In this document: positions 1 through 64,000 of the stretch, in pieces
Layout of the letters: every line of letters starts with the position of its first letter
Numbering within the stretch: position 1 is the stretch's first letter
Source of the DNA: Thermoflexales bacterium
GTDB taxonomy: Bacteria; Chloroflexota; Anaerolineae; J036; Brachytrichaceae
NCBI GenBank assembly: GCA_019694215.1
Contig: JAIBCK010000003.1
Span: 1 to 64,000 of the forward strand
Reading direction: 5' to 3'
Length of the DNA: 64,000 bases
Position numbers and translations under genes: made by a program
The notes under the pieces: model-generated
Database searches by the model: none
The model's input: the letters and a program-made list of their open reading frames with translations, nothing else
What the model was told of the DNA's origin: nothing

Positions 1-745
1 CCCGTAGGGGCGCACGGATGTGCGCCCCCAACCACGCCCGGATCGGCCGTCCGCGGTCCGCCATCCGCGGTCACCCGCGCCACGCACAACGCGGGGTGAC
101 ACCCGTAGGGGCGCACGGATGTGCGCCCCCAACGACGCCCGGATCGGCCGTCCGCGGTCCGCCGTCCGCGGTCATCGTGCGCCACGCGCAACGCGGGGTG
201 GCATCCGTCGGTGCGCACGGATGTGCGCCCCCAACCACGCCCGAATGATTGTCCGCCGTCGGCGCACCCTCACACATCGGGACGGGTTTGTCTGGGGCGC
301 ATGGACATGCGCCCCTACGGCGTTGGGCCGTGGGACGCGATGGGTGAATTTCCGCGCGCAACGCGGGGTGGCATCCGTAGGGGCGCACGGATGTGCGCCC
401 CCAACCACGCCCGAATGATTGTCCGCCTCCGGCGCACCCTCACACATCGGGACGGGTTTGTTTTGGGCGCATGTCCATGCGCCCCTACGGCGTTGGGCCG
501 CGGGACGCGATGGGTGAACCGTCACGCACAACGCGGGGAGGGTGGCACCCGTAGGGGCGCACGGATGTGCGCCCCCAACCACGCCCGAATGGTTGTCCGC
601 TGCCGGCGCACCCTCACTCATCGGGACGGGTTTGTTTGGGGCGCATGTCCATGCGCCCCTACGGCATTGGGCCGTGGGACGCGATGGGTGAATCGCCACA
701 CACAACGCGGGGAGGCACCGTAGGGGCGCACGGATGTGCGCCCGG
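1..745. repeat. REP/BIME-like array of nine GTAG-footed palindromes
   Basis: Nine near-perfect palindromes lie at 7-28, 108-129, 210-231, 294-315, 380-401, 465-484, 554-575, 638-659 and 723-743. Form A has arms GGGGCGCAC/GTGCGCCCC around the loop GGAT and is preceded by GTAG, or by GTCG in the degenerate third copy. Form B has arms GGGGCGCATG/CATGCGCCCC and is followed by CTAC, so it is the same element read on the other strand. The order is A A A B A B A B A. A GTAG foot on a palindrome, with units in both orientations, is the hallmark of REP sequences mobilised by RAYT (TnpA-REP) transposases and of BIME clusters. No transposase gene is in the window, so the link to RAYT is inference. Confidence 0.75.
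183..745. repeat. Tandem copies of a 170-174 bp unit within the array
   Basis: A larger unit holding one A and one B palindrome repeats at about 183-352, 353-522 and 523-695, with a partial fourth copy to 745. Between the palindromes the units share the segment starting CCGAATGATTGTCCGC (GGTTGT in the third copy) and a segment containing CACACATCGGGACGGG. The steps are 170, 170 and 174 bp. The two leftmost palindromes instead lie 101 bp apart in a different context, with GGATCGGCCGTCCGCGG following. The unit looks like a recently amplified BIME. Confidence 0.75.
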
Positions 746-747
746 AT

Positions 748-778
748 CCGCCGCGCGCGGTCAATGCGCGCGCGGCGG
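748..778. other. Perfect 12-bp hairpin upstream of gcvPB
   Basis: Arms at 748-759 (CCGCCGCGCGCG) and 767-778 are perfect reverse complements around a 7-nt loop. No T-tract follows, so a simple intrinsic terminator is unlikely. The hairpin sits between the palindrome array and the presumed -10 element of gcvPB at 792-797. It could be a roadblock, a cruciform site, or a terminator for an unseen upstream gene. Confidence 0.6.
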
Positions 779-791
779 ACACCCGGTGAGT

Positions 792-797
792 TATAGT
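792..797 (+). promoter_or_regulatory. Possible -10 element for gcvPB
   Basis: TATAGT lies 14 nt before the ATG at 812. Transcription starting about 7 nt downstream would give a leader of only some 8 nt, and there is no Shine-Dalgarno site. No clear -35 is visible because the 12-bp hairpin occupies that region. Confidence 0.4.
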
Positions 798-811
798 GGG
801 TGCACCGCAAA

Positions 812-2278
812 ATGACCATGGAACCGCTCATTTACGAACTCTCCTCGCCCGGGCGCGTCGGCGCCGTTCTGCCCGAATCCGATGTCCCGCACACGCCGCT
901 TCCCGAGGCGTTGCTGCGCAAGGAGCTGCCCCTTCCCGAGGTCAGCCAGATCGATGCAACCCGACACTTCACGCGGCTCTCCCGCCTGAACATGGGGATT
1001 GACACCCACATGTATCCGTTGGGCAGCTGCACGATGAAGTACAACCCGCGCATCAACGAGGACACGGCCCGCATGGCGGGTTTCGCGGCGGCCCATCCGC
1101 TGCAGGAGCAGGACGTCTCGCAGGGCGCGATGTATGTGCTCTATCAGCTCCAGCAGTTCCTGATGGAGATCGCCGGCATGGCCGGCTGCACGCTTCAGCC
1201 CGCTGCTGGCGCCCACGGCGAGTTCACCGGCGTCCTCATGATCCGCGCCTACCACCGCGCCCGCGGCGATCACAAGCGCACCAAGATGCTCATCCCGGAC
1301 TCCGCGCATGGCACGAATCCGGCGACCTGCACGATGGCCGGGCTGAAGACCGTTGAGTTGCCGAGCGATTCGCGCGGCAATGTCGATCTCGAGGCCCTCA
1401 AGGCCAACCTCGACGACACCGTCGCGGGCATCATGATCACCAACCCGAACACGCTCGGCATGTTCGAAGAGCATGTGGAGGAAGTGGTGCGGCTGGTTCA
1501 CGCGGCCGGCGGCCTAGTCTACGGCGACGGCGCCAACATGAACGCAATGGTCGGGGTGTGCAAGCCGGGCGAGCTCGGCTTTGATGTGCTGCACTACAAC
1601 CTGCACAAGACCTTCAGCACGCCGCACGGCGGCGGCGGTCCGGGTTCCGGCCCGGTGGTGGTTTCCGAGCGTTTGCTTCCGTTCCTGCCGGGCCCGATCG
1701 TGGTGATGCGCGACAGCGACGACGGCGACGAGGATGCGCCGATCTACGAATTCTTCACCCCGCCGCAGTCGATTGGCCGGATGCGCGCGTTCCATGGCAA
1801 TTTCGGCATGCACCTGCGCGCCTACACCTACATGCGCGTGCATGGTGAGGAAGGCCTGCGCGCCAACACGCTCAACGCTGTACTTAACGCCAACTATATC
1901 CAGGCCCGTCTCAAGGGTCACTATCCGCTGCCCGTCGGCGCCAGCCGACACTGCATGCACGAGGTTGTCGCGCAGGGCAAGCTGGCCGACGCGCCGGACA
2001 TCCGAGCGTTGGACATTGCCAAGCGCCTGATGGACAAGGGTTTCCATCCGCCGACCAACTACTTCCCCCTCATCGTCCCCGAGTCGCTCATGATCGAGCC
2101 GACGGAGACCGAGTCGATGCAGGAGATGGATCGCTTTGTCGAGGCGATGCTCGAGATCGCACAGGAAGCGCGCGAGAACCCGCAGCTGCTCAAGGATGCC
2201 CCGCACACCGCGCCGATGCGGCGCATGGACGAGGTCAAGGCGGCCAAGGAATTGGTTCTGTGCTGCAAGCCATACTGA
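812..2278 (+). CDS. gcvPB: Glycine dehydrogenase (decarboxylating) subunit 2, P-protein beta chain
   Basis: This is the PLP-binding half of the two-subunit glycine decarboxylase. With GcvPA it decarboxylates glycine and passes the aminomethyl group to lipoylated GcvH. At 488 residues it has the usual length for the family. The PLP lysine is K266 in NLHKTFSTPHGGGGPGSG, and the N-terminal LGSCTMKYNPR motif is also typical. ATG 812 is chosen because MTMEPLIYELSSPGR matches the usual N-terminus. GTG 800 would add four residues and lies only 2 nt after the -10, and ATG 818 is also possible. gcvPA, gcvT and gcvH are not seen, and the palindrome array lies directly upstream. An FKBP isomerase follows after 13 nt. 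Confidence 0.95.
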   Translation: MTMEPLIYELSSPGRVGAVLPESDVPHTPLPEALLRKELPLPEVSQIDATRHFTRLSRLNMGIDTHMYPLGSCTMKYNPRINEDTARMAGFAAAHPLQEQDVSQGAMYVLYQLQQFLMEIAGMAGCTLQPAAGAHGEFTGVLMIRAYHRARGDHKRTKMLIPDSAHGTNPATCTMAGLKTVELPSDSRGNVDLEALKANLDDTVAGIMITNPNTLGMFEEHVEEVVRLVHAAGGLVYGDGANMNAMVGVCKPGELGFDVLHYNLHKTFSTPHGGGGPGSGPVVVSERLLPFLPGPIVVMRDSDDGDEDAPIYEFFTPPQSIGRMRAFHGNFGMHLRAYTYMRVHGEEGLRANTLNAVLNANYIQARLKGHYPLPVGASRHCMHEVVAQGKLADAPDIRALDIAKRLMDKGFHPPTNYFPLIVPESLMIEPTETESMQEMDRFVEAMLEIAQEARENPQLLKDAPHTAPMRRMDEVKAAKELVLCCKPY

Positions 2279-2291
2279 GGTCGGGATCCCG

Positions 2292-2831
2292 ATGAAAGTC
2301 TCTGAACGGAACGCCTGGATCGTCATTTCGGTCCTTGTCGCTGCGGGCCTGGTGCTTTTCGCCCTCTCGTTCGTCGGGCGGAACGCCAGCCCGGCAGCGG
2401 CGGCCCCGGCACCCGCGGCAGTGCCAACCACGGGTCCGGCGCGGCCCGCGGCCACAACGGCGGCCAAGCCGCCTGCCACAGCGGAGGGAAGCGTGACAAC
2501 AGCCAGCGGCTTGTCGTACATCGACACCAAGGTCGGCACGGGCGCGCGCCCGCAGAAGGGCCAGACCGTGGTCGTGCATTACACCGGCTATCTCGACAAT
2601 GGCACGGTCTTTGACAGCTCACGCCAGCGCAACCAGCCGTTCGAGTTCGCGCTGGGGACCGGGGCCGTCATCAAGGGCTGGGACGAGGGGATTGCCACGA
2701 TGAACGTCGGCGGCATTCGCAAGCTCATCATCCCACCGGCGCTGGCCTATGGCGCTGCGGGCGCAGGCGGCGGTCGCATCCCGCCCAACGCGCGCCTGAC
2801 GTTTGATGTCGAGCTGCTCTCGATCAAGTAG
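2292..2831 (+). CDS. Membrane-anchored FKBP-type peptidyl-prolyl cis-trans isomerase
   Basis: The 179-residue protein has one N-terminal membrane segment (about 9-29), an Ala/Pro/Thr linker (about 31-67) and an FKBP domain (about 70-179). Conserved FKBP stretches are visible: VVVHYTGYLDNGTVFDSS, the hydrophobic pocket segment GAVIKGWDEG, and the C-terminal LTFDVELLSI. It should catalyse prolyl isomerisation of exported proteins on the outer face of the membrane. The gene starts 13 nt after gcvPB and is probably co-transcribed with it. It ends just before a strong bidirectional terminator. The Shine-Dalgarno site is weak. Confidence 0.9.
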   Translation: MKVSERNAWIVISVLVAAGLVLFALSFVGRNASPAAAAPAPAAVPTTGPARPAATTAAKPPATAEGSVTTASGLSYIDTKVGTGARPQKGQTVVVHYTGYLDNGTVFDSSRQRNQPFEFALGTGAVIKGWDEGIATMNVGGIRKLIIPPALAYGAAGAGGGRIPPNARLTFDVELLSIK

Positions 2832-2851
2832 GCGAAGCCTGAACCAAAGAT

Positions 2852-2892
2852 AAAGGGAGGGACGGCCCACGGGTCGTCCCTCCCTTTCGTTT
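2852..2892. terminator. Bidirectional intrinsic terminator
   Basis: A 13-bp perfect stem (2852-2864 with 2875-2887) is followed by CGTTTTCG on the plus strand. The A-rich 5' arm gives T residues on the minus strand. It lies between the convergent ends of the FKBP gene (2831) and the CpXC-like gene (2906). Confidence 0.85.
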
Positions 2893-2905
2893 TCGAGGCG
2901 AGCGC

Positions 2906-4294
2906 CTAGCGGCGCGCGATCTCGATGAGCGGCTTGGTGGGGGGAGGCTCGGCGGGCGGTGGGGGCGGCGGGGCACCACCGTCGTCGTTGCCGGCGTCCT
3001 TGTTCGGGTCATACGGTGGCAGGATGCGCGAGGCCTGCATCATCACGGACGTCAGCGCGGCAGAGGCCTCCGTGCGGTCCTCACGCGCAAGCTGCTCGGC
3101 GAGCTGGCCCATGATCTGCACCAGACGGGCATCGGCCCCGCTGGCCTTGAGCTCCAGCAGCAGCTTCTCGGTTTCGTCCGGATACTTGGCCGCCATCAGC
3201 GCGCTGATGACCTGCATCTCGGGCGGCTGGCTCTCGTTGACGATCTGCATGCCGATCGAGTACACGGCGCTGAGCGCCTTGGCCATCTCCTCGTCCTTGG
3301 CCTGTTGGGCCTGTTGGATGTTGGCCTGCAGCAGCGCGAAGAAGGCGTCGTCGATCTCGCCTGCGCGCTCGCGCGCCAGGGCGAGCGGGTCCTTGGCCCC
3401 GAGGATGTCGTTCACCAGCGCGGCCTTCGAGTCCAGATAGGCCTTCTGGCTGGCGTCGAATCGATCGCGCACGTCCTGCACTTCCTTGCGCAGCGCCAGG
3501 AGGCGCGTCTTCTCGGCCGCATCGGCCGCGTCGATGCGCGTGGTGAGGGCCTGGAAGAAGCTGTAGTCGATGAGCTGGCGGCCAATGGCCACCAATGTCT
3601 CGCGGGTGATGGGGTCGTCGCTTGCCACGAGCTGCTCAAGCAGCACCTCGCGCGTCGGCGTCTTCTGCAGCGCGGTCAGCGCCTCGATGCGCCGACCGAC
3701 CACCTTGCCGTAGGTCGTCTCTTCAACGGCCATCTTCTGCACGTCACTCAGCTGCTGGGCGCCGGCCTCGCGGCCCGCCTCGAGGTTCATCTCGATGCTG
3801 GCACCGATCATCTCGAAGAACGCGTTGTCCGCCAGCGCGTCGTTGTCCCGCAGCATCTTGCGGCGCTGTTCGGGGTCGACCATGCGCATGAGGTCGCGGA
3901 TAAGGTCCCCGCGTGCCTGCTGCGCCTTGAGCATCTCGGGAGTGATGCCGTCCTTCTCCAGGATGGCCTCGACGAGTGACTGGAAGGAGTAGAACATGCG
4001 CGGCTGCAACAGGTAGCCGCGCGGGGCATTCTCCGGCAGATCGCGCATGACGCTCTGCGTCATCTGACCGATGATGCGCTGCTGATCCGTGTCGCGAAGG
4101 TTCAGCTCCAGAGGCATCAGGATGAAGGCGATCTCCTTGCTGGGATCGTGATACATGAACGGCGCGGTCAGGTCGCGCAGGCGACCCGAGAGCAGCGCCT
4201 GCTTCAGCTCTGGGCGCTTGCCGACATCGAGAACTTGCGCGCCACCGGGCTGGGGCCTACCGCCGCGTGAATTGGGCGTGATCAATTGAGGCAT
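2906..4294 (-). CDS. CpXC-family-like protein lacking all cysteines
   Basis: The 462-residue N-terminal region follows the Chloroflexota CpXC layout: QVLDVGKRPELKQALLSGRL, then PFMYHDPSKEIAFILMP, then PRGYLLQPRMF and EAILEKDGITPEML. CpXC proteins normally carry CxxC zinc-ribbon pairs before and between the first two blocks. Here those places hold ITPNSRGGR and RDLTAP, and the whole protein contains no cysteine. The rest is alpha-helical and Glu/Gln/Ala-rich, ending in a poly-Pro tail (about 437-453). AAGGA lies 9 nt before the ATG, and a TATAAT on the minus strand at 4348-4353 is the likely promoter. Its function is unknown; zinc binding can be excluded for this copy. Confidence 0.65.
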   Translation of the reverse strand: MPQLITPNSRGGRPQPGGAQVLDVGKRPELKQALLSGRLRDLTAPFMYHDPSKEIAFILMPLELNLRDTDQQRIIGQMTQSVMRDLPENAPRGYLLQPRMFYSFQSLVEAILEKDGITPEMLKAQQARGDLIRDLMRMVDPEQRRKMLRDNDALADNAFFEMIGASIEMNLEAGREAGAQQLSDVQKMAVEETTYGKVVGRRIEALTALQKTPTREVLLEQLVASDDPITRETLVAIGRQLIDYSFFQALTTRIDAADAAEKTRLLALRKEVQDVRDRFDASQKAYLDSKAALVNDILGAKDPLALARERAGEIDDAFFALLQANIQQAQQAKDEEMAKALSAVYSIGMQIVNESQPPEMQVISALMAAKYPDETEKLLLELKASGADARLVQIMGQLAEQLAREDRTEASAALTSVMMQASRILPPYDPNKDAGNDDGGAPPPPPPAEPPPTKPLIEIARR

Positions 4295-4347
4295 GTTGCG
4301 TTTCCTTGTGACGCAGCCCGCGAAAGAGGGCGTGACTGCGGCCGAAG

Positions 4348-4353
4348 ATTATA
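4348..4353 (-). promoter_or_regulatory. -10 element for the CpXC-like gene
   Basis: The minus strand reads TATAAT here, giving a leader of about 47 nt that carries AAGGA before the start codon. It is back to back with the TATAAT at 4365-4370 that serves the divergent LysM gene. Confidence 0.55.
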
Positions 4354-4364
4354 AGCCCCGACCG

Positions 4365-4370
4365 TATAAT
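4365..4370 (+). promoter_or_regulatory. -10 element placing transcription start on the GTG of the LysM gene
   Basis: A consensus TATAAT is followed by exactly 6 nt and then GTG 4377. With normal spacing, +1 is the first base of the start codon, so the mRNA should be leaderless. Confidence 0.65.
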
Positions 4371-4376
4371 CATCGT

Positions 4377-5354
4377 GTGAACCCAATCCGGCCGTCCCGA
4401 CGTGTCGCGCGCCTGCTGGCCGTGTCGCTCGCCCTCGCGGGCTGCGCCGTGTCATCGGGGCAGACCCCGACCGCGCCTCCCACGGTGAGCCTTCCCACGC
4501 CGCGCCCGACCCTCACACCACGCCCCACGCCGACCAACGCCCCGCCCACGGTGATTTCGCCGCGCGAGGCGCGCCCAACGCCCACGCCGACGACATACAA
4601 GGTCGCCGAGGGCGATACGCTCATCCCGATTGCCAACAAGTTTGGGATCAGCGTCGAGGACTTGATCGCCGCAAACAACAACCTGGACGCCACGCGCCTG
4701 CAGATCGGCCAGGTGCTCGTCATCCCGTCCGGGCCGCGCCCGACCTCCCAGCCTGGCCAGCTGCTGCCTTCGCCGACGCCGTCGCCCTATACCATTCGCG
4801 GCCTGAATGTGTATCGCACCGCGGCCGGCAGCCTCGAGTGCTTGGGCGAAATCTTCAATCCGGGCCCCAGCGCGCTGACGACGGTGCAGTTGCAGATCAC
4901 GCTGCTGGACAAGAACAACACTTCGCTGCTCCAGTCGGCGTTTTACGTCGCGCTGGAAGTCGTACCGCCCAACACCGCGTCGCCGTTCCGCGTCTTGTTC
5001 ACTGATCCGCCGCCCACTTTCGAGAAGTTCGAGGTCAAGGCGCTGCGCGGCGAACAGGTGGACCCCAAGGCGCGCTTCACTCAGATGACGGTGCTCCGCA
5101 AAGCGGGAAAAGCCGATGGCGCTGTGTATCGCGTCAGCGGCGAGGTCCAGAACACAGACACCGTCCCGGCCACGCGGGCCAGGGTGGTCGTCACCACCTA
5201 CGACGCCAACCGGCAAGTGATTGGGTACCGTTTCCAGCCGTTGGGCGATGCGCCCATCGCGCCGCGCGCGACGATGTCGTTCGAGCTCTCGCTGCTCTCG
5301 GCCTCACCGAACGTGGCCGATTTTTCGGTGGCCGTCGAAGCGCTGCGCCCGTAG
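4377..5354 (+). CDS. LysM-domain lipoprotein with FxLYD-like repeats
   Basis: This is a 325-residue predicted lipoprotein. A basic N-terminus and hydrophobic stretch end in the lipobox LAGC (C23). A Pro/Thr-rich linker (about 27-71) leads to a LysM domain (about 73-119, TYKVAEGDTL to IGQVLVIP) that should bind peptidoglycan glycan. Two beta-rich segments resembling FxLYD domains follow (about 135-230 and 240-325). GTG 4377 is chosen because it gives a clean signal peptide and sits 6 nt after TATAAT; the upstream in-frame ATG would spoil the signal sequence. It probably tethers or senses the cell wall. The gene converges on priA with a 9-nt gap. Confidence 0.8.
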   Translation: MNPIRPSRRVARLLAVSLALAGCAVSSGQTPTAPPTVSLPTPRPTLTPRPTPTNAPPTVISPREARPTPTPTTYKVAEGDTLIPIANKFGISVEDLIAANNNLDATRLQIGQVLVIPSGPRPTSQPGQLLPSPTPSPYTIRGLNVYRTAAGSLECLGEIFNPGPSALTTVQLQITLLDKNNTSLLQSAFYVALEVVPPNTASPFRVLFTDPPPTFEKFEVKALRGEQVDPKARFTQMTVLRKAGKADGAVYRVSGEVQNTDTVPATRARVVVTTYDANRQVIGYRFQPLGDAPIAPRATMSFELSLLSASPNVADFSVAVEALRP

Positions 5355-5363
5355 CCGCACGCA

Positions 5364-7991
5364 TCACAGCACGCTGCCCGGGTCAACGTCGACGATGATC
5401 CCGTCCGGGATGCTGAGCTTTGCCAACAGCTCCGCCGGTGCGTTGGTCCGGGCCAGGACCTGCCAGCGATACTGATTTGCGCGCCGGCTGAAATAGGCGG
5501 CGGCCGGGCCGATGACATCCTCCGGTGTGGGGCAGGCGCGCCGCAGCTGGCGCGCGATTTGCTCGGTGGCGGCGCGGGCTTTGGCTTCAAGGGCGTCGAT
5601 GGCCTCGAAGCGAATCAGCCGTGTGTAGGGCGGCAGACGGCCGGCTCGTCGCGCGGAGAGCTCAGCCGTCGTGAAGCCGTCGACGTCGTGATGCGCGGCG
5701 AACTGCACGGCGGGATGGTCCGGGTTGTAGGTCTGCACGATGACGCGGCCGGGCAGCAGCCCACGCCCGGCCCGGCCCGCGACCTGCTCGATCAGACCAA
5801 AGACGCGCTCGGAGGCGCGAAAATCGGGCAGAAAAAGCCCAACGTCCGCAAGGATGACGCCAACCAGCGTCACCATGGGCAAGTCCAGGCCCTTGGCGAT
5901 CATCTGTGTGCCGACCAGCACATCGGCCTGGCGATTGGCAAAACGCTGCAGGAAGTTGTCGGCCGCGCTGCGCTGCGCCGCGGCGTCGCGGTCCCAGCGC
6001 ACCACGCGCGCGGCCGGGAAGGTCTCGTGCAGGGCCTGCTCTACGCGCTGCGTGCCCAGGCCGATGTAGCGCACCCGGCTCGATTGGCAGGCCGGGCAGC
6101 GCGTGGGCAGGGCCTCGGTCCGGTCGCACTGATGGCATTTCAGGGTCGGGCCGGCCGGACGACCGCCCGAGGTGGGGGCCGCCGCGGTGTGCAGGGTGAG
6201 GGGGGTATCGTCGTTCGGACAGCGCACGACGTGCCCGCAATCGCGGCACAACACGCACGAAGCCGACCCGCGCCGATTGAGGAAGAGGATGGCCTGCTCC
6301 CCGCGCCGAAGCGTCTCGCCGAGGGCCAGGCGCAACGCGCCGCTGAAGAGGCTGGCATTTCCGCCGCGCAGCTCAGCGCGCATGTCCATCACGCTGACAT
6401 CGGGCAGGGGCTGATAGGCCACGCTCTCGGTCTCACGGATGGCCGCTCCGCTCAGCCCAAGCCGCGCCTGCTGATCGGCGATCCGGTTGACATGCCCGCG
6501 CACGCGGTTCGGGAGCTGCAACAAGCGGAGCGCGGAGGCGCGCTCGCCTTCGCTGCGCGCCAGATGCCAGCTCTCCAGGGAGGGCGTGGCGCTGCCCTGG
6601 ATCAGCGTTGCGCCAGTCGCTTCGGCGTAGCGCAATGCGACGCGGCGCGCGTCATAATAGGGTGCGTTGGACTGCTTGTAGCTCGCGTCATGCTCCTCAT
6701 CCAGCACGATCAGGCCCAGCCGCTGGACCGGTGAGAAGAGCGCCGAGCGCGCGCCGACCACGATGGGCAGCTCGCCTGCCCGGATGCGTCGCCAGGTGTC
6801 GAGGCGTTCGCCGGGCCGTAACCGGCTGTGGATCAACGCGACCTTGCCGGGGAAACGCTCTAGAAAACGTCGCGCCGTCTGCGGGGTGAGTGAGATCTCC
6901 GGGACGAGCACGATGGCCGCCTCGCCACGCGCAACCACGTCGGCGACGGCGCGCATGTAGATCTCAGTCTTGCCGCTTCCCGTCACGCCGCGGATGAGAA
7001 AATGACGTTGTCCGGGATCGCGTCCGGCCAGCGTGGATTGGATCGCCTCCCAGGCGCGGGCCTGGTCGCCGGTGAGCGGAGGCGCTTCGCGGGCGACGTA
7101 GTCGACGTCGGAGAGGGGGTCGCGCCAGCGTTCGGCATCGCCAAGAAGCACGTAGCTGCGATCCACCAGCCAGCCCAGATCGGCACGGGTGAGCCCCGTC
7201 TCCGCCATCATCCAATCCGCCCAGGCCAGCCCGCTCCGCGCGCCCAGGTAGCGCAATGCGGCGGCGCGGCGGGCGGCGGTGCGTTCCGCGCCTGCCGCTC
7301 GCGGCCCCGTGGCAGGCTCCGCCAACGTCTGCAACGCGACCTCGAGCGTGGCGGGCGAGACGATGAGCTGGGCGACGGTGGCGCGGGTTGGCGCGACGCG
7401 CGGCGGGGTCATCACGCTGTTGCGTTCGACCAGCCCCGCTTCGACGAGGCGATTGAGCGCAGATCGCCAGCCGCGCTGCCGGCCCATCAGCCGCGTCAAG
7501 CGTGCCTCGGTCGTCGGCCCAAGGCGCGCGAGGGTGTCGAGCAGGGTTGCGTTCACACCGCTGAAACCCGCTGTCGTCGCGCCCGTCAGCCGATACACCG
7601 CTGCGCTGCGTGGGGTGAAGCCGGGCGGCACCATGAGCGCGCAGCAGCGCCCCAGCGGCGCGGCGTACTCCGCCGCGATCCAATAGGCCAGCGCGAGCTG
7701 CGCGGGCGTCAGGGCAGGCGCATCATCGAGGAGGGCTTTGATCGGCCGGATGTCTTCGGTTGACGGATGGGTGGCCTCCACGTCTGTCAAGGCTACGACC
7801 ACCCCCGAGGTCCAGCGCGTCTGCAAGGGCACGGCAACGATCGCGCCAGCTTGCACACGGCCCTCCAGCTCGGGGGGCACGCGGTAGGTCAGAGGAGCCT
7901 TCACCGCTTGCGTGAGGAGGGCGACCTCGGCGAATTCGGGATGGGCGGACACGGCCTCCATCGTACCCCGTTTGCCGATCTGAGAGATCAT
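5364..7991 (-). CDS. priA: Primosomal protein N' (replication restart helicase)
   Basis: PriA is the 3'-5' helicase that reloads the replisome at stalled forks. The 875-residue protein has an N-terminal DNA-binding region (about 20-125), Walker A GVTGSGKT (335-342) and the DEEH box (431-434). Eight zinc-ligand cysteines are present at 579, 582, 585, 591, 619, 622, 632 and 635, so both zinc sites are intact. The C-terminal helicase motifs include LVGTQMIAKGLD. The start is uncertain: ATG 7991 follows GGGGGG directly, while ATG 7961 (MEAVSAHPEF) would be ten residues shorter. It is divergent from the FHA gene. Confidence 0.95.
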   Translation of the reverse strand: MISQIGKRGTMEAVSAHPEFAEVALLTQAVKAPLTYRVPPELEGRVQAGAIVAVPLQTRWTSGVVVALTDVEATHPSTEDIRPIKALLDDAPALTPAQLALAYWIAAEYAAPLGRCCALMVPPGFTPRSAAVYRLTGATTAGFSGVNATLLDTLARLGPTTEARLTRLMGRQRGWRSALNRLVEAGLVERNSVMTPPRVAPTRATVAQLIVSPATLEVALQTLAEPATGPRAAGAERTAARRAAALRYLGARSGLAWADWMMAETGLTRADLGWLVDRSYVLLGDAERWRDPLSDVDYVAREAPPLTGDQARAWEAIQSTLAGRDPGQRHFLIRGVTGSGKTEIYMRAVADVVARGEAAIVLVPEISLTPQTARRFLERFPGKVALIHSRLRPGERLDTWRRIRAGELPIVVGARSALFSPVQRLGLIVLDEEHDASYKQSNAPYYDARRVALRYAEATGATLIQGSATPSLESWHLARSEGERASALRLLQLPNRVRGHVNRIADQQARLGLSGAAIRETESVAYQPLPDVSVMDMRAELRGGNASLFSGALRLALGETLRRGEQAILFLNRRGSASCVLCRDCGHVVRCPNDDTPLTLHTAAAPTSGGRPAGPTLKCHQCDRTEALPTRCPACQSSRVRYIGLGTQRVEQALHETFPAARVVRWDRDAAAQRSAADNFLQRFANRQADVLVGTQMIAKGLDLPMVTLVGVILADVGLFLPDFRASERVFGLIEQVAGRAGRGLLPGRVIVQTYNPDHPAVQFAAHHDVDGFTTAELSARRAGRLPPYTRLIRFEAIDALEAKARAATEQIARQLRRACPTPEDVIGPAAAYFSRRANQYRWQVLARTNAPAELLAKLSIPDGIIVDVDPGSVL

Positions 7992-8013
7992 CCCCCCAAG
8001 GTGAGCGTTTTCT

Positions 8014-8021
8014 TCTATACT
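8014..8021. promoter_or_regulatory. Overlapping divergent -10 elements (priA and FHA gene)
   Basis: The plus strand reads TATACT at 8016-8021, about 70 nt before the FHA gene start. The minus strand reads TATAGA at 8019-8014, about 22 nt before priA. The two hexamers share 4 bp, so RNA polymerase binding in the two directions would be mutually exclusive. Confidence 0.45.
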
Positions 8022-8091
8022 TCGTGGGACGATCCGTCAGCGCCGGTCCACCGGTGCCAACCACAAATCAGTTTCGCCCCAGGAGGGATTG

Positions 8092-8817
8092 ATGGCGTAC
8101 TTTCTTCGTGACAGCAACGGCAATCGCTTTGAAGTGACCGGCCCGACCAAGGTCGGACGCGATACGGCCAATCAGCTGGTGATTCCTGATGGCATGGTCT
8201 CGCGTCACCACGCTACCATCTGGGTCGAGAACGGCGCGCTGAATGTGCGCGACGAAGGAAGCGCCAACGGCACAACGGTGAATGGTGTGCGCGTCATGAG
8301 CAGCGCGGTGCTGCATGGCGGTGACCGCATCGCGTTTGGTCAGAGCACCCTGTCGGTGGAGCACGAGCCCGATCCGATCCCGGTCAACCCGAGCGAGATG
8401 AAGACCTTCACGATGCCGCCGGTTTCCGCTGCTGCGCCTGAGCCTGCGGCACCGCCCGTCACTTCGTTCGCGCCGCCGCCCGCCCCGTCGTTCAACCCGC
8501 CGGCCTATTCCGACCCGCTCGGCCAACCGGCCATGCCGCCCCCGCCCGCGGCCCCTGCCTTCAACCCGCCGGCCTACGCCGAGCCGGCTGCACAGCCGGG
8601 CTATCCTCCGCCGCCCGCCGGCGCGTCATTCCCCGTTCCACAGGCGGTGCCGTATCAGCCGCAGGGCGCACCGGCCGGCCTGCCGCAGGCACCGAAAAAG
8701 AGCAACACCGGCAAGATCATCGGCATCGGCTGCCTGGTGCTGTTTTGCCTGTGTGCGACGTTAGGGCTGGTGTACAACTTTGTCATCGGCCCGATGCTGG
8801 CCGCCGGCATGCGATAG
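8092..8817 (+). CDS. FHA-domain membrane protein with Pro-rich linker
   Basis: The FHA domain (about 1-93) keeps the phosphothreonine-binding signature: GRDTANQLVI, SRHHA and EGSANGTTVNGVR. A Pro/Ala linker (about 105-200) contains two copies of a unit with FNPPAY about 19 residues apart. A C-terminal hydrophobic segment (about 208-230) should anchor the protein with the FHA domain in the cytoplasm. It likely reads Ser/Thr-kinase phosphorylation, although no kinase gene is nearby. ATG 8092 is chosen because AGGAGG lies at 8081-8086, 5 nt upstream. The total length is 241 residues. Confidence 0.85.
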   Translation: MAYFLRDSNGNRFEVTGPTKVGRDTANQLVIPDGMVSRHHATIWVENGALNVRDEGSANGTTVNGVRVMSSAVLHGGDRIAFGQSTLSVEHEPDPIPVNPSEMKTFTMPPVSAAAPEPAAPPVTSFAPPPAPSFNPPAYSDPLGQPAMPPPPAAPAFNPPAYAEPAAQPGYPPPPAGASFPVPQAVPYQPQGAPAGLPQAPKKSNTGKIIGIGCLVLFCLCATLGLVYNFVIGPMLAAGMR

Positions 8818-8835
8818 CGCCGGGCGACCAGACAA

Positions 8836-9468
8836 ATGGCAGACAAGAAGGCCGCGGGGAGACCCCGCGGCCTCGATCTCGTTGACCTCGGCTACGACTC
8901 CACCCACTATTACGGCCTGTCGGCACCGGGCGGGTGGCTGCTGATCGATGTGGGATGGCCGGGCACCTTGCCCAAGCTGCGCGCCGCCCACACGCGGATG
9001 GGAATTCAGGAACGCGATTTGCGCTACCTGCTGTGCACGCACTTTCATCCCGACCACGCCGGCATCGCCCAGGACCTCAAGAACCTCGGCGTCAGGCTGA
9101 TCGTCCCGCCTGAACAGGAGCATGGCGCAATCGCCCAACGCACGATCATGCGTCCCCGGGATCCCTACATCGACATCGACATGGCGACCAACCTCACCCT
9201 GCCGCTTGCGGAGAGTGCCGCCTTTCTGGCCAGCGTCGGGATCCCGGGGTGCCTGATTCACACCCCGGGCCACAGCGACGACAGCGTTTCCCTGGTTCTC
9301 GAGGACGGCAGGGCCTTCATCGGCGACTTGTATGGCCGGGCCTGGAGCCCGGAGCCCGACCAGGCCAAGGTCGATAGAAGCTGGCGCGCGCTGCAGGCGG
9401 CGGGCGCGAGGCGCATCTTCCCCGGTCATGGCCCCATCGACCGACCCATCGAGGACTACCTTGGCTGA
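8836..9468 (+). CDS. Metallo-beta-lactamase-fold hydrolase
   Basis: This is a 210-residue MBL-fold protein with the metal-binding motif THFHPDHAG, a second His in HTPGHSDDSV, a bridging Asp in FIGDLYG, and a C-terminal FPGHGP. These are the ligands of a dinuclear zinc or iron site in glyoxalase-II-like hydrolases. The substrate cannot be read from the sequence. It starts 18 nt after the FHA gene and overlaps the following hydrolase by 8 nt, so it is probably part of a short operon. No convincing Shine-Dalgarno site precedes ATG 8836. Confidence 0.85.
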   Translation: MADKKAAGRPRGLDLVDLGYDSTHYYGLSAPGGWLLIDVGWPGTLPKLRAAHTRMGIQERDLRYLLCTHFHPDHAGIAQDLKNLGVRLIVPPEQEHGAIAQRTIMRPRDPYIDIDMATNLTLPLAESAAFLASVGIPGCLIHTPGHSDDSVSLVLEDGRAFIGDLYGRAWSPEPDQAKVDRSWRALQAAGARRIFPGHGPIDRPIEDYLG

Positions 9469-10282
9469 AATTGATACGTTTGACATCTTCCCACGCGGTT
9501 TCCGGCAGCGCGTGCGGCGAACGCGTGGACCTGGGCCGTCGCTCGTGCTCGCGCACGGGTTTGGCGACGATGGCGCGTGCTTCGCCTCGTTCATGCAGCG
9601 CTTTGGCGAGGACCATGACATCGTCGCCATCGACGCGCGCGGGCATGGTGGCTCTGCGCTCCCGGAAGACGGTGATGGATCACCCCAGGCGCTGGCCGAC
9701 GATGTGTTGGCGGTGATGGACGCGCTGGGGCTGCGTGCCCCGATCCTGTGCGGCCACTCGATGGGCGCACTCACGGTGTTGGGTGTCGCTGCGCTGCGAC
9801 CGGAGCGCGTCAGCGCGTTGGTCCTCGAAGACCCGCCGCCGCGCTGGCAGGCCGACGCCCTGTCGCCATCCGATGAAGCGGCCTGGCGTTCGGGGACGCG
9901 AGGCTGGCTGGAAGGCCTGCGTCCGCTGGGTGTCGAAGCCATTGTCGCGCAGCAGCGGCGCGCGGCGCCGACCTGGCCCGAGGTCGATCTGGCACCGTGG
10001 GCGCGCTCGAAGTTGGCGTTTGACCTGGCCTTCATCGAGCGACGTGAGCTTCGCCTGAGCGGTCCGGTCATCGCCCTGGAGAATGTCACGATGCCAACCC
10101 TGCTCGTGACGGGGGATCCAGCGTTGGGCGGGCTGGTCACGCCGGAGGCGGCGGCCGACTTTCGCGCCCGCGTCCCGCAGGCCGAGGTGGCGCGCATCGA
10201 GGGCGCAGGCCACAGCGTGCGGCGGGATCAGCACGAGGCCTACAGCACCGTCGTGCGTGACTTTCTGGCGCGACTGCGTTAG
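9461..10282 (+). CDS. Alpha/beta hydrolase
   Basis: The 273-residue alpha/beta hydrolase fold carries LVLAHGFGDD (oxyanion region), the nucleophile elbow CGHSMGAL, and the catalytic His in EGAGHSVRRD. The acid is probably in TGDPALGG. The substrate is unknown. The start is inferred as TTG 9461, because GAGG lies 6 nt upstream and codons before it read through the metallo-beta-lactamase gene in another frame. The gene overlaps its upstream neighbour by 8 nt. Its stop codon overlaps that of the convergent MFS gene in a shared TTAG. Confidence 0.85.
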   Translation: MAEIDTFDIFPRGFRQRVRRTRGPGPSLVLAHGFGDDGACFASFMQRFGEDHDIVAIDARGHGGSALPEDGDGSPQALADDVLAVMDALGLRAPILCGHSMGALTVLGVAALRPERVSALVLEDPPPRWQADALSPSDEAAWRSGTRGWLEGLRPLGVEAIVAQQRRAAPTWPEVDLAPWARSKLAFDLAFIERRELRLSGPVIALENVTMPTLLVTGDPALGGLVTPEAAADFRARVPQAEVARIEGAGHSVRRDQHEAYSTVVRDFLARLR

Positions 10283-11457
10283 CGCAGCTTCCACCGCGCG
10301 AGGCCTGCCGCGAGCAGCAGTGTCCCGGCGACAAGGCCAAGGACCGCCGGCAGTCCGCTTGCTTCGAACAGCGGCAGCGCCAGCGCCGGCCCGAGTGCCA
10401 GTCCGGCGGACGCCCCGAGCGAGGCGAGCGAGAACATCGTGCCCAGCGCATCCGGAGCCTGATCGCCGACCACGGTGAAGGCGCTCACCAGGGTGAACTC
10501 AAACAGCCCGCCGATCGCGATCAGCGCGAGCGTCGCGGTCGGGAGCGCGTCCTGCCTGAGCGCCCAACCGCCAAGCGCCACCACCACAAGCACCAGGCCC
10601 GCGATGGCGCAGCGCCGTCGCCCAAGCCGGTCGACGAGCAGGCCGGCCACGATGACGGCGATCACTTCCGCAATGGCGATGTCACGCGCGATCTCGCCGA
10701 CCCGGGTGGCCTCCACGCCAAAGCGCTGATTGAGCCACACCCCCCACACCGCGTTGAAGCCCGCGTAGGCGGTAAAGAGCAGGGCCAGCACAAACGTCAT
10801 GGCTTGAACCGTTGTTTGACGGATTACTGCAGCGAAGGGCGGCGCGCTGCCGCGCACGGCGTGGGCGCGGGGTGGGGCGGGCAGGAGAAACGCCACGATC
10901 AGCGCGCCGACGACGGCCAGTCCGCCCATCAGCGCATAGGATGCCCGCGCGCCGAACTGGTCGATGACCACGCCCAGCAGCGGCATCAAGACCAGGCCGG
11001 AGGTGGCGAAGGCGGCGTCCACGATGGCGAGCGCGCGACCGCGTCGTTCGAGCGGGGCCAGCTCGGTGACAAAGGCCTGCTGCGCGGGAATGAAGGCCGT
11101 GCTCGCGAGACCGACCAGCAGCATCGGCAGCGCCACCCATACCCCGGATAGCGTGAACAGCCCGGCCAAACCGGCCACCAGGCAGAGCAGCCCGGCTAGC
11201 ATGACGGCGCGCTGACCGAAGCGGTCGACGGCGCGGCCAAGCCAGGGGGCGGCGATGCCATTCCAGGCGCGAAAGGCGACGATTTGACCGAAGGCCGTCA
11301 CCGTCAGGCCGGCCGCCGTTGCCAGTTGTGGGAGGAACGGGAAGACCATTCGGATCGAGGCGTCAACGATCAGGCGGACGATGAACAGCGGCGCGGCGAC
11401 GGCAAAGGAGAGGCCGGCAATGCGTTGCCAGCGCGACGGGGCGGAGGAAGTGGACAC
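10279..11457 (-). CDS. MFS transporter (DHA-like exporter)
   Basis: The 392-residue protein has about twelve hydrophobic segments. The loop signature RAVDRFGQR after the second helix and its second-half counterpart VDRLGRRRC are typical of major facilitator drug-efflux-like permeases. The substrate is unknown. The start is GTG 11457, which lies 8 nt after a minus-strand TAGAAT and has no Shine-Dalgarno site, suggesting a leaderless message. It converges on the alpha/beta hydrolase with a 4-nt overlap. Confidence 0.85.
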   Translation of the reverse strand: MSTSSAPSRWQRIAGLSFAVAAPLFIVRLIVDASIRMVFPFLPQLATAAGLTVTAFGQIVAFRAWNGIAAPWLGRAVDRFGQRAVMLAGLLCLVAGLAGLFTLSGVWVALPMLLVGLASTAFIPAQQAFVTELAPLERRGRALAIVDAAFATSGLVLMPLLGVVIDQFGARASYALMGGLAVVGALIVAFLLPAPPRAHAVRGSAPPFAAVIRQTTVQAMTFVLALLFTAYAGFNAVWGVWLNQRFGVEATRVGEIARDIAIAEVIAVIVAGLLVDRLGRRRCAIAGLVLVVVALGGWALRQDALPTATLALIAIGGLFEFTLVSAFTVVGDQAPDALGTMFSLASLGASAGLALGPALALPLFEASGLPAVLGLVAGTLLLAAGLARWKLR

Positions 11458-11465
11458 GGGCGGGC

Positions 11466-11471
11466 ATTCTA
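11466..11471 (-). promoter_or_regulatory. -10 element for the MFS gene
   Basis: The minus strand reads TAGAAT, with 8 nt to the GTG start at 11457. This is consistent with a leaderless or nearly leaderless transcript. Confidence 0.5.
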
Positions 11472-11522
11472 TCGGGCGTTTCGCGGCATGAGACGTGTCG
11501 CTGCGGGTGCGCCCCGCTCAGC

Positions 11523-11528
11523 CATAAT
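11523..11528 (+). promoter_or_regulatory. -10 element for the esterase gene
   Basis: CATAAT is followed by exactly 6 nt and then ATG 11535, which places +1 on the start codon. Confidence 0.55.
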
Positions 11529-11534
11529 GCGGGC

Positions 11535-12515
11535 ATGCCACTTGGATTTGACTTTCCGCTCGAAAAACTACAAACGTATCAGGGCATCAACCCCCGCCCC
11601 GCCGACTTTGAAGTGTATTGGGATCAGGCGTTGGCCGAAATGCGGGCCACCGATCCGCAGCTCACGATCACCCCCGCCGAGTTTCAGGCTCCGGGCGTGA
11701 CGTGCTCGGACCTGTACTTCACCGGCGTTGGGGGCGCGCGGGTGCATGCCAAGCTCCTGCAGCCCGAGCCGGCGCGGACAACGCCCGGACCAGCCGTGGT
11801 GTTCTTCCACGGCTATTTTGGCGACTCTGGCGACTGGCTGGATAAGCTGCCGTACGCCGACCGCGGCTTCACCGTGGCGGCGCTCGATTGTCGCGGCCAG
11901 GGCGGCCTGTCCGAGGACAGCGGCGGCACGACCGGCACAACGGTCAAGGGTCATATCATCCGTGGCCTGTCCGATGCGCTGGAGGGGCGACCCGAGCGAC
12001 TGATGTATCGCCAGATCTTCCTCGACTGCGCGCAGCTGGCCGGCATCGTGATGTCGCTTCCGGGTGTGGACGCCACCCGCGTCGGGGCGACGGGGGGCAG
12101 CCAGGGTGGGGCGCTGACAGTCGCCTGCGCGGCGCTCGAACCGCGCATCAAGCGCGCCGCGCCGACCTTCCCCTTCCTGTCGGACTATCAGCGGGTGTGG
12201 GAGATGGACCAGGCCAAGGACGCCTACGATGAGCTGCGAGAGTATTTCCGGCGGCGCGACCCGCTGCACAAGAGCGAGCAACGGGTGTGGGAGGCGCTGG
12301 GCCACATCGACATCCAGCACCTGGCGCACCGCGTTCGCGCCGAGGTGATGTGGACGATTGGCCTGATGGACACAGTCTGCCCGCCCTCGTCGCAATACGC
12401 CTGCTATAACAAGATCCAGTCGCCCAAGCGCATGGTGACGTATGCCGACTACGGGCATGAGATTCGGCTGCCCGGATCAAACGATCTGATCTTCCAATTC
12501 CTGATGGGGCTCTAG
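11535..12515 (+). CDS. Acetyl xylan esterase / cephalosporin-C deacetylase family (CE7)
   Basis: The 326-residue protein matches carbohydrate esterase family 7. It has the RGQGG motif after strand 4 (CRGQGGLSED), the nucleophile elbow GGSQGG, the acid in GLMDTVCPPS and the catalytic His in YADYGHEI. CE7 enzymes are cytoplasmic and remove acetyl groups from xylo-oligosaccharides and related substrates. No signal peptide is seen, in keeping with that. The start lies 6 nt after CATAAT. No sugar-utilisation genes are adjacent, so the physiological substrate is open. Confidence 0.9.
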   Translation: MPLGFDFPLEKLQTYQGINPRPADFEVYWDQALAEMRATDPQLTITPAEFQAPGVTCSDLYFTGVGGARVHAKLLQPEPARTTPGPAVVFFHGYFGDSGDWLDKLPYADRGFTVAALDCRGQGGLSEDSGGTTGTTVKGHIIRGLSDALEGRPERLMYRQIFLDCAQLAGIVMSLPGVDATRVGATGGSQGGALTVACAALEPRIKRAAPTFPFLSDYQRVWEMDQAKDAYDELREYFRRRDPLHKSEQRVWEALGHIDIQHLAHRVRAEVMWTIGLMDTVCPPSSQYACYNKIQSPKRMVTYADYGHEIRLPGSNDLIFQFLMGL

Positions 12516-12523
12516 CGATCCAG

Positions 12524-14026
12524 CTACACCCACAGGGCGCCGCCCACCGTGTCGTGGTCGGGTGGCGCATCGAGGCAGACGCGGCCTGCCAGAAGGTCGC
12601 GCCAGGCGATTCCTTTGCGCCGCCATTCCGCCAGCTCGCCGCAACCGCTGCCCTGGGGGAAGACCTTGCCCGGGTTGAAGCGTTCCGCCGGGTCAAAGGC
12701 ATGCCGCAGCCCGGCCATCGCGGCAAGGTCCTCGCGCGAGTAGACCAGGGTCATGAACTTCTGCTTTTCGAGGCCGATGCCGTGCTCGCCGCTGAGCGTG
12801 CCGCCCTGCTCGACGCACCAGGTGATGACATCGCTGGAGGCCTCGAGGGCGCGCGCGCTCTCGCCGGCCACGCGGCGGTCAAACAGCACCAGGGGGTGAA
12901 GGTTGCCATCCCCGGCGTGGAAGACGTTGGCGATCGGCAGGTGGTATTCGCCTGACACGCGCTGCACCTCGCGGATCGCGGCGGGCAGCTTGCTGCGCGG
13001 CACGACGGTGTCGACGAGGAAGGTGGTCGGCGCGAGGCGGCCCATCGCGCCAAACGCATTTTTGCGAGCCGCCCACACCTGCGTCTGTTCGGCGGCCGTG
13101 CGGGCGGGCCGCACCTCGGTGGCATGGTTGCGCCGGGCAATGCCCTCGATGTCCTGCATGAGCGTGTCGAGTCCCTCCTCGACGCCATCGACCTCGATCA
13201 GCAGCGCCGCGCCGGCGTCCTCCGGAAGCCCGAGGCGATACATGCCGTTCACGGCCTTGAGCGTCAGCGCGTCCATGATCTCGAGTGAGGAAGGCACGAA
13301 GCCGCTCGCAATGGTCTGCGACACGGTGGCGCAGGAGGTCTCGACATCCGGGAAGAGCGCCAGCACGACGCGCACGGCCTCGGGCAGCCGCGTCATCCGC
13401 AGCCAGGCCTCGGTGACCACGCCGAGCATGCCCTCGCTTCCGCACACGATCCCGGTCAGGTCATACCCCGGGCCATACGGCGTGCCATCGCCCGTCCACA
13501 TGCTTTCACCGTTGGGCAGGACGAGCCGCACGCCGAGGACGTGGCTGGCGGTGAAACCGTATTTGAGGCAGTGCGGGCCACCGGCATTGTTGGCGATGTT
13601 GCCGCCGATGGTGCAGGCCTTCTGCGAGGACGGGTCGGGCGCGAACTGGTAGCCATACGACTTGAGGTACTGCGAGAGCTCGAAGTTGAGGACGCCGGGC
13701 TGGACGCGCACACGGCTGTTGCGCACATCGACTTCGAGGATGCGGTCCATGCGCGTGGTGGCAATCACCAGGCCGCCCTGGATCGGGGTCGCGCCTCCTG
13801 CCAGACCGGTCCCTGCGCCTCGCGCGACGACCGGCACGCCGGCCTTGCGCGCCAAACGGACAATGGCTTCCACTTCCTCGTGGCTACGGGGCAGCACGAC
13901 GAGGTCGGGCGCGTGCGTGTCGACGACGCAGGCATCGGCGTCATAGGTGGTCAGCGCCTCGGGAGCGCTCACCACATAGTGCGGGCCAAGCAAGGCGGTG
14001 ATGTCGGCGACCAGCGTAGAGTCCAT
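12524..14026 (-). CDS. glcD: FAD-linked oxidase, glycolate/D-lactate oxidase subunit GlcD-like
   Basis: This is a 500-residue flavoprotein of the GlcD/D-lactate dehydrogenase family. The PCMH FAD-binding domain (about 40-215) includes RGAGTGLAGGA and the flavin-contacting GGNIANNAGG. The C-terminal FAD-oxidase domain (about 220-460) carries HAGDGNLHP and SGEHGIG. It should oxidise glycolate, D-lactate or another 2-hydroxyacid. GlcE and GlcF subunits are not seen next to it. Start M14026 (MDSTLVADITALLG) is preferred over the longer frame to 14158, because it fits family N-termini and lies 7 nt after TAGGAT. About 38 residues at the C-terminus beyond FNPGKVFP look non-conserved. Confidence 0.85.
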   Translation of the reverse strand: MDSTLVADITALLGPHYVVSAPEALTTYDADACVVDTHAPDLVVLPRSHEEVEAIVRLARKAGVPVVARGAGTGLAGGATPIQGGLVIATTRMDRILEVDVRNSRVRVQPGVLNFELSQYLKSYGYQFAPDPSSQKACTIGGNIANNAGGPHCLKYGFTASHVLGVRLVLPNGESMWTGDGTPYGPGYDLTGIVCGSEGMLGVVTEAWLRMTRLPEAVRVVLALFPDVETSCATVSQTIASGFVPSSLEIMDALTLKAVNGMYRLGLPEDAGAALLIEVDGVEEGLDTLMQDIEGIARRNHATEVRPARTAAEQTQVWAARKNAFGAMGRLAPTTFLVDTVVPRSKLPAAIREVQRVSGEYHLPIANVFHAGDGNLHPLVLFDRRVAGESARALEASSDVITWCVEQGGTLSGEHGIGLEKQKFMTLVYSREDLAAMAGLRHAFDPAERFNPGKVFPQGSGCGELAEWRRKGIAWRDLLAGRVCLDAPPDHDTVGGALWV

Positions 14027-14033
14027 GGGGGCT

Positions 14034-14039
14034 ATCCTA
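14034..14039 (-). promoter_or_regulatory. -10 element for glcD
   Basis: The minus strand reads TAGGAT, with 7 nt to the chosen start codon at 14026 and no Shine-Dalgarno site. This suggests a leaderless transcript. Confidence 0.45.
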
Positions 14040-14166
14040 CTGCTGGCGCGCGCCGCCCCGGTCTCACGTGAACGCATTCCGGAAACGGCGGCCCCAGATT
14101 CGGGAGGTCGGGCAGGCGGGTTTTGTGAAGTCTTCCAAAATAATTTAAGTGGGGTCAAACTTCGCT

Positions 14167-14172
14167 TATAAT
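14167..14172 (+). promoter_or_regulatory. -10 element for the metal ATPase gene
   Basis: TATAAT lies 22 nt before ATG 14195. The short leader includes AGGA about 5 nt before the start, so this gene has a conventional ribosome-binding site. Confidence 0.55.
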
Positions 14173-14194
14173 CCGGTCAAGTTTTAGGAAAATC

Positions 14195-16243
14195 ATGACA
14201 AACGCTGACGTCTCCCTGGCATCCCCCAACTCTGGTCCAGCCCTTCCTCGCTGGCGCGCCTGGCTGACCGAGGACCGCATCGCCGCCCTGTTTGTCGCGA
14301 TCACCTTTGTGGCAATGATCAGCGGCGGCCTTGTCGACCGAGCACAGGGTGCCACGCCGCTGCGTAACGCGCTGTTCCTGATCGCCTATTTCACCGGGGG
14401 CTTCTTTGGCGCCATCGCCAGCATCGAGGCGCTTCGCAAGCGCGAAATCGAAGTCGACCTGCTGATGATCCTCGCGGCGCTGGGCGCCGCGGTCGTCGAT
14501 TCGCCCTTCGAAGGCGCGATGCTGCTGTTCCTGTTTTCGCTTTCGAACGTTTTGCAGACGTATGCCATTGGCCGCACCCGCGACGCCATCCGGGCGATGA
14601 TGAAATTGCGCCCGACGGTGGCCACGCTGCTCAAGGGCGGCGCGGAGCGGCAAGTCGGCATCGAGGCGGTCGAGGTCGGCGATGTCTTCATCCTCAAACC
14701 GGGTGACCGGGTCCCGCTGGATGGCGTCGTCATCAACGGTGAGACCGTGATCGATCAGGCGTCGGTCACCGGAGAGTCCATGCCCGTCCATCGCGGCGAG
14801 GGCGCGACGCTGTTTGCCGGCACGATCAACCTGACGGGTTCGGTCAACGCGCGCGTCACGAAGCTGGCCAAGGACTCGACCATCGCCCGCATGATCCAGC
14901 TGGTCGAGGATGCGCAGGGGCGCAAGGCGAACACCCAGCAGTTTCTGGACAAGGCCGAGCGCGTCTACGCAACCGGCGTCATCGTCTTCACGCTGCTGCT
15001 GATCATCGTTCCGGTGCTGTTGTTTCATGAGGACTTCAACACGGCTTTCTACCGCGCCATGACCGCGATGGTCGTGGCTTCACCCTGCGCGCTCGTCATC
15101 AGCACGCCGGCCACGATCCTGTCGGCTATCGGGAATGGCGCTCGGCATGGCGTGCTCTTCAAGGGTGGGGCGAGCCTTGAGGAAGTTGCTCAAATCGCGG
15201 TCGTTGCGTTTGACAAGACCGGGACGCTGACCGTTGGCAAGCCGACCGTCACGGACGTGACGATCATCCCCATCGACGATGCCGTCGCTGGGGCGGCCCC
15301 TGAGGTCGCGGCGCCGCAGTACGCGAATGTCCTGCTTGCCCTGGCCGCGGCGATCGAGGCCAAGTCCGAACATCCGCTTGGGCGCGCCATCCTCGCGGCG
15401 GCCGCGGCGCGCAACCTCACCCTTCCCGAGGTAGAGGACTTCCAGTCCATCACCGGGCGCGGGGTAAAGGGTCGCACCAGCTTCCGCGGTGGCACGGAGA
15501 TCTGGGTGGGCAATGCCGCCCTGTTCGCCGATCAGGCGGTCGATCGCATGCCTTCCGCGCTGGCTGAGGTCGGCCGTCTGCAGGATGAGGGCAAGACCTC
15601 CGTCATCGTCGCGCGACGGCGGCCGGAGGGTGACTTTGTTGCGTTGGGTGTGATCGCCATCGCGGACACGCTGCGGGATGGTGCCGCCGATGTGGTCAAG
15701 TCGCTGCGCGCTGCCGGCGTCAAACGCATCATCATGATCACTGGCGATAGCGCCCGAGTGGCGCGCGCGATCGGCGCTCAGGCCGGCGTGGACGAGGTCT
15801 TCGCCGATTTGCTGCCGGAGGACAAGGTGCGCATCGTGCGCGAGCACCAGCGCTATGGCAAGGTGGCGATGGTCGGCGACGGCGTGAATGACGCGCCAGC
15901 CCTGGCATCTGCCAGCGTCGGGTTTGCCATGGGGGCGGCCGGCACCGATGTCGCGCTCGAGAGCGCCGATGTCGTGCTCATGGCCAATGACCTGGCGAAA
16001 ATTCCCTACGCCATCAGCATGAGTCAGCATGCGCGCCGGGTGGTGTTCCAGAACCTGGCCTTCGCGCTCGGGGTCATCGTCGTGTTGCTGATCTCGGCGC
16101 TGGGTTTCAAATTGCTCCTGCCGCTCGGCGTCGTCGGTCACGAGGGCAGCACCGTGCTGGTCTGTCTCAATGGCCTGCGGCTGCTCGCGTATCGCGATCC
16201 GTTTGCCAGGAAGGCCGCGCCGGCCGCAGCCGTGGCGGCCTAG
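14195..16243 (+). CDS. P1B-type heavy-metal-transporting ATPase (P1B-4-like, SPC/HEGxT type)
   Basis: The 682-residue metal efflux pump has the actuator TGES loop (192-195), the membrane metal site SPC (296-298), the phosphorylated Asp D340 in DKTGT, and the hinge GDGVNDAP. Near the C-terminus HEGST (649-653) matches the HEGGT-type motif that, with SPC, defines P1B-4 pumps. These are associated with cobalt, and in some cases iron, nickel or zinc. There is no N-terminal heavy-metal-binding domain, which is common in that subgroup. It is divergent from glcD. The metal is inferred from motifs only. Confidence 0.88.
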   Translation: MTNADVSLASPNSGPALPRWRAWLTEDRIAALFVAITFVAMISGGLVDRAQGATPLRNALFLIAYFTGGFFGAIASIEALRKREIEVDLLMILAALGAAVVDSPFEGAMLLFLFSLSNVLQTYAIGRTRDAIRAMMKLRPTVATLLKGGAERQVGIEAVEVGDVFILKPGDRVPLDGVVINGETVIDQASVTGESMPVHRGEGATLFAGTINLTGSVNARVTKLAKDSTIARMIQLVEDAQGRKANTQQFLDKAERVYATGVIVFTLLLIIVPVLLFHEDFNTAFYRAMTAMVVASPCALVISTPATILSAIGNGARHGVLFKGGASLEEVAQIAVVAFDKTGTLTVGKPTVTDVTIIPIDDAVAGAAPEVAAPQYANVLLALAAAIEAKSEHPLGRAILAAAAARNLTLPEVEDFQSITGRGVKGRTSFRGGTEIWVGNAALFADQAVDRMPSALAEVGRLQDEGKTSVIVARRRPEGDFVALGVIAIADTLRDGAADVVKSLRAAGVKRIIMITGDSARVARAIGAQAGVDEVFADLLPEDKVRIVREHQRYGKVAMVGDGVNDAPALASASVGFAMGAAGTDVALESADVVLMANDLAKIPYAISMSQHARRVVFQNLAFALGVIVVLLISALGFKLLLPLGVVGHEGSTVLVCLNGLRLLAYRDPFARKAAPAAAVAA

Positions 16244-16292
16244 TCCCTGCGCCCGCGGTGCCGCAAAGCCAGAAACCGGCGGGCCTATCCAT

Positions 16293-16298
16293 TACAAT
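16293..16298 (+). promoter_or_regulatory. Possible -10 element for the pdh operon
   Basis: TACAAT lies 184 nt before pdhA, implying a leader of about 178 nt. That leader contains a hairpin with arms GCTGA (16385-16389) and GGGAA (16392-16396) pairing with TTCCC (16403-16407) and TCAGC (16410-16414). A long structured leader is unusual next to the leaderless genes nearby. Confidence 0.4.
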
Positions 16299-16482
16299 CG
16301 ACGCCTTGTTCCGCCGGGACGCGGAAAAGCGAACACGGGTTCGTGCGCGCCTTGCCGTGATGTGGGGGAAACACACAACGCGGTGCTGAGTGGGAAGGGT
16401 CATTCCCGTTCAGCGGACAACGCGCGTACGGCGGACGTGCGGCGCACCCGGCGCCGCAACTTCAGGAGACTGGGATATCAAG

Positions 16483-17499
16483 ATGGAAAAGGAAGATCTG
16501 CTTGCCCTGTACCGTCAGATGGTGTTGATCCGGCAAGTCGAGGATCGCTCGGCGGAGATGTATGGCAAGGCCAAGATCGGTGGATTTCTGCACCTGTACA
16601 ACGGGCAGGAAGCCGTTGCGGTGGGCGCGCTCTCGGCGCTCAATCCCGATGACGACGTGCTGACGACGTATCGCGACCATGGCTATGCGCTGCTGCGCGG
16701 TTGTTCGCCCGAGTCGGTCATGGCCGAGCTGTTTGGGCGTGCTACAGGCACCACTGGCGGCCGCGGTGGCTCGATGCACCTGGCCAATGTCAAGAACCAC
16801 TTCTGGGGCGGGTATGCGATCGTTGGTGCGCACCTGCCATTGGCGGCAGGCCTTGCCTACGCCGCCCAGTATCAGAAGGACGGGCGCGTCGTGCTGTGCG
16901 TGATGGGCGACGGGTCCACCAACATCGGATACTTCCACGCCACCCTGAACTGGGCGCAGCTGTGGAAGCTGCCGGTGATTTTCATGGTGGAAAACAACCG
17001 TTATGCGATGGGCACGCCGCTGGATGTGCACAGCTCGGTCACCGACATCGTACAAAAGGCCGCGGGCTACCGCATGCATGCCGAACAGGTGGACGGCAAC
17101 GACGTCATGGCCGTGCGTGAGGTCATCTGTCGCATGGCGGATCGCGCGCGCGCGGGCGAGGGTCCGTCGCTCGTCGAGGCCGTTACGTATCGCCATCGCG
17201 CGCACTCGATGGCCGACCCGGATGTACAGCGCGCCAAGTCCGAAATCGCCAGCTGGAAGGAGCAGGATCCCATCGAGCGCTTCGCAGAGGAAGTGTTGCT
17301 GCCCAAGGGATACACCCAGGCCGACTTCGACGCGATCGTCCGCGAAGCGGAAGTCGTCGTGCAGAAGGCCGTGGAGTTCGCGGACGCCAGCCCGGAGCCG
17401 GGCCGCGACACGCTCTACGATCACGTGTATGCCACGCCGGTCGCCAACATGCAGGTCGACGGCACGCTGATTGCGCCGCCCACACTTGCGGCCCGCTAG
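16483..17499 (+). CDS. pdhA: Pyruvate dehydrogenase E1 component, alpha subunit
   Basis: The 338-residue E1 alpha binds thiamine diphosphate through GDGSTNIGYFHA (from residue 142) to VENN (169-172). It also carries FLHLYNGQEA and the TTGGRGGSMH loop. With E1 beta it decarboxylates pyruvate, or possibly another 2-oxoacid or acetoin, and reductively acylates E2. The start is placed at ATG 16483 (MEKEDLLALYRQM), the usual N-terminus. The in-frame extension to 16390 lies within the leader and looks non-coding. AGGAG lies 14 nt upstream, farther than ideal. pdhB follows after 9 nt. Confidence 0.93.
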   Translation: MEKEDLLALYRQMVLIRQVEDRSAEMYGKAKIGGFLHLYNGQEAVAVGALSALNPDDDVLTTYRDHGYALLRGCSPESVMAELFGRATGTTGGRGGSMHLANVKNHFWGGYAIVGAHLPLAAGLAYAAQYQKDGRVVLCVMGDGSTNIGYFHATLNWAQLWKLPVIFMVENNRYAMGTPLDVHSSVTDIVQKAAGYRMHAEQVDGNDVMAVREVICRMADRARAGEGPSLVEAVTYRHRAHSMADPDVQRAKSEIASWKEQDPIERFAEEVLLPKGYTQADFDAIVREAEVVVQKAVEFADASPEPGRDTLYDHVYATPVANMQVDGTLIAPPTLAAR

Positions 17500-17508
17500 G
17501 ACGGAGAC

Positions 17509-18492
17509 ATGCCAGAGATTACCTATCGTGAAGCCCTCAAGCGCGCGCTGCGCGAGGAAATGCAGCGCGACCCCCGCGTCGTCGTGTGGGGTGAGGACAT
17601 CGTGCACTACAACAACGGGGGCGCATATGGCGTCACCCAGGGGCTGTCCAAGGAATTCCCCGAGCGCATCCGCGACACGCCCATCGCCGAGGAGGCCATC
17701 GTCGGAATCGGAATCGGCGCGGCCATGGGTGGCATGCGACCGGTGTGCGAGATCATGACGGTCAACTTCACGCTGGTGGCGTGGGACCAGATCGTCAATC
17801 ACGCGGCCAAGCAGTCGCACATGTTCAACGGGCAGATCAAGGTGCCCATCGTCATTCGAACGCCGAATGGCTTCGGGCGCACGGCCTCGACGCACTCGCA
17901 GAACTTTGACAGCTGGTTCGCCTCGATTCCGGGGCTCAAGGTCGTCGCGCCAGCCACGCCGTATGACGCCAAGGGCCTGCTCAAGTCCGCCATTCGCGAT
18001 GACGACCCCGTCATCTTCCTCGAGCACCTGGCGCTGTATGGCACGCGCGGCGAAGTGCCCGAGCAGGAGTATGTCGTTCCGATTGGTGTGTCCGAGCGTA
18101 AGCGCGCCGGCTCGACCCTCACGGTCGTGACCTGGGGGCGCATGACGGTCGAAACGCTCAAGGCCGCGACGACGCTCGCTGCGGAAGGCATCGAGCTGGA
18201 CGTCATTGACCTGCGCACTTTGCGCCCGCTCGACCTCTCCCTCGCCCTCGAATCCATCCGGCGCACCAACCGCGCCATCGTGGTTGAGGAGGGTTGGCGC
18301 GCCGGCGGCCTGGGTGCGGAAATCGCCGCTTCGATCACCGAGAAGGCGTTCAACGATTTGGACGCCCCCGTTGCGCGCGTGGCCGGGCTTGAAGTCCCGA
18401 TGCCGTATGCCAAGAACCTCGAACGCGCCACGCTGCCGTTTGCCGAGGACGTCGTGGCGGCCTGCCGCGCCATGGTGCAGAAGCAGTACTAG
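17509..18492 (+). CDS. pdhB: Pyruvate dehydrogenase E1 component, beta subunit
   Basis: The 327-residue E1 beta has an N-terminal transketolase-like pyrimidine-binding domain, with GVTQGLSKEFPERIRDTPI followed by EEAIVGIGIGAAMGGMRP. The C-terminal domain includes TVVTWGRMTVETL and IDLRTLRPLD. It pairs with PdhA to form the alpha2beta2 E1. It begins 9 nt after pdhA with GGAG just upstream, and E2 follows after 11 nt. The three genes form one operon. Confidence 0.95.
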   Translation: MPEITYREALKRALREEMQRDPRVVVWGEDIVHYNNGGAYGVTQGLSKEFPERIRDTPIAEEAIVGIGIGAAMGGMRPVCEIMTVNFTLVAWDQIVNHAAKQSHMFNGQIKVPIVIRTPNGFGRTASTHSQNFDSWFASIPGLKVVAPATPYDAKGLLKSAIRDDDPVIFLEHLALYGTRGEVPEQEYVVPIGVSERKRAGSTLTVVTWGRMTVETLKAATTLAAEGIELDVIDLRTLRPLDLSLALESIRRTNRAIVVEEGWRAGGLGAEIAASITEKAFNDLDAPVARVAGLEVPMPYAKNLERATLPFAEDVVAACRAMVQKQY

Positions 18493-18503
18493 CCGGAGGA
18501 TGC

Positions 18504-19856
18504 ATGGCGACTGAAATCACGATGCCCCAGATGGGCTTTGACATGACCGAGGGCACGGTCGCGAATTGGCTGAAAGCGTTGGGCGACCCCGTCAAAAAGG
18601 GCGAGCCGATAGCCGAGATCGAGACCGACAAGACGACCATCCAGATCGAGGCCTTCGGCTCCGGCGTGCTGTCCGAGATCCGCGTGGCAGCGGGGACCAA
18701 GGTGCCGGTTGGTTCCGTGATTGGCGTCATCGGTGCGCCGGGTGAGGCCCCCGGGACCGCCGCCGCGCCGGCGGCCAAGCCTGCAGCCGCCCCTGCGCAG
18801 GCTGGCGGGCAAGTTACGCCCGTTGCGCGCCGCATGGCGGAGGAACTGGGCGTGGACCTGTCCACCGTTTCCGGGACGGGTCGTGAGGGTGCCATCACTA
18901 AGGCGGATATCGAGGCCGCGGCGAAGCGTGCGGCAACGCCGGCACCGGCGACGGGTCGCATCGTGGCGTCACCGGCCGCCAAGAGCGTGGCTGCCGCTGC
19001 GGGTGTGGACCTGCGTGCCGTGAAGGGCAGTGGACCCGAGGGCCGCATCATGAAGGCCGATGTCGAGGCCGTCGCGCCCGCTGCGCCGCGCCCGGCCGCT
19101 GTCGCGGCCGCCGCCGCGCCCAGTGCTGCCCTCCCTGCCGCTGTGCCCGCCGCACCGCTGGCAACTGTTGGCGACCAGCGCAAGCCGCTCAGCAAGATGC
19201 GACAGATCATTGCGACGCGCACGCAGCAGAGCAAGGTCAATGCGCCGCACTTCTACATCACGGTCGCGACGGAGATGGATGCCGCGCTCGCGCTGCGCGG
19301 GCAGGTCAACGAGTCGCTCAAGGCCGAGGGCATCAAGGTGTCGGTCAATGACCTCGTCGTCCGCGCGGTGGCGCTTGCCTTGCGCAAGTTCCCGTCGATG
19401 AACGCTTCATTCGCCGGCGATGCCATCGACTATCACGGCGCGATTCACGTCGGCAACGCCGTCGCGCTCGAGAGCGGGTTGATCACCGTGACGGTGCGCG
19501 ATGCGGATGCCAAGTCGCTCAAGCAGATCGCTGTCGAGATGGCCGGCCTCGTGTCGCGCGCCAAGAGCGGCAAGATGCTGCCGGGCGATGCTGGCGGTCA
19601 GACCTTTTCTATCTCCAACCTGGGGATGTATGGCGTCGAGAACTTCGTCGCGATCATCAATGGGCCGGATGCCGGGATCCTGGCGGTCGCGGCCGCTCAA
19701 CCCGAGGCCGTTGTGCGGGACGGGCAAATCGTGATTCGTTCCATCATGCGCATGACGCTGTCCGGTGATCATCGCGTCACGGATGGCGCGCAGGGCGCCG
19801 AGTTCGTGAACGAAATCAAGCGCCTGCTGGAAAATCCGTGGGGGTTGGTTCTGTAG
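18504..19856 (+). CDS. pdhC: Dihydrolipoamide acyltransferase (E2) with two peripheral subunit-binding domains
   Basis: The 450-residue E2 has one lipoyl domain (about 1-78, lipoyl Lys K43 in ETDKTT). Two peripheral subunit-binding domains follow in tandem, at about 104-140 (TPVARRMAEELGVDLS, then GREGAITKADI) and about 154-190 (VASPAAKSVAAAAGVDL, then GPEGRIMKADV). The C-terminal catalytic domain (about 220-450) has the active-site motif DHRVTDG with H423 and D427. Ala/Pro linkers separate the domains. It transfers the acyl group to CoA. No E3 (dihydrolipoamide dehydrogenase) gene is adjacent. The two tandem binding domains are unusual, since one is the norm. Confidence 0.93.
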   Translation: MATEITMPQMGFDMTEGTVANWLKALGDPVKKGEPIAEIETDKTTIQIEAFGSGVLSEIRVAAGTKVPVGSVIGVIGAPGEAPGTAAAPAAKPAAAPAQAGGQVTPVARRMAEELGVDLSTVSGTGREGAITKADIEAAAKRAATPAPATGRIVASPAAKSVAAAAGVDLRAVKGSGPEGRIMKADVEAVAPAAPRPAAVAAAAAPSAALPAAVPAAPLATVGDQRKPLSKMRQIIATRTQQSKVNAPHFYITVATEMDAALALRGQVNESLKAEGIKVSVNDLVVRAVALALRKFPSMNASFAGDAIDYHGAIHVGNAVALESGLITVTVRDADAKSLKQIAVEMAGLVSRAKSGKMLPGDAGGQTFSISNLGMYGVENFVAIINGPDAGILAVAAAQPEAVVRDGQIVIRSIMRMTLSGDHRVTDGAQGAEFVNEIKRLLENPWGLVL

Positions 19857-19857
19857 C

Positions 19858-20742
19858 GTGATCGGCGCTGGCAGGCGCACGCTGCGGCGCCTGGGCCCCT
19901 TTCTTTCTCTGCTCACGCTGGTGGCCTGCGCGGGGAATGGGACGTCCACCGTGACGCCCGCCCCGCGCGCCACGGCGTCGCCGACCGTGCGCCCGCCGCA
20001 GACCGCCACTTTGGCCCCTGCGCGCACGCCGACGCCCACGGCCAGTGCCCCGCACGTCATCGCCCCGGGCATCGAGGTGTTTGAGGTTCAGGCCCCGTCG
20101 GGGAGCAGCGAGCTGGTCGAGGTGTTTGTGGTCGCCCGGATCGACCCGGCAAAGGCGACCATCTCAGTGCGTTATGCACCAACGGCGACGCGCACCGTCG
20201 CGGGCTGGCGCGATGATCTGTCGGCGGATGTCGCCGCAAATGCCGGCTACTTCACGCCCGAAAACACGGCCATCGGGCTGGTCGTTGCCAACGGCGTGGT
20301 CAGCGGGCGCACGCTGCTGGGCTATGGCGGCTTGTTCACCGTGCGCGCCGGCCCTCCCCAAACCGTTGCGCTGCAGTGGCTGAAGGAAAAGCCCTACGTC
20401 GCCGACCGGCGCATCACGCAGGCAGTCGAGTCCTTCCCGATGCTGGTGCGGGGCGGCAAGGTCGTGGATGGCATTGCCGATGACGGCGACCGCAACCGGC
20501 GCACCTTTCTCGCCGTGGACCGCTCCGGGCGACTGCTGCTCGGCGTGTCGCGCTTCAATTTTCTGACCCTGCGTGACCTCGCCGCTGCACTGGCAAAAGA
20601 CCCGGCCATGGCCATCGATGCTGCGCTCAACCTCGACGGCGGCGCGTCGAGCGGGCTCGCGCTCGGCGGGGCGGGGGCGGCGCTCTCACTTGACTCGTTC
20701 GTCGAGGTGCCGACCATCATCGCGATCAAGTCCAGGCCGTAG
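19858..20742 (+). CDS. Phosphodiester glycosidase (NAGPA-domain) lipoprotein
   Basis: This is a 294-residue predicted lipoprotein with the lipobox LVAC (C24), a Pro/Thr/Ala-rich linker (about 30-63) and a NAGPA-type phosphodiester glycosidase domain (about 68-294). Family hallmarks are ANAGYF near residue 127 and NLDGGASSGLAL near 262. Such enzymes cleave phosphodiester-linked sugars, for example in polymer or wall turnover. GTG 19858 is used because it gives the signal peptide directly and lies 1 nt after the pdhC stop. That spacing implies co-transcription with the dehydrogenase genes, although no functional link is obvious. Confidence 0.82.
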   Translation: MIGAGRRTLRRLGPFLSLLTLVACAGNGTSTVTPAPRATASPTVRPPQTATLAPARTPTPTASAPHVIAPGIEVFEVQAPSGSSELVEVFVVARIDPAKATISVRYAPTATRTVAGWRDDLSADVAANAGYFTPENTAIGLVVANGVVSGRTLLGYGGLFTVRAGPPQTVALQWLKEKPYVADRRITQAVESFPMLVRGGKVVDGIADDGDRNRRTFLAVDRSGRLLLGVSRFNFLTLRDLAAALAKDPAMAIDAALNLDGGASSGLALGGAGAALSLDSFVEVPTIIAIKSRP

Positions 20743-20783
20743 TCAGCAGGCACCGGTCACCCTCACTCTGCGAGGTGGGGGAG

Positions 20784-20789
20784 TAATAT
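20784..20789 (+). promoter_or_regulatory. -10 element for the transaldolase gene
   Basis: TAATAT is followed by 7 nt and then ATG 20797, with no Shine-Dalgarno site. A leaderless mRNA is likely. Confidence 0.5.
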
Positions 20790-20796
20790 TCATCCC

Positions 20797-21879
20797 ATGA
20801 GCGCAACCCCAAACGGCCCCCTGCACCAGATGGCGTCGGAGACGCCGACCCAGTATCTTAATGACTCCTGTTCGGTCGAAGAGCTGACCTACGCCATTGC
20901 GCGTGGCGCGATCGGCGCGACCAGCAACCCCGTCATCGTCGGCAATGTCTTGAAGAAGGAGATGCCGTTGTGGCGCGAGCGCATCGCGGCGACCGTGGCG
21001 CAGAACCCGGGCTGGAGCGAGAGCCGCGTGGCCTGGGCGATCTATCAGGCCCTCGCGCTGGAGGGTGCGCGCCTGCTCCTGCCGGTGTATGAGCGCAGTG
21101 GCGGCAAGCTCGGTCGCCTGTCGATCCAGGTCGACCCGGCGGCATACAACGATCGAAATGCCATCCTGAATCAGGCCACGTATTTTGCCGGCCTGGCCCC
21201 CAACATGCAGGTCAAGGTGCCGGCCACGAGCGCGGGGATCAGCGCCGTCGAGGAGCTGACGTTCCGCGGCGTCAACGTGAACGTGACGGTGAGCTTCTGC
21301 GTGCCACAGGTGCTGGCCATCGGCGATGCCGTCGAGCGTGGCTTGCAACGACGCGAGGCGGCCGGCCTTGACGTCGCGCACATGACGCCCTACGCGACCA
21401 TGATGGTGGGCAGACTCGACGACTGGATGAAGGTCCAGGTCAAGAAGGGCGCCATCGAAATCCCGCCCGAGTATCTGGAATGGGCAGGGGTGGCGTGCTT
21501 CAAGAAGGCCTACCGCGTCTATCAGCGCCTGGGCTATCGCACCACGCTGTTGTCGGCCGCCTATCGCAACACGCTGCACTGGACGGAGTTCGTCGGTGGC
21601 AAAGTTGCCCTCACCATCCCGTATGACTGGCAGCTCAAGTACAACGCCAGCGGCATCACGCCGAATAACGGACAGATGGATGCACCGGTTGATCCGGCCA
21701 TCCTTTCCGCGCTCACCGCACAGGTGCCGGACTTCAAGCGCGCGTATGCCGAGCAGGGCCTGTCGCTGACGGACTTCGACACTTTTGGCCCGACCGTTCG
21801 CACGCTGCGCAGCTTCATCGAGGCCTGGCACACCTTTGTCGGGATGATCCGGGAGTTCATGCTCCCGAACCCGGACTAG
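20797..21879 (+). CDS. tal: Transaldolase
   Basis: The 360-residue transaldolase belongs to the longer class. It has the N-terminal GAIGATSNPVIVGN segment and the Schiff-base lysine K140 in MQVKVPATSAG. The downstream VNVTVSFCVPQ motif is also present. It moves a dihydroxyacetone unit between sedoheptulose-7-phosphate and glyceraldehyde-3-phosphate in the pentose phosphate pathway. No other pentose-phosphate genes adjoin it. Its TAG stop shares CTAG with the stop of convergent nadD. Confidence 0.93.
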   Translation: MSATPNGPLHQMASETPTQYLNDSCSVEELTYAIARGAIGATSNPVIVGNVLKKEMPLWRERIAATVAQNPGWSESRVAWAIYQALALEGARLLLPVYERSGGKLGRLSIQVDPAAYNDRNAILNQATYFAGLAPNMQVKVPATSAGISAVEELTFRGVNVNVTVSFCVPQVLAIGDAVERGLQRREAAGLDVAHMTPYATMMVGRLDDWMKVQVKKGAIEIPPEYLEWAGVACFKKAYRVYQRLGYRTTLLSAAYRNTLHWTEFVGGKVALTIPYDWQLKYNASGITPNNGQMDAPVDPAILSALTAQVPDFKRAYAEQGLSLTDFDTFGPTVRTLRSFIEAWHTFVGMIREFMLPNPD

Positions 21880-22478
21880 CCGCCCGTGGGCGCCTCATAC
21901 AGCTGTCGGGCGCGGATGTACTCGGCGACCTCGCGCGTGACGGTGTAGCGCAGGGGCAGGCCCATGCGCGCCCGGCGTTGCAGGTCGTTGGAGGCAAGGT
22001 CGGTGAGCGGCGTGTCCACCCACACCAGATCGGCGCCGATGCCGGGCAACACCGCTTCCAACGCCTCGAGGTCGGGCCGATAGCGCGGCCGATGCGCCAC
22101 CGCGATCTTGACCATTTCGAGGATGCGACGCGGCTGCTGCCAGCGCGGCAAGTCGATCAGCGCGTCCGCGCCGATGATGAAGACAAAGGTGTGTTCGGGG
22201 TGGCGTGCCAGCAGCGCCTCGAACAGGTGCACGGTGTAGTGGGGCGGGGGGCGCTCGACGTCGACCAGACACAGCTCGAACGCGGGGTTGTCCGCGATGG
22301 CGAGCCGGGTCATCGCCACCCGGTCTTCAGCTGAGGTCGACCCCGTCTTGTGTGGAGGCTGCCCAACGGGCGTAAACCAAATCCGATCCAGACCGAGCTG
22401 CGCCCGGGCCTGATCGGCGATGGTCAGGTGTCCGACATGCGGAGGATCAAAGGTGCCGCCGAGGACGCCGATCCGCAT
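21876..22478 (-). CDS. nadD: Nicotinate-nucleotide adenylyltransferase
   Basis: The 200-residue nucleotidyltransferase carries the signature GGTFDPPHVGH at its N-terminus, PPHKTG in the substrate loop, FIIGADAL, and a C-terminal LRYTVTREVAEYI. It adenylylates nicotinate mononucleotide in NAD synthesis. It starts 3 nt after the obgE stop on the same strand, a neighbour pairing common in bacteria, so the two are co-transcribed. It converges on tal with a 4-nt overlap. Confidence 0.95.
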   Translation of the reverse strand: MRIGVLGGTFDPPHVGHLTIADQARAQLGLDRIWFTPVGQPPHKTGSTSAEDRVAMTRLAIADNPAFELCLVDVERPPPHYTVHLFEALLARHPEHTFVFIIGADALIDLPRWQQPRRILEMVKIAVAHRPRYRPDLEALEAVLPGIGADLVWVDTPLTDLASNDLQRRARMGLPLRYTVTREVAEYIRARQLYEAPTGG

Positions 22479-22481
22479 GCG

Positions 22482-23759
22482 CTAGTCGCCCCACTCGAGC
22501 TCGTACTCGCCGATATACACCGTGTCGCCACGCGAGATCCCCTCGCGTTCAAGGGCCGGCCCGACGCCACTGCGTTCGAGCGCGCGCTGGAAGCGCTGGA
22601 TCGATTCGTCGAGGTCCCAGCGGGTGATCTCCGCGCGTTGCTCAAGATACGGGCTGATCACCCGGTAGCCGCCGCCCTCGCGCCGAATCTCAAAGCCGTC
22701 GTCCGGTGCTTCACCGGCGGTGAGGGTGGGGATGACCGGGGCCTCCTCGACGCGGGGCAGGCTGTCCACCATCCGGGCAGCCGCGCCCAGCAGCTCACGC
22801 ACGCCCTTGTGGCTGGCGGATGAAATGCCCATCACCACCTGCGGCTCGCCCTCCATGGCCGGCACTTGGATGTCGCGGCCGAACAGCTCGAGTGCGGCCT
22901 GCGCGTCGGGCAGATCCATCTTGGTCATCGCCACGATCTGCGGCTTGTCGGCGAGGCCATGCCCAAAGGCGGCCAGCTCGCCGTTGATCGTCCGATAGTC
23001 GGCGACCGGGTCTTCGCTCAGCCCATCGATCAGGTGGATCAGCACCCGCGTGCGCTCGATGTGGCGCAGAAACTCGTGGCCGAGTCCCTTGCCCTGGCTC
23101 GCTCCTTCGATTAAGCCGGGGATATCGGCGAGCACGAGCGTGCGGCTGTCACCCAGATCTGCGACGCCGAGGTTGGGTTGCAGCGTTGTGAAAGGGTAGT
23201 TGGCGATCTTGGGGGTGGCCGCCGTCAACGACGCGAGCAGCGTGCTCTTGCCGGCATTGGGAAGGCCGACGATGCCGACGTCGGCGATGAGCTTGAGCTC
23301 GAGGCGCAGGGGGCGCGACTCGCCCGGGGTGCCGTTTTCGGCGTGGTTGGGGGCCTGGTTGGTCGAAGAGGCGAACATGGCGTTGCCGCGTCCGCCCCGG
23401 CCGCCCTTGGCCACGATGAGCTGTTGCTCGTCCGCGGTGATGTCGCCCAGCACCCCGCCGTTGTCGGCGTCGATGATGACGGTGCCCAGCGGTACCGCGA
23501 TGTAAACGGGTTTGCCTGATCGGCCGGTCCAGTTCTTGCCACGGCCCGCCGCGCCATCCGGCGCGATGAAACGGCGCTGATACTGGAAGTTGAGCAGCGT
23601 ATTGAGGTGGCGATTCCCGACGACGATGACATCGCCGCCTTTGCCGCCGTTGCCGCCGTCCGGGCCGCCCATCGGCGTCATCGCCTCGCGGCGCCAGCTG
23701 ACCACGCCATCGCCGCCGCGGCCGGCCTTTACATCGATCTGAGCTTCATCATAGAACAT
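22482..23759 (-). CDS. obgE: GTPase Obg (CgtA)
   Basis: The 425-residue Obg GTPase has the Gly-rich N-terminal Obg fold (about 1-158). The G domain follows, with GLPNAGKST at about 165-173 and ADIPGLIEGASQGKGLG around 211-227. A C-terminal OCT domain (about 345-425) ends in YIGEYELEWGD. Obg acts in large ribosomal subunit maturation and stress control. The start lies 8 nt after a minus-strand TATGCT without a Shine-Dalgarno site. nadD follows after 3 nt. Confidence 0.96.
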   Translation of the reverse strand: MFYDEAQIDVKAGRGGDGVVSWRREAMTPMGGPDGGNGGKGGDVIVVGNRHLNTLLNFQYQRRFIAPDGAAGRGKNWTGRSGKPVYIAVPLGTVIIDADNGGVLGDITADEQQLIVAKGGRGGRGNAMFASSTNQAPNHAENGTPGESRPLRLELKLIADVGIVGLPNAGKSTLLASLTAATPKIANYPFTTLQPNLGVADLGDSRTLVLADIPGLIEGASQGKGLGHEFLRHIERTRVLIHLIDGLSEDPVADYRTINGELAAFGHGLADKPQIVAMTKMDLPDAQAALELFGRDIQVPAMEGEPQVVMGISSASHKGVRELLGAAARMVDSLPRVEEAPVIPTLTAGEAPDDGFEIRREGGGYRVISPYLEQRAEITRWDLDESIQRFQRALERSGVGPALEREGISRGDTVYIGEYELEWGD

Positions 23760-23767
23760 GGCGACAG

Positions 23768-23773
23768 AGCATA
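23768..23773 (-). promoter_or_regulatory. Possible -10 element for obgE
   Basis: The minus strand reads TATGCT with 8 nt to the obgE start codon. The match to consensus is weaker than for its neighbours. The divergent -10 of the subtilase gene lies 11 bp away. Confidence 0.35.
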
Positions 23774-23784
23774 CACTACGCGGC

Positions 23785-23790
23785 TACAAT
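23785..23790 (+). promoter_or_regulatory. -10 element for the subtilase gene
   Basis: TACAAT is followed by 8 nt and then ATG 23799. There is no Shine-Dalgarno site, so a leaderless message is likely. Confidence 0.5.
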
Positions 23791-23798
23791 CCGCGCCA

Positions 23799-25601
23799 AT
23801 GATCCACCCCAACGTCGCCCTTCTCCTTGCCCTGGTGCTCGCGCTCGCCGTCCCGGGTTCCGCGCTGACTCCTTCGGTGGTTGGCCAGCCCGCGGCACCG
23901 CCTGCCGCGCCGCCCCAGGGGGTTGCTGCCCGCGTTTGGTCGGAGACCGAGGCCGGTGGCAGCGCGGAACTCCTCATCTTGCTGACGGACCAGGCGGACC
24001 TGCGCGGTGCCTCGCGTTTCGCGACGCGGGTGGAGAAGACACGTTATGTCGTTCAGCAGTTGCGCGACGTCGCAGCGCGCACGCAACCGCCCGTCCTGTC
24101 CGTCATCGAGAAGGCGGGCGCGCCGGCGCGTGGCTTCTACATCGTCAATGCCATTCAGACGCAAGGCGATCGCGCGTTGGTCACGGCGCTCGCCGCGCGG
24201 CGCGACGTGCGCGCCATCCTGGCGAACCCGCACACGGCAAATGCATTGCCCCAGCCCGAACGGCCCATCGCGCCCGATCTGCCGGAGGCGCCATCTGCGA
24301 TCGAACTTGGGCTGACCTATGTCGGGGCGCCGCTGGTCTGGGCGATGGGCTACACGGGCACGGGCATTGTCGCGGGGGGTCAGGATACGGGCTACCAGTG
24401 GAACCATCCCGCGTTGATCGGGGCGTACCGCGGCTGGGACGCTGCCTCGGCCTCGCATGATTACAACTGGCATGACGCCATTCACAGCAGCACCGGCGCC
24501 TGTCCGGGCAACTCTGCCGCACCCTGTGACGACCACGGCCACGGCACGCACACAATGGGCACGGTGGCGGGCTGGGATGGCGCGAGCAACCAGATTGGCA
24601 TGGCCCCTGGCGCAAAGTGGATCGCATGTCGAAACATGGACCAGGGGTGGGGCAGTCCGGCCACCTACCTCGAGTGCTTTGAGTTCTTTCTCGCGCCGTA
24701 TCCCGTGGGCGGAACGCCGGCACAGGGCGATCCTGACCTTTCGCCCGACGTGACGAACAACTCCTGGGGTTGTCCGCCGGCCGAGGGCTGTGACCTGAAC
24801 ATCTGGGATCCGACCGTGATGCGGCTGGCCATCGAGGCATCGCGCGCCGCCGGAATCATGACGGTGGCGTCCGCCGGCAACTCGGGCTCGGCCTGCACAA
24901 CGGTGAATGAGCCCATTGCCATGTTTGATGCGGTCTATTCCGTCGGTGCCTTCAGCGCCTCGACAGGCAACCTTGCCTCATTCTCCAGCCGCGGGCCGGT
25001 GGCCATCGACGGCAGCAATCGCATGAAGCCGGACATCACAGCGCCCGGCGTCAGCGTGCGCTCGGCCTATCCGGGCAACAGCTACGCCTCGATGAGCGGC
25101 ACTTCGATGGCCGGTCCGCACGTGGCCGGAGCCGTCGCGCTGCTCTGGTCGGCGCAACCCCTGATCAAGGGCCAGATCGATTTCACCGAGGACGTGCTCA
25201 ATCAGACGGCCACGCATGTCAGCGTTTCGGCGACCTGTTCGAGCGATGGCTGGCCCAACAACGTGTATGGCTATGGTCGGTTGAACATCGCCGCGGCCGT
25301 GTCGGCCGTGCCCACGGGAACGGCCGTTATCACGGGCGTGGTGACGGTTGCATCGGGGCAGCCACTGTCCGACGTCCTTGTCAGCGCGGTCTATCAGACC
25401 GCAACCCTGCAGTTTCCGGCCGCAACCGATGCGACGGGCACGTACACGTTGACGGTGATCCCCGGCACCTACACGGTGACGGCGAGCAGCGCCTATTACG
25501 GCGCGCTAAGCGTGCCCGGGCTTGGGCTCGCCGACGCGGATGCCGTTCGCCAGGACTTCACCTTCAACCTGCGCACCTGGCTCCCGCGGGTGTTCCGATA
25601 G
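23799..25601 (+). CDS. Secreted S8 (subtilisin-like) serine protease with C-terminal WLPRVFR tail
   Basis: The 600-residue protein has a signal peptide (about 1-22), a propeptide-like region (about 45-150) and a subtilase domain (about 165-500). The catalytic triad is D196 (GGQDTGYQW), H248 (DHGHGTH) and S436 (SGTSMAGPH), with an oxyanion Asn in TNNSWG. A carboxypeptidase-regulatory-like beta domain (about 505-590) follows, and the protein ends in TWLPRVFR. That tail resembles the ends of the two large secreted proteins at 44383-50296. It should be an extracellular or surface-bound endoprotease. Start ATG 23799 lies 8 nt after TACAAT. Confidence 0.92.
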   Translation: MIHPNVALLLALVLALAVPGSALTPSVVGQPAAPPAAPPQGVAARVWSETEAGGSAELLILLTDQADLRGASRFATRVEKTRYVVQQLRDVAARTQPPVLSVIEKAGAPARGFYIVNAIQTQGDRALVTALAARRDVRAILANPHTANALPQPERPIAPDLPEAPSAIELGLTYVGAPLVWAMGYTGTGIVAGGQDTGYQWNHPALIGAYRGWDAASASHDYNWHDAIHSSTGACPGNSAAPCDDHGHGTHTMGTVAGWDGASNQIGMAPGAKWIACRNMDQGWGSPATYLECFEFFLAPYPVGGTPAQGDPDLSPDVTNNSWGCPPAEGCDLNIWDPTVMRLAIEASRAAGIMTVASAGNSGSACTTVNEPIAMFDAVYSVGAFSASTGNLASFSSRGPVAIDGSNRMKPDITAPGVSVRSAYPGNSYASMSGTSMAGPHVAGAVALLWSAQPLIKGQIDFTEDVLNQTATHVSVSATCSSDGWPNNVYGYGRLNIAAAVSAVPTGTAVITGVVTVASGQPLSDVLVSAVYQTATLQFPAATDATGTYTLTVIPGTYTVTASSAYYGALSVPGLGLADADAVRQDFTFNLRTWLPRVFR

Positions 25602-25605
25602 GGCA

Positions 25606-25641
25606 ACGCCGGGCACCTTGACAGACGAAGAAGCCCGGCGT
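25606..25641. promoter_or_regulatory. Inverted repeat bracketing the -35 of gntR
   Basis: ACGCCGGGC at 25606-25614 and its exact reverse complement at 25633-25641 flank the TTGACA box at 25618-25623. It could be an operator that covers the -35, or a terminator hairpin for the upstream subtilase gene. An 18-nt loop and the lack of a T-tract make the terminator reading weak. Confidence 0.5.
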
Positions 25642-25646
25642 AGAAT
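25618..25646 (+). promoter_or_regulatory. Strong sigma-70-type promoter for gntR-korAB
   Basis: A perfect TTGACA (25618-25623) is followed by a 17-bp spacer and TAGAAT (25641-25646). +1 should fall near 25653, giving a leader of about 42 nt before ATG 25695. It is the best full promoter in the window. Confidence 0.8.
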
Positions 25647-25655
25647 CACCGCCTA

Positions 25656-25686
25656 TTCATCCGATAAATCGAAGGATTCGGATGAA
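25656..25686. promoter_or_regulatory. Candidate operator at the gntR transcription start
   Basis: TTCATCCGA (25656-25664) and its exact reverse complement TCGGATGAA (25678-25686) are separated by 13 nt, with centres 22 bp apart (about two helical turns). It spans the region just after +1 of the gntR promoter, a typical place for autorepression. It does not match the usual TNGTNNNACNA GntR site, so its ligand is unproven. Confidence 0.55.
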
Positions 25687-25694
25687 ATCCCGCG

Positions 25695-26459
25695 ATGGAA
25701 CTGAAAGCGCTCGACAACGACATTCTGCGCTACCTGGCCCGGCATCGTCTGAAGCTGAACGGTAAGGCGCTGAGTGAACCCATTCCCGCCCTAACGGAGC
25801 TCAGTGATGAGCTCGGCTTGAGCATTGGCAAACTGCGTGAGCAACTCGAAGTCGCGCGCGCGTTGGGCCTGGTCGATGTCAAGCCGCGCACGGGCATTCG
25901 TCATGCGCCCTACGACTTCCTTCCAGCCGTTCGCCTCAGCCTGCTCTACGCCCTGGCGATCGATCCCTGCGCCTTTGATCAGTTCAGCCAGCTGCGCACC
26001 CACGTCGAGTTTGGCTTCTGGCATGAGGCGGTGGCCCTGCTGCAGCCCGAGGATCATGAAGCGCTGCAGGCCCTGATGAAGGCGGCATGGGCCAAGCTGG
26101 AGGGCACCCCGACGCAAATCCCACACGCCGAGCACCGTCAGCTCCACCTGATGATCTTCGGCCGGCTCAACAACCCGTTTGTGCATGGCATCCTCGAAGC
26201 GTACTGGGAGGCCTACGAAGCGGTGGAATTGAACCGTTTTGCGGACTACGCCTATCTCACCGCGGTCTGGCGCTATCACCAGGCCATGGTCGATGCGATC
26301 TGCGCCGGCGACGCCGATGCCGGTCACAGGGCACTGGTCGAGCACACACACTTGCTGCAATCCCGGGAAGGATCCGCCCGGAAATCGAAATCGTTGTATC
26401 GTCCGCGCGATGCGGTGCCGGGACGCGCCGGCGCGGACCTCTCCAAGGAGACGACATGA
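25695..26459 (+). CDS. GntR-family regulator, FCD-domain type
   Basis: The 254-residue regulator has an N-terminal winged helix (about 5-70, with LSDELGLSIGKLREQLEVARALGLV) and an all-helical FCD effector domain (about 75-230). Metal or acid-ligand positions include the histidines in AEHRQLH and VEHTHLL. FCD regulators usually sense small carboxylates. The stop overlaps the start of the oxidoreductase gene (ATGA), so the regulator controls, or is made with, that enzyme. The promoter carries two perfect inverted repeats suited to autoregulation. Confidence 0.85.
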   Translation: MELKALDNDILRYLARHRLKLNGKALSEPIPALTELSDELGLSIGKLREQLEVARALGLVDVKPRTGIRHAPYDFLPAVRLSLLYALAIDPCAFDQFSQLRTHVEFGFWHEAVALLQPEDHEALQALMKAAWAKLEGTPTQIPHAEHRQLHLMIFGRLNNPFVHGILEAYWEAYEAVELNRFADYAYLTAVWRYHQAMVDAICAGDADAGHRALVEHTHLLQSREGSARKSKSLYRPRDAVPGRAGADLSKETT

Positions 26460-28291
26460 GCACAGCCGAACCCCTTGTCGCGCCGGCACCCGCCGAGCGA
26501 CCCCCTGTGGTGAACGACTTCTCGATCATCGTAGGGACGAAGAACGGAAGCGGGAGCCAGACCGCGAACGCCACTATCCTCCGTGCGTTGTTCAAGATGG
26601 GACTGCCCGTCAGTGGCAAGAACCTCTTCCCGTCGAACATTCAGGGCCTCCCCACGTGGTACACCGTGCGGGTGAGCGCCGACGGTTGGATCGCGCGCCG
26701 CGAGACGGCCGAGATCACCGTGGCGATGAACCCGGCCACGATGGCCGACGACCTCGCCAGGACGGCGGCAGGCGGCATCTACCTGTATCCGGATGACGCC
26801 AAGGTTCAGCTTTCTCGCACGGACATCACCTACTACCCGATGCCCGTCAAGAAGCTCTCGGCCGCTTCGGATGTCGATGCCAAGCTCAAGGGCTACATCG
26901 CCAACATGGTGTATGTCGGGGTGTTGGCCTGGCTGCTCGGCATCGATCGGGCTGATATCGAAGCCGCGCTGGCCTGGCAGTTTCGCAACAAGGCCAAAGC
27001 GGTTGCGACCAACATGGCCGTCGTCAACGCCGCGCATGAATGGGCAGGGGCAAACCTCACCAAGGCCGATCCCTTCCGCGTCGAGCGGCTGCCCGAATCC
27101 AAGACCGCCGGCCTGATCATGATCGATGGCAACACGGCGGGCGCGCTGGGTTCGGTCTACGGCGGCGTCACGTTTGTGGCCTGGTATCCCATCACGCCGG
27201 CCACCTCGCTCGCGGATGGCCTGCACGACTACCTCCCGCGGCTGCGCGGCGATGCCGAGACCGGCAAGCCGACCTACGCGGTGGTGCAGACTGAAGATGA
27301 GCTCGCTGCGTTGGGCATGGTCCTGGGTGCCGGCTGGGCGGGCGCCCGCGCGATGACCAGCACCTCCGGCCCCGGCATCTCGCTCATGTCCGAGTTCGCC
27401 GGCCTGGGCTACTTTGCCGAGATCCCGGCCGTGATCTGGGACGTCACCCGCATGGGTCCGAGCACCGGATTACCGACCCGCGTCTCGCAGGGTGACCTGC
27501 TAAAACTGTATCTGCTCGGGCACGGCGACACCCGTCAGGTGGTTCTCATGCCCGGCGACGTCGCGGAGTGCTTCGAGTTCGGCTGGCGCGCCTTCGATCT
27601 GGCCGAGCGGCTGCAGACCCCGATCTTCGTCGCGAGCGACCTCGACCTTGGCATGAATCAGTGGATGAGCAAGCCGTTCGAGTATCCCGATCAGCCGATG
27701 GACCGCGGCAAGGTTCTCACCGCCGCCGACCTCGAGCGCCTGGGCGGCTTCGCCCGCTACAAGGACGTAGATGGCGATGGCATCGGGTATCGCACGCTCC
27801 CCGGCACCGAGCACCCGCTGGCCGCCTACTTCACCCGCGGCACGGGCCACAACGAGCGGGCCGGCTACAGCGAGAAGCCCGAGGACTGGACGCGCAACCT
27901 CGAACGCCTCGACCGCAAACATGACACGGCGCGCAAGCTCTGCCCGCAGCCCGTTGTGGAACAGGTCGAGGGAGCCGAAATTGGCCTTGTCGCCTTTGGT
28001 TCCGTCACGGCTGCAGTCGAAGAGGCGCGCGCAATGCTCGCTCGCGAGGGCATCAAGGCGAGCCTGCTTCGCCCGCGCGCCCTGCCGCTGGCCGAGGGCG
28101 TGCGCGACTTCATCGCCGCGCACAAGCGCACCTACGTCATCGAGATGAGTCAGCACCATCAGTTGTGCGACATCATCCGCCTCGAAATGCCGGAGCTGGC
28201 CGGGCGCGTCCTGCCGCTCAACCTGTGCGATGGCCTTCCCGTCACCGCCAAGTGGGTGAGCGAGAACCTGCTCGCTCGCGAGACCAAATAG
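26456..28291 (+). CDS. korA: 2-oxoacid:ferredoxin oxidoreductase, fused gamma-alpha subunit
   Basis: The 611-residue protein has an N-terminal gamma domain (about 20-190, with GTKNGSGSQTANATILRAL) fused to the alpha/pyrimidine-binding domain (about 210-611, with FVAWYPITPATS and TSTSGPGISLMSEF). With KorB it oxidatively decarboxylates a 2-oxoacid, most likely 2-oxoglutarate, to the acyl-CoA and reduces ferredoxin. Start ATG 26456 overlaps the regulator's stop and has AAGGAG 5 nt upstream. korB follows after 12 nt. Substrate preference is inferred from family layout only. Confidence 0.9.
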   Translation: MSTAEPLVAPAPAERPPVVNDFSIIVGTKNGSGSQTANATILRALFKMGLPVSGKNLFPSNIQGLPTWYTVRVSADGWIARRETAEITVAMNPATMADDLARTAAGGIYLYPDDAKVQLSRTDITYYPMPVKKLSAASDVDAKLKGYIANMVYVGVLAWLLGIDRADIEAALAWQFRNKAKAVATNMAVVNAAHEWAGANLTKADPFRVERLPESKTAGLIMIDGNTAGALGSVYGGVTFVAWYPITPATSLADGLHDYLPRLRGDAETGKPTYAVVQTEDELAALGMVLGAGWAGARAMTSTSGPGISLMSEFAGLGYFAEIPAVIWDVTRMGPSTGLPTRVSQGDLLKLYLLGHGDTRQVVLMPGDVAECFEFGWRAFDLAERLQTPIFVASDLDLGMNQWMSKPFEYPDQPMDRGKVLTAADLERLGGFARYKDVDGDGIGYRTLPGTEHPLAAYFTRGTGHNERAGYSEKPEDWTRNLERLDRKHDTARKLCPQPVVEQVEGAEIGLVAFGSVTAAVEEARAMLAREGIKASLLRPRALPLAEGVRDFIAAHKRTYVIEMSQHHQLCDIIRLEMPELAGRVLPLNLCDGLPVTAKWVSENLLARETK

Positions 28292-28303
28292 GAGACTTGA
28301 ACC

Positions 28304-29368
28304 ATGCCTCCCCTTCCAAGTGCACCCGCGCCGGCGGCCGCCAAGCCCGCCACCAATCTGGTCGGCCTGACCAAGGCCGACTACAAGGGCCTCGAATCGA
28401 CCCTGTGCAACGGCTGCGGCCATGATGCCATCGCCGCGTCGATCATCGACGCGTGCTACGAATACGGCATCGCGCCCGAGCGCCTGATTAAGCTGTCCGG
28501 CATCGGCTGCTCGTCCAAGAGCCCGGCCTACTTCCTCAGCCGCTCGCATGGTTTCAACTCGCTGCACGGGCGCATGCCCTCTGTGGCAACCGGCGCGCTG
28601 ATGGCCAACCACACGTTGAGCGCCATCGGTGTCAGCGGTGATGGCGACACCGGCTCGATTGGCTTCAGCCAGTTCAAGCACATGATCCGCCGCAACGTCA
28701 ACATGGTCTACATCGTCGAGAACAATGGCGTCTATGGCCTGACCAAGGGCCAGTTCTCGCCGACCTCCGACCGGGGCCAGGAGCTGCGCCACCAGCCGCG
28801 CCCGAACGAGTTCATGCCCATCGACCTGTGCATGGAGGCGATCATCTCGGACTGCGGCTTTGTCGCGCGCTCGTTTGCCGGCGATCCCAAGCAGGTGCGC
28901 ATGCTCATCAAGGCCGCCTTCGCGCATCGCGGCACCGCCGTGTTGGACATCATCAGCCCGTGCGTGACCTTCAACAACAAGGACGACAGCACCAAGAGCT
29001 ACGCCTGGGGCCGCGGCCACGACGAAGTGGTCAATGACCCGCTATTCGTCGCATCCCGCGATCAGATCACCGTGGACTACGCCGAAGGTGAGAGCCGTGC
29101 GGTGACGATGCATGACGGCAGCCGCATCGTGCTGCAGAAGCTGGACAGCGGCAAGCACGATCCGACCGATCGTGCCGCCGCCATGCGCCTGCTCGAGGAT
29201 GCCCGCGCCAATCAGCGCTTCATCACCGGGCTGATCTACGTCGACCAGTCCCGCCCGAATCTGGCCGAAGTCGAGAATCTAGGCTACACGCCACTGGCGC
29301 ACATGCCGGAGTCGAAGACCCGCCCGCCACGGGAGACGCTCGACAAGCTCATGGCGAGCATGAAGTAG
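28304..29368 (+). CDS. korB: 2-oxoacid:ferredoxin oxidoreductase, beta subunit
   Basis: The 354-residue beta subunit binds thiamine diphosphate through GDGDTGSIG to VENNGVYGLT. It has cysteines for one 4Fe-4S cluster in LCNGCGH, SGIGCSS and a later SPCVTFNN. It completes the KorAB enzyme. About 20 extra Pro/Ala-rich residues precede the core. A Shine-Dalgarno GGAG lies upstream of the start. A terminator follows at 29401-29440. Confidence 0.92.
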   Translation: MPPLPSAPAPAAAKPATNLVGLTKADYKGLESTLCNGCGHDAIAASIIDACYEYGIAPERLIKLSGIGCSSKSPAYFLSRSHGFNSLHGRMPSVATGALMANHTLSAIGVSGDGDTGSIGFSQFKHMIRRNVNMVYIVENNGVYGLTKGQFSPTSDRGQELRHQPRPNEFMPIDLCMEAIISDCGFVARSFAGDPKQVRMLIKAAFAHRGTAVLDIISPCVTFNNKDDSTKSYAWGRGHDEVVNDPLFVASRDQITVDYAEGESRAVTMHDGSRIVLQKLDSGKHDPTDRAAAMRLLEDARANQRFITGLIYVDQSRPNLAEVENLGYTPLAHMPESKTRPPRETLDKLMASMK

Positions 29369-29400
29369 CCCGGGCCAGACGATCCACCCCTGACTTGTAA

Positions 29401-29440
29401 GAAGCCGCCACGCGCCGCGTTGGCGGCTTCGATCTTTTCC
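29401..29440 (+). terminator. Intrinsic terminator after korB
   Basis: A 10-bp stem (29401-29410 with 29421-29430) around a 10-nt loop is followed by GATCTTTTCC. Confidence 0.8.
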
Positions 29441-29657
29441 GGGCCGCCCAGCACGATACGAGGCGAAGGCAAACACCCCGGACGGTGAGTCGAAGCGCGC
29501 AAAGGCGCGATACGCCCGGCCCGCGACGCGCACCTTCTCCCACCGGAGGATGTTTTGGCTACAGTGATGCGCTGCTCAACGTGTACCAGCCAGGCGCGCT
29601 GAGCGGTGCGGCCCGCAGAGGGCGACGTAGAAGCTCTTGTTCAAATGGGTTTCCCTC

Positions 29658-29663
29658 TACAAT
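29658..29663 (+). promoter_or_regulatory. -10 element for the alcohol dehydrogenase gene
   Basis: TACAAT is followed by exactly 6 nt and then ATG 29670, so +1 coincides with the start codon. TTGTTC at 29637-29642 could be a -35, although the spacer is 15 bp. Confidence 0.6.
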
Positions 29664-29669
29664 CTGCGC

Positions 29670-30773
29670 ATGAAGACCACCGCCGCCGTCCTGCGCGCCG
29701 TGCGCACCCCGTTTTCCATCGAGCCCATCGATCTCGAGCCGCCCCGCGTTGGCGAGGTGTTGGTGCAGGTCAAGGCGGCGGGCGTCTGTCACTCCGACTG
29801 GCATCTCGTCACGGGCGACACGCCCTTTCCGCTGCCCGTGATCGCTGGCCACGAAGGGTCGGGCGTGATCGAGGCCGTTGGCCCGGGCGTGAGCGGTCTT
29901 GCCGTGGGCGATTCGGTTGCGCTCAACTGGTCGCCGAACTGTGGGCACTGCTTCTACTGTCTGAATGGGCGTCCTTCGTTGTGCGAGACGTTCAAGGCGA
30001 TGTCCTGGAAGGGCACCATGCTGGACGGCACGCCGCGCTTCTCGATCGACGGGGCACCGGCGTATCACTTCTCCGGCGTCGGCTGCTTCTCCGAGCGCGT
30101 GACCGTCAGCGCGCGCAGCGCGATCAAGATGCCGCCGCGCGTGCCCTTTGCCGTGAGCGCGCTGATCGGTTGCGCCGTGACGACCGGGGTGGGGGCCGTG
30201 CTGAACACGGCGCAGGTGAAGGCGGGCTCGAGCGTGGTGGTGTATGGCGCGGGCGGTGTCGGGTTGAGCGTCGTGCTTGGCGCGGCGCTGGCCGGGGCGG
30301 GCCGCATCATCGTCGTCGACCGCGTGCCGGAGAAGCTTGAGCAGGCCGAGGACTTCGGCGCCACGCATGCCGTTGCGGCGGGACCCAATGCCGTGGAGGA
30401 GATCAAGGCCCTCACCGCGGGTCGCGGTGCCGACTACGTCTTTGAGGCGATCGGCATCCCGGCGGTGCAGGAGGAGGCCTTGCGTGCCGCGCGGCCGGGC
30501 GGCATGATCGTGCTGGCTGGCATCTCCCCTGTCGGCAGCGCGACAAACCTGCCCGGTGCGCTGATCACGCGCCAGGAGAAAACGGTGGCCGGGAGCTACT
30601 ACGGCACCGCCCATGTGGAGCGGGATTTCCCTCGTTATGCGGAACTGTATCTCGCCGGCAAGCTCGATCTCGACCGCCTGATCACGCGCCGCTATCGCCT
30701 CGACCAGATCAATGAGGCCTATGCCGACATGCTGCGCGGCGACGGCGCGCGCGGCGTGATCGAGTTTCCGTAG
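29670..30773 (+). CDS. Zinc-dependent alcohol dehydrogenase (MDR family, class III-like)
   Basis: The 367-residue medium-chain dehydrogenase has catalytic zinc ligands C40 and H61 (GVCHSDWH, AGHEGSG). Structural zinc cysteines lie at 91, 94, 97 and 105, and the NAD-binding motif is GAGGVGLSVV. It oxidises an alcohol to an aldehyde or the reverse, with NAD(H). The closest types are the class III and mycothiol/NMA-dependent-like enzymes, but the substrate is not readable. ATG 29670 is favoured over the upstream TTG because of the -10 spacing. It converges with the ABC exporter at a 3-nt gap. Confidence 0.88.
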   Translation: MKTTAAVLRAVRTPFSIEPIDLEPPRVGEVLVQVKAAGVCHSDWHLVTGDTPFPLPVIAGHEGSGVIEAVGPGVSGLAVGDSVALNWSPNCGHCFYCLNGRPSLCETFKAMSWKGTMLDGTPRFSIDGAPAYHFSGVGCFSERVTVSARSAIKMPPRVPFAVSALIGCAVTTGVGAVLNTAQVKAGSSVVVYGAGGVGLSVVLGAALAGAGRIIVVDRVPEKLEQAEDFGATHAVAAGPNAVEEIKALTAGRGADYVFEAIGIPAVQEEALRAARPGGMIVLAGISPVGSATNLPGALITRQEKTVAGSYYGTAHVERDFPRYAELYLAGKLDLDRLITRRYRLDQINEAYADMLRGDGARGVIEFP

Positions 30774-30776
30774 CGC

Positions 30777-32639
30777 CTAACGGTAGCCTTCGGCCTGCAG
30801 GTTGAACAGGCGGGCGTAGGTCCCGCCCTGCGCGACCAGCCCGGCGTGGGTGCCCATCTCGATCATCCGGCCACCGTCGAGCACGGCAATCTGGTCGGCC
30901 ATGCGCACGGTGCTAAAGCGGTGGCTGATCAGGATCGCGATGCGGCCCTCGGTCAGCGCGCGGAAGCGCTGAAAGATCTCGTATTCGCGCTCGGCGTCCA
31001 GCGCTGACGTCGGCTCGTCCAGTACGAGGATCTCGCCGTCCCGCATGAAGGCGCGGCTGAGGGCGAACTTCTGCCACTGCCCGCCAGACAGGTCGCTTCC
31101 GCGTTCCCACAGCGTGCCCAGCATCGTGTCGTATCCAGACGGCAGCTCCGAGATGACTTCGTCGGCACCCCCGCGCTCGGCCGCGCGCTCGATGCGGGCC
31201 AGGTCGGCGAGCGCGTCGATCTGGCCAAAGCCGATGTTCTCGCGCGCCGTGGCCGGAAAGCGCACATAGTCCTGAAAAATCACGCCGATGCGCCGGCGCA
31301 GGTCCTCGAGGTCGTATTCGCGCAGGTCGATGCCGTCGAGCAGGATCTGGCCCTCGCTTGGGTCATACAGCCGCGTTAACAGCTTGACAAAGGTCGTTTT
31401 GCCAGCGCCGTTCGGACCGACCAGCGCGAGCTTCTCGCCGGGGCGGATCGTGAGGGATACATCGTGCAGCGCGTCCTGAGTGCGGTTGGGATAGCGGAAC
31501 GAGACATGCCGGAACTCGATCCCCAGTTGGAAGGGGTGCGGGACCGGCCGCGTGCCCGTGGTGCTGGCGCTGCCGGGCTGCATTTCGAGAAAGGTGAACA
31601 GATTGGACATGAAGAGCGCGCTTTCGTATAACCCGCTCACGTTGCGGAACAGGTTCTGCAGCGTGCTCTGGGTCTGCCGGAACACGCTCAGATACATCGT
31701 CATATCGCCCAGCGTGATGGCCTGCGCGACGGCGCGCCAAACGATCCAGGCATATGCACCGTAGTAGGCCAGGCTGGACAGGACGCCGAGTGCGACGCTC
31801 ACCAGCGAACGGCGCTTGGCGATCTCCGTGTCCTCACGGTAGGCCTTCCAAAACAGGTCCAGGTAGCGCTTGAGAAGCGGTTCGCCCAGCGAGAAGAGCT
31901 TGATCTCCTTGACCGAGGCGTCCGCGGTGAGCAGGTGCTCCCAGTACATCATCTGGCGGCGTTCCGGTGCGCGCCAGCTCAACAGGCGGAAACTCAACTG
32001 GCCGAACTTGTTCTGCGCGATGAAGGCGGGCAGGGCGGTGGTGAACAGAACCAGGGCGATGAGCGGGCTGAACCCGATCAGGATGACGGCGAAGGAGGCC
32101 AGCGTGAGGCCGCTCTGCAGGGCGAGTGTGACGCTGTTGAGGATATCGAGCGCGCGCCGGTCCGCCTCCCGCCGGGCGTTCTCCAGCTTGTCGTAATAGG
32201 CGGCGTTCTCGAAGAACTGCAAGTCCATCGAGAGCGCCTTGCGAATGATCGTTGTGTTGATGCTGTTCGCCAGGCGGGCATGCAGGACGTGTTCGACGAG
32301 CGTGCGCGCCTGCGCGAGCAGCGAGCCCGCTGTGAGCAGCCCAAACTCGATGAGCAGGAAAGGCAGGACGGGCAGCACGGCCGGCCAGAAGTCTGCCGCG
32401 GGAAGGCCCGAGCGAATGCCGGCCACGACAGCGTCGACGATGAGCTTGCCCGTCCACGCCTGCGCGGCCGGGATGCCGGCACTGAGTAGCGTGATCAGCG
32501 CCATGCCAATGGCGGCGGTGGGGTGGGCGGCCCAGATCAGCCCCAGTGCGCGCAGAGCATTACCGAAGGCCTCGCGCCAGCCTTCGCGCAGACGTGGCTT
32601 CTTCGTCTCACCCCGTCGCGGAATCGGTCTCATCCACAT
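30777..32639 (-). CDS. ABC transporter, exporter-type fused permease/ATPase
   Basis: The 620-residue half-transporter has an N-terminal six-helix membrane domain (about 30-340) and a C-terminal ATPase domain (about 375-620). The ATPase carries Walker A GPNGAGKTTF, the signature LSGGQWQKF, Walker B EILVLDEPTSALD and the switch His in ISHRF. It should act as a homodimer, or with a partner not in the window, exporting lipid, drug or peptide substrates. The -10 element (TATAGT on the minus strand) overlaps that of the divergent HAD gene. Confidence 0.9.
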   Translation of the reverse strand: MWMRPIPRRGETKKPRLREGWREAFGNALRALGLIWAAHPTAAIGMALITLLSAGIPAAQAWTGKLIVDAVVAGIRSGLPAADFWPAVLPVLPFLLIEFGLLTAGSLLAQARTLVEHVLHARLANSINTTIIRKALSMDLQFFENAAYYDKLENARREADRRALDILNSVTLALQSGLTLASFAVILIGFSPLIALVLFTTALPAFIAQNKFGQLSFRLLSWRAPERRQMMYWEHLLTADASVKEIKLFSLGEPLLKRYLDLFWKAYREDTEIAKRRSLVSVALGVLSSLAYYGAYAWIVWRAVAQAITLGDMTMYLSVFRQTQSTLQNLFRNVSGLYESALFMSNLFTFLEMQPGSASTTGTRPVPHPFQLGIEFRHVSFRYPNRTQDALHDVSLTIRPGEKLALVGPNGAGKTTFVKLLTRLYDPSEGQILLDGIDLREYDLEDLRRRIGVIFQDYVRFPATARENIGFGQIDALADLARIERAAERGGADEVISELPSGYDTMLGTLWERGSDLSGGQWQKFALSRAFMRDGEILVLDEPTSALDAEREYEIFQRFRALTEGRIAILISHRFSTVRMADQIAVLDGGRMIEMGTHAGLVAQGGTYARLFNLQAEGYR

Positions 32640-32648
32640 CGGGCGCTG

Positions 32649-32656
32649 ACTATACT
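32649..32656. promoter_or_regulatory. Overlapping divergent -10 elements (ABC exporter and HAD gene)
   Basis: The 8-bp segment reads ACTATACT. The plus strand has TATACT at 32651-32656, 10 nt before ATG 32667. The minus strand has TATAGT at 32654-32649, 9 nt before the start at 32639. The shared bases mean only one promoter can be occupied at a time. Confidence 0.5.
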
Positions 32657-32666
32657 CGCAAGCTCG

Positions 32667-33284
32667 ATGACACCTTCACCTTATCGCGCCCTTGTCTTTG
32701 ATTTCGGCGGCGTGCTCATGCGCACCGACGACCATCAGCCCCGCGAGGCGCTGGCGGCCGCGCTTGGCCTGACCGAGGCCGCGCTCCACGACACCGTCTT
32801 CGCCTGTCCGCAGGCCCAGCAGGCCACGTTGGGGCGGGTGAGCGCTCGCGCAATCTGGGACGAGGTTGCCCGGCGCTTTGGTCTGGACGCCGCTGGCCTC
32901 GCGGCGTTTGAGCAGGCCTTCTGGGCCGGCGACCACTTTGACGTTGAGCTTGCCCGTTGGGCCGGCGGGCTGCGGCCTCGCATTCAGACGGGCATCCTCA
33001 GCAACGCCTGGGACAGCATGCGCACCCTCTTTGTCGACGACATGCAGCTCTATCGCTACTTCGACAGCATCGTGATCTCCGCCGAGGTTGGCATGGCGAA
33101 GCCCGATCCCGCTATCTATCGCCTGTGCGCGCGCCGGATGGGCGTCGCCCTGAACGAAATGATCTTTGTCGACGACATGCCACACAACATTGACGCCGCG
33201 AATGCGCTGGGCATGCACGGCGTCCTGTTCCGCTCGGCCGCTCAGGCCAGGGCGGACATCCTGGCCTGTCTCGCGGCGAGCTGA
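32667..33284 (+). CDS. HAD-superfamily hydrolase (YihX-like, subfamily IA)
   Basis: The 205-residue HAD protein has motif I FDFGGVL near residue 12, motif II LSNAWD, motif III lysine in MAKPDPAIY and motif IV VDDMPHN. The second Asp of the usual DxD is Gly, as in the YihX and epoxide-hydrolase N-domain group, so phosphatase activity may be altered. ATG 32667 is 10 nt after TATACT. It ends 32 nt before the convergent permease gene. Confidence 0.85.
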   Translation: MTPSPYRALVFDFGGVLMRTDDHQPREALAAALGLTEAALHDTVFACPQAQQATLGRVSARAIWDEVARRFGLDAAGLAAFEQAFWAGDHFDVELARWAGGLRPRIQTGILSNAWDSMRTLFVDDMQLYRYFDSIVISAEVGMAKPDPAIYRLCARRMGVALNEMIFVDDMPHNIDAANALGMHGVLFRSAAQARADILACLAAS

Positions 33285-33316
33285 GTAATTACTTTGGTTA
33301 TGCGCGGTGGCTTTCG

Positions 33317-34243
33317 TCAGGGATATGGGATGCCATCCGCGGCGGGAGGTGTGCTGCGGCGCATAAAACCGGCCAGCGTGATGATGGTCAGCAGATACGG
33401 CAGCGTCGAGAGCAGCTGATACGGCAGGGGAACGTTGAAGAGCTGGAACTGCCCGGCCAACGCCTGCGGGATCGTGAACAGCAGCGATGCGAACAGCGCC
33501 GGCACCGGGTTCCAGTTGCCAAAGATCATCGCCGCGAGGCCGATATAGCCCTGGCCGCTGGTCATGTTCGGCGAGAACGTACTCACCGTCTGAAGCGTGA
33601 AGAAGGCGCCGCCGAGCCCCGCCAGCGCGCCGCTGATCAACACATTGATGAAGCGCGTGCGGTTGACATTGATGCCGGCCGTGTCTGCGGCGCGAGGCAG
33701 CTCGCCCACGGCGCGGGTGCGCAGGCCCCAGCGCGTGCGGAAGAGCACCAGGCCGGTCAGGAACACCCCGATCAGCATGGCGTAGGTCAGGATGCCCTGG
33801 TCGAAGATCAGCGACCCAACCACGGGCAGGTTCTTCATCGAGGCCGGGAAGAGGTCGGGGAGGTAGTCGGCGGAGGCGGTGGTCGGGAAGGCGCGATACA
33901 GGTAGCCCGTCACACCGGCCGCGAAGATGTTGATGACGGTGCCGCTCACCACCTGGTTGGTGCGGTAGCGGATCGAGACCACGGCGTGCAGCGCGGCAAC
34001 CAGCACCGCAGCGATGATGCCGCCGACCAGACCCACCCACGGCGAACCCGCCATGACCGCCACGCGGAACGACACATAGGCGGAGGTGAGCATCATGCCT
34101 TCCAGCGCAATGTTCACCACCCCGGCGCGCTCGGAGAAGATGCCGCCGAGCGCGGCGAAGACGATGGGCGTCGCAGCGCGAAGCGCGACGGCCAACAGGA
34201 AGATGTAGTTGATGTTGCGGAGGGCTTCGAGGAGTTGTTCCAT
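33317..34243 (-). CDS. ABC transporter permease, BMP/nucleoside-type (second permease)
   Basis: The 308-residue permease of the BPD_transp_2 family has about eight to nine membrane segments. The family landmark is FSERAGVVNIALEGMML near residue 35, and GINVNRTRFIN lies in the cytoplasmic loop. It forms the channel with the adjacent permease for uptake of nucleosides or similar compounds. Start 34243 (MEQLLEALRN) is preferred over the longer frame to 34306, which would overlap the upstream gene. It lies 5 nt after that gene's stop. Confidence 0.9.
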   Translation of the reverse strand: MEQLLEALRNINYIFLLAVALRAATPIVFAALGGIFSERAGVVNIALEGMMLTSAYVSFRVAVMAGSPWVGLVGGIIAAVLVAALHAVVSIRYRTNQVVSGTVINIFAAGVTGYLYRAFPTTASADYLPDLFPASMKNLPVVGSLIFDQGILTYAMLIGVFLTGLVLFRTRWGLRTRAVGELPRAADTAGINVNRTRFINVLISGALAGLGGAFFTLQTVSTFSPNMTSGQGYIGLAAMIFGNWNPVPALFASLLFTIPQALAGQFQLFNVPLPYQLLSTLPYLLTIITLAGFMRRSTPPAADGIPYP

Positions 34244-34248
34244 GATGC

Positions 34249-35355
34249 TTAGCTCGCAAGCTCCTTGGTCTGCTTGGCGGAACGCGGCAGAAGCTTCCGC
34301 ACCCACGCGAACAGGTCGCGCACGATCCCGGGTGCCGCGACAAAGATGATGATGAACGCCTGCAGCACCGAGATGATGTAGTTCGAGACGCCAGCCGAGA
34401 ACTGCATGTAGGTTGCGCCGTTGAACAACGCGCCGAACAGAATCGCGGCCAGGCCAATCCCGATCGGGTTGCCGCCGCCCAGCAGCGCCACGGCGATGCT
34501 GTCAAAGCCGTAGCCGGTGGTGAACTCGCTCGGCAGGAACTTGTAGAGGGCCAGCACCTCGATGGCTCCGGCCAGGCCGCACAGCGCGCCGCTCAGCAGC
34601 ATGGTGATGACATAGGTCTGGTTGACGTTGATCCCCGCGTTGAAGGCCGCCTTGAGGTTTGAGCCGACCAGCTGGATGCGCAGCCCCAGCGGCGTCTTCT
34701 TCATCAGCACCCAGTAGAGCATGCCGCACACGATGGCAATGGCGATGCCCCAGTGCAGGCGCTCGGGCGGTGGCAACAGGTTCGGCAGGATGGCGCTCGC
34801 CTCGATGTCCGGCGTGCGCGGCGCCGTGGTCTTGCCGCGCAGCGGGCCGTTTACCATGTAGTTGACGACGGAAAACGCGATGTAGTTCAGCATGATCGTC
34901 GTGACGACTTCCGGTGCCCCGCGGGCGGCCTTGAGCCAGCCCGCGATGCCCGCCCAGATCGCCCCGGCGAGCGCGCCGGCCAGCAGGGCCAGCGGCAGGT
35001 GGATGGCCATGGGCAGGCCCTTGATCATGAAGCCGGCCATCGTGGAGACCAGCGCGCCCATGTAGAGCTGCCCCTCCGCGCCGATGTTGAACAGCCCGGC
35101 GGCGAAGCTGAGCGAGATGCCTAGCGCGAGAACCATGAACGGCGTGGCGGCCACCAGCGTCTCAAAGAACGCCGTTGCGCGCGTGTCCGTTCCGGGGCGC
35201 AGGAAGGCGCCCTCGAAGAGGGCGCGGTAGGCCACCAGCGGATCGGTCCCGGTGATGGCCATGAGCACTGCGGCGATCAGCAGCGCGAGCCCGACCGATG
35301 CGACGGGCGCCCAGGTGCGGCCCCAGATCTTGTTGATTGAAAACCCTTTCATCAT
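34249..35355 (-). CDS. ABC transporter permease, BMP/nucleoside-type (first permease)
   Basis: The 368-residue BPD_transp_2 permease has FAAGLFNIGAEGQLYMGAL, the counterpart of the EGMML landmark in its partner. A coupling-helix region GINVNQTYVITM is also present. The N-terminus carries one extra membrane segment plus an external loop (about 45-70). Its ATG overlaps the TGA of the upstream ATPase gene (ATGA at 35355-35352), so translation is coupled. Another in-frame ATG follows directly. Confidence 0.9.
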   Translation of the reverse strand: MMKGFSINKIWGRTWAPVASVGLALLIAAVLMAITGTDPLVAYRALFEGAFLRPGTDTRATAFFETLVAATPFMVLALGISLSFAAGLFNIGAEGQLYMGALVSTMAGFMIKGLPMAIHLPLALLAGALAGAIWAGIAGWLKAARGAPEVVTTIMLNYIAFSVVNYMVNGPLRGKTTAPRTPDIEASAILPNLLPPPERLHWGIAIAIVCGMLYWVLMKKTPLGLRIQLVGSNLKAAFNAGINVNQTYVITMLLSGALCGLAGAIEVLALYKFLPSEFTTGYGFDSIAVALLGGGNPIGIGLAAILFGALFNGATYMQFSAGVSNYIISVLQAFIIIFVAAPGIVRDLFAWVRKLLPRSAKQTKELAS

Positions 35356-36878
35356 GCCTTCCCCATCATCAGCAACCCGATGTCCTGGCGCGTCGTCTGC
35401 GCGGTGACGCGCTCGCCGACGATCTGTCCCTTGAACATCACCAGAATGCGATCACTCAGCGACATGATCTCGTCCAGCTCCGCCGAGACCAGCAGCACGG
35501 CGGCGCCCTTGTCGCGCGCCTCGACGATGCGCTTGTGAATGAACTCGATCGATCCGACGTCCACGCCGCGCGTCGGCTGCGCGGCGATCAGCAGCTTCAT
35601 CGGGCGCGAGAATTCACGCGCGACGACGACCTTCTGCTGGTTGCCGCCGGATAGGGAACCGATCTTGGTGAAGGGGCCAGGCGTGCGGATGTCAAACTCC
35701 TGAATCAGCCGCTCGGCCTGCTTCGTGATGGTCGCGTCGTCGAGAATGCCATTTCGGGCGAAAGGAGGTCCATCGAACGTCGAAAGCACGAGGTTGACGC
35801 TGATCGGGAAGTCCTTGATCATCCCGTATTTGTGCCGATCCTCGGGAATGTGCGAGGTGCCGGCCTTGATCACGGTGCGCGGCGACTGATTTGGCATGGC
35901 GTGGCCGCCGATGGTGACCGCACCAGACTGCGGTGTGCGCAGACCCGTGAGCACCTCGACCAGCTCGCTCTGGCCGTTGCCTTCGACGCCGGCGATGCCG
36001 ACGATCTCGCCGGCCTTGACTTCAAAGGAGACGTCGTTGACCGCCTGCGCCCGCCGGTCGCTGAGGGCCTTGATGTGGCTGAGCGAGAGGATCGTGTCTC
36101 GCGGTTGTGCGGGACCCTTGTCGACCTTGAGCAGCACCGGCCGCCCGACCATCATCGAGGCCAGCTTGGCCTCATCCGCCTCGGCCGGCGTGGTGCTGCC
36201 GACCACGCGCCCCTGTCGCAGCACCGTGATTCGGTTGGCGATCGCCATCACTTCCTTCAGCTTGTGCGAGATGAAGATGATGCTGACGCCTTCGGAAACC
36301 AACTTGCGCAACGTGATAAACAAACCCTCCACTTCCTGCGGCGTCAATACGGCCGTGGGCTCGTCAAGAACCAACACGCGCGCGTTGCGATACAGCGTCT
36401 TGACGATTTCGACGCGCTGCTGCAGACCGACCGAGAGATCGCTGATCTTTGCATCGGGATCGATCTCGAGGCCGTACTCGGCGGCGATCTTGCGGATCTT
36501 GGCGACCGGGGTGACGCTGTCGAGCAGCGGCCCGCGCGTCTCTTCCATCCCGAGGACGATGTTCTCGGCGACGGTCAAAGGTGGCACCAGCATGAAGTGC
36601 TGGTGAACCATGCCGATGCCCAGGCCAATCGCATCGCGGGGACCATGGATGCGAACGGACTTGCCGCTGAGGAGCACCTCGCCCTGATCGGGGTGATACA
36701 GGCCATACAGGATGTTCATCAACGTGCTCTTGCCGGCACCGTTCTCGCCGAGCAAGGCATGTATCTCGCCCTTTCGCAAGTCGAAGGTGATGTTGTCGTT
36801 CGCGAGTACGCCGGGAAAGCGCTTCGTAATGCCGCGCATCTCCAAGGCGATCTCCGGGGAGGGAAGGGGATCACTCAT
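35352..36878 (-). CDS. ABC transporter ATP-binding protein, tandem domains (BMP/nucleoside type)
   Basis: The 508-residue protein has two ATPase domains. The first has Walker A GENGAGKST, signature LSVGLQQRVEI and Walker B VLVLDEPTAVLT. The second has a degenerate Walker A (GVEGNGQSE, no Lys) but an intact LSGGNQQKVV, which is normal for RbsA/YufO-like proteins, so one functional ATP site is expected at each interface. It powers the two permeases downstream. A hairpin-terminator separates it from bmpA, so it is probably made in lower amounts than the binding protein. Confidence 0.92.
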   Translation of the reverse strand: MSDPLPSPEIALEMRGITKRFPGVLANDNITFDLRKGEIHALLGENGAGKSTLMNILYGLYHPDQGEVLLSGKSVRIHGPRDAIGLGIGMVHQHFMLVPPLTVAENIVLGMEETRGPLLDSVTPVAKIRKIAAEYGLEIDPDAKISDLSVGLQQRVEIVKTLYRNARVLVLDEPTAVLTPQEVEGLFITLRKLVSEGVSIIFISHKLKEVMAIANRITVLRQGRVVGSTTPAEADEAKLASMMVGRPVLLKVDKGPAQPRDTILSLSHIKALSDRRAQAVNDVSFEVKAGEIVGIAGVEGNGQSELVEVLTGLRTPQSGAVTIGGHAMPNQSPRTVIKAGTSHIPEDRHKYGMIKDFPISVNLVLSTFDGPPFARNGILDDATITKQAERLIQEFDIRTPGPFTKIGSLSGGNQQKVVVAREFSRPMKLLIAAQPTRGVDVGSIEFIHKRIVEARDKGAAVLLVSAELDEIMSLSDRILVMFKGQIVGERVTAQTTRQDIGLLMMGKA

Positions 36879-36943
36879 GTGCAGAACTCGTTGAAGCGAA
36901 ACAGAAATGGGGGAACCGAAAGACGTCAGGCGATGATATCAAG

Positions 36944-36985
36944 AAAAGCGCGAGGGCGGGCATCCCTCTCGGAACGCCCGCCCTC
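36944..36985 (-). terminator. Partial terminator between bmpA and the ATPase gene
   Basis: A 10-bp stem (36952-36961 with 36976-36985) is followed on the minus strand by CGCTTTTCTT. It lies 37 nt downstream of the bmpA stop, within the transporter operon, and should attenuate read-through. Confidence 0.7.
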
Positions 36986-37022
36986 CACTCGCTTCACGAG
37001 CCAGAGGCCCGCGATTCAGCGA

Positions 37023-38192
37023 TCACTTGCACGGATCGACGAGGTCGACGCCGGTCTTGAGCGAGCCGTCCTTGAGGCCCTTGAGGGCCGCCTCGACCTT
37101 GGCCTTCGTGTCGGCCGTGACCTTGCTGTCCAGGTCATGGAACGGAGCCAGGCCCACGCCGTTGCTCGTCACATCGAACACCTTCGTGCCGCCCGCGAAC
37201 TTGCCATCGACGACGGCCTTGGCGGCCGCATAGGTGGCCTCATCGACGCGCTTCATCGCGCTCGTGAGCAGGACGGGCTTGACCTTGTCCGACAGGGTCA
37301 GATACTGATCCTGGTCGACGCCGATGCCGAGCACGCCAGTGGCCTTCGCGACTTCCTCGAGGCCACCGTTGCCGGTGTTGCCGCCCGCGCTGAAGATGAT
37401 GTCAGCCTTCTGGGCGATCTGGTCCTTGGCGCGCGCCGCGCCCCAGGCCGGGTTCTGGAACGGCGTGCCGTCCGACGGGCCCTGGTACACGCGGAGGATC
37501 TTGGCATCCTTGTTCACCGACTTGATGCCGGCCTCGTAGCCCTTGACGAACTTGCAGACGGGCGGGATGGCGAGGCCATACACGCCGCCGAGCACGTTCG
37601 ACTTGGTCTGCAGACCCGCGGCCACGCCGGCCAGATAGCCAGCCTGATCCTCGGCGAACACCAGGCCCATGACGTTCTTTGGGCCGGTCTTGTCATCGTA
37701 GGCGTTGTCGACGATGGCGAACTTCTGATCGGGGTACTGCGCCGCGGCCTTGGCCGTATCATCGCCCATCAGGAAGCCGACCGTGATGATCAGGTCGTAC
37801 TTCTCGGTCACGAACTGGCCGATGTTCTTCTGGTAGTCGGTCGGCTGCTTGGACTCGATGGCCTTGACTTCGATGCCAAGGTCCTTGGCGGCGCGCTGCA
37901 GGCCCGCCCAGGCGCTCGCGTTGAAGCTGCGGTCGTCGAGCGACCCGACGTCGGTCACGAGACCAACCTTGACGACCTTCTTCGGCACGTCAGTGGGCTT
38001 GGGCACATCCGTGGGCTTGGCGGGGGCCGCCGTCGGCGGAACGGCGGTCGCGGGCACGGCCGTGGGCTTGGGGGCGTCCGTCGGCTTGGCCGGGGCTGCC
38101 GTAGGGGCAGCGGTCGCGGGCGGCGTGCACGCCGACAGGAGCAGGCTCGCCCCAAGGGCGAGACCGAGCATCGCGCTCATTCGCTTATTCAT
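37023..38192 (-). CDS. bmpA: BMP-family substrate-binding lipoprotein
   Basis: The 389-residue lipoprotein has the lipobox LSAC (C22). A Pro/Ala/Lys/Thr linker with repeated APAKPTD/VPKPTD units (about 24-73) leads to a BMP domain (about 75-389, with GLVTDVGSLDDRSFNASAW and ITVGFLMGDDTAKAA). BMP proteins deliver nucleosides or related ligands to a YufOPQ/BmpDEFG-type ABC importer, which follows on the same strand. Start 38192 (MNKRMSAMLG) is chosen for the clean signal peptide and the GAGAGGAAAG just upstream. The longer frame to 38264 covers the leader. Confidence 0.92.
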   Translation of the reverse strand: MNKRMSAMLGLALGASLLLSACTPPATAAPTAAPAKPTDAPKPTAVPATAVPPTAAPAKPTDVPKPTDVPKKVVKVGLVTDVGSLDDRSFNASAWAGLQRAAKDLGIEVKAIESKQPTDYQKNIGQFVTEKYDLIITVGFLMGDDTAKAAAQYPDQKFAIVDNAYDDKTGPKNVMGLVFAEDQAGYLAGVAAGLQTKSNVLGGVYGLAIPPVCKFVKGYEAGIKSVNKDAKILRVYQGPSDGTPFQNPAWGAARAKDQIAQKADIIFSAGGNTGNGGLEEVAKATGVLGIGVDQDQYLTLSDKVKPVLLTSAMKRVDEATYAAAKAVVDGKFAGGTKVFDVTSNGVGLAPFHDLDSKVTADTKAKVEAALKGLKDGSLKTGVDLVDPCK

Positions 38193-38212
38193 ATTGTCTT
38201 TCCTCTCCTCGG

Positions 38213-38230
38213 GCCAGCCTCTTGGCTGGC
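38213..38230 (-). other. Hairpin in the bmpA leader
   Basis: GCCAGCC and GGCTGGC form a perfect 7-bp stem around a 4-nt loop. On the minus-strand mRNA it sits directly upstream of the purine-rich Shine-Dalgarno region. It could stabilise the message or regulate initiation. No known riboswitch class is recognised. Confidence 0.45.
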
Positions 38231-38280
38231 ATAACAATGGGTTGGATGGTGGGACTGCGGCCAAATTGCCGCAATACGGA

Positions 38281-38286
38281 ATTCTA
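38281..38286 (-). promoter_or_regulatory. -10 element for bmpA
   Basis: The minus strand reads TAGAAT about 88 nt before the bmpA start, giving a leader of about 80 nt that includes the 38213-38230 hairpin. Confidence 0.45.
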
Positions 38287-38375
38287 GCATGGCCACGGAC
38301 GTCGGCGGGCGGTGACGACGCGCATGGTATACGACGGTAACGCAGCCCGCCGTGCTGAAATCGGGGCCGCCGGGT

Positions 38376-38381
38376 TAGAAT
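38376..38381 (+). promoter_or_regulatory. -10 element for greA
   Basis: TAGAAT is followed by 8 nt and then ATG 38390, without a Shine-Dalgarno site. TGCTGA at 38353-38358 could be a weak -35 at 17-bp spacing. Confidence 0.55.
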
Positions 38382-38389
38382 GCTGACAA

Positions 38390-38860
38390 ATGTCCGAGAA
38401 CAAGACCTACCTCACCGTTGAGGGCGCCCAGAAGCTGAAGGAAGAGCTGGCCTACCTTCGCAATGTCAAGCGCCCCGAACTGTCGGCGCGGCTGAACTTC
38501 GCCATCAAACAGGGCGACCTGTCCGAGAACGCCGATTACATCCAGTCCAAGGAAGAGATGGGTTTTCTGGAGGGCCGCATCCAGGCGCTCGAACGGATGC
38601 TCCAAAATGTGGAGATCCTCGTGGAGGGTGGGGCACCGGGGGAGGCGCGGCTGGGCAGCAAGGTGACCGTGCAGGAGGAGGGCTTCCCGGACCGCGAGGT
38701 TTTCATGATCGTCGGCGTCGCCGAGGCTGACCCGCGCAAGGGCCGCGTTTCCAATGAGTCGCCGATGGGAAAGGCGCTGCTTGGCCGCCGCGCCGGCGAC
38801 AAGGTGCACGTCAATGCGCCGGGCGGGGCGACGATTTTCAAGGTGCTCAAGGTCGAGTAG
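38390..38860 (+). CDS. greA: Transcription elongation factor GreA
   Basis: The 156-residue protein has an N-terminal coiled coil with the acidic tip GDLSENADY at about 43-51, which enters the RNA polymerase secondary channel to trigger cleavage of backtracked RNA. The C-terminal FKBP-like domain (about 80-156) includes SNESPMGKALLGRRAGD. Length and motifs are normal. The start codon lies 8 nt after TAGAAT, pointing to a leaderless transcript. A GC-rich terminator follows. Confidence 0.95.
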   Translation: MSENKTYLTVEGAQKLKEELAYLRNVKRPELSARLNFAIKQGDLSENADYIQSKEEMGFLEGRIQALERMLQNVEILVEGGAPGEARLGSKVTVQEEGFPDREVFMIVGVAEADPRKGRVSNESPMGKALLGRRAGDKVHVNAPGGATIFKVLKVE

Positions 38861-38878
38861 CAGCCGACCGCCGTTTGA

Positions 38879-38912
38879 CGCGCGCCCCGCACGGCGGGGT
38901 GCGCGCTTCTTT
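38879..38912 (+). terminator. Intrinsic terminator after greA
   Basis: A 12-bp stem (38879-38890 with 38894-38905, including one G-T pair) and a 3-nt loop are followed by CTTCTTTC. Confidence 0.65.
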
Positions 38913-38917
38913 CGCGC

Positions 38918-38946
38918 TGCACAAAATCGCGATTCGCCGTTACACT
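38918..38946 (+). promoter_or_regulatory. Possible promoter for the TAXI-TRAP genes
   Basis: TGCACA (38918-38923) and TACACT (38941-38946) are spaced 17 bp apart. This gives a leader of about 88 nt carrying AAGGAG before the start. Confidence 0.45.
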
Positions 38947-39039
38947 GTGCCCACACGAAGCAAGGTCAGCGCGCACCGTGTTATTGGGGAGAAGCGCGCG
39001 GGCCAAAACGTATCATCTTTCACAAGGAGCAACGCCCTC

Positions 39040-40098
39040 ATGAAGACCCATGCCGTTCTCGTCGGGTTCGCGGTCTCCGCGCTGATCTTGTCCGCCTGCG
39101 GAGGCGGTGCGGCTGCGCCCGCCCCAACCACGGCGGCCTCCAAGCCCGCTGCTGCAGCCAAGCCGTGCACGTCTGAAGCGGCTTCCAAGGCGCCGCTGCC
39201 CTCCGGCAAGCTGCGTCTGGTCGTAGGAACGGGCGGCACGGGCGGTGTGTTCTATCCGTATGGTGGCGGCCTCGCGCGCGTCCTTTCCAAGGGCATGACC
39301 AATGCCGAGGCAACCGCGGAAGTCACCGGGGGTTCGGTCGACAACCTCAAGCTGGTGAATAAGGGCGATGCCGACCTCGGTCTGTCGACGGTCGATTCGG
39401 CCTACGACGCCTGGGTCGGTGCGGCCGCCTACGCCGATGTCGGCCCGATCCCGGCCTGCGCCGTGATGAGCCTGTATCAGAGCTTCATCCACGTCGTTGT
39501 GAGTGAGGCGTCGGGCATCACCAAGGTCGAGGACATGAAGGGCAAGCGCGTCTCGGTGGGCTCGGCCGGTAGCAGCACCGAAATCGCCGCCGACCGCATC
39601 CTGGAGGCCGCGGGCCTGAATCCGAAGACGGACATCAAGCGCGACAGTTTGAGCGTGGCCGAATCCGCCAGCGCAATGAAGGATCAAAAGATCGATGCCT
39701 TCTTCTGGATTGGCGGCCTGCCGACCGCGGCGGTGACTGATCTCGTGACAACGCCCAACATCAAGGTGCGTTTTGTCCTTACCGATTACCTGTTGCCCAA
39801 GCTGCGGCAGAAGTATGGCGAGTCCTACGTTCAGATGACGTTGCCGAAGGCGACCTACAAGACCGATGCCGACGTGACGGGCATCGGGGTGGGCAACCTC
39901 GTCGCGGTGAATTCGAACATGTCCGAGGAGAAGGTCTACCTCATGTTGAAGGCCATCTTCGACAACTTGCCCGACCTCCAGGCCAGCCACTCCGAGGCCA
40001 AGAAGCTGACGCTCGAGAACGCGGCCACCAAGACCTCGATTCCTTTCCATCCGGGCGCGATCAAGTTCTACACCGAAAAGGGCGTCTGGAAGCCATAG
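39040..40098 (+). CDS. TAXI-family TRAP transporter substrate-binding lipoprotein
   Basis: The 352-residue TAXI protein has the lipobox LSAC (C20), a short Ala/Pro linker and a binding domain with LVVGTGGTGGVFYPYGGGLA. Later motifs include KGKRVSVGSAGSSTEI and FHPGAIKFY near the C-terminus. TAXI proteins feed glutamate, 2-oxoglutarate or other carboxylates to a fused TRAP permease, whose gene follows. The start is ATG 39040, with AAGGAG 10 nt upstream. The longer in-frame extension would disrupt the signal peptide. Confidence 0.92.
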   Translation: MKTHAVLVGFAVSALILSACGGGAAAPAPTTAASKPAAAAKPCTSEAASKAPLPSGKLRLVVGTGGTGGVFYPYGGGLARVLSKGMTNAEATAEVTGGSVDNLKLVNKGDADLGLSTVDSAYDAWVGAAAYADVGPIPACAVMSLYQSFIHVVVSEASGITKVEDMKGKRVSVGSAGSSTEIAADRILEAAGLNPKTDIKRDSLSVAESASAMKDQKIDAFFWIGGLPTAAVTDLVTTPNIKVRFVLTDYLLPKLRQKYGESYVQMTLPKATYKTDADVTGIGVGNLVAVNSNMSEEKVYLMLKAIFDNLPDLQASHSEAKKLTLENAATKTSIPFHPGAIKFYTEKGVWKP

Positions 40099-40137
40099 GT
40101 CGCAGAAATCCCCTGAACAACTGAGACAGTCAACTCA

Positions 40138-40164
40138 CCGGACGGCGCGCGAAGCGCCGTCCGG
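40138..40164 (+). other. Intercistronic hairpin between TAXI protein and permease genes
   Basis: CCGGACGGCGC and its exact reverse complement form an 11-bp stem around the loop GCGAA. No T-tract follows. It probably protects or partially terminates the upstream message, so that binding protein exceeds permease. Confidence 0.65.
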
Positions 40165-40198
40165 CCAATATGGCCTAATTCTTGCACGGAGGAACGCT

Positions 40199-42601
40199 GT
40201 GACCACGACGGATCCCCAGGCCCTTGCCCCCGATGATGAGCCCGTCATCAGCAACGAGAAAGTCAGTGAGCTGATCGAAGAGTTTGAAAGCGAAGCGACC
40301 ACGCGCAGCCATTCCGGCTGGTGGCGTTGGATCGTCGGCATCGTTTGCGCAGGTCTTGCAATTTATTCGTTGTACTGGACTCAGTACTCCATCCCCACGG
40401 TCGACTACCGGGCGAGCTTCCTGCTCATCGTCCTGGTGCTGACCTTCCTGCTTTACCCGATGCGCCGCAACATCGGGAAACAGGTGAAAAAGGGCGACAT
40501 TGCGACAGCCGTCGTTGCCGTGATCGGGCTAGTCGTCCTTACGATCTATGCCTTCAACGACTTCCTGCCGGGCCTGATGAAGCGCCCTCAGACCGAAGTG
40601 CTGCTGGGCATTCTGGCGCTCGCGCTGGTCTCCGGAGCGACGGCCTTGATCGCGCTCGGTCCGATCTTGAAGCCTGACTACCGGCAGGTCCGCCTCGAAG
40701 ACATCCTGCTGGCCGTGTTGGCCGTGATGAGCCTCTCGTTCCTGGTTGCGAACTACAAGGACGCCCTCCAGCGCATCATCAATCCGACGGTGCTTGAAGT
40801 GGCGATGGGCGGCATCCTGATCGGACTGACGCTGGAAGCCACGCGTCGCACAACGGGGGCAACACTCCCTTTGGTCGCGCTCTTCTTCCTGATCTACGGC
40901 GTCTTCGGCAACAGCTTCCCCGAACCGTTTGACCATCGCGGCTACCGCATCGACCGCATCATCGGGCAGAACTACCTGACGCTCGAAGGACTCTTCGGCG
41001 TGCCTTTGGATGTGGCATCGTCGTTCATCGTGCTGTTCGCCATCTATGGCGCCGTGCTCGAATACAGCGGCGCCGGCAAGTTCTTCCTGGACTGGTCGTT
41101 TGCGGCGCTGGGCAAGAGCAAGAGCGGTTCCGGGCCAGGCCGCACCGTCACCGCGGCGGGCTTCCTGCTCGGCACCGTGTCGGGCAGTGGCGTGTCGACG
41201 ACGGTGACGCTGGGCAGCCTCGCCTGGCCGATGCTCAAGAAGGCGGGCTACGACAAGGAGACCTCGGGCGGGATTCTGTCTGCGGCGGGCATCGGGGCGA
41301 TCCTGTCTCCGCCAACGCTGGGCGCGGCGGCCTTTCTCATCGCCGAGTATCTGAACATCTCGTATCTCGACGTGCTGGTCATGGCCATCGTGCCGACCAT
41401 CCTGTACTACCTCTCGATCTTCTTGATGATCGAGGCAGACTCGCGCCGCATGGGCACGCATGCTGTGATGGCGCAGACCGAGCCCCTGCTTGCGTTGACG
41501 ATCAAGGGCGGCTATCACTTCACCTCGCTGGTTGCGGTGGCCGTGCTCATGGCGATTGGCCTCACGCCGTTCATGGCGGTGTTCTGGGCAATCGTGCTGG
41601 CATTCCTGCTCAGCTACCTGCAGAAGGAAAACCGCCTGTCATCGCTACGCGCCGCTGGCATTGGGCTGGCCGTCACCGTTGTGCTGGCCGTCATGACGCT
41701 GGCGGCGCCGACCTCGCCCATCGTGCAGGCGCTCGAGCTCAATCGCCCGACCATCGGCCCGATCTCGGCGACTTGGTTCTTCTGGGGCATGATGACGACG
41801 GCGCTCGTGGCGGCCCTCACCGGGTTGTATCGCCGCTTTGGCAAGGGCGTGGCGGGCAAACTCGAGCCCGTGCTCGGCATGCTCGAAGCCGGCGGCAAGG
41901 GCGTGGTCTCGATTGCCGCGACAACGGCATGCGCCGGCATCATCGTGTCGGTCATCACGCTCACGGGCCTCGGGTTGAAGTTCGCCGGGTTGATCGTCGA
42001 CCTGGCTGGCAACTCGATTTTCCTCACCACGCTCTTCGCGGCGATCGCGATCTGGGTGCTGGGGTTGGCGGTGCCGGTGACCGCCAGCTACATCATCGCC
42101 GCCGTCGTCATCGTCCCGGCGCTGACGAAGGTGGGCGTGCCGGACTTCGCCGCGCACATGTTCATCTTCTACTACGCGGTGCTCGCGGACGTGTCGCCGC
42201 CCACGGCGCTGGCGCCCTCGGCCGCGGCCGCGTTGACGGGCGGCAAGCCGTTCAAGACCATGATGCTGGCCTGGAAGTACTGTCTGCCGGCCTTCCTCGT
42301 GCCTTTCATGTTCTGTCTGTCACCGGATGGCGTGGGCCTGCTCCTCAAGTCGGACTCGGTGCTGGTCACGGCCTGGACGTTTGTCACGTCGTGTCTCGCC
42401 GTCGCGGCCCTGGCGGTTGGCTTTGGTGGTTGGATGATCAAGGCCGCCAACACCCTCGAGCGCGTTCTCGCGGTGCTGGGTGGCATGGCACTTCTCGCCG
42501 CGGATGTCCGCCTGGACGCGGCCGGGCTGACGCTGCTGGCGATCGCGGTCGTGCTGCACCTTTTGCGGGTCCGGCGGACGCCGGCCGCACTCGCAACATA
42601 G
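40199..42601 (+). CDS. TRAP transporter fused permease (4TM/12TM)
   Basis: The 800-residue fused permease joins a DctQ-like small subunit (about 45-240) to a DctM-like large subunit (about 250-680), with a C-terminal membrane extension (about 690-790) resembling DUF3394. Typical DctM segments are GTVSGSGVSTTVTLGS, AGIGAILSPPTLGAAAF and DVSPPTALAPSAAAALTGG. It imports the TAXI protein's ligand with a sodium or proton gradient. The start is GTG 40199, with GGAGG 6 nt upstream. The long hydrophilic N-terminus (about 1-40) is acidic. Confidence 0.92.
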   Translation: MTTTDPQALAPDDEPVISNEKVSELIEEFESEATTRSHSGWWRWIVGIVCAGLAIYSLYWTQYSIPTVDYRASFLLIVLVLTFLLYPMRRNIGKQVKKGDIATAVVAVIGLVVLTIYAFNDFLPGLMKRPQTEVLLGILALALVSGATALIALGPILKPDYRQVRLEDILLAVLAVMSLSFLVANYKDALQRIINPTVLEVAMGGILIGLTLEATRRTTGATLPLVALFFLIYGVFGNSFPEPFDHRGYRIDRIIGQNYLTLEGLFGVPLDVASSFIVLFAIYGAVLEYSGAGKFFLDWSFAALGKSKSGSGPGRTVTAAGFLLGTVSGSGVSTTVTLGSLAWPMLKKAGYDKETSGGILSAAGIGAILSPPTLGAAAFLIAEYLNISYLDVLVMAIVPTILYYLSIFLMIEADSRRMGTHAVMAQTEPLLALTIKGGYHFTSLVAVAVLMAIGLTPFMAVFWAIVLAFLLSYLQKENRLSSLRAAGIGLAVTVVLAVMTLAAPTSPIVQALELNRPTIGPISATWFFWGMMTTALVAALTGLYRRFGKGVAGKLEPVLGMLEAGGKGVVSIAATTACAGIIVSVITLTGLGLKFAGLIVDLAGNSIFLTTLFAAIAIWVLGLAVPVTASYIIAAVVIVPALTKVGVPDFAAHMFIFYYAVLADVSPPTALAPSAAAALTGGKPFKTMMLAWKYCLPAFLVPFMFCLSPDGVGLLLKSDSVLVTAWTFVTSCLAVAALAVGFGGWMIKAANTLERVLAVLGGMALLAADVRLDAAGLTLLAIAVVLHLLRVRRTPAALAT

Positions 42602-42620
42602 TCGACCCGTGTTTGAATCG

Positions 42621-42650
42621 AAGGGGACACGCCACGCGCGTGTCCCCTTT
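42621..42650 (+). terminator. Intrinsic terminator after the TRAP permease gene
   Basis: A 12-bp perfect stem (42621-42632 with 42638-42649) and a 5-nt loop sit 20 nt after the stop. The 3' arm ends in TTT, and no long T-run follows. Confidence 0.7.
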
Positions 42651-42675
42651 GCTGTACCGAGCCACGCAATGCTGC

Positions 42676-42681
42676 GATAAT
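42676..42681 (+). promoter_or_regulatory. Possible -10 element for the HerA-like gene
   Basis: GATAAT lies 61 nt before ATG 42743. The leader of about 55 nt carries AGGAG upstream of the start. Confidence 0.35.
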
Positions 42682-42742
42682 CGCGCCAGCCGCCGTGCAG
42701 GCCACGGTGCGTTTTTGAGTTCAATGAGGAGACACTGACGAT

Positions 42743-44317
42743 ATGGATCCCTTTCTGGTTGCCAAACAGGAACCCGCTGCGGGCGGGCTGGAAGTCTATT
42801 TTCTGCCAAAGATGGGCAATCGCCATGGGCTGATTGCCGGCGCCACCGGCACCGGCAAAACGGTGACGCTTCAGGTGCTGGCCGAAAACTTCAGCCGCAT
42901 CGGTGTGCCTGTCTTCATGGCCGATGTCAAGGGCGACCTGTCAGGCATCTCGCAGGCGGGTGGCAAGAACCCAAAGGTTGCAGCGCGCGTGGACGCGTTG
43001 GGCCTCAAGGACTTCGCCTACACGGGCAGCCCGACTGTCTTCTGGGACGTGTTCGGCGAGAAGGGGCACCCCATGCGCGCGACCGTCTCGGAAATGGGTC
43101 CGCTGTTGCTCGGCCGCATTCTGGAGCTGAATGAGACCCAGGCCGGTGTGCTGAACATCGTCTTCAAGGTTGCGGATGAGAATGGCCTTCTGCTGATTGA
43201 CCTGAAGGACCTTCGCGCGATGTGCAAATACGTCGCGGACAATGCCAAGGACATCATCACCGAGTACGGCAATGTCTCGGCTGCCAGCGTTGGGGCGATC
43301 CAGCGCGCCCTGCTGACCCTCGAGGAGCAGGGCGGCGACCAGCTTTTCGGGGAACCCGCCCTCGACCTGAGTGACCTCATGCAGACCGATCGCGGACGGG
43401 GCGTCGTCAACATTCTCGCGGCGGACAAGCTGATGTCCTCGCCGCAGATGTATGCCACCTTCCTGCTGTGGCTGCTCTCAGAGTTGTTCGAATCGCTGCC
43501 CGAAGTCGGCGACCTTGACAAGCCCAAGATGGTGTTCTTTTTCGACGAAGCCCACCTGGTCTTTGACGATGCGCCGGATGCGCTCATGCGCAAGATCGAG
43601 CAGATGGTGCGTCTGATTCGTTCCAAGGGCGTTGGCGTCTACTTCATCTCGCAGAACCCGCTCGACGTGCCGGACATCGTCCTGGGCCAAATGGGCAATC
43701 GCTTCCAGCATGCGCTGCGCGCCTTCACACCACGCGATCAGAAAGCCGTCAACGCCGCGGCGACGACGTTCCGCCCGAACCCCAAGATCGATGTCACGCA
43801 GGCGATTCTGGAGTTGGGCGTCGGTGAGGCGCTTGTCTCCGTGCTGGATGAGAAGGGCATCCCAGGGATCGTGCAGCGGGTGTTTGTACTGCCACCGCAC
43901 GGGCAGATTGGCCCCATTACCGATGAGCAGCGCAAAGAACTGATCCAGGGCTCCGTGCTGTATGGCCACTACGAGCACGGGGTCGACCGCGAGTCGGCCT
44001 ACGAGGTGCTGACGGACAAGGCGCGCCAGGAGCAGGCGCAGATCCAGAAGAGCCAGGCCGACAAGCAGGCCGAGCTGCAGGCGAAGTTGGAGGAGAAGGA
44101 GCGCCTGCAAGCGCAGAAGGCTGAAGCTCAGCGCATCGCCGCCGAGGCGAAGCTGAAGACCGCACAAGCCCGCGCGGCGGCTGCTCAACGCAGCGAACTG
44201 GACAAGTTCATCGGGTCGGTCGGAAAGAGCGTTGTGCGCTCTGCGACCTCCACCGTGGGGCGCGAAATCGTGCGCGGGATCCTCGGAGGGATCATGGGCT
44301 CGAGCCGCCGGCGCTGA
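42743..44317 (+). CDS. HerA/FtsK-like NTPase, DUF853 family (YjgR-like)
   Basis: The 524-residue ATPase has Walker A GATGTGKT (33-40), ADVKGDLSG, Walker [13 protein letters not shown] and the sensor-like segment [12 protein letters not shown]. It belongs to the DUF853/YjgR group of HerA-like helicase-fold proteins, whose role is unknown. The C-terminal 110 residues are a Glu/Gln/Lys/Ala-rich coiled coil ending in [14 protein letters not shown] and a basic tail, which may bind membrane or nucleic acid. AGGAG lies 11 nt before the ATG. No nuclease or defence genes are adjacent. Confidence 0.88.
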
Positions 44318-44337
44318 TCCGCCCCGGGGACGACGTC

Positions 44338-44378
44338 GGGGGCCGGCCAGTGATGGTCGGCCCCCGATTCCTTTTTCC
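44338..44378. terminator. Terminator between the HerA-like gene and the secreted-protein gene
   Basis: An 11-bp GC stem (44338-44348 with 44355-44365, one G-T pair) is followed by GATTCCTTTTTCC on the plus strand. It also lies 5 nt beyond the stop of the convergent gene. Its sequence resembles the hairpin at 47316-47350, so it was duplicated with the gene. Confidence 0.8.
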
Positions 44379-44382
44379 ATCG

Positions 44383-47172
44383 CTAACGGACGATGATGGG
44401 CAGCCAGCGCCGTACGATGAGCTCTGGCGCTGCGGGGCATACCGCACTGATCGTGCCAGGACCGGTGAGCGTGTTGGTGTAGTAGAACGAGCCTCTCGCG
44501 ACTGAGGAGGTGAAGTAGGCCGTGGAGACGAGAATGTACTGCGTTCCGGCCGTGAGGGCCCGACTGATTCGTGGATCAAAGCCAATGGTATCGTCAACCG
44601 ACTGGAGCGCGTTTGTCAGTGGGCTACTCGGATCGAACGCCGTCTGATACAGAACATAGAAGCCATCGTTGCCGGCGGTATACATGGTCATGGTGAAGAT
44701 CCCGCTATTCCCGACCTTGAAGGGCAACGCATCGTAGTAGAAGTCGGTTCCGAAACCGGACAGTGCGGTGGGCGGATTCCCGGTCAATGGGCGATGGAAG
44801 TTGCCATCGTCCCCAAACAATCGCCCATAGCACTCCTTGGTTGTTGTGGGCACGAGCTGGAAGTTGATGGTCTGGTTGCGCGTGAGGACACCCGTATTGC
44901 TCACCGCAGCCAGGTGGGACACTGCGCCCGCAGTGAGGGCATAGCTTTGTCCACCCGCCACGAGCGTCATGCTGTAGAAGCCTGTGGCCGGGTTGGTGTT
45001 CACGGTCAAACCTGAGGTAAATGGGCTTCCTGCGGCCGATACGGTCCCTGACAGCGGCAAGCCGCTGCCCTGCTCGGTGACCGTGCCCGAAACGATGTAG
45101 CGCGGTGCCGGAGTGAGTGTCAGCGGTACCGTCACCGTCACGCCGGGAGGGATGATGATGCCCGTGATGGTCGAGGGCAAGTACCCATACGCCGATGCGG
45201 TAACGGTGTACGTTCCCGAAACCACGCCAATGATGTATCCGCCCGCCGCGCCGCCAACGGCGCTGGTGGACAATCCATACCCGTTTGAGGCGACGACCAC
45301 CGCCCCCGAAATGGGAAGCCCGGTGACCAAGTCCGTGACCGTGCCACTCACGGCGGAAGTCTGCGCCAGCACGCAGCCTGGGAACCTGAAAGAACCAATT
45401 CGCGTTGACCAATCCGACCACGAGGTCGCGGCATAGTACTCATTCGTGTACCAGAACGTGCAATCGTCCGTGGGGTCAAGCGTGAGATTGCTGTAATCGC
45501 CCCATCGGTTGGCCGTATGGGTCTGTGAGCCCCCACCGGCGATGAGCACTGTCTCGCCTTGCGAGAGCACATTCAGCGGATCTGAGGCCAGGCGGCCAGC
45601 ATATCGGATCGCAGGGAACATCGCGGCGTTCGATGCACTGAAACCGATGGCCAGGTTGCCGAGCTTGTCCTGTGCCGCGCTGCCCATCCAACGGCTGATG
45701 CCATCGGCCGGAGCATAGGTGCTCTGCTGGTAGATCGTTGGCGTAGTGGCATGGGGACTGCGAAACTCATACCAGCGCACACCCGCCACGCCGGAGCCCG
45801 CGTCAACGGTCTGATTGACCACCAGGTTCTGATAGCTCCCGAAGTTTCGATACGCCAGCCGCCACATGAAGCGGTCGCCAATCGCGTCCAGTTTTGCAGT
45901 GGTGCCGGACTGCGGCACGCAGGCCCGCGTGGTGTCGCACAACGGAGTAAAGGCTGCTACGTCGACATCGGTGGGACCGGTGAAGGTGCTGTTGGCCGGC
46001 GTCGCCCAGTCCACATGGAACTTGAAGAAGTGGACCCGGTCGGAGGGGTAGCTGGTCCATTCCGCTGCTTCGGGTGCAGCGATGATTTGCGGCGAGCCTG
46101 CCGGCGGCAAGGCCAAGCCATCGAGGTCGGCGGGCAGGCCGCCAGCGATCGTATTGATCGGACTGCCCGATGCGCTCAGTTTGAAGATCACCTGCTTGGC
46201 GGGCTGCCCGAGCAGCATCTTGTCGCGTTCGTAGGCGATCGCGGCCATGCCACTGGGCGTGAAGTCGGGCGCCGTATACGCATTCACCGTGGCGTAGTAG
46301 CCGTCTGGCCACATCCCAAAGTGTGGGTAGTCGTTCAAGTCCGTGTTGGAGAACAGGAACTCGTAGCGGTAGTAGCTGCCGGTCGGGTTCGGGCTGGTCG
46401 AAACCGCAATGCACTGGTAGAAGGGGCCGGCGTATGTGCCGATATTCGGCAGCGCGACCTGGCTGATCATCCATCGGTCAGCCAGTTGGTCGTAGAGGAC
46501 GATGGGGGAGCCGTGGTTGGTCGTTTCGCAGGGCCCGCCGAATCCGGAGAAGAGCGAGTTGACCTTGAGCGGGCCGAGGATGCGGGTGCCCGTGGTCTTG
46601 TTGAACACCCCCCAGGTGGTGTTGACGGTCTGCACGTAGTGGTTGGGGCCGACATCGCCGTTCGAATCAGGCGGAATGTACATTGGTTCGCCAACGGTGG
46701 TTTGATCGGCTGTCGTTTCGCCCAGAAAGGAGACCAGCGGGGCTGGCATCGCACGGGGCGACAGCGTCGCATCGATCGCCGTATCGTCATTCAGGCTGCT
46801 GTAGATGTCGGGCGACTCTGTCTTAAGCTGTTCGAGCGCGCTGGGCGAGAAGGTGTTGCGCCTTATTTGACGTCTCACGTTTTCTGCCAAACCAGGGGCA
46901 TTGGGATCACCGGGCCGATACAGACCCGCTTGATCCAACGCGGCCATGGTCATGGGCGACTTGTCAAAGCGGGAGGCGGTGCTGACCTCGGGCACGAGCG
47001 CATCGCCGCCCAACGCAGACAACGCTTCCTTCCCACGCGGCTGGCTGGCGATAGGCGCTGGGGCGACGAGAGGCTCTGGCTCGGGCGTCCTTGCCCGAAC
47101 CGTGGAGATCAGTCCGCTCGTGGCGATGGCGAATGAAAGAACCGTTCGAGACAGACGAGAGAATGCTTGCAT
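44383..47172 (-). CDS. Large secreted protein with carboxypeptidase-regulatory-like repeats and WLPIIVR tail (paralogue 1)
   Basis: The 929-residue protein starts with a signal peptide (about 1-27). A large domain (about 130-620) follows, with DSNGDVGPNHYVQTVNT and IVLYDQLADRWMISQ. It is shared by many bacterial secreted proteins, and its function is unknown. Two carboxypeptidase-regulatory-like beta domains lie at about 640-790 (SGTVTDLVTGLPISGA, SGTVTEQGSGLPLSG), followed by a PPC-like C-terminal domain and the tail RRWLPIIVR. The start at 47172 is preceded by AGGAGG. A minus-strand TATAAT at 47237-47242 gives a leader of about 58 nt. It is a tandem duplicate of the next gene. Confidence 0.8.
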   Translation of the reverse strand: MQAFSRLSRTVLSFAIATSGLISTVRARTPEPEPLVAPAPIASQPRGKEALSALGGDALVPEVSTASRFDKSPMTMAALDQAGLYRPGDPNAPGLAENVRRQIRRNTFSPSALEQLKTESPDIYSSLNDDTAIDATLSPRAMPAPLVSFLGETTADQTTVGEPMYIPPDSNGDVGPNHYVQTVNTTWGVFNKTTGTRILGPLKVNSLFSGFGGPCETTNHGSPIVLYDQLADRWMISQVALPNIGTYAGPFYQCIAVSTSPNPTGSYYRYEFLFSNTDLNDYPHFGMWPDGYYATVNAYTAPDFTPSGMAAIAYERDKMLLGQPAKQVIFKLSASGSPINTIAGGLPADLDGLALPPAGSPQIIAAPEAAEWTSYPSDRVHFFKFHVDWATPANSTFTGPTDVDVAAFTPLCDTTRACVPQSGTTAKLDAIGDRFMWRLAYRNFGSYQNLVVNQTVDAGSGVAGVRWYEFRSPHATTPTIYQQSTYAPADGISRWMGSAAQDKLGNLAIGFSASNAAMFPAIRYAGRLASDPLNVLSQGETVLIAGGGSQTHTANRWGDYSNLTLDPTDDCTFWYTNEYYAATSWSDWSTRIGSFRFPGCVLAQTSAVSGTVTDLVTGLPISGAVVVASNGYGLSTSAVGGAAGGYIIGVVSGTYTVTASAYGYLPSTITGIIIPPGVTVTVPLTLTPAPRYIVSGTVTEQGSGLPLSGTVSAAGSPFTSGLTVNTNPATGFYSMTLVAGGQSYALTAGAVSHLAAVSNTGVLTRNQTINFQLVPTTTKECYGRLFGDDGNFHRPLTGNPPTALSGFGTDFYYDALPFKVGNSGIFTMTMYTAGNDGFYVLYQTAFDPSSPLTNALQSVDDTIGFDPRISRALTAGTQYILVSTAYFTSSVARGSFYYTNTLTGPGTISAVCPAAPELIVRRWLPIIVR

Positions 47173-47236
47173 GCTGGTGGCCTCCTGACCACTGGTCATT
47201 GGCGGAAAAGGCCAGGTGCCCACCGCATGGCGCGGG

Positions 47237-47242
47237 ATTATA
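47237..47242 (-). promoter_or_regulatory. -10 element of secreted paralogue 1
   Basis: The minus strand reads TATAAT with GCCCGC 17 bp upstream. The same pair recurs at the same spacing before paralogue 2, so the promoter was copied with the gene. Confidence 0.5.
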
Positions 47243-47315
47243 GGGTCTTCATCGGGAAGGCGGGCGGCACTCGCTGGTGCACAGACTGCGCCGCTGATCT
47301 GTGCCGTACATGGAA

Positions 47316-47360
47316 ATTGGGGGCCGGGTCATCATCGCCCGGCCCCCAATTGCCCTTTTC
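47316..47360. terminator. Hairpin downstream of secreted paralogue 2
   Basis: A 13-bp perfect stem (47316-47328 with 47338-47350) lies 16 nt after the stop of the minus-strand gene. On the plus strand it is followed by TGCCCTTTTC. Its sequence resembles the terminator at 44338-44378. Confidence 0.7.
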
Positions 47361-47365
47361 AAGCG

Positions 47366-50296
47366 CTACCGAAAGATGATAGGCAGCCAGCTTCGCGCCG
47401 TCAGGGCCGGCGTCGCGGTCGCCGTGGCAGTCGGCGTGGCGCTTGGCGTGGTGGTCGGTGTTGCGGTTGGCGTTGCCGTCGGCGTGGCGCTTGGCGTAGC
47501 GGTTGGTGTTGCGGTTGGCGTTGCCGTTGCCGTGTTGGTTGGGGTGGGTGTGCCTGGCGAGCACCCCGCGTTGATCACGCCAGGCCCGGTGAGCGTATTG
47601 GTGTAGTAGAACGAGCCTGTCCCGAGCGAGGCGTTGTTGTAGGCTGTTGAGACGAGAATGTACTGCGTTCCGGCTGTGAGGGCGCGACTGATTTGTGGAT
47701 CATAGGCAATGACATCGTCAACTGCCTGGAGCGCGTTTACCAGTGGCGTACTCGGGTTGAACACCGTCTGATACAGAACATAGAACCCATCGTTGCTCGC
47801 AGTAAACATTGTCATGGTATAGGTCCCGCTATTCCCCACCGTAAAGGGTAATGCATCGTAGTAGACTGCGTTACCGACGCTGGATAACCCGGTAGGTGGA
47901 TTCCCCGTTAGGGGTCGATTGAAGATCCCGTCTCCTGAAGACAATCGCCCATAGCACAGTTCGGTTGTTATGACGCCGAGCTGAAAATTGCGGGTTTGGT
48001 TGCTGGTCAGGACGCCCGTGTTGCTGATCGAGGTGCCGTGGCCCACAGCAGCTGCGGTGAGCGCATAGCTCTGGCCCCCCGCCACGAGCGTCATGCTGTA
48101 GAAGCCCGTGACCGGATTGGTGTTAACGGTCAAACTGGAGGCGTAAGGGCTTCCCGCGGCCGTTACTGTCCCCGCCAGTGGCAGACCGCTGCCTTGCTCG
48201 GTGACTGTGCCGGAAACGATGAAGCGCGGTGCCGGGGTAAGTGTGATCGGTACCGTTACCGTGACACCGTCCGGGACGATGATTCCCGTGATGGTCGATG
48301 GCGAGTACCCATACGCCGATGCTGTTACGGTGTACGTGCCGGAAACCACGCCAATGATGTAGCCGCCCCCGGCGTCACTCGCCGCGCTGTTCGAGAAGCC
48401 AGGCCCGATTGTTGCGACGACCGCTGCCCCGGCAATGGGAAGTCCAGTGGAAGAGTCCGTGACCGTGCCGCTCACGGCGGACGTTAGTACCAGCGCGCAG
48501 CCCGGAAACTTGAAGGAACCGATTCGCGTCGACCAGCCGGTTGACGAGGTCGCAGCGTAGTATTCATTGGTGTACCAGAAGGTGCAATCGTCCCTTGGGT
48601 CCAGCGTGAGATTGCTGTAGTCGCCCCATCGGTTGCCAGTGCTGGTCTGCGAGCCACCGCCGGCAACAAGCACCGCTTCGCCCTGCGAGAGCGCATTCAG
48701 CGGATCTGACACCAGCCGACCGGCATACCGGACCGCGGGGAAGATGCCGCTGCTGGAAGCGCTGAAGCCGACGGCCAGGTTGCCGAGCCTGTCCTGTGCG
48801 GCGCTGGCCATCCAACGGCTGACGCCGTCGGCGGGGGCATACGTGCTCTGCTGGTAGATGGTTGGCGTGATGGCGTGCGGGCTGCGAAACTCGTACCATC
48901 GCACGCCGGCCACGCCGGCGCCCGCGTCTACGCTCTGGTTGGCCACCAGGCTTTGGTAGCTTCCAAAGTTGCGATACGCCAGCCGCCACATGAAGCGGTC
49001 GCCAATCCCGTCCAGTTTTGAAGTGGTGCCGGATTGTGGTAGGCAGGCCCGCGTTCCGTCGCACAACGTTGCAAAGGCTGCCACATCGACATCGGTGGGG
49101 CCGGTGAAGGTGCTGTTGGCCGGCGTCGTCCAGTCCACATGGAATTTGAAGAAGTGGACCCGGTCAGAGGGGTAGTTGGTCCACTCGGCCGCTTCCGGGG
49201 CCGCGATGATTTGCGGCGAGCCGGCCGGCGGCAAGGTGGTGCCATCGAGGTCGGCGGGCAAACCGCCGCCGATCGTGTTGGTCGGGCTACCCGAGGCGCC
49301 CAGCTTGAAGATCACCTGCTGTGCTGGCTGACCGAGCAGCATCTTGTCGCGTTCGTAGGCGATCGCGGCCATGCCTCCAAAGTTGAAGGTTGGAGCGGGG
49401 AAGACGTTGACCGTGGCGTAGTAGCCGTCTGGCCACAGCCCAAAGTGCGGGTAATCGTTCATGTCCGTGTTGGAGAACAGGAACTCATACCGGTAGTAAC
49501 TGCCCGTCGGGTCCGGGCTGGTGGAGACGGCGATGCATTCGTAGAAGGGGCCGGCGTTTGAGCCGATATTCGGCAGCGCAAACTGGCTGATCATCCACCG
49601 GTCAGCGAGCTGGTCGTAGAGGACGATGGGGTCGCCGTCGTTGGTCGTTTCGCATGGCCCGCCGAATCCGGAGAAGAGCGAGTTGACCTTCAGGGGGCCC
49701 ATGATGCGGGTTCCGGTGGTTTTGCTGAATACCCCCCAGGTGGTGTTGACCGTCTGCACGTAGTGGTTGGGGCCGACATCGCCGTTTGTGTCGGGTGGGG
49801 TGTATACGGGCTCGCCAGCCGTGGTCTGATCGGCGGCCGTCTCGCCGACAAAGGATGTGATTGGGGCGGGCATTGCGAGCGGTGAGAGTGATGCATCGAT
49901 CGCCGTATCGACATTCAGGCTGCTGTAGATCTCGGGCGACTCCGTCTTGAGCTGTTCGAGCGCACCCGGCGAGAAGGTGTTTCGCTTGAGCTGACGGCTC
50001 ACGTTTTCAGCGACGGCGGGGGCAGCGGGACTGGTTGGACGATACAGGCCCGTTTGCTCCAGGGCCGCCATCGTCATGGGCGACTTGTCGTAGCGCGTGG
50101 CCATGCTGACTTCCGGCAACAGGGCTTCGGCCGCCAATGTCGGGACAGCGACTTTCTCGAGTTGCCCGCTTTCGGCGATGGCTGGCGCGGCAGTGGCCTC
50201 TGGTGCTGGCGTGAGCGCCCGGGCCGTGGTGGCCAGGCCCCCTGCGGCGACTGCGACAGAGACGAGCAGACGAGACAGACGAGAAATTGCTTTCAT
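47366..50296 (-). CDS. Large secreted protein with Thr/Pro linker and WLPIIFR tail (paralogue 2)
   Basis: The 976-residue paralogue of the preceding gene has the same order: signal peptide (about 1-29), the DTNGDVGPNHYVQ/VLYDQLADRW domain, two carboxypeptidase-regulatory-like domains and a PPC-like domain. It then gains a linker of about 50 residues built from TATPTATP-type repeats before the tail ARSWLPIIFR. The linker corresponds to a 48-bp tandem repeat in the DNA. The start at 50296 (MKAISRLSRLL) is preceded by AGGAAACC. The longer frame to 50941 runs through the divergent MFS gene and is not coding. The linker suggests the tail is held away from the body, as in surface anchors. Confidence 0.8.
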   Translation of the reverse strand: MKAISRLSRLLVSVAVAAGGLATTARALTPAPEATAAPAIAESGQLEKVAVPTLAAEALLPEVSMATRYDKSPMTMAALEQTGLYRPTSPAAPAVAENVSRQLKRNTFSPGALEQLKTESPEIYSSLNVDTAIDASLSPLAMPAPITSFVGETAADQTTAGEPVYTPPDTNGDVGPNHYVQTVNTTWGVFSKTTGTRIMGPLKVNSLFSGFGGPCETTNDGDPIVLYDQLADRWMISQFALPNIGSNAGPFYECIAVSTSPDPTGSYYRYEFLFSNTDMNDYPHFGLWPDGYYATVNVFPAPTFNFGGMAAIAYERDKMLLGQPAQQVIFKLGASGSPTNTIGGGLPADLDGTTLPPAGSPQIIAAPEAAEWTNYPSDRVHFFKFHVDWTTPANSTFTGPTDVDVAAFATLCDGTRACLPQSGTTSKLDGIGDRFMWRLAYRNFGSYQSLVANQSVDAGAGVAGVRWYEFRSPHAITPTIYQQSTYAPADGVSRWMASAAQDRLGNLAVGFSASSSGIFPAVRYAGRLVSDPLNALSQGEAVLVAGGGSQTSTGNRWGDYSNLTLDPRDDCTFWYTNEYYAATSSTGWSTRIGSFKFPGCALVLTSAVSGTVTDSSTGLPIAGAAVVATIGPGFSNSAASDAGGGYIIGVVSGTYTVTASAYGYSPSTITGIIVPDGVTVTVPITLTPAPRFIVSGTVTEQGSGLPLAGTVTAAGSPYASSLTVNTNPVTGFYSMTLVAGGQSYALTAAAVGHGTSISNTGVLTSNQTRNFQLGVITTELCYGRLSSGDGIFNRPLTGNPPTGLSSVGNAVYYDALPFTVGNSGTYTMTMFTASNDGFYVLYQTVFNPSTPLVNALQAVDDVIAYDPQISRALTAGTQYILVSTAYNNASLGTGSFYYTNTLTGPGVINAGCSPGTPTPTNTATATPTATPTATPSATPTATPTATPTTTPSATPTATATATPALTARSWLPIIFR
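47430..47525. repeat. 48-bp tandem repeat encoding the Thr/Pro linker
   Basis: Units at 47430-47477 and 47478-47525 differ at only a few bases, and each encodes 16 residues of the TATPTATP pattern. Degenerate copies flank them (about 47405-47560). Length variation between strains is likely. Confidence 0.8.
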
Positions 50297-50368
50297 GGTT
50301 TCCTGTGGCCTCCCCGACCAGCGGTATGCGATCCGATTCGGTGCTCGCCACAAGGGCGCCGCGGCGGC

Positions 50369-50374
50369 ATTATA
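50369..50374 (-). promoter_or_regulatory. -10 element of secreted paralogue 2
   Basis: The minus strand reads TATAAT about 73 nt before the start, with GCCCGC 17 bp upstream as in paralogue 1. Confidence 0.5.
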
Positions 50375-50423
50375 GATTGACCATGCTGTTTGCGGGCTAA
50401 GTCTCGCCCGAAAGCGGGACGGT

Positions 50424-50429
50424 GATAAT
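50424..50429 (+). promoter_or_regulatory. Possible -10 element for the MFS gene
   Basis: GATAAT is followed by 11 nt and then ATG 50441, so the leader would be about 5 nt at most. Confidence 0.4.
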
Positions 50430-50440
50430 GTGCCGCCGTC

Positions 50441-51622
50441 ATGACTGCTCAGCGAGACTTGCCACACGCCCGTATGCGCCAGACCCGGCTCTATCTGTTC
50501 GGCTTTGTCGCGCTGGGCCTGATCGATGCCGCGATTGGTCCCTCGCTCGGTCCTCTGGCACGCTCGTTTGGCGTCGACCTCGCTGCCGTCGCATCGGCGC
50601 TGGTCGCCATGGCCGTTGGCCGGCTGCTTGGTTCGGCGCTTTCGGGACGCCTTTATGCCCTGCCTGCGCCGCATCGTACGCTGGCGCTTGGGTTTGCGTT
50701 CTCGGCGCTGATGGCGCTCGCGATCACCCTCACCCAATCGGTACCCGGGATGCTGGTGGTCGGCTTCGGCCTCGGGATCGTGTCGAGCACGGTGGACGTC
50801 GGGTCGAACACCCTGATTCAGTGGGCACATGGCGAACGGGTCGGGCCCTACATGAACGCCCTGCACGTCGCCTTCGGAATCGGCGGCGCGCTGGCACCTC
50901 CCACCGTCGCGATGTCGCTGCAGGCCGTCACTGGTGTGCAATTCGCCTGGGCGGTCGTGGCCGCGCTCTGCCTGCTCACGGCACTGGCTGCCCTGCGCAC
51001 GCCGGCCCCGCCGCCGTCCGCCGCCCAGGCCCAGGGCACAAAGAACAAAATCAGCCCACTCGTGCTTCTGCCGCTTGGCGTGACATTTTTTCTTTACGTC
51101 GGCGCTGAAGCGTCACTCGTCACCTGGCTCACCGACTACGGCGTGTTGATGGGCATGGACCGTGTCGGCGCCGCGACGGCCCTGGCTACGGGGTTCTGGG
51201 TCACCTACATCGTGGGTCGCCTGACCGCCATCGCCCTGACGCGCCGCATCGCGCCGCTGCGCGTGGCGCTGGGAGGGCTCGTGCTGGGCGCGCTGGCCGC
51301 CATCCTGTTCGTCCTCTCATCGGCTCATGTGGAGGGCGGCAATGCCCCGCTGTGGGTGGCCGTCCTGGCGATGGGGCTCGGCTTTGGACCGGTCTTTCCC
51401 AATGCCGTGAGCGTTGCCGGCGCGCGCCTTGGGGCCACTTCGGGCCTGACGAGCTTCCTCTTTGTCGTGGCGGGGGCAGGGGCCACCTTCTGGCCGTGGT
51501 GGGTGGGGCAGCGCATCGATGCCACCGCCGGCGGGGTTGTGCCCTGGGTGGCCGCGGCCTGCATGGCAGGTTCTTTCGTTGGCTTTTCCGCCTTCCTGCT
51601 GCGCACCCGTCAGCGCCTCTGA
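50441..51622 (+). CDS. MFS transporter (FucP/YfkF-like, sugar or drug)
   Basis: The 393-residue protein has about twelve membrane segments, with a central cytoplasmic loop at about 188-203 rich in Pro/Ala/Gln. SSTVDVGSNTLIQW and ALHVAFGIGGALAPP resemble the FucP-type sugar-symporter branch, where Asn/His residues in these helices contact substrate. ATG 50441 is 11 nt after GATAAT without a Shine-Dalgarno site. A perfect hairpin separates it from the convergent isocitrate dehydrogenase gene. Confidence 0.85.
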   Translation: MTAQRDLPHARMRQTRLYLFGFVALGLIDAAIGPSLGPLARSFGVDLAAVASALVAMAVGRLLGSALSGRLYALPAPHRTLALGFAFSALMALAITLTQSVPGMLVVGFGLGIVSSTVDVGSNTLIQWAHGERVGPYMNALHVAFGIGGALAPPTVAMSLQAVTGVQFAWAVVAALCLLTALAALRTPAPPPSAAQAQGTKNKISPLVLLPLGVTFFLYVGAEASLVTWLTDYGVLMGMDRVGAATALATGFWVTYIVGRLTAIALTRRIAPLRVALGGLVLGALAAILFVLSSAHVEGGNAPLWVAVLAMGLGFGPVFPNAVSVAGARLGATSGLTSFLFVVAGAGATFWPWWVGQRIDATAGGVVPWVAAACMAGSFVGFSAFLLRTRQRL

Positions 51623-51629
51623 AAAGCGT

Positions 51630-51655
51630 GAGACCCCGCCCGTGGGCGGGGTCTC
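51630..51655. terminator. Bidirectional hairpin between the MFS gene and icd
   Basis: A 12-bp perfect stem (51630-51641 with 51644-51655) lies between convergent stops at 51622 and 51677. No strong T-tract is visible on either side. Confidence 0.65.
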
Positions 51656-51676
51656 TGCGTTGTGCATTCCGGAGGC

Positions 51677-53092
<1,416 letters not shown>

Positions 53093-53098
53093 GCTTTG

Positions 53099-53104
53099 AT
53101 TTTA
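53099..53104 (-). promoter_or_regulatory. -10 element for icd
   Basis: The minus strand reads TAAAAT, then exactly 6 nt, then the ATG at 53092. +1 should be the first base of the start codon. Confidence 0.6.
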
Positions 53105-53131
53105 GCCGACGCGCCATTTTGGCCCGCGGCG

Positions 53132-56100
53132 CTACTCGGTACGCCGCAGACGCGCAGGCAACAGCGGCGCGAGCATGCGGCGGTCAATGGGGGACAGGGC
53201 TTCGAGGCCCACCAGCGCGACCGCGTAGACCAGGACGCCGACGACGACGCCCAGGCCCAGCAGACCGACGCCGGACAGGATGTAGATCGAGAGCGCCATC
53301 AGCGCCGCGGCGATGAGCGGCCGTCCCAGCAGCCGGTGCCACTTCAGGCGTGTGATGTGCGCGCGCACAAAGACGTAGAACGCCGCAAGTTGCGCCAGCT
53401 CGGACAATGCCGTGATGGCGGCCGCTGCGACGAAGCCATAGCGCGGCAGGAAGATGATGTTCGCGATCAGGTTGAAGGCCACCGCGGCCACGAAGGCGCC
53501 CACCAGGCGGCGCTGTTGGCCCACGGCAATCAACGCGTAGTTGGTCACGCTATTGATCCAGCCAAACGGCATGTGCCAGATGGTGATCGAAAGCGCCAGT
53601 GCACCCTGCGGCAGGAAGGCGTCGCCGCCCAGCACCTTGATCAGCGGACCCGCCGCGAACGTGACGACCACGGCGAGCGGCAGGGCCAGCATCCACAGCA
53701 GTTTGACCGCAAGCACATAGGCGCGCGCCAGAGGGTTGTCCGTTGGAGAGCCTGGCTCCCGCTCGCCGGCCATGCGCGACAGGGTCGGGAAGAGCGCCTG
53801 GGTAAACAGGGAGGGGACGATGTTGAAGGCGTCAATGTATTTGTAGCCGGCCGTGTAGTAGCCCACCTGTGTCTCGCTGCGGGTGAACCCCTTGAGCAGC
53901 GGAACATCCAGACGCCAGAAGATCGTGCTGAGCAGGTGGTTGATCGCGAGCGGCGATGCCTCACGCAGAATTGCCAGGCGCGACATGGGCTGAGGCCCTT
54001 CGCGCGGCAACGAGAAGGGCAGGTGCAGGATACGCCGTGCGAGTACGAGCAGCACGCCGAGTGTGATCAGGTTGGTCGCGATCGAGGTCATGGCCAGCCC
54101 GACGATCCCCCAGCCGCCCAGCAGCAGGGCCGCCCCGAGCGCGGCCTTGATGAGCGCGCTGACGATGGTCAGCCCAGCCGGCACCTCGGCCTTGTCGTGG
54201 GCGAAGAACAGCGCGCTCAGCCCGGTCGCCAGGCTGCCGGGGATCTGGCTCAGGGTCAGAAGCAGCAGCGTGGTCTGCGTGTCGACCGAGATGCCATCGC
54301 TGCTGGCGTACAGCGCGATGACGATCAGGACGAGCGGCGTCGCCAGCGCGCCGAGCATCAGGCGAAGGACGCTGGTGTCAAAGAAGTAGCGGAAGGCGTT
54401 GGCCTTGTCCCGGGCGGCATCCCGAATCAGAAACGTGTTCAGGCCGAAATTCATCAGGATCTCGAACCAGCTCACGATGACGACGGCAAACGAGTAGTTG
54501 CCCGCGCCCGCTGGCCCGAGCACACGCAGCATGAGGAAGGCGAAGGCCATGTCAATCACGCGCGCGACCAGGTTCAGCCCGGTCAGCAGCAGGCTGTTGC
54601 GGGCGATGACGCGCACGGCATGCGTGTCATCGGGGGTTCCACGCGCGCGCCAGAGATACAGCGTGGCCAACGCAAGCAGCGACACGAGGCCAATGAAGCT
54701 GGCAAATGCACCGATGCGCAGCGAATCCGGCGCATAACGGAAACGAATGGTCAGTGGCGTTGCGGAGGCCTCCAGCTTGACCGCGCGGAAGTTGCCGTTC
54801 ACACGCTGGATGTCGAGGTCGGTGAAGGTGTTGTCACCCGCGTCGGTGGACCTGACCATCGCCCGCCAGCCCGCAAAGGCGCTGTCGGTCAGGATCAGCC
54901 AGCGGCCTTCGCCGGCCGGGACATCGATCCATACCTCGTTGTTGCGATAGGACGTGATGGTTGCCGGCCCGGGCTCGGAGGGTGTGCCCGTGGTTGGCGC
55001 ACCGCCTCCCTCGAACACGGCCAGTCGACGCGGGTCCCGCGTTTGCACGGCATTGGCGAAGCTTGTGACGCGCTCGGCGGCGGCCAGGGGCAGGGTGTAG
55101 GCGCGGGGCAGGGCGCGCGTGTTCTCGTAAATCGAAACGTGGCCATCGTCAAAGACGCGTTTGAGGCCGGGCACGGAGAGTGCATCGCGGCTCTGGGCGA
55201 GCACAAATCGCACCCCCAGCACATCGACCAGCGGTGACGACAGGCTGGCCGCGCGCTGAAACGGCGCGATGCGGTTGTAGGGCAGCTCGCCCTGGGGCTC
55301 GATGGCCTGCATGTAGTCGACATATTGACGCGGGATGATCGAGTCGTAGCCGCGGATGTCCTGCAGGTCGAACCACCACGCCAGGTTGGCGTTGAGTGGC
55401 TTTCCACCGTTTGGCTCATAGGTTGTCAATCGCCACTGACCGGGCTGCTGCTTGAGAAAGCCGATGGCTTCCGGTGTCACCTTGAGCAGGGCCGGGTCGA
55501 CGGCCGGGTTGAATCCCGTCCATGCCAGTGCACAATCGGCGACCACGAGGGCAATGGCGGCCATGGCGCCGAGGTGACGCCGGCGCGCGCTGCCCAACGC
55601 CAGAAGAATGGTACCGCTGGCCAACGTCCACACAGCCAGACCAAAGGCATTTACGGCTTCCAGGCTGAAGAACAGCTCCGGTGTAAAGCCGTCATCGGCC
55701 AGGTCGAGGCGCTCGATCACCCGGGCCAGCGGCTCGCGCAAGGCGGTGAAACCCAGCCGCGCAAAGACGATCAGCGCGACCAGCATGGCCCCTGCGATGA
55801 GCAAGGCGCGTCCGACCTTGCGCAGGCGTTCGCCGGCCGGCTTGCGCAGGGCGGCATCGAGGCCGGCCCCGGCCAGCAAACTCAAGGCGATGGTGAGCGG
55901 GTAGATCCAGCGGAAGGGCGAGTGCAGCTGGTTGATCCCCGGCAGCCCGTAATACAAGATCGCATACAGCGGCGTACCGAAGATGAACCCCACGCAGGCG
56001 ACGGCCAGGACGACGAAGAACCAGCGCGGGAAGGCGCCCGCCAACGCCCCACGCTCATTGGCCAGCCATCGTCCCCGTCGCCGAACACCCTGCAGCGCGG

Positions 56101-57214
56101 CATAGGCCGCCAGTAGCAACGTGAGGATGCCGACATAGGCCGCGCCCTCGACCGAGTTCTTCCAGCGGCCGTCCTGCCACCAGGTGTGACCACTCGGGGT
56201 GGGGACCGCCGCAAAGCGCAGGCCGAAGACGTCGAAATACTGGTGCTGCGCCTCCGAACCAAAGAAGTTTGGCATCAGCCAGCGCAGCCAGCCCAGGCTC
56301 TTCGGAAAGCCATAGCTCAGCACCTGCGCGAAGTCGGCGCGTCCGGCGCGGAAGCTCTGGGTCACCAACTCGTACAACGGCAGAAGCTGGATGGCCCCCA
56401 ACAGCCCGCCGCCGAGCGCCATGGCGGTGAGACCGGCCAGCGGACGAATCCACGCCCGTGCACCGCGCCGTCGGGTGATGACGATCAGGCGCCAGCTCGA
56501 GAACGCGACGGTAAGAATTGCCGTGTAGAGCGTGACCTCGACATGCCCGGCCAGGATCTGGCAGCCCAGTGCAAAGGCCCCGAGTACGGCCCAGGGCACC
56601 GTGGCCGGTCGTCCCCGCAGCCCGGGAGCCTGGTGGATGATCCGGTCCGCCATCGCCAGCACAAGGGGCATCCAGGCAGCGGCGGCGATGATCATCTGAA
56701 ACACCACCGAGGACAGCATGAAACCGCTCAGCTCATAGGCCAGCCCGGCAAACAGCGCGCCTGCCCGGCCCAGCCCAAGCGTGCGCGCAAACACAAACAT
56801 GAAGACACCGGCCAGACCGAGGTTGAGCACGGTGAACCAGCCATACGCGGCCTCGAGCGGCAGCACGTAGTACAGGATACTCAGTGGGTACAGCGCAGAA
56901 TGTTGACCTGCGGCTAGAAAGGGCACGCCGGCGAACAGGTTCGGATTCCACAGCGGCAGCTCGCCCTGGCCGAGCGACGACAGGATGAAGTGCTTCCAGG
57001 CGTAGTTTTCGAGGACGAGATCGGAGAGCAGGTGGTTCTGCGGGCGACCGACGCCGAGCGTCGACGCCATCGACGCGAAAGGCTCGTACTGGAAGATGTT
57101 GTCCGCGGGCAGCAGCGTGAGGCCTCCCACCGTCACTGGCAGGAAGAGCAGGAAGGGTGCCAGCAACAGCGCCAGCACACAGGCGGTCGTGGCGAAACGC
57201 CGCAAACGGGCCAT
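53132..57214 (-). CDS. YfhO-family membrane protein fused to a Wzx/MATE-type flippase
   Basis: The 1360-residue protein has an N-terminal YfhO/GT-C-like membrane part with more than ten hydrophobic segments (about 1-590) and an extracytoplasmic region with its closing membrane helix (about 590-860). From about 865 (RVIARNSLLLTGLNLVARV) it continues into a complete polysaccharide flippase of the MOP superfamily, with YFFDTSVLRLMLG and FWRLDVPLLKGFTRSE. YfhO proteins are linked to glycosylation of wall polymers and lipids, and flippases move lipid-linked sugars. The fusion implies direct coupling. Start 57214 (MARLRRFATT) overlaps the upstream stop as TGATG. No frameshift is seen. Confidence 0.85.
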   Translation of the reverse strand: MARLRRFATTACVLALLLAPFLLFLPVTVGGLTLLPADNIFQYEPFASMASTLGVGRPQNHLLSDLVLENYAWKHFILSSLGQGELPLWNPNLFAGVPFLAAGQHSALYPLSILYYVLPLEAAYGWFTVLNLGLAGVFMFVFARTLGLGRAGALFAGLAYELSGFMLSSVVFQMIIAAAAWMPLVLAMADRIIHQAPGLRGRPATVPWAVLGAFALGCQILAGHVEVTLYTAILTVAFSSWRLIVITRRRGARAWIRPLAGLTAMALGGGLLGAIQLLPLYELVTQSFRAGRADFAQVLSYGFPKSLGWLRWLMPNFFGSEAQHQYFDVFGLRFAAVPTPSGHTWWQDGRWKNSVEGAAYVGILTLLLAAYAALQGVRRRGRWLANERGALAGAFPRWFFVVLAVACVGFIFGTPLYAILYYGLPGINQLHSPFRWIYPLTIALSLLAGAGLDAALRKPAGERLRKVGRALLIAGAMLVALIVFARLGFTALREPLARVIERLDLADDGFTPELFFSLEAVNAFGLAVWTLASGTILLALGSARRRHLGAMAAIALVVADCALAWTGFNPAVDPALLKVTPEAIGFLKQQPGQWRLTTYEPNGGKPLNANLAWWFDLQDIRGYDSIIPRQYVDYMQAIEPQGELPYNRIAPFQRAASLSSPLVDVLGVRFVLAQSRDALSVPGLKRVFDDGHVSIYENTRALPRAYTLPLAAAERVTSFANAVQTRDPRRLAVFEGGGAPTTGTPSEPGPATITSYRNNEVWIDVPAGEGRWLILTDSAFAGWRAMVRSTDAGDNTFTDLDIQRVNGNFRAVKLEASATPLTIRFRYAPDSLRIGAFASFIGLVSLLALATLYLWRARGTPDDTHAVRVIARNSLLLTGLNLVARVIDMAFAFLMLRVLGPAGAGNYSFAVVIVSWFEILMNFGLNTFLIRDAARDKANAFRYFFDTSVLRLMLGALATPLVLIVIALYASSDGISVDTQTTLLLLTLSQIPGSLATGLSALFFAHDKAEVPAGLTIVSALIKAALGAALLLGGWGIVGLAMTSIATNLITLGVLLVLARRILHLPFSLPREGPQPMSRLAILREASPLAINHLLSTIFWRLDVPLLKGFTRSETQVGYYTAGYKYIDAFNIVPSLFTQALFPTLSRMAGEREPGSPTDNPLARAYVLAVKLLWMLALPLAVVVTFAAGPLIKVLGGDAFLPQGALALSITIWHMPFGWINSVTNYALIAVGQQRRLVGAFVAAVAFNLIANIIFLPRYGFVAAAAITALSELAQLAAFYVFVRAHITRLKWHRLLGRPLIAAALMALSIYILSGVGLLGLGVVVGVLVYAVALVGLEALSPIDRRMLAPLLPARLRRTE

Positions 57215-57861
57215 CAGTAGAACGACTCGATCTTCCAGCCGCGCTGGCGCGCCACCGCGCGCAGCTTGCGATCCGGGTTGATGGCGACGGGCTGGCCCAC
57301 CGCGTGCATCAACGGCAGGTCCGACGCCGAATCGGTATAAAACGTGCAATCCTTCAGGCTCGCACCGCGCTCCCCCGCGATTCGCTGTGCCCAGTACAGC
57401 TTGCCGGCGCCAAAGCACGGCTCGCCCACCACGGCGCCAGTCAGTGCGCCACGCTCGACGGCGAGCTCGGTGCAACAGTACGGCATGTCGACGTGTTCGG
57501 CGACGGGACGCACTGCGAACTGTGTGGAGGCAGAGAGCAGCACGGCGTACTCGCCGGCTTTCTCGTGCTCGCGCACCCGCGCGACGGCCTTCGGGGCGAT
57601 GTGTGGGGCGAGCTCATCCTCGAACCATTTGTCGCACAACGTTTTGAGATTGGAAGCGCTCCCGCCCTTGATGCTGCTGCTCAGGCGCGCCATTGCCTTC
57701 GGGAAGTTCATCAGATTGAGCGAGTACTGCGCGCTGATGATCACCACGCTGGCCAGCTCGCCCACCGTGAGCGCGCGTCGGCGCCACAGATACTTGACGA
57801 ATTGAATGCCACTGCTCACATCGAGCAGGGTCTTGTCCATGTCAAAAAACGCAATGCGCAT
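57214..57861 (-). CDS. HAD-IB phosphatase (SerB/CicA-like)
   Basis: The 215-residue HAD-IB hydrolase has motif I FFDMDKTLLDVSSG, motif II LLSASTQF, a lysine in GAGKLYWAQ and motif IV YTDSASDLPLM. It is related to phosphoserine phosphatase and CicA-type proteins. Its place between a PIG-L deacetylase and a YfhO-flippase suggests it removes phosphate from a sugar- or lipid-linked intermediate, which is inference. It starts 3 nt after the PIG-L gene and overlaps the next gene by 1 nt. Confidence 0.88.
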   Translation of the reverse strand: MRIAFFDMDKTLLDVSSGIQFVKYLWRRRALTVGELASVVIISAQYSLNLMNFPKAMARLSSSIKGGSASNLKTLCDKWFEDELAPHIAPKAVARVREHEKAGEYAVLLSASTQFAVRPVAEHVDMPYCCTELAVERGALTGAVVGEPCFGAGKLYWAQRIAGERGASLKDCTFYTDSASDLPLMHAVGQPVAINPDRKLRAVARQRGWKIESFY

Positions 57862-57864
57862 GAG

Positions 57865-58752
57865 CTACTCCGCGAACAGGTCAGTCTTTAGCCTGCCCCG
57901 CGCTGGCGCTGCGGGATAGGCTTGCGAGAAGCGCTCATCGGCGCTGCGTCGGAAGAACAGCCGTTGGATGAGCGGCTGTCCCTTGGTTGGCATTTGTTGG
58001 CTGGCGTGGCAGGCTGAGGCGGCCCGCTTGACCTCGATCACCGGGCGAATATCGATGCGCACATGGGGCGGCAGGTCCCACGACGCGATCTGAACGAGGT
58101 CGATGTCGTGATTGCGCCCCCAGCGGCGGGGATCCTTGCCGGTCCAACGCAAGGCGCGCGCACCCCAGCGCACAAAGCGCTTGGGGAAGACCGAGTAGAA
58201 CAGGCGCGGCGCTGGCATGCCGTCCGCGAGTGCCGGGTCGAGCGGCGCGCCGATGCTGACCGTGGACGCGCCATCGGGAGCGTAGCCGATCCGAATCCCC
58301 CAGGCCAGCTCATACAGCCGCAGCGTGGCGCGGTGGCACTGGATGTGATCGGGGTGCCCGTAGCCGCCGTACTGGTCATGCGTGATCAGCACGTTTGGCC
58401 GGTGGGCCACAACGAAACCCGCAAGACGTCGGGCCGCAACATCGATGTCCGCCTGCACAAAGGCATCCGCGCGCGCGTTGTCGGGCGAGCCTTTCATGCC
58501 GGAGTCGCGGAAGCCGAGATAGGCATACGAAGCCAGGCCGAGTGCCTTCGATGCGCAGGCCAGCTCGGTGTCCCGCAGGTCCTCGACACTGGCATAGCCC
58601 TCGAGGCGATGCGCATCGACGGTGCCGGACTCGCCACGCGTCGCGCACAGGTAGTGCACGCTGACGCCAGCGCGCGCATAGTGGGCGAGGGTGCCGCCGA
58701 TGCCAAACGACTCGTCATCGGGGTGCGCCAGAAAGGCGAGCAGGGTGCTCAT
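57865..58752 (-). CDS. PIG-L family N-acetylglucosaminyl deacetylase
   Basis: The 295-residue LmbE/PIG-L protein has the zinc-binding AHPDDES near residue 10 and the second metal motif HPDHIQCH around 140. It deacetylates an N-acetylglucosamine group on a lipid- or thiol-linked sugar. About 50 C-terminal residues look non-conserved. Start 58752 (MSTLLAFLAHPDDE) is the family N-terminus and overlaps the dehydratase stop as ATGA. The longer frame to 58899 lies inside the upstream gene. Confidence 0.9.
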   Translation of the reverse strand: MSTLLAFLAHPDDESFGIGGTLAHYARAGVSVHYLCATRGESGTVDAHRLEGYASVEDLRDTELACASKALGLASYAYLGFRDSGMKGSPDNARADAFVQADIDVAARRLAGFVVAHRPNVLITHDQYGGYGHPDHIQCHRATLRLYELAWGIRIGYAPDGASTVSIGAPLDPALADGMPAPRLFYSVFPKRFVRWGARALRWTGKDPRRWGRNHDIDLVQIASWDLPPHVRIDIRPVIEVKRAASACHASQQMPTKGQPLIQRLFFRRSADERFSQAYPAAPARGRLKTDLFAE

Positions 58753-59708
58753 CGTCCAATCACCCCCTCCGGTCCGGCGCCACAGACAAGCACGCAGGCG
58801 CGATCGTCCGGCCGCAGCTTGAGTTTCCCCGTCAGAAGGCCGGCCGCGGCGGCAGCCCCGCTCAACTCGGCGGCGATGCCGTACTCGAAGTACAGCCACT
58901 CGGCTGCGGCCTGCATCTCGTCATCGGTGAGCAGCGCGACCTCGGCGACGTTGGCCCGGATCAGCTCGAAGTTGATCGGCTCGGTCGACCGCGCCGCGAG
59001 CGTGCCCACGCGCGTCGTGACCCGCTCCAGCGTAACCGGGTGTCCGGCGCGCAGGCTGTCATGCACCGCGCTGGCACCCACCGGCTCGACGCCGAGGATG
59101 CGGATGGCCGGGTTGATCGCGCGGGCAGCCAGCGCAACGCCGCTGATCAACCCGCCGCCGCCGATTGCGGCGATGATCACGGTCGTGTCCGGCGCATCCT
59201 CCAGAATTTCCAGGGCCAGCGTAGCCTGCCCGGCGATCACCAGCGGGTCGGCGAAGGGGTGGATGTAGGCGGCCCCGTGTTGGCTCGCAAAATCCTGCGC
59301 GATTCTGTTGGCCTCGTCCCACACACCGCCTTCGACCGACACCGTCGCCCCCCACGTGCGCAATTTCTCGACTTTGTGGGTGGGTGTCGTCGTCGGCACA
59401 ACGATGCGGGCCGGGATGCCGGCGCGCCAGGCGGCAAATGCGACCCCCAGCCCGTGGTTGCCCCCTGAGGCCGTGACCAGCCCGTTTGCCAACGCCTCGG
59501 GTGGCAGGCTTAGCGCCTTGTTGAGCGCGCCGCGCGCCTTGAATGAACCGGAGACCTGCAGATATTCCAGCTTGAAGTCGACGCGCCCGATACTCGAGAG
59601 GGTCCGTTTTGCGGGCCCAATGGCGAGGTGCGGAGTGCGGCGGATGCCCGACGCGATGCGCGCGTGCGCGGCCCGGACATCGCCCAGGGTGGGAAGGGAA
59701 TGCGTCAT
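58749..59708 (-). CDS. Threonine/serine dehydratase (PLP fold type II)
   Basis: The 319-residue enzyme has the PLP lysine K57 in SGSFKARGA, the phosphate-binding ASGGNHGLGVAFAA and the loop GGGGLISG. It lacks the C-terminal ACT-like regulatory domain of biosynthetic IlvA. It should be a catabolic threonine or serine dehydratase, or a serine/threo-3-hydroxyaspartate type. It begins at 59708 with a TGATG overlap to the threonine aldolase gene. Confidence 0.9.
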   Translation of the reverse strand: MTHSLPTLGDVRAAHARIASGIRRTPHLAIGPAKRTLSSIGRVDFKLEYLQVSGSFKARGALNKALSLPPEALANGLVTASGGNHGLGVAFAAWRAGIPARIVVPTTTPTHKVEKLRTWGATVSVEGGVWDEANRIAQDFASQHGAAYIHPFADPLVIAGQATLALEILEDAPDTTVIIAAIGGGGLISGVALAARAINPAIRILGVEPVGASAVHDSLRAGHPVTLERVTTRVGTLAARSTEPINFELIRANVAEVALLTDDEMQAAAEWLYFEYGIAAELSGAAAAAGLLTGKLKLRPDDRACVLVCGAGPEGVIGR

Positions 59709-60793
59709 CAGTAGGATTGGGCGCGTCCCGTGCTGGCCGAAGGCGCATCGGTGCGAGCGACCTCGGCGAAGACCTGCAACGCCTCTCGGATGTCATCGGC
59801 GCTGATCCAGCAGTGCGTGACACAGCGGATCCTGCGCGCGAAGGTGGCTACCACCTTGATGCGGTGTTTTGCCAGGCGTCGGGTGAGTTCCACCGCGTCA
59901 AAGGGCAGGGCGGGGTCCAAATCGACGTAGACCATGTTGCTGGGAACATCCCCTACGACGCGCAGGCCGGGGATGCCCGCCAGCCCGGCGGACAAGGCGC
60001 GCGCGTTGGCATGATCATCGCGCAGGCGTTGCGGCATGGTCTCCAACGCAACGATGCCAGCCGCCGCCAGGATGCCGGCCTGGCGCATGCCACCTCCCAG
60101 CACCTTGCGGCGCCGGTGCGCGGCCCGGATGAACGCCCGTGAGCCACACAGCACCGAGCCGACGGGCGCACTCAGAGCCTTGCTCAGGCAGAAGGTGGCG
60201 CTGTCCGCTGGCGAGGTGAGGTCCCGCACGGGGATGTCCAGCGCCGCGGCCGCATTGAACACGCGCGCGCCGTCGACGTGCAGCGCGATGCCGCGCGCAT
60301 GCGCGAAGTCTGCAACCCGGCGCGTGTATTCCACAGAAAGCACCGCGCCCCCCATGCGGTTGTGCGTGTTCTCCAGCGCGATGATGCGTGTCACGGGGAA
60401 GTGCGCGTCATCGCCGCGGATGGCGGCCTCGATTTGGTCGAGGCGCAGCGTGCCGTCGGGCTGGTTGACCAGGGGGCGCGGGTTGATCCCGGCGATCGAT
60501 GCCAGGCCGCCCTGCTCGTAGAGATAGAGGTGCGCCTGGTCGCCGACGATGGCCTCGTCGCCTTTGCCGCCGTGCACCATCATGGCGATCAGGTTGCCCT
60601 GCGTGCCCGAGGCGACAAACAGTCCGGCCTCGAAGCCGAGGCGCTCGGCGGCCAGCTCCTGCAGCGCGTTCACCGTGGGGTCCTCTCCGAAGACATCGTC
60701 GCCGACGACGGCGCCGGCCATGGCCTCGCGCATGGCCGGGGTGGGGACGGTCACCGTGTCCGAGCGCAGATCGATGACGCTATTGATACTCAT
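59708..60793 (-). CDS. ltaE: Low-specificity threonine aldolase
   Basis: The 361-residue fold type I PLP enzyme has DLRSDTVTVPTPAMREAM at its N-terminus, HVDGARVFNAA and the PLP lysine K205 in FCLSKALSAPVGS. It cleaves threonine or allo-threonine to glycine and acetaldehyde. With the dehydratase that follows, it points to threonine breakdown, and glycine could enter the GcvPB system. Start 60793 (MSINSVIDLRSD) is used because the longer frame to 60916 runs into the upstream intergenic region. Confidence 0.92.
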   Translation of the reverse strand: MSINSVIDLRSDTVTVPTPAMREAMAGAVVGDDVFGEDPTVNALQELAAERLGFEAGLFVASGTQGNLIAMMVHGGKGDEAIVGDQAHLYLYEQGGLASIAGINPRPLVNQPDGTLRLDQIEAAIRGDDAHFPVTRIIALENTHNRMGGAVLSVEYTRRVADFAHARGIALHVDGARVFNAAAALDIPVRDLTSPADSATFCLSKALSAPVGSVLCGSRAFIRAAHRRRKVLGGGMRQAGILAAAGIVALETMPQRLRDDHANARALSAGLAGIPGLRVVGDVPSNMVYVDLDPALPFDAVELTRRLAKHRIKVVATFARRIRCVTHCWISADDIREALQVFAEVARTDAPSASTGRAQSY

Positions 60794-60804
60794 GTGGGCG
60801 GCGA

Positions 60805-60810
60805 ATTGTA
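60805..60810 (-). promoter_or_regulatory. -10 element for the ltaE operon
   Basis: The minus strand reads TACAAT, with 11 nt to the ltaE start codon and no Shine-Dalgarno site, so the leader is very short. Confidence 0.45.
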
Positions 60811-60931
60811 CTTGCCCCGCGGCCGCACACGTGGGACTGGGTTGGCCGCTTTCGCGGGATACGATAACATCGAGGCTCCGCCTTCCAGGCAGAGAGTCAA
60901 CCTCATTTCGCATCATTCAAGGAACATTCGC

Positions 60932-61408
60932 ATGACCCAACTTCTCCCTCTTAATACCGGCGATCAGGTCGTCATCGACAACAACATCTGGACCGGGCGC
61001 AAGGTGATCGCGAACGGCAGCGTGATCAAGCCTGCAAGCGGTGGGCTCTTCAGCGCCAGCCGAACCTACACGCTTCCCAGTGGGGCCAGCCTGGTCCTTT
61101 CGAGCGGCGGCTTCGGCGCGCCGAAGGTCACGGTCAATGGTCAGCCCGTGCCCTACGGGCGCAAGATGGAAGCGGTGGACTACCTTCTGGCGGCCATCCC
61201 TCTGCTTCTGCCGATAATCTCCCTCGGCGGTGCACTGCAGCTTGGCCTGGGCGTCTTCGGCTTCCTGATGAACATCCAAACACTTTCGATGGCACCCGAA
61301 CGGAAGCCCGTTCTGGGCAAGGTGCTGGCGCTCTCCGGCGTGATCCTCGTGGTCGGCCTCGCCATCACCGTCTTCTTCGGAATCCTCCTGGCGGCGGCGA
61401 GGCGTTGA
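60932..61408 (+). CDS. Membrane protein of unknown function
   Basis: I do not recognise this 158-residue protein. A polar, beta-rich N-terminal part (about 1-78) has short repeated hydrophobic patches (VIDNNIWTGRKVIANGS, SGASLVLSSGG). It is followed by a long hydrophobic stretch (about 83-115) and a final membrane helix (about 128-153) with a basic end. ATG 60932 is chosen because AAGGAA lies about 8-9 nt upstream and the preceding frame overlaps the divergent ltaE gene. The short small-protein gene on the other strand follows. Confidence 0.7.
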   Translation: MTQLLPLNTGDQVVIDNNIWTGRKVIANGSVIKPASGGLFSASRTYTLPSGASLVLSSGGFGAPKVTVNGQPVPYGRKMEAVDYLLAAIPLLLPIISLGGALQLGLGVFGFLMNIQTLSMAPERKPVLGKVLALSGVILVVGLAITVFFGILLAAARR

Positions 61409-61440
61409 CCCCGTCCCGGAGCATTCACCCAATCTCCAGA

Positions 61441-61475
61441 AAAACAAAGCGCCCGCCGACAAGATCGGCGGGCGC
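61441..61475 (-). terminator. Terminator of the small membrane-protein gene
   Basis: An 11-bp perfect stem (61449-61459 with 61465-61475) is followed on the minus strand by TTTGTTTT. It lies 27 nt past the stop of the small gene. Confidence 0.85.
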
Positions 61476-61501
61476 TCCGTTGTACAGAAGTTCGCTGTGG
61501 C

Positions 61502-61672
61502 TTACAGGCCGTCGACCAGGTTGCCGAGCGCGAGCACGACGAAGCCGACCAGCACGAGCCAGAACGCCAGCGGGCTGATCACCGGGATCGCGATGAGCGA
61601 GCCGAGAAGGCCGACGATCGCCAGAATTGCGGCAACGATGAAGGTAACCTGCTTGGGTGCGCTGAGATTCAT
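61502..61672 (-). CDS. Small two-helix membrane protein (56 aa)
   Basis: This short gene encodes 56 residues, starting MNLSAPKQVTFIVAAILAIV and ending NLVDGL. Two membrane segments (about 10-30 and 34-50) are joined by a tight turn containing P-V-I-S-P. A strong Shine-Dalgarno GGAGG lies 7 nt before the ATG, and a clear terminator follows, so it is almost certainly expressed. Function is unknown. Confidence 0.8.
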   Translation of the reverse strand: MNLSAPKQVTFIVAAILAIVGLLGSLIAIPVISPLAFWLVLVGFVVLALGNLVDGL

Positions 61673-61699
61673 GATTTTCCTCCGTGATTTCGAAACGTA

Positions 61700-61746
61700 T
61701 CGATAAAGACCGGGCCGGCCACCTCCACTCGAAGGGTGGCTGGCCC
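61700..61746 (-). terminator. Terminator after the Agl23-like/NHL gene
   Basis: A 12-bp stem (61712-61723 with 61735-61746, one G-T pair) is followed on the minus strand by GTCTTTATC. It lies about 70 nt past the stop at 61817. Confidence 0.6.
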
Positions 61747-61816
61747 GAACAGGCCGCAGTCAATCATCGATTCACACCTGTGCACAAGGGGGCATGGACG
61801 AACCAAGCCAGTTGGG

Positions 61817-64000
61817 CTATTGGACCTTGGGATCGAGCGGGAACTCCAAGACGGTGCCGTTGGTGGCGTTCGCGACATACAGTTTCCCGTTTCCGACCCC
61901 CACGCCGGTGGGCCGATCCGCGTCGCCGAATGCAACATTGGGCAGGCTGACCGGCGCGCCGGTCAGCGAGAAGGCAAGCACATTGTGCGTGCGTGGGCTC
62001 GTGACGAACAGCGTGGTGCCACTCACCGCCGCGTAGGGCTTGTTGTCGACGGCCTGCAATTCCTCAGGCTTCAAGCCCTCCCAGGCGGTGATTGGGAAGC
62101 TGCGAACGGGCTTGAGGTTGGCGTCCAGCACCTGGATGCGGCGATTCCAAGTGTCCACGACATAGACGTTGTTGGCCGCGTCGAGCGCGAGCCCGACAGG
62201 CTCGCGGAACTGACCGGCGCCATCGCCCTCGCCGCCAACCTGGCCCTGGAAGTTGCCCTCGCTGTCAAACATCTGGATGCGCTTGTTGCCCGTATCGGTG
62301 ACGTAGACGCGGCCATTGCCTCCCACCTTGATGTCGCGCGGGCCAAAGAAGACGGTGTTGCGGCCCTGTCCCGCGTCCTGGCTGACTCCACCGCCGCCAA
62401 ACGAAAAGAGCAGGGCGCCATCGCTGGTGAACTTCTGCACGCGGTGGTTGAAGGTGTCAGCCACCCAGACAAAGCCTTCCCGGTCGACGGTGATGCCCCA
62501 CGGCTCCTGGAAGTTGCCGGGCTCACTGCCTTCGCCGCCGAAGGTGAGTTTTGTGTTGCCCGCGCTGTCCATGAGCACGATGCGATCATTGCGCCGGTCG
62601 GTGACATAGCGATCGCCGTTGGCCAGCACGCTGATCCCGCCCGGGGTGAAGGGGCCCAGCCCCGATGGCGCAGACGGCGCTGGAATTGGGTCCTTTGGCT
62701 TGATGGAGGTGCCACTGGAGTCGCCGCCGGCGACGCTGCCGAGCTTGAGCTGCCACACCTGTGCCGCAATGTCGTTGCGGATGTACAGGCCAAAGCGACC
62801 CGAGGGCGACCAGTTGTCGGGCCGGAGGTTGGTCTTGTTGAAGAGCTTCGCGTAGGGTTCGTAGTTGCGGTTGAAGACGATCTCCCACAGCGCCTGGCGG
62901 GCCTGCGGATTGACCAGCGAGTAGCGCAGCCGCTCGAAGGTCATGTCCTTGTAGTCCTCGACCGGCCACCACACATACGCATACTCGAAGCGCGTGAAGT
63001 TCTCGGCCAGCTTCTTGTCGATCTCTTCGCGCTTGGGCGTGTCGTTGCCATAGAGAAAGGCCCCGTACGTCATGAAGTCGCCGGGGAACTCATCGCCCTG
63101 GAAGCGCGCATTCGGGAACTGGCTCGAGCGCATGTACCAGGTCAGCGGCCAGCTCACCTTGCTGTCATAGCCGACCTTGATCGTGTTGCCGTTGTTCAGG
63201 CGGTTCGAAATGTCCTCGAGCTGGTTGATGGCGATCTTGACGCCTGGTGCGCCGTGCGCGTAGAAGAGATACTCGCGCGTGTAATCGTAGTTGATGTAGG
63301 TGACCATGATGGCCGTGCGGATGCACAGCACAGCCAACACGGAGAAAATGCCAAACGTAAATAGCCGGGATGTCAAACCGGGCGCCAATCGGCGGATGCC
63401 GAACAGGATGGCGACCAGCATGCCGACACCGACGACGAGGTCACCGACAAAACGCACCAGCGCCGCGCCGTTGTCCTTGGCCGGTATGTCCACGCTGCCG
63501 ACCACGGCCAGGATTCTCGCCAGCGTGAGGGCGGCGGCCAGCCCGAGCCCGGCTGCCAGCGCGACGCGGGCGGGCGGCGAGGCGCGCCATGCCTTTCCGC
63601 CACTGACAACGAGCTCGTTGATGAAGAGGCCCGTCAGCAGCGCCAGGGGCAGCGCGATGTGCGAGGTCAGCCACGGCATCTTTTCGCCGGCTGTGCTGTA
63701 GATCGCGAAGGTCGAGACCGCCCACCACACCACGAAGAGCTGCAGGCTGCGGCTGGGCGAGAGCCATTGCCGGAAGTCAAAGTTGCGATCAAAGCCGCTT
63801 ACGTCGATCTCCAGCGGCCCGAAACTGAGGATGCCGCGCGGCGCATCGGTCTCGGTGACCCGCTCCGCCGGCGCGGGAGTGTCGTCCTGACGCGACGTTC
63901 GCCCGGCGAGGATCAACACGATTCCGCCGATCCCACCAGCCAACGCGAAGAATTCATACAGCGGCACCAGCAGCATGTAGTAGTACCAGGGCTGCGTGCC
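61817..64000 (-). CDS. Agl23-like membrane glycosyltransferase-associated protein fused to NHL repeats (5' end beyond window)
   Basis: About 728 residues are visible, and the frame is open through the right edge, so the N-terminus is missing. The first visible residues (QPWYYYMLLVPLYEFF) and the following membrane helices match the TIGR03663/Agl23 group of GT-C-type membrane proteins. An extracytoplasmic segment follows. From about residue 440 of the visible part there are six NHL repeats (for example GITVDREGFVWVADTFNHRV), which should form a beta-propeller. It likely acts in surface glycan or glycoprotein assembly at the membrane exterior. A terminator follows the gene. Confidence 0.85.
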   Translation of the reverse strand, partial: GTQPWYYYMLLVPLYEFFALAGGIGGIVLILAGRTSRQDDTPAPAERVTETDAPRGILSFGPLEIDVSGFDRNFDFRQWLSPSRSLQLFVVWWAVSTFAIYSTAGEKMPWLTSHIALPLALLTGLFINELVVSGGKAWRASPPARVALAAGLGLAAALTLARILAVVGSVDIPAKDNGAALVRFVGDLVVGVGMLVAILFGIRRLAPGLTSRLFTFGIFSVLAVLCIRTAIMVTYINYDYTREYLFYAHGAPGVKIAINQLEDISNRLNNGNTIKVGYDSKVSWPLTWYMRSSQFPNARFQGDEFPGDFMTYGAFLYGNDTPKREEIDKKLAENFTRFEYAYVWWPVEDYKDMTFERLRYSLVNPQARQALWEIVFNRNYEPYAKLFNKTNLRPDNWSPSGRFGLYIRNDIAAQVWQLKLGSVAGGDSSGTSIKPKDPIPAPSAPSGLGPFTPGGISVLANGDRYVTDRRNDRIVLMDSAGNTKLTFGGEGSEPGNFQEPWGITVDREGFVWVADTFNHRVQKFTSDGALLFSFGGGGVSQDAGQGRNTVFFGPRDIKVGGNGRVYVTDTGNKRIQMFDSEGNFQGQVGGEGDGAGQFREPVGLALDAANNVYVVDTWNRRIQVLDANLKPVRSFPITAWEGLKPEELQAVDNKPYAAVSGTTLFVTSPRTHNVLAFSLTGAPVSLPNVAFGDADRPTGVGVGNGKLYVANATNGTVLEFPLDPKVQ

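Follow-up and report, generated by a model that had tools for sequence, protein, structure and literature searches.

The locus raises two questions: whether a single 1360-residue open frame in the window, the 64,000-nucleotide stretch of a Thermoflexales bacterium genome that was analyzed (contig JAIBCK010000003.1), really joins two membrane proteins, and what such a protein would do.

Integrity of the fused frame and its recurrence

The frame is read on the minus strand from an ATG at 57214 to a TAG at 53132 and is open throughout, and the plus strand of 53132-57214 contains stops. An earlier note on this DNA had described it as two machines in one frame, a YfhO-type membrane protein and a lipid-linked-sugar flippase, meeting at about residue 865. 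In the structural models, the final helix of the GT-C glycosyltransferase half ended at residue 857 and the first helix of the flippase began at 865/866, placing the junction at approximately 858-865, close to the earlier position. The family consensus around the linker was arginine-rich (WLWRxxYRE...VRRVAKNS), as would be expected of a cytoplasmic loop. The features of the locus are listed in Table 1.

Table 1. Coordinates of the fusion gene, its modules and its upstream neighbors in the window.
Feature	Position	Strand	Details or basis
Fusion gene, GT-C glycosyltransferase (YfhO-type) + MOP flippase	53132..57214	minus	1360 aa
GT-C/YfhO module, residues 1-857	54644..57214	minus	PF09586, model, Foldseek, VIA-align
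D38 codon, invariant acidic residue after first helix, predicted first outer loop	57101..57103	minus	codon checked
D65 codon, second invariant acidic residue, predicted first outer loop	57020..57022	minus	codon checked
Predicted outer-face soluble region of GT-C module, residues ~595-827, ending in beta-sandwich (703-828)	54734..55432	minus	secondary structure of model
Last GT-C transmembrane helix, residues 830-857	54644..54727	minus	model
Junction/linker, residues 858-865	54620..54643	minus	family consensus
MOP (Wzx/MurJ-type) flippase module, residues 866-1360	53135..54619	minus	PF01943, PF13440, model, Foldseek
HAD-IB phosphatase, directly upstream of fusion	57214..57861	minus	stop overlaps fusion ATG by one base (TGATG)
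PIG-L-type deacetylase, upstream of HAD gene	57865..58899	minus	start codon uncertain

The source genome is a draft of 184 contigs, which could suggest that the fusion is an artefact or a local accident of this assembly; this explanation is scarcely credible, however, given what was found in relatives. A single uninterrupted fused frame was present in 43 of 59 related genomes, and an open frame of at least 1300 aa matching both modules in 44, among them G056, which carries an in-frame TGA. Nine relatives contained pieces only, and a contig end lay within about 120 bases of every piece, indicating that these partial copies were cut by contig ends; six more gave weaker matches or none. The same junction in one frame thus occurred in dozens of other assemblies, including the single-contig assemblies G021 and G036. 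Because related bacteria share this join, we regard the fusion as real, confirming the earlier description of two machines in one frame. That description was to be abandoned if close relatives encoded two separate proteins and the junction proved misassembled; neither was found, and none of the 59 relatives carried the two halves as separate neighboring genes.

Across the phylum, a match spanning the junction was detected in 37 of 301 sampled genomes, and the relatives with names were Chloroflexota MAGs. When six exact 8-residue patterns were scanned against genome contigs, 12 loci were returned, all titled Chloroflexi, Chloroflexota, Anaerolineae, Anaerolineales, Thermoflexales, Thermoflexia or Thermoflexus; as an exact-pattern scan, this is a weak test for the fusion outside the phylum.

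Predicted folds and conserved residues of the two modules

The N-terminal half matched the YfhO profile PF09586 at 44.4 bits (cut-off, 28.5), with the match covering only residues 106-336. Residues 1-880, modelled separately, gave a pLDDT of 87.5 and a pTM of 0.90, and Foldseek matched this half to AftD (E 2.7e-8) and ArnT (5.8e-7). In VIA-align comparisons, it aligned with AftD (Z 18.3, rmsd 5.6, 587 aligned), the yeast OST catalytic chain 8agb_A (Z 17.5, rmsd 4.3, 444 aligned), PglB 3rce (Z 14.4), and ArnT (Z 12.3, rmsd 6.4, 488 aligned), bearing in mind that a Z below about 13 between helical bundles may reflect a common arrangement. By predicted structure, the N-terminal module is therefore of the GT-C fold, and likeness of fold is not proof of activity. 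The beta-sandwich that closes its soluble region resembled a domain of a dextranase (5axg) with a middling score (Z 7.8).

Eight residues, D38, D65, H224, E226, R289, K352, E356, and R435, were invariant in all 58 fused GT-C modules. For YfhO/GT-C enzymes, the accessible part of PMC8035078 describes an outer loop with acidic residues conserved as a DxD or modified DxD motif, and D38 and D65 fitted this description in 58 of 58 modules. The loop carrying D38 and D65 probably lies outside, both residues may be catalytic, and the GT-C half would transfer a sugar from C55-P-sugar to an acceptor. For D38, the alignment column was unusable for stand-alone YfhO proteins because the local profile match had trimmed their N-termini; in the raw N-termini, the first loop was shorter in most. 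Further YfhO-type proteins were encoded in the genomes besides the fused one.

The C-terminal half matched Polysacc_synt (PF01943) at residues 871-1148 with 79.8 bits (cut-off, 28.2) and Polysacc_synt_3 (PF13440) at 895-1201 with 69.6 bits (cut-off, 23). Its score against the NCBIfam equivalog for Wzx exopolysaccharide flippases, NF041871, was 50.6 bits, far under the cut-off of 800. A separate model of residues 862-1360 reached a pLDDT of 92.8 and a pTM of 0.90, with WzxE (9g9p, E 1.0e-9) and MurJ (7wax, TMq TM-score 0.78) as the top Foldseek matches. Residues R897, R931, R951, N1221, N1252, and E1272 were invariant in all 62 flippase modules counted as fused, which take in the contig-cut L034 and L035, L048, and the shortened L109. 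By profile and predicted structure, this module is of the MOP fold, and it may move a lipid-linked sugar. The kinds of protein originally named, YfhO-type and flippase, were thus borne out for both halves.

Neighboring genes and the proposed lipid-linked sugar

A GT2 gene resembling dolichyl-phosphate-mannose synthase was located directly upstream, on the same strand, in 21 of 56 fused loci whose upstream sequence extended for 600 bases or more, and it was missing in 34 (35 by script, less L061). The L061 gene would be one more case but overlaps by 303 bases when the chosen start is used. In the window's own family, no GT2 adjoined the fusion in any of 14 loci; the window's genome encodes a GT2 of the same type on contig 37 (262 bits). 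When one of these GT2 proteins was compared with solved structures, the best match was dolichol monophosphate mannose synthase (5mlz, E 1.2e-33). At a threshold of at least 260 bits, the GT2 was detected in 20 of 22 fusion genomes tested, in 10 of 13 fusion-less class-mates of families f27 and f34, and in 6 of 16 genomes with a stand-alone flippase. Co-occurrence was therefore rejected as proof of a link, the GT2 being common in genomes without the fusion as well. Of 30 genomes searched for a GtrA-family protein, 27 encoded one, among them the window's genome; the count was 20 of 23 for fusion carriers and 7 of 7 for genomes lacking the fusion. Absence of GtrA consequently fails as an argument for the MOP half being the obligatory flippase, and the lipid-sugar may have suppliers other than the fused flippase.

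The HAD and PIG-L genes next to the window's copy also accompanied the fusion in the single congeneric genome examined (67% and 65% identity; L017/L031, same contig), and this linkage was not found in the other loci. None of the fetched loci contained a match to the neighboring isocitrate dehydrogenase, and when the other neighbors in the window were compared with the flanks (up to 7 kb) of 38 other fusions, a PALP-type protein in L043 (28.5% identity) was the sole match. A conserved operon around the window's copy was therefore rejected.

WzxE and MurJ move PP-linked glycans, and WWDXG is a signature motif of STT3. That the nearest flippase folds belong to carriers of PP-linked glycans and not of monophosphate sugars counts against a role in monosaccharide transfer. 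It would suit an oligosaccharyltransferase-like protein in which the flippase, like Wzx/WzxE, carries a diphosphate-linked oligosaccharide across and the GT-C half, like STT3/PglB/AglB, transfers the glycan en bloc; the OST chains among the GT-C matches (yeast OST and PglB, above) point the same way. We consider such a protein improbable, however, since the neighboring GT2 most resembles a monophosphate-sugar synthase, AftD was tied with or above the OST chains in the fold comparison, and WWDXG is absent from the consensus of 36 fusions (the window's copy reads WWQDG near residue 345, which relatives do not keep). In addition, YfhO enzymes are described with C55-P-monosaccharides in the accessible part of PMC8035078.

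We rather favor a single-chain "flip and transfer" glycosylation protein, with moderate confidence. A cytoplasmic GT2 of the dolichyl-phosphate-mannose-synthase type would put one sugar on polyprenyl phosphate; the C-terminal MOP module would then turn the lipid-sugar to the outer face; and the N-terminal GT-C module, with D38 and D65 in its first outer loop, would transfer the sugar to an acceptor at the cell surface, which its outer beta-domain may hold. The substrate would thus be a polyprenyl-P-monosaccharide. The order of GT-C module, outer beta-domain, one last helix, short arginine-rich linker, and flippase would give both halves the membrane orientation that is needed. The flippase half may supply its own GT-C half, and the tether may favor hand-over. 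The earlier proposal that the YfhO half uses the flipped lipid-sugar is partly supported: it agrees with the GT-C fold, with the invariance of the acidic residues and with the GT2 located upstream in 21 of 56 loci.

Origin of the fusion and comparison with known systems

A flippase of the same clade also occurs alone elsewhere in the phylum. No fused-type YfhO was detected beside the stand-alone flippase in 20 loci of 4.7-14.5 kb, nor anywhere in those 20 genomes. In L079, an ordinary YfhO paralogue was located about 6 kb from the stand-alone flippase on the opposite strand. In trees from quick searches, with SH-aLRT only and flagged long branches included, the fused GT-C modules all fell in one clade, and the stand-alone flippases were interspersed among the fused ones; row L031 of the GT-C tree, labelled stand-alone, is a fusion cut by a contig end. 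Some stand-alone flippases retained a leftover helix and linker. Their N-terminal lengths are uncertain because the first start codon in frame was taken. From the clade, the interspersed flippases and the leftover segments, we infer that a single old fusion was probably followed by loss of the GT-C half in some lineages.

It is possible, and we suggest it tentatively, that the protein is a coupled machine that passes polyprenyl-P-sugar from the MOP half straight to the GT-C half, that it arose once, early in the phylum, and that the enzyme half was later deleted in several lineages, leaving the last helix and linker as a scar. The same parts might instead work without hand-over, the fusion serving only to keep the halves at 1:1 amounts or to have them inserted into the membrane together, with the flippase feeding a common polyprenyl-P-sugar pool that also serves other GT-C enzymes. 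Same-clade flippases stand alone in genomes without a fused-type GT-C and are therefore useful without it, and the additional YfhO-type proteins could draw on such a pool. This arrangement seems rather unlikely to us, since the fused pair, with one shared junction, was kept across deep divergence in the phylum, which an expression accident would not need.

Many systems still lack an agreed flippase for polyprenyl- or dolichyl-phosphate monosaccharides; GtrA-type and, in some bacteria, Wzx-type proteins have been proposed (PMC8035078, accessible part). A natural fusion of GT-C enzyme and MOP flippase is a direct pointer to a pairing of the two and would allow flipping and transfer to be assayed together in one chain. 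If the coupled, single-origin reading is true, the fusion reveals which flippase works with a YfhO-type enzyme, and MOP transport of monophosphate-sugar lipids becomes testable on one molecule. The fusion also draws attention to a conserved envelope gene in a phylum for which surface glycans have, in our judgement, received little study. No report of such a fusion was found among the open-access papers searched.

In the known systems, CsbB/GtcA/YfhO and GacI/GacK (Wzx-type)/GacL, the three parts are separate proteins (PMC8035078, accessible part). The CsbB/GtcA/YfhO system of Bacillus, Staphylococcus, and Listeria is alike in that a YfhO GT-C enzyme depends on a GT-A synthase and a flippase for its C55-P-sugar; its flippase, however, is the small, separate GtrA-type GtcA with 3-4 helices, whereas here a MOP flippase is fused to the YfhO-type protein (PMC8035078 and PMC7389260, in part). 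MOP proteins have 12-14 helices, and Listeria LTA glycosylation needed GtcA and not the Wzx homologue tested, according to the accessible part of PMC7389260. In GacI/GacJ/GacK/GacL of Streptococcus pyogenes, the Wzx-type flippase GacK is likewise paired with a GT-C enzyme, GacL, but the proteins are separate and GacL is given a PMT-2 domain, not YfhO (PMC8035078, same part). WzxE and MurJ share the fold of the C-terminal module at approximately 14-19% identity and stand alone in those entries, and AftD, ArnT, and the oligosaccharyltransferase GT-C enzymes share that of the N-terminal module at approximately 8-16% identity; their entries contain no flippase half. AglR is a MOP-type protein. In Haloferax volcanii, AglD/AglR/AglS comprise a Dol-P-mannose synthase, a proposed Dol-P-mannose flippase, and an outer mannosyltransferase, similar in kind but archaeal and separate (PMC3871713, in part). 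The fusion is thus comparable to the multi-component transmembrane glycosylation systems already known, except that two of the components are joined: the described systems consist of separate polypeptides, whereas here the flippase and the GT-C enzyme form one chain.

Structure and conservation of the fused protein

The earlier note had claimed that one open frame joins a YfhO-type membrane protein to a flippase, and both the frame and the identity of its two parts were confirmed. In Pfam, the first half matched YfhO and the second matched two polysaccharide-flippase models, every score being above the cut-off. The only NCBIfam matches were sub-threshold for Wzx (50.6 of 800 bits) and weak for spore_V_B. 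When the window's genome, a 3.4 Mb draft of 184 contigs, was searched with the fusion protein, one further locus was detected; its 879-aa product is a stand-alone YfhO protein.

Coordinates of the fusion gene and other genes in the window
Feature	Position	Strand	Remarks
Tandem protein	44383-47223	minus	carboxypeptidase-regulatory-like domain
Tandem protein	47366-50941	minus	weak S-layer glycoprotein model match (39.8 of 1400 bits)
Fusion gene	53132-57214	minus	1360 aa, starts at ATG
HAD-IB phosphatase (HAD)	57214-57861	minus
PIG-L deacetylase-type gene	57865-58899	minus
Membrane protein	61817-64000	minus	NHL repeats at its end; cut by window end

The same fusion, sought in other genomes as the earlier note had proposed, was recovered repeatedly. 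Among 59 further genomes, taken from the window's genus, family, and class, a frame of at least 1300 aa with both modules was present in 44 and uninterrupted in 43, including the single-contig genomes G021 and G036; the fusion of G056 (L048, C1:2783516-2787547) was broken by a single in-frame TGA. Only pieces were found in nine relatives, each stopping about 120 bases or less from a contig end, and weaker matches or none in six (G022, G024, G029, G038, G053, and G058). A scan of genome_contigs yielded 12 named relatives, whose titles identify them as Chloroflexota MAGs. When 36 fusions were aligned, the window's copy was 40-57% identical to the other 35, and invariant residues lay across both halves. 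A profile of the junction only (residues 760-1010) was searched in an even sample of 301 genomes of the phylum and matched as a whole in 37, within and beyond the window's class, with open frames of 896 to 1500 aa. It gave a weak match or none in the 17 listed genomes of family f27 and the six of f34, both of the window's class.

The N-terminal half is predicted to have a GT-C fold. The model of its 880 residues (pLDDT 87.5, pTM 0.90) matched AftD, ArnT, and AglB in Foldseek with E values up to 0.001, DPY19 following at 1.0e-3; VIA-align gave Z 18.3 for AftD and 17.5 for a yeast oligosaccharyltransferase chain, read as Stt3 from its length. A beta-sandwich at 703-828 resembled a dextranase domain (VIA-align Z 7.8, a middling score taken alone); PMC8035078 describes outer carbohydrate-binding domains in larger GT-C enzymes, e.g., AftD and potentially S. 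aureus YfhO. For the C-terminal 499 residues (pLDDT 92.8, pTM 0.90), the best fold matches were WzxE and MurJ. The final GT-C helix spans 830-857 and the flippase starts at 865/866; the linker between them is arginine-rich in the family consensus and, by the positive-inside rule, would form a loop on the inner side of the membrane.

In the GT-C module, D38, D65, H224, E226, R289, K352, E356, and R435 were unchanged in all 58 fused modules, and D38/D65 form a putative active site because they are located after the first helix. R897, R931, R951, N1221, N1252, and E1272 were unchanged in all 62 flippase modules counted as fused, which take in contig-cut L034 and L035, interrupted L048, and shortened L109. 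Channelling of a lipid-sugar between the two halves, as the earlier note suggested, is a plausible hypothesis.

Gene neighbourhood and the GT2 gene

The HAD stop codon and the fusion ATG share one base. The neighbours of the window's fusion were not conserved at other fusions, save HAD and PIG-L in a congeneric genome. The membrane protein with NHL repeats, located roughly 4.6 kb upstream, is a further one of glycosylation type: its N-terminal part scored 71.2 bits, below the cut-off of 126.25, with TIGR03663, 'flippase activity-associated protein Agl23'. The two large proteins in tandem share 79% identity over 919 residues and are possibly surface proteins.

A dolichyl-phosphate-mannose-synthase-like glycosyltransferase gene (GT2) lay directly upstream on the same strand in 21 of the 56 fused loci whose upstream sequence extended for 600 bases or more (two with less were set aside), all outside the window's family, at spacings from a 72-base overlap to a 224-base gap. 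L061 may be a 22nd such locus, depending on the start codon, and none of the 14 loci in the window's own family had an adjacent upstream GT2. The GT2 protein of L047, the only one searched against solved structures, best matched dolichol monophosphate mannose synthase (5mlz, 1.2e-33); NCBIfam matches of five GT2 proteins were all sub-threshold, several being to polyprenyl- or dolichyl-phosphate sugar synthases. The window's genome carries a GT2 of the same type on contig 37 (54% identity over query residues 5-222).

In 51 hand-picked genomes, GT2 reached at least 260 bits in 20 of 22 fusion carriers (including G337, whose GT-C is shortened), in 10 of 13 f27/f34 genomes without it, and in 6 of 16 with a stand-alone flippase. 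Since GT2 is also common in genomes without the fusion, co-occurrence cannot single it out as partner, and this argument was rejected. In three f27 loci read around GT2 (L158, L161, and L162), GT2 was preceded by a response regulator and, before that, a V4R-like gene (both names being our labels, not from a family search), an order shared by L027, L029, and L045 upstream of their fusions. No fusion followed GT2 in the f27 loci, and two f34 loci (L159 and L160) did not show this order.

History of the fusion

Of 100 flippase modules placed in a tree, 60 fused and 20 stand-alone modules grouped together in a single clade (SH-aLRT 100), with the remaining 20, from other MOP proteins of the phylum, outside it. 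Fused and stand-alone forms were intermingled inside the clade, with at least six changes, three forced by well-supported branches. In the GT-C tree, all 58 fused modules, together with the fusion L031, which a contig end truncates, formed one clade (SH-aLRT 99), separate from 22 stand-alone YfhO proteins. A single fusion followed by losses of GT-C would fit both trees. Features of the stand-alone flippases further support this history: an extra hydrophobic helix preceded the flippase core in 11 of 20 (absent from the other nine, with start codons as chosen), whereas it occurred in none of the 20 MOP proteins outside the clade. Three flippases with the helix (L082, L088, and L089) have the fused-form linker motif LWRR/LWQR ... 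YRD. However, as the flippase clade is not rooted with certainty, a stand-alone flippase with the extra helix may be ancestral and predate the fusion.

Regarding GT-C loss after a single fusion, two genomes of family f43 have GT2 followed by the fusion (L111 and L115), and a third, G239 (L083), has GT2, a 64-base gap, and a flippase alone, with an N-terminus similar to the linker of fused forms (start codon of our choice). In the fusion at L109:5430-8084, the shortened GT-C half has only about 400 residues and may represent a step in loss of the enzyme. No fused-type GT-C was found in 20 genomes with a stand-alone flippase, the best single match being 232 bits, compared with 720 and 751 for two controls that carry the fusion.

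Comparison with known glycosylation systems

Three components, a synthase, a flippase, and a GT-C enzyme, make up the multi-component transmembrane glycosylation systems (PMC8035078 and PMC7389260); AglD/AglR/AglS of Haloferax is a further such system (PMC3871713). The fusion unites a flippase and a GT-C enzyme and is read as combining those two components of such a system. Two points speak against this reading: in Listeria LTA glycosylation, GtcA was needed and the tested Wzx homologue was not (PMC7389260), and a protein of the GtrA family, small flippases such as GtcA, occurred in 27 of 30 genomes tested, the window's included. The three genomes without a GtrA match all have the fusion, two of them (G077 and G320) with an adjacent GT2. 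No report of such a fusion was found in the open-access literature searched, which is not proof that none exists. The fusion represents a new and widespread version of an established type of glycosylation system: in CsbB/GtcA/YfhO and GacI/GacK/GacL (PMC8035078 and PMC7389260), and in AglD/AglR/AglS (PMC3871713), the flippase and GT-C are separate polypeptides, whereas the Chloroflexota protein has both in one chain.
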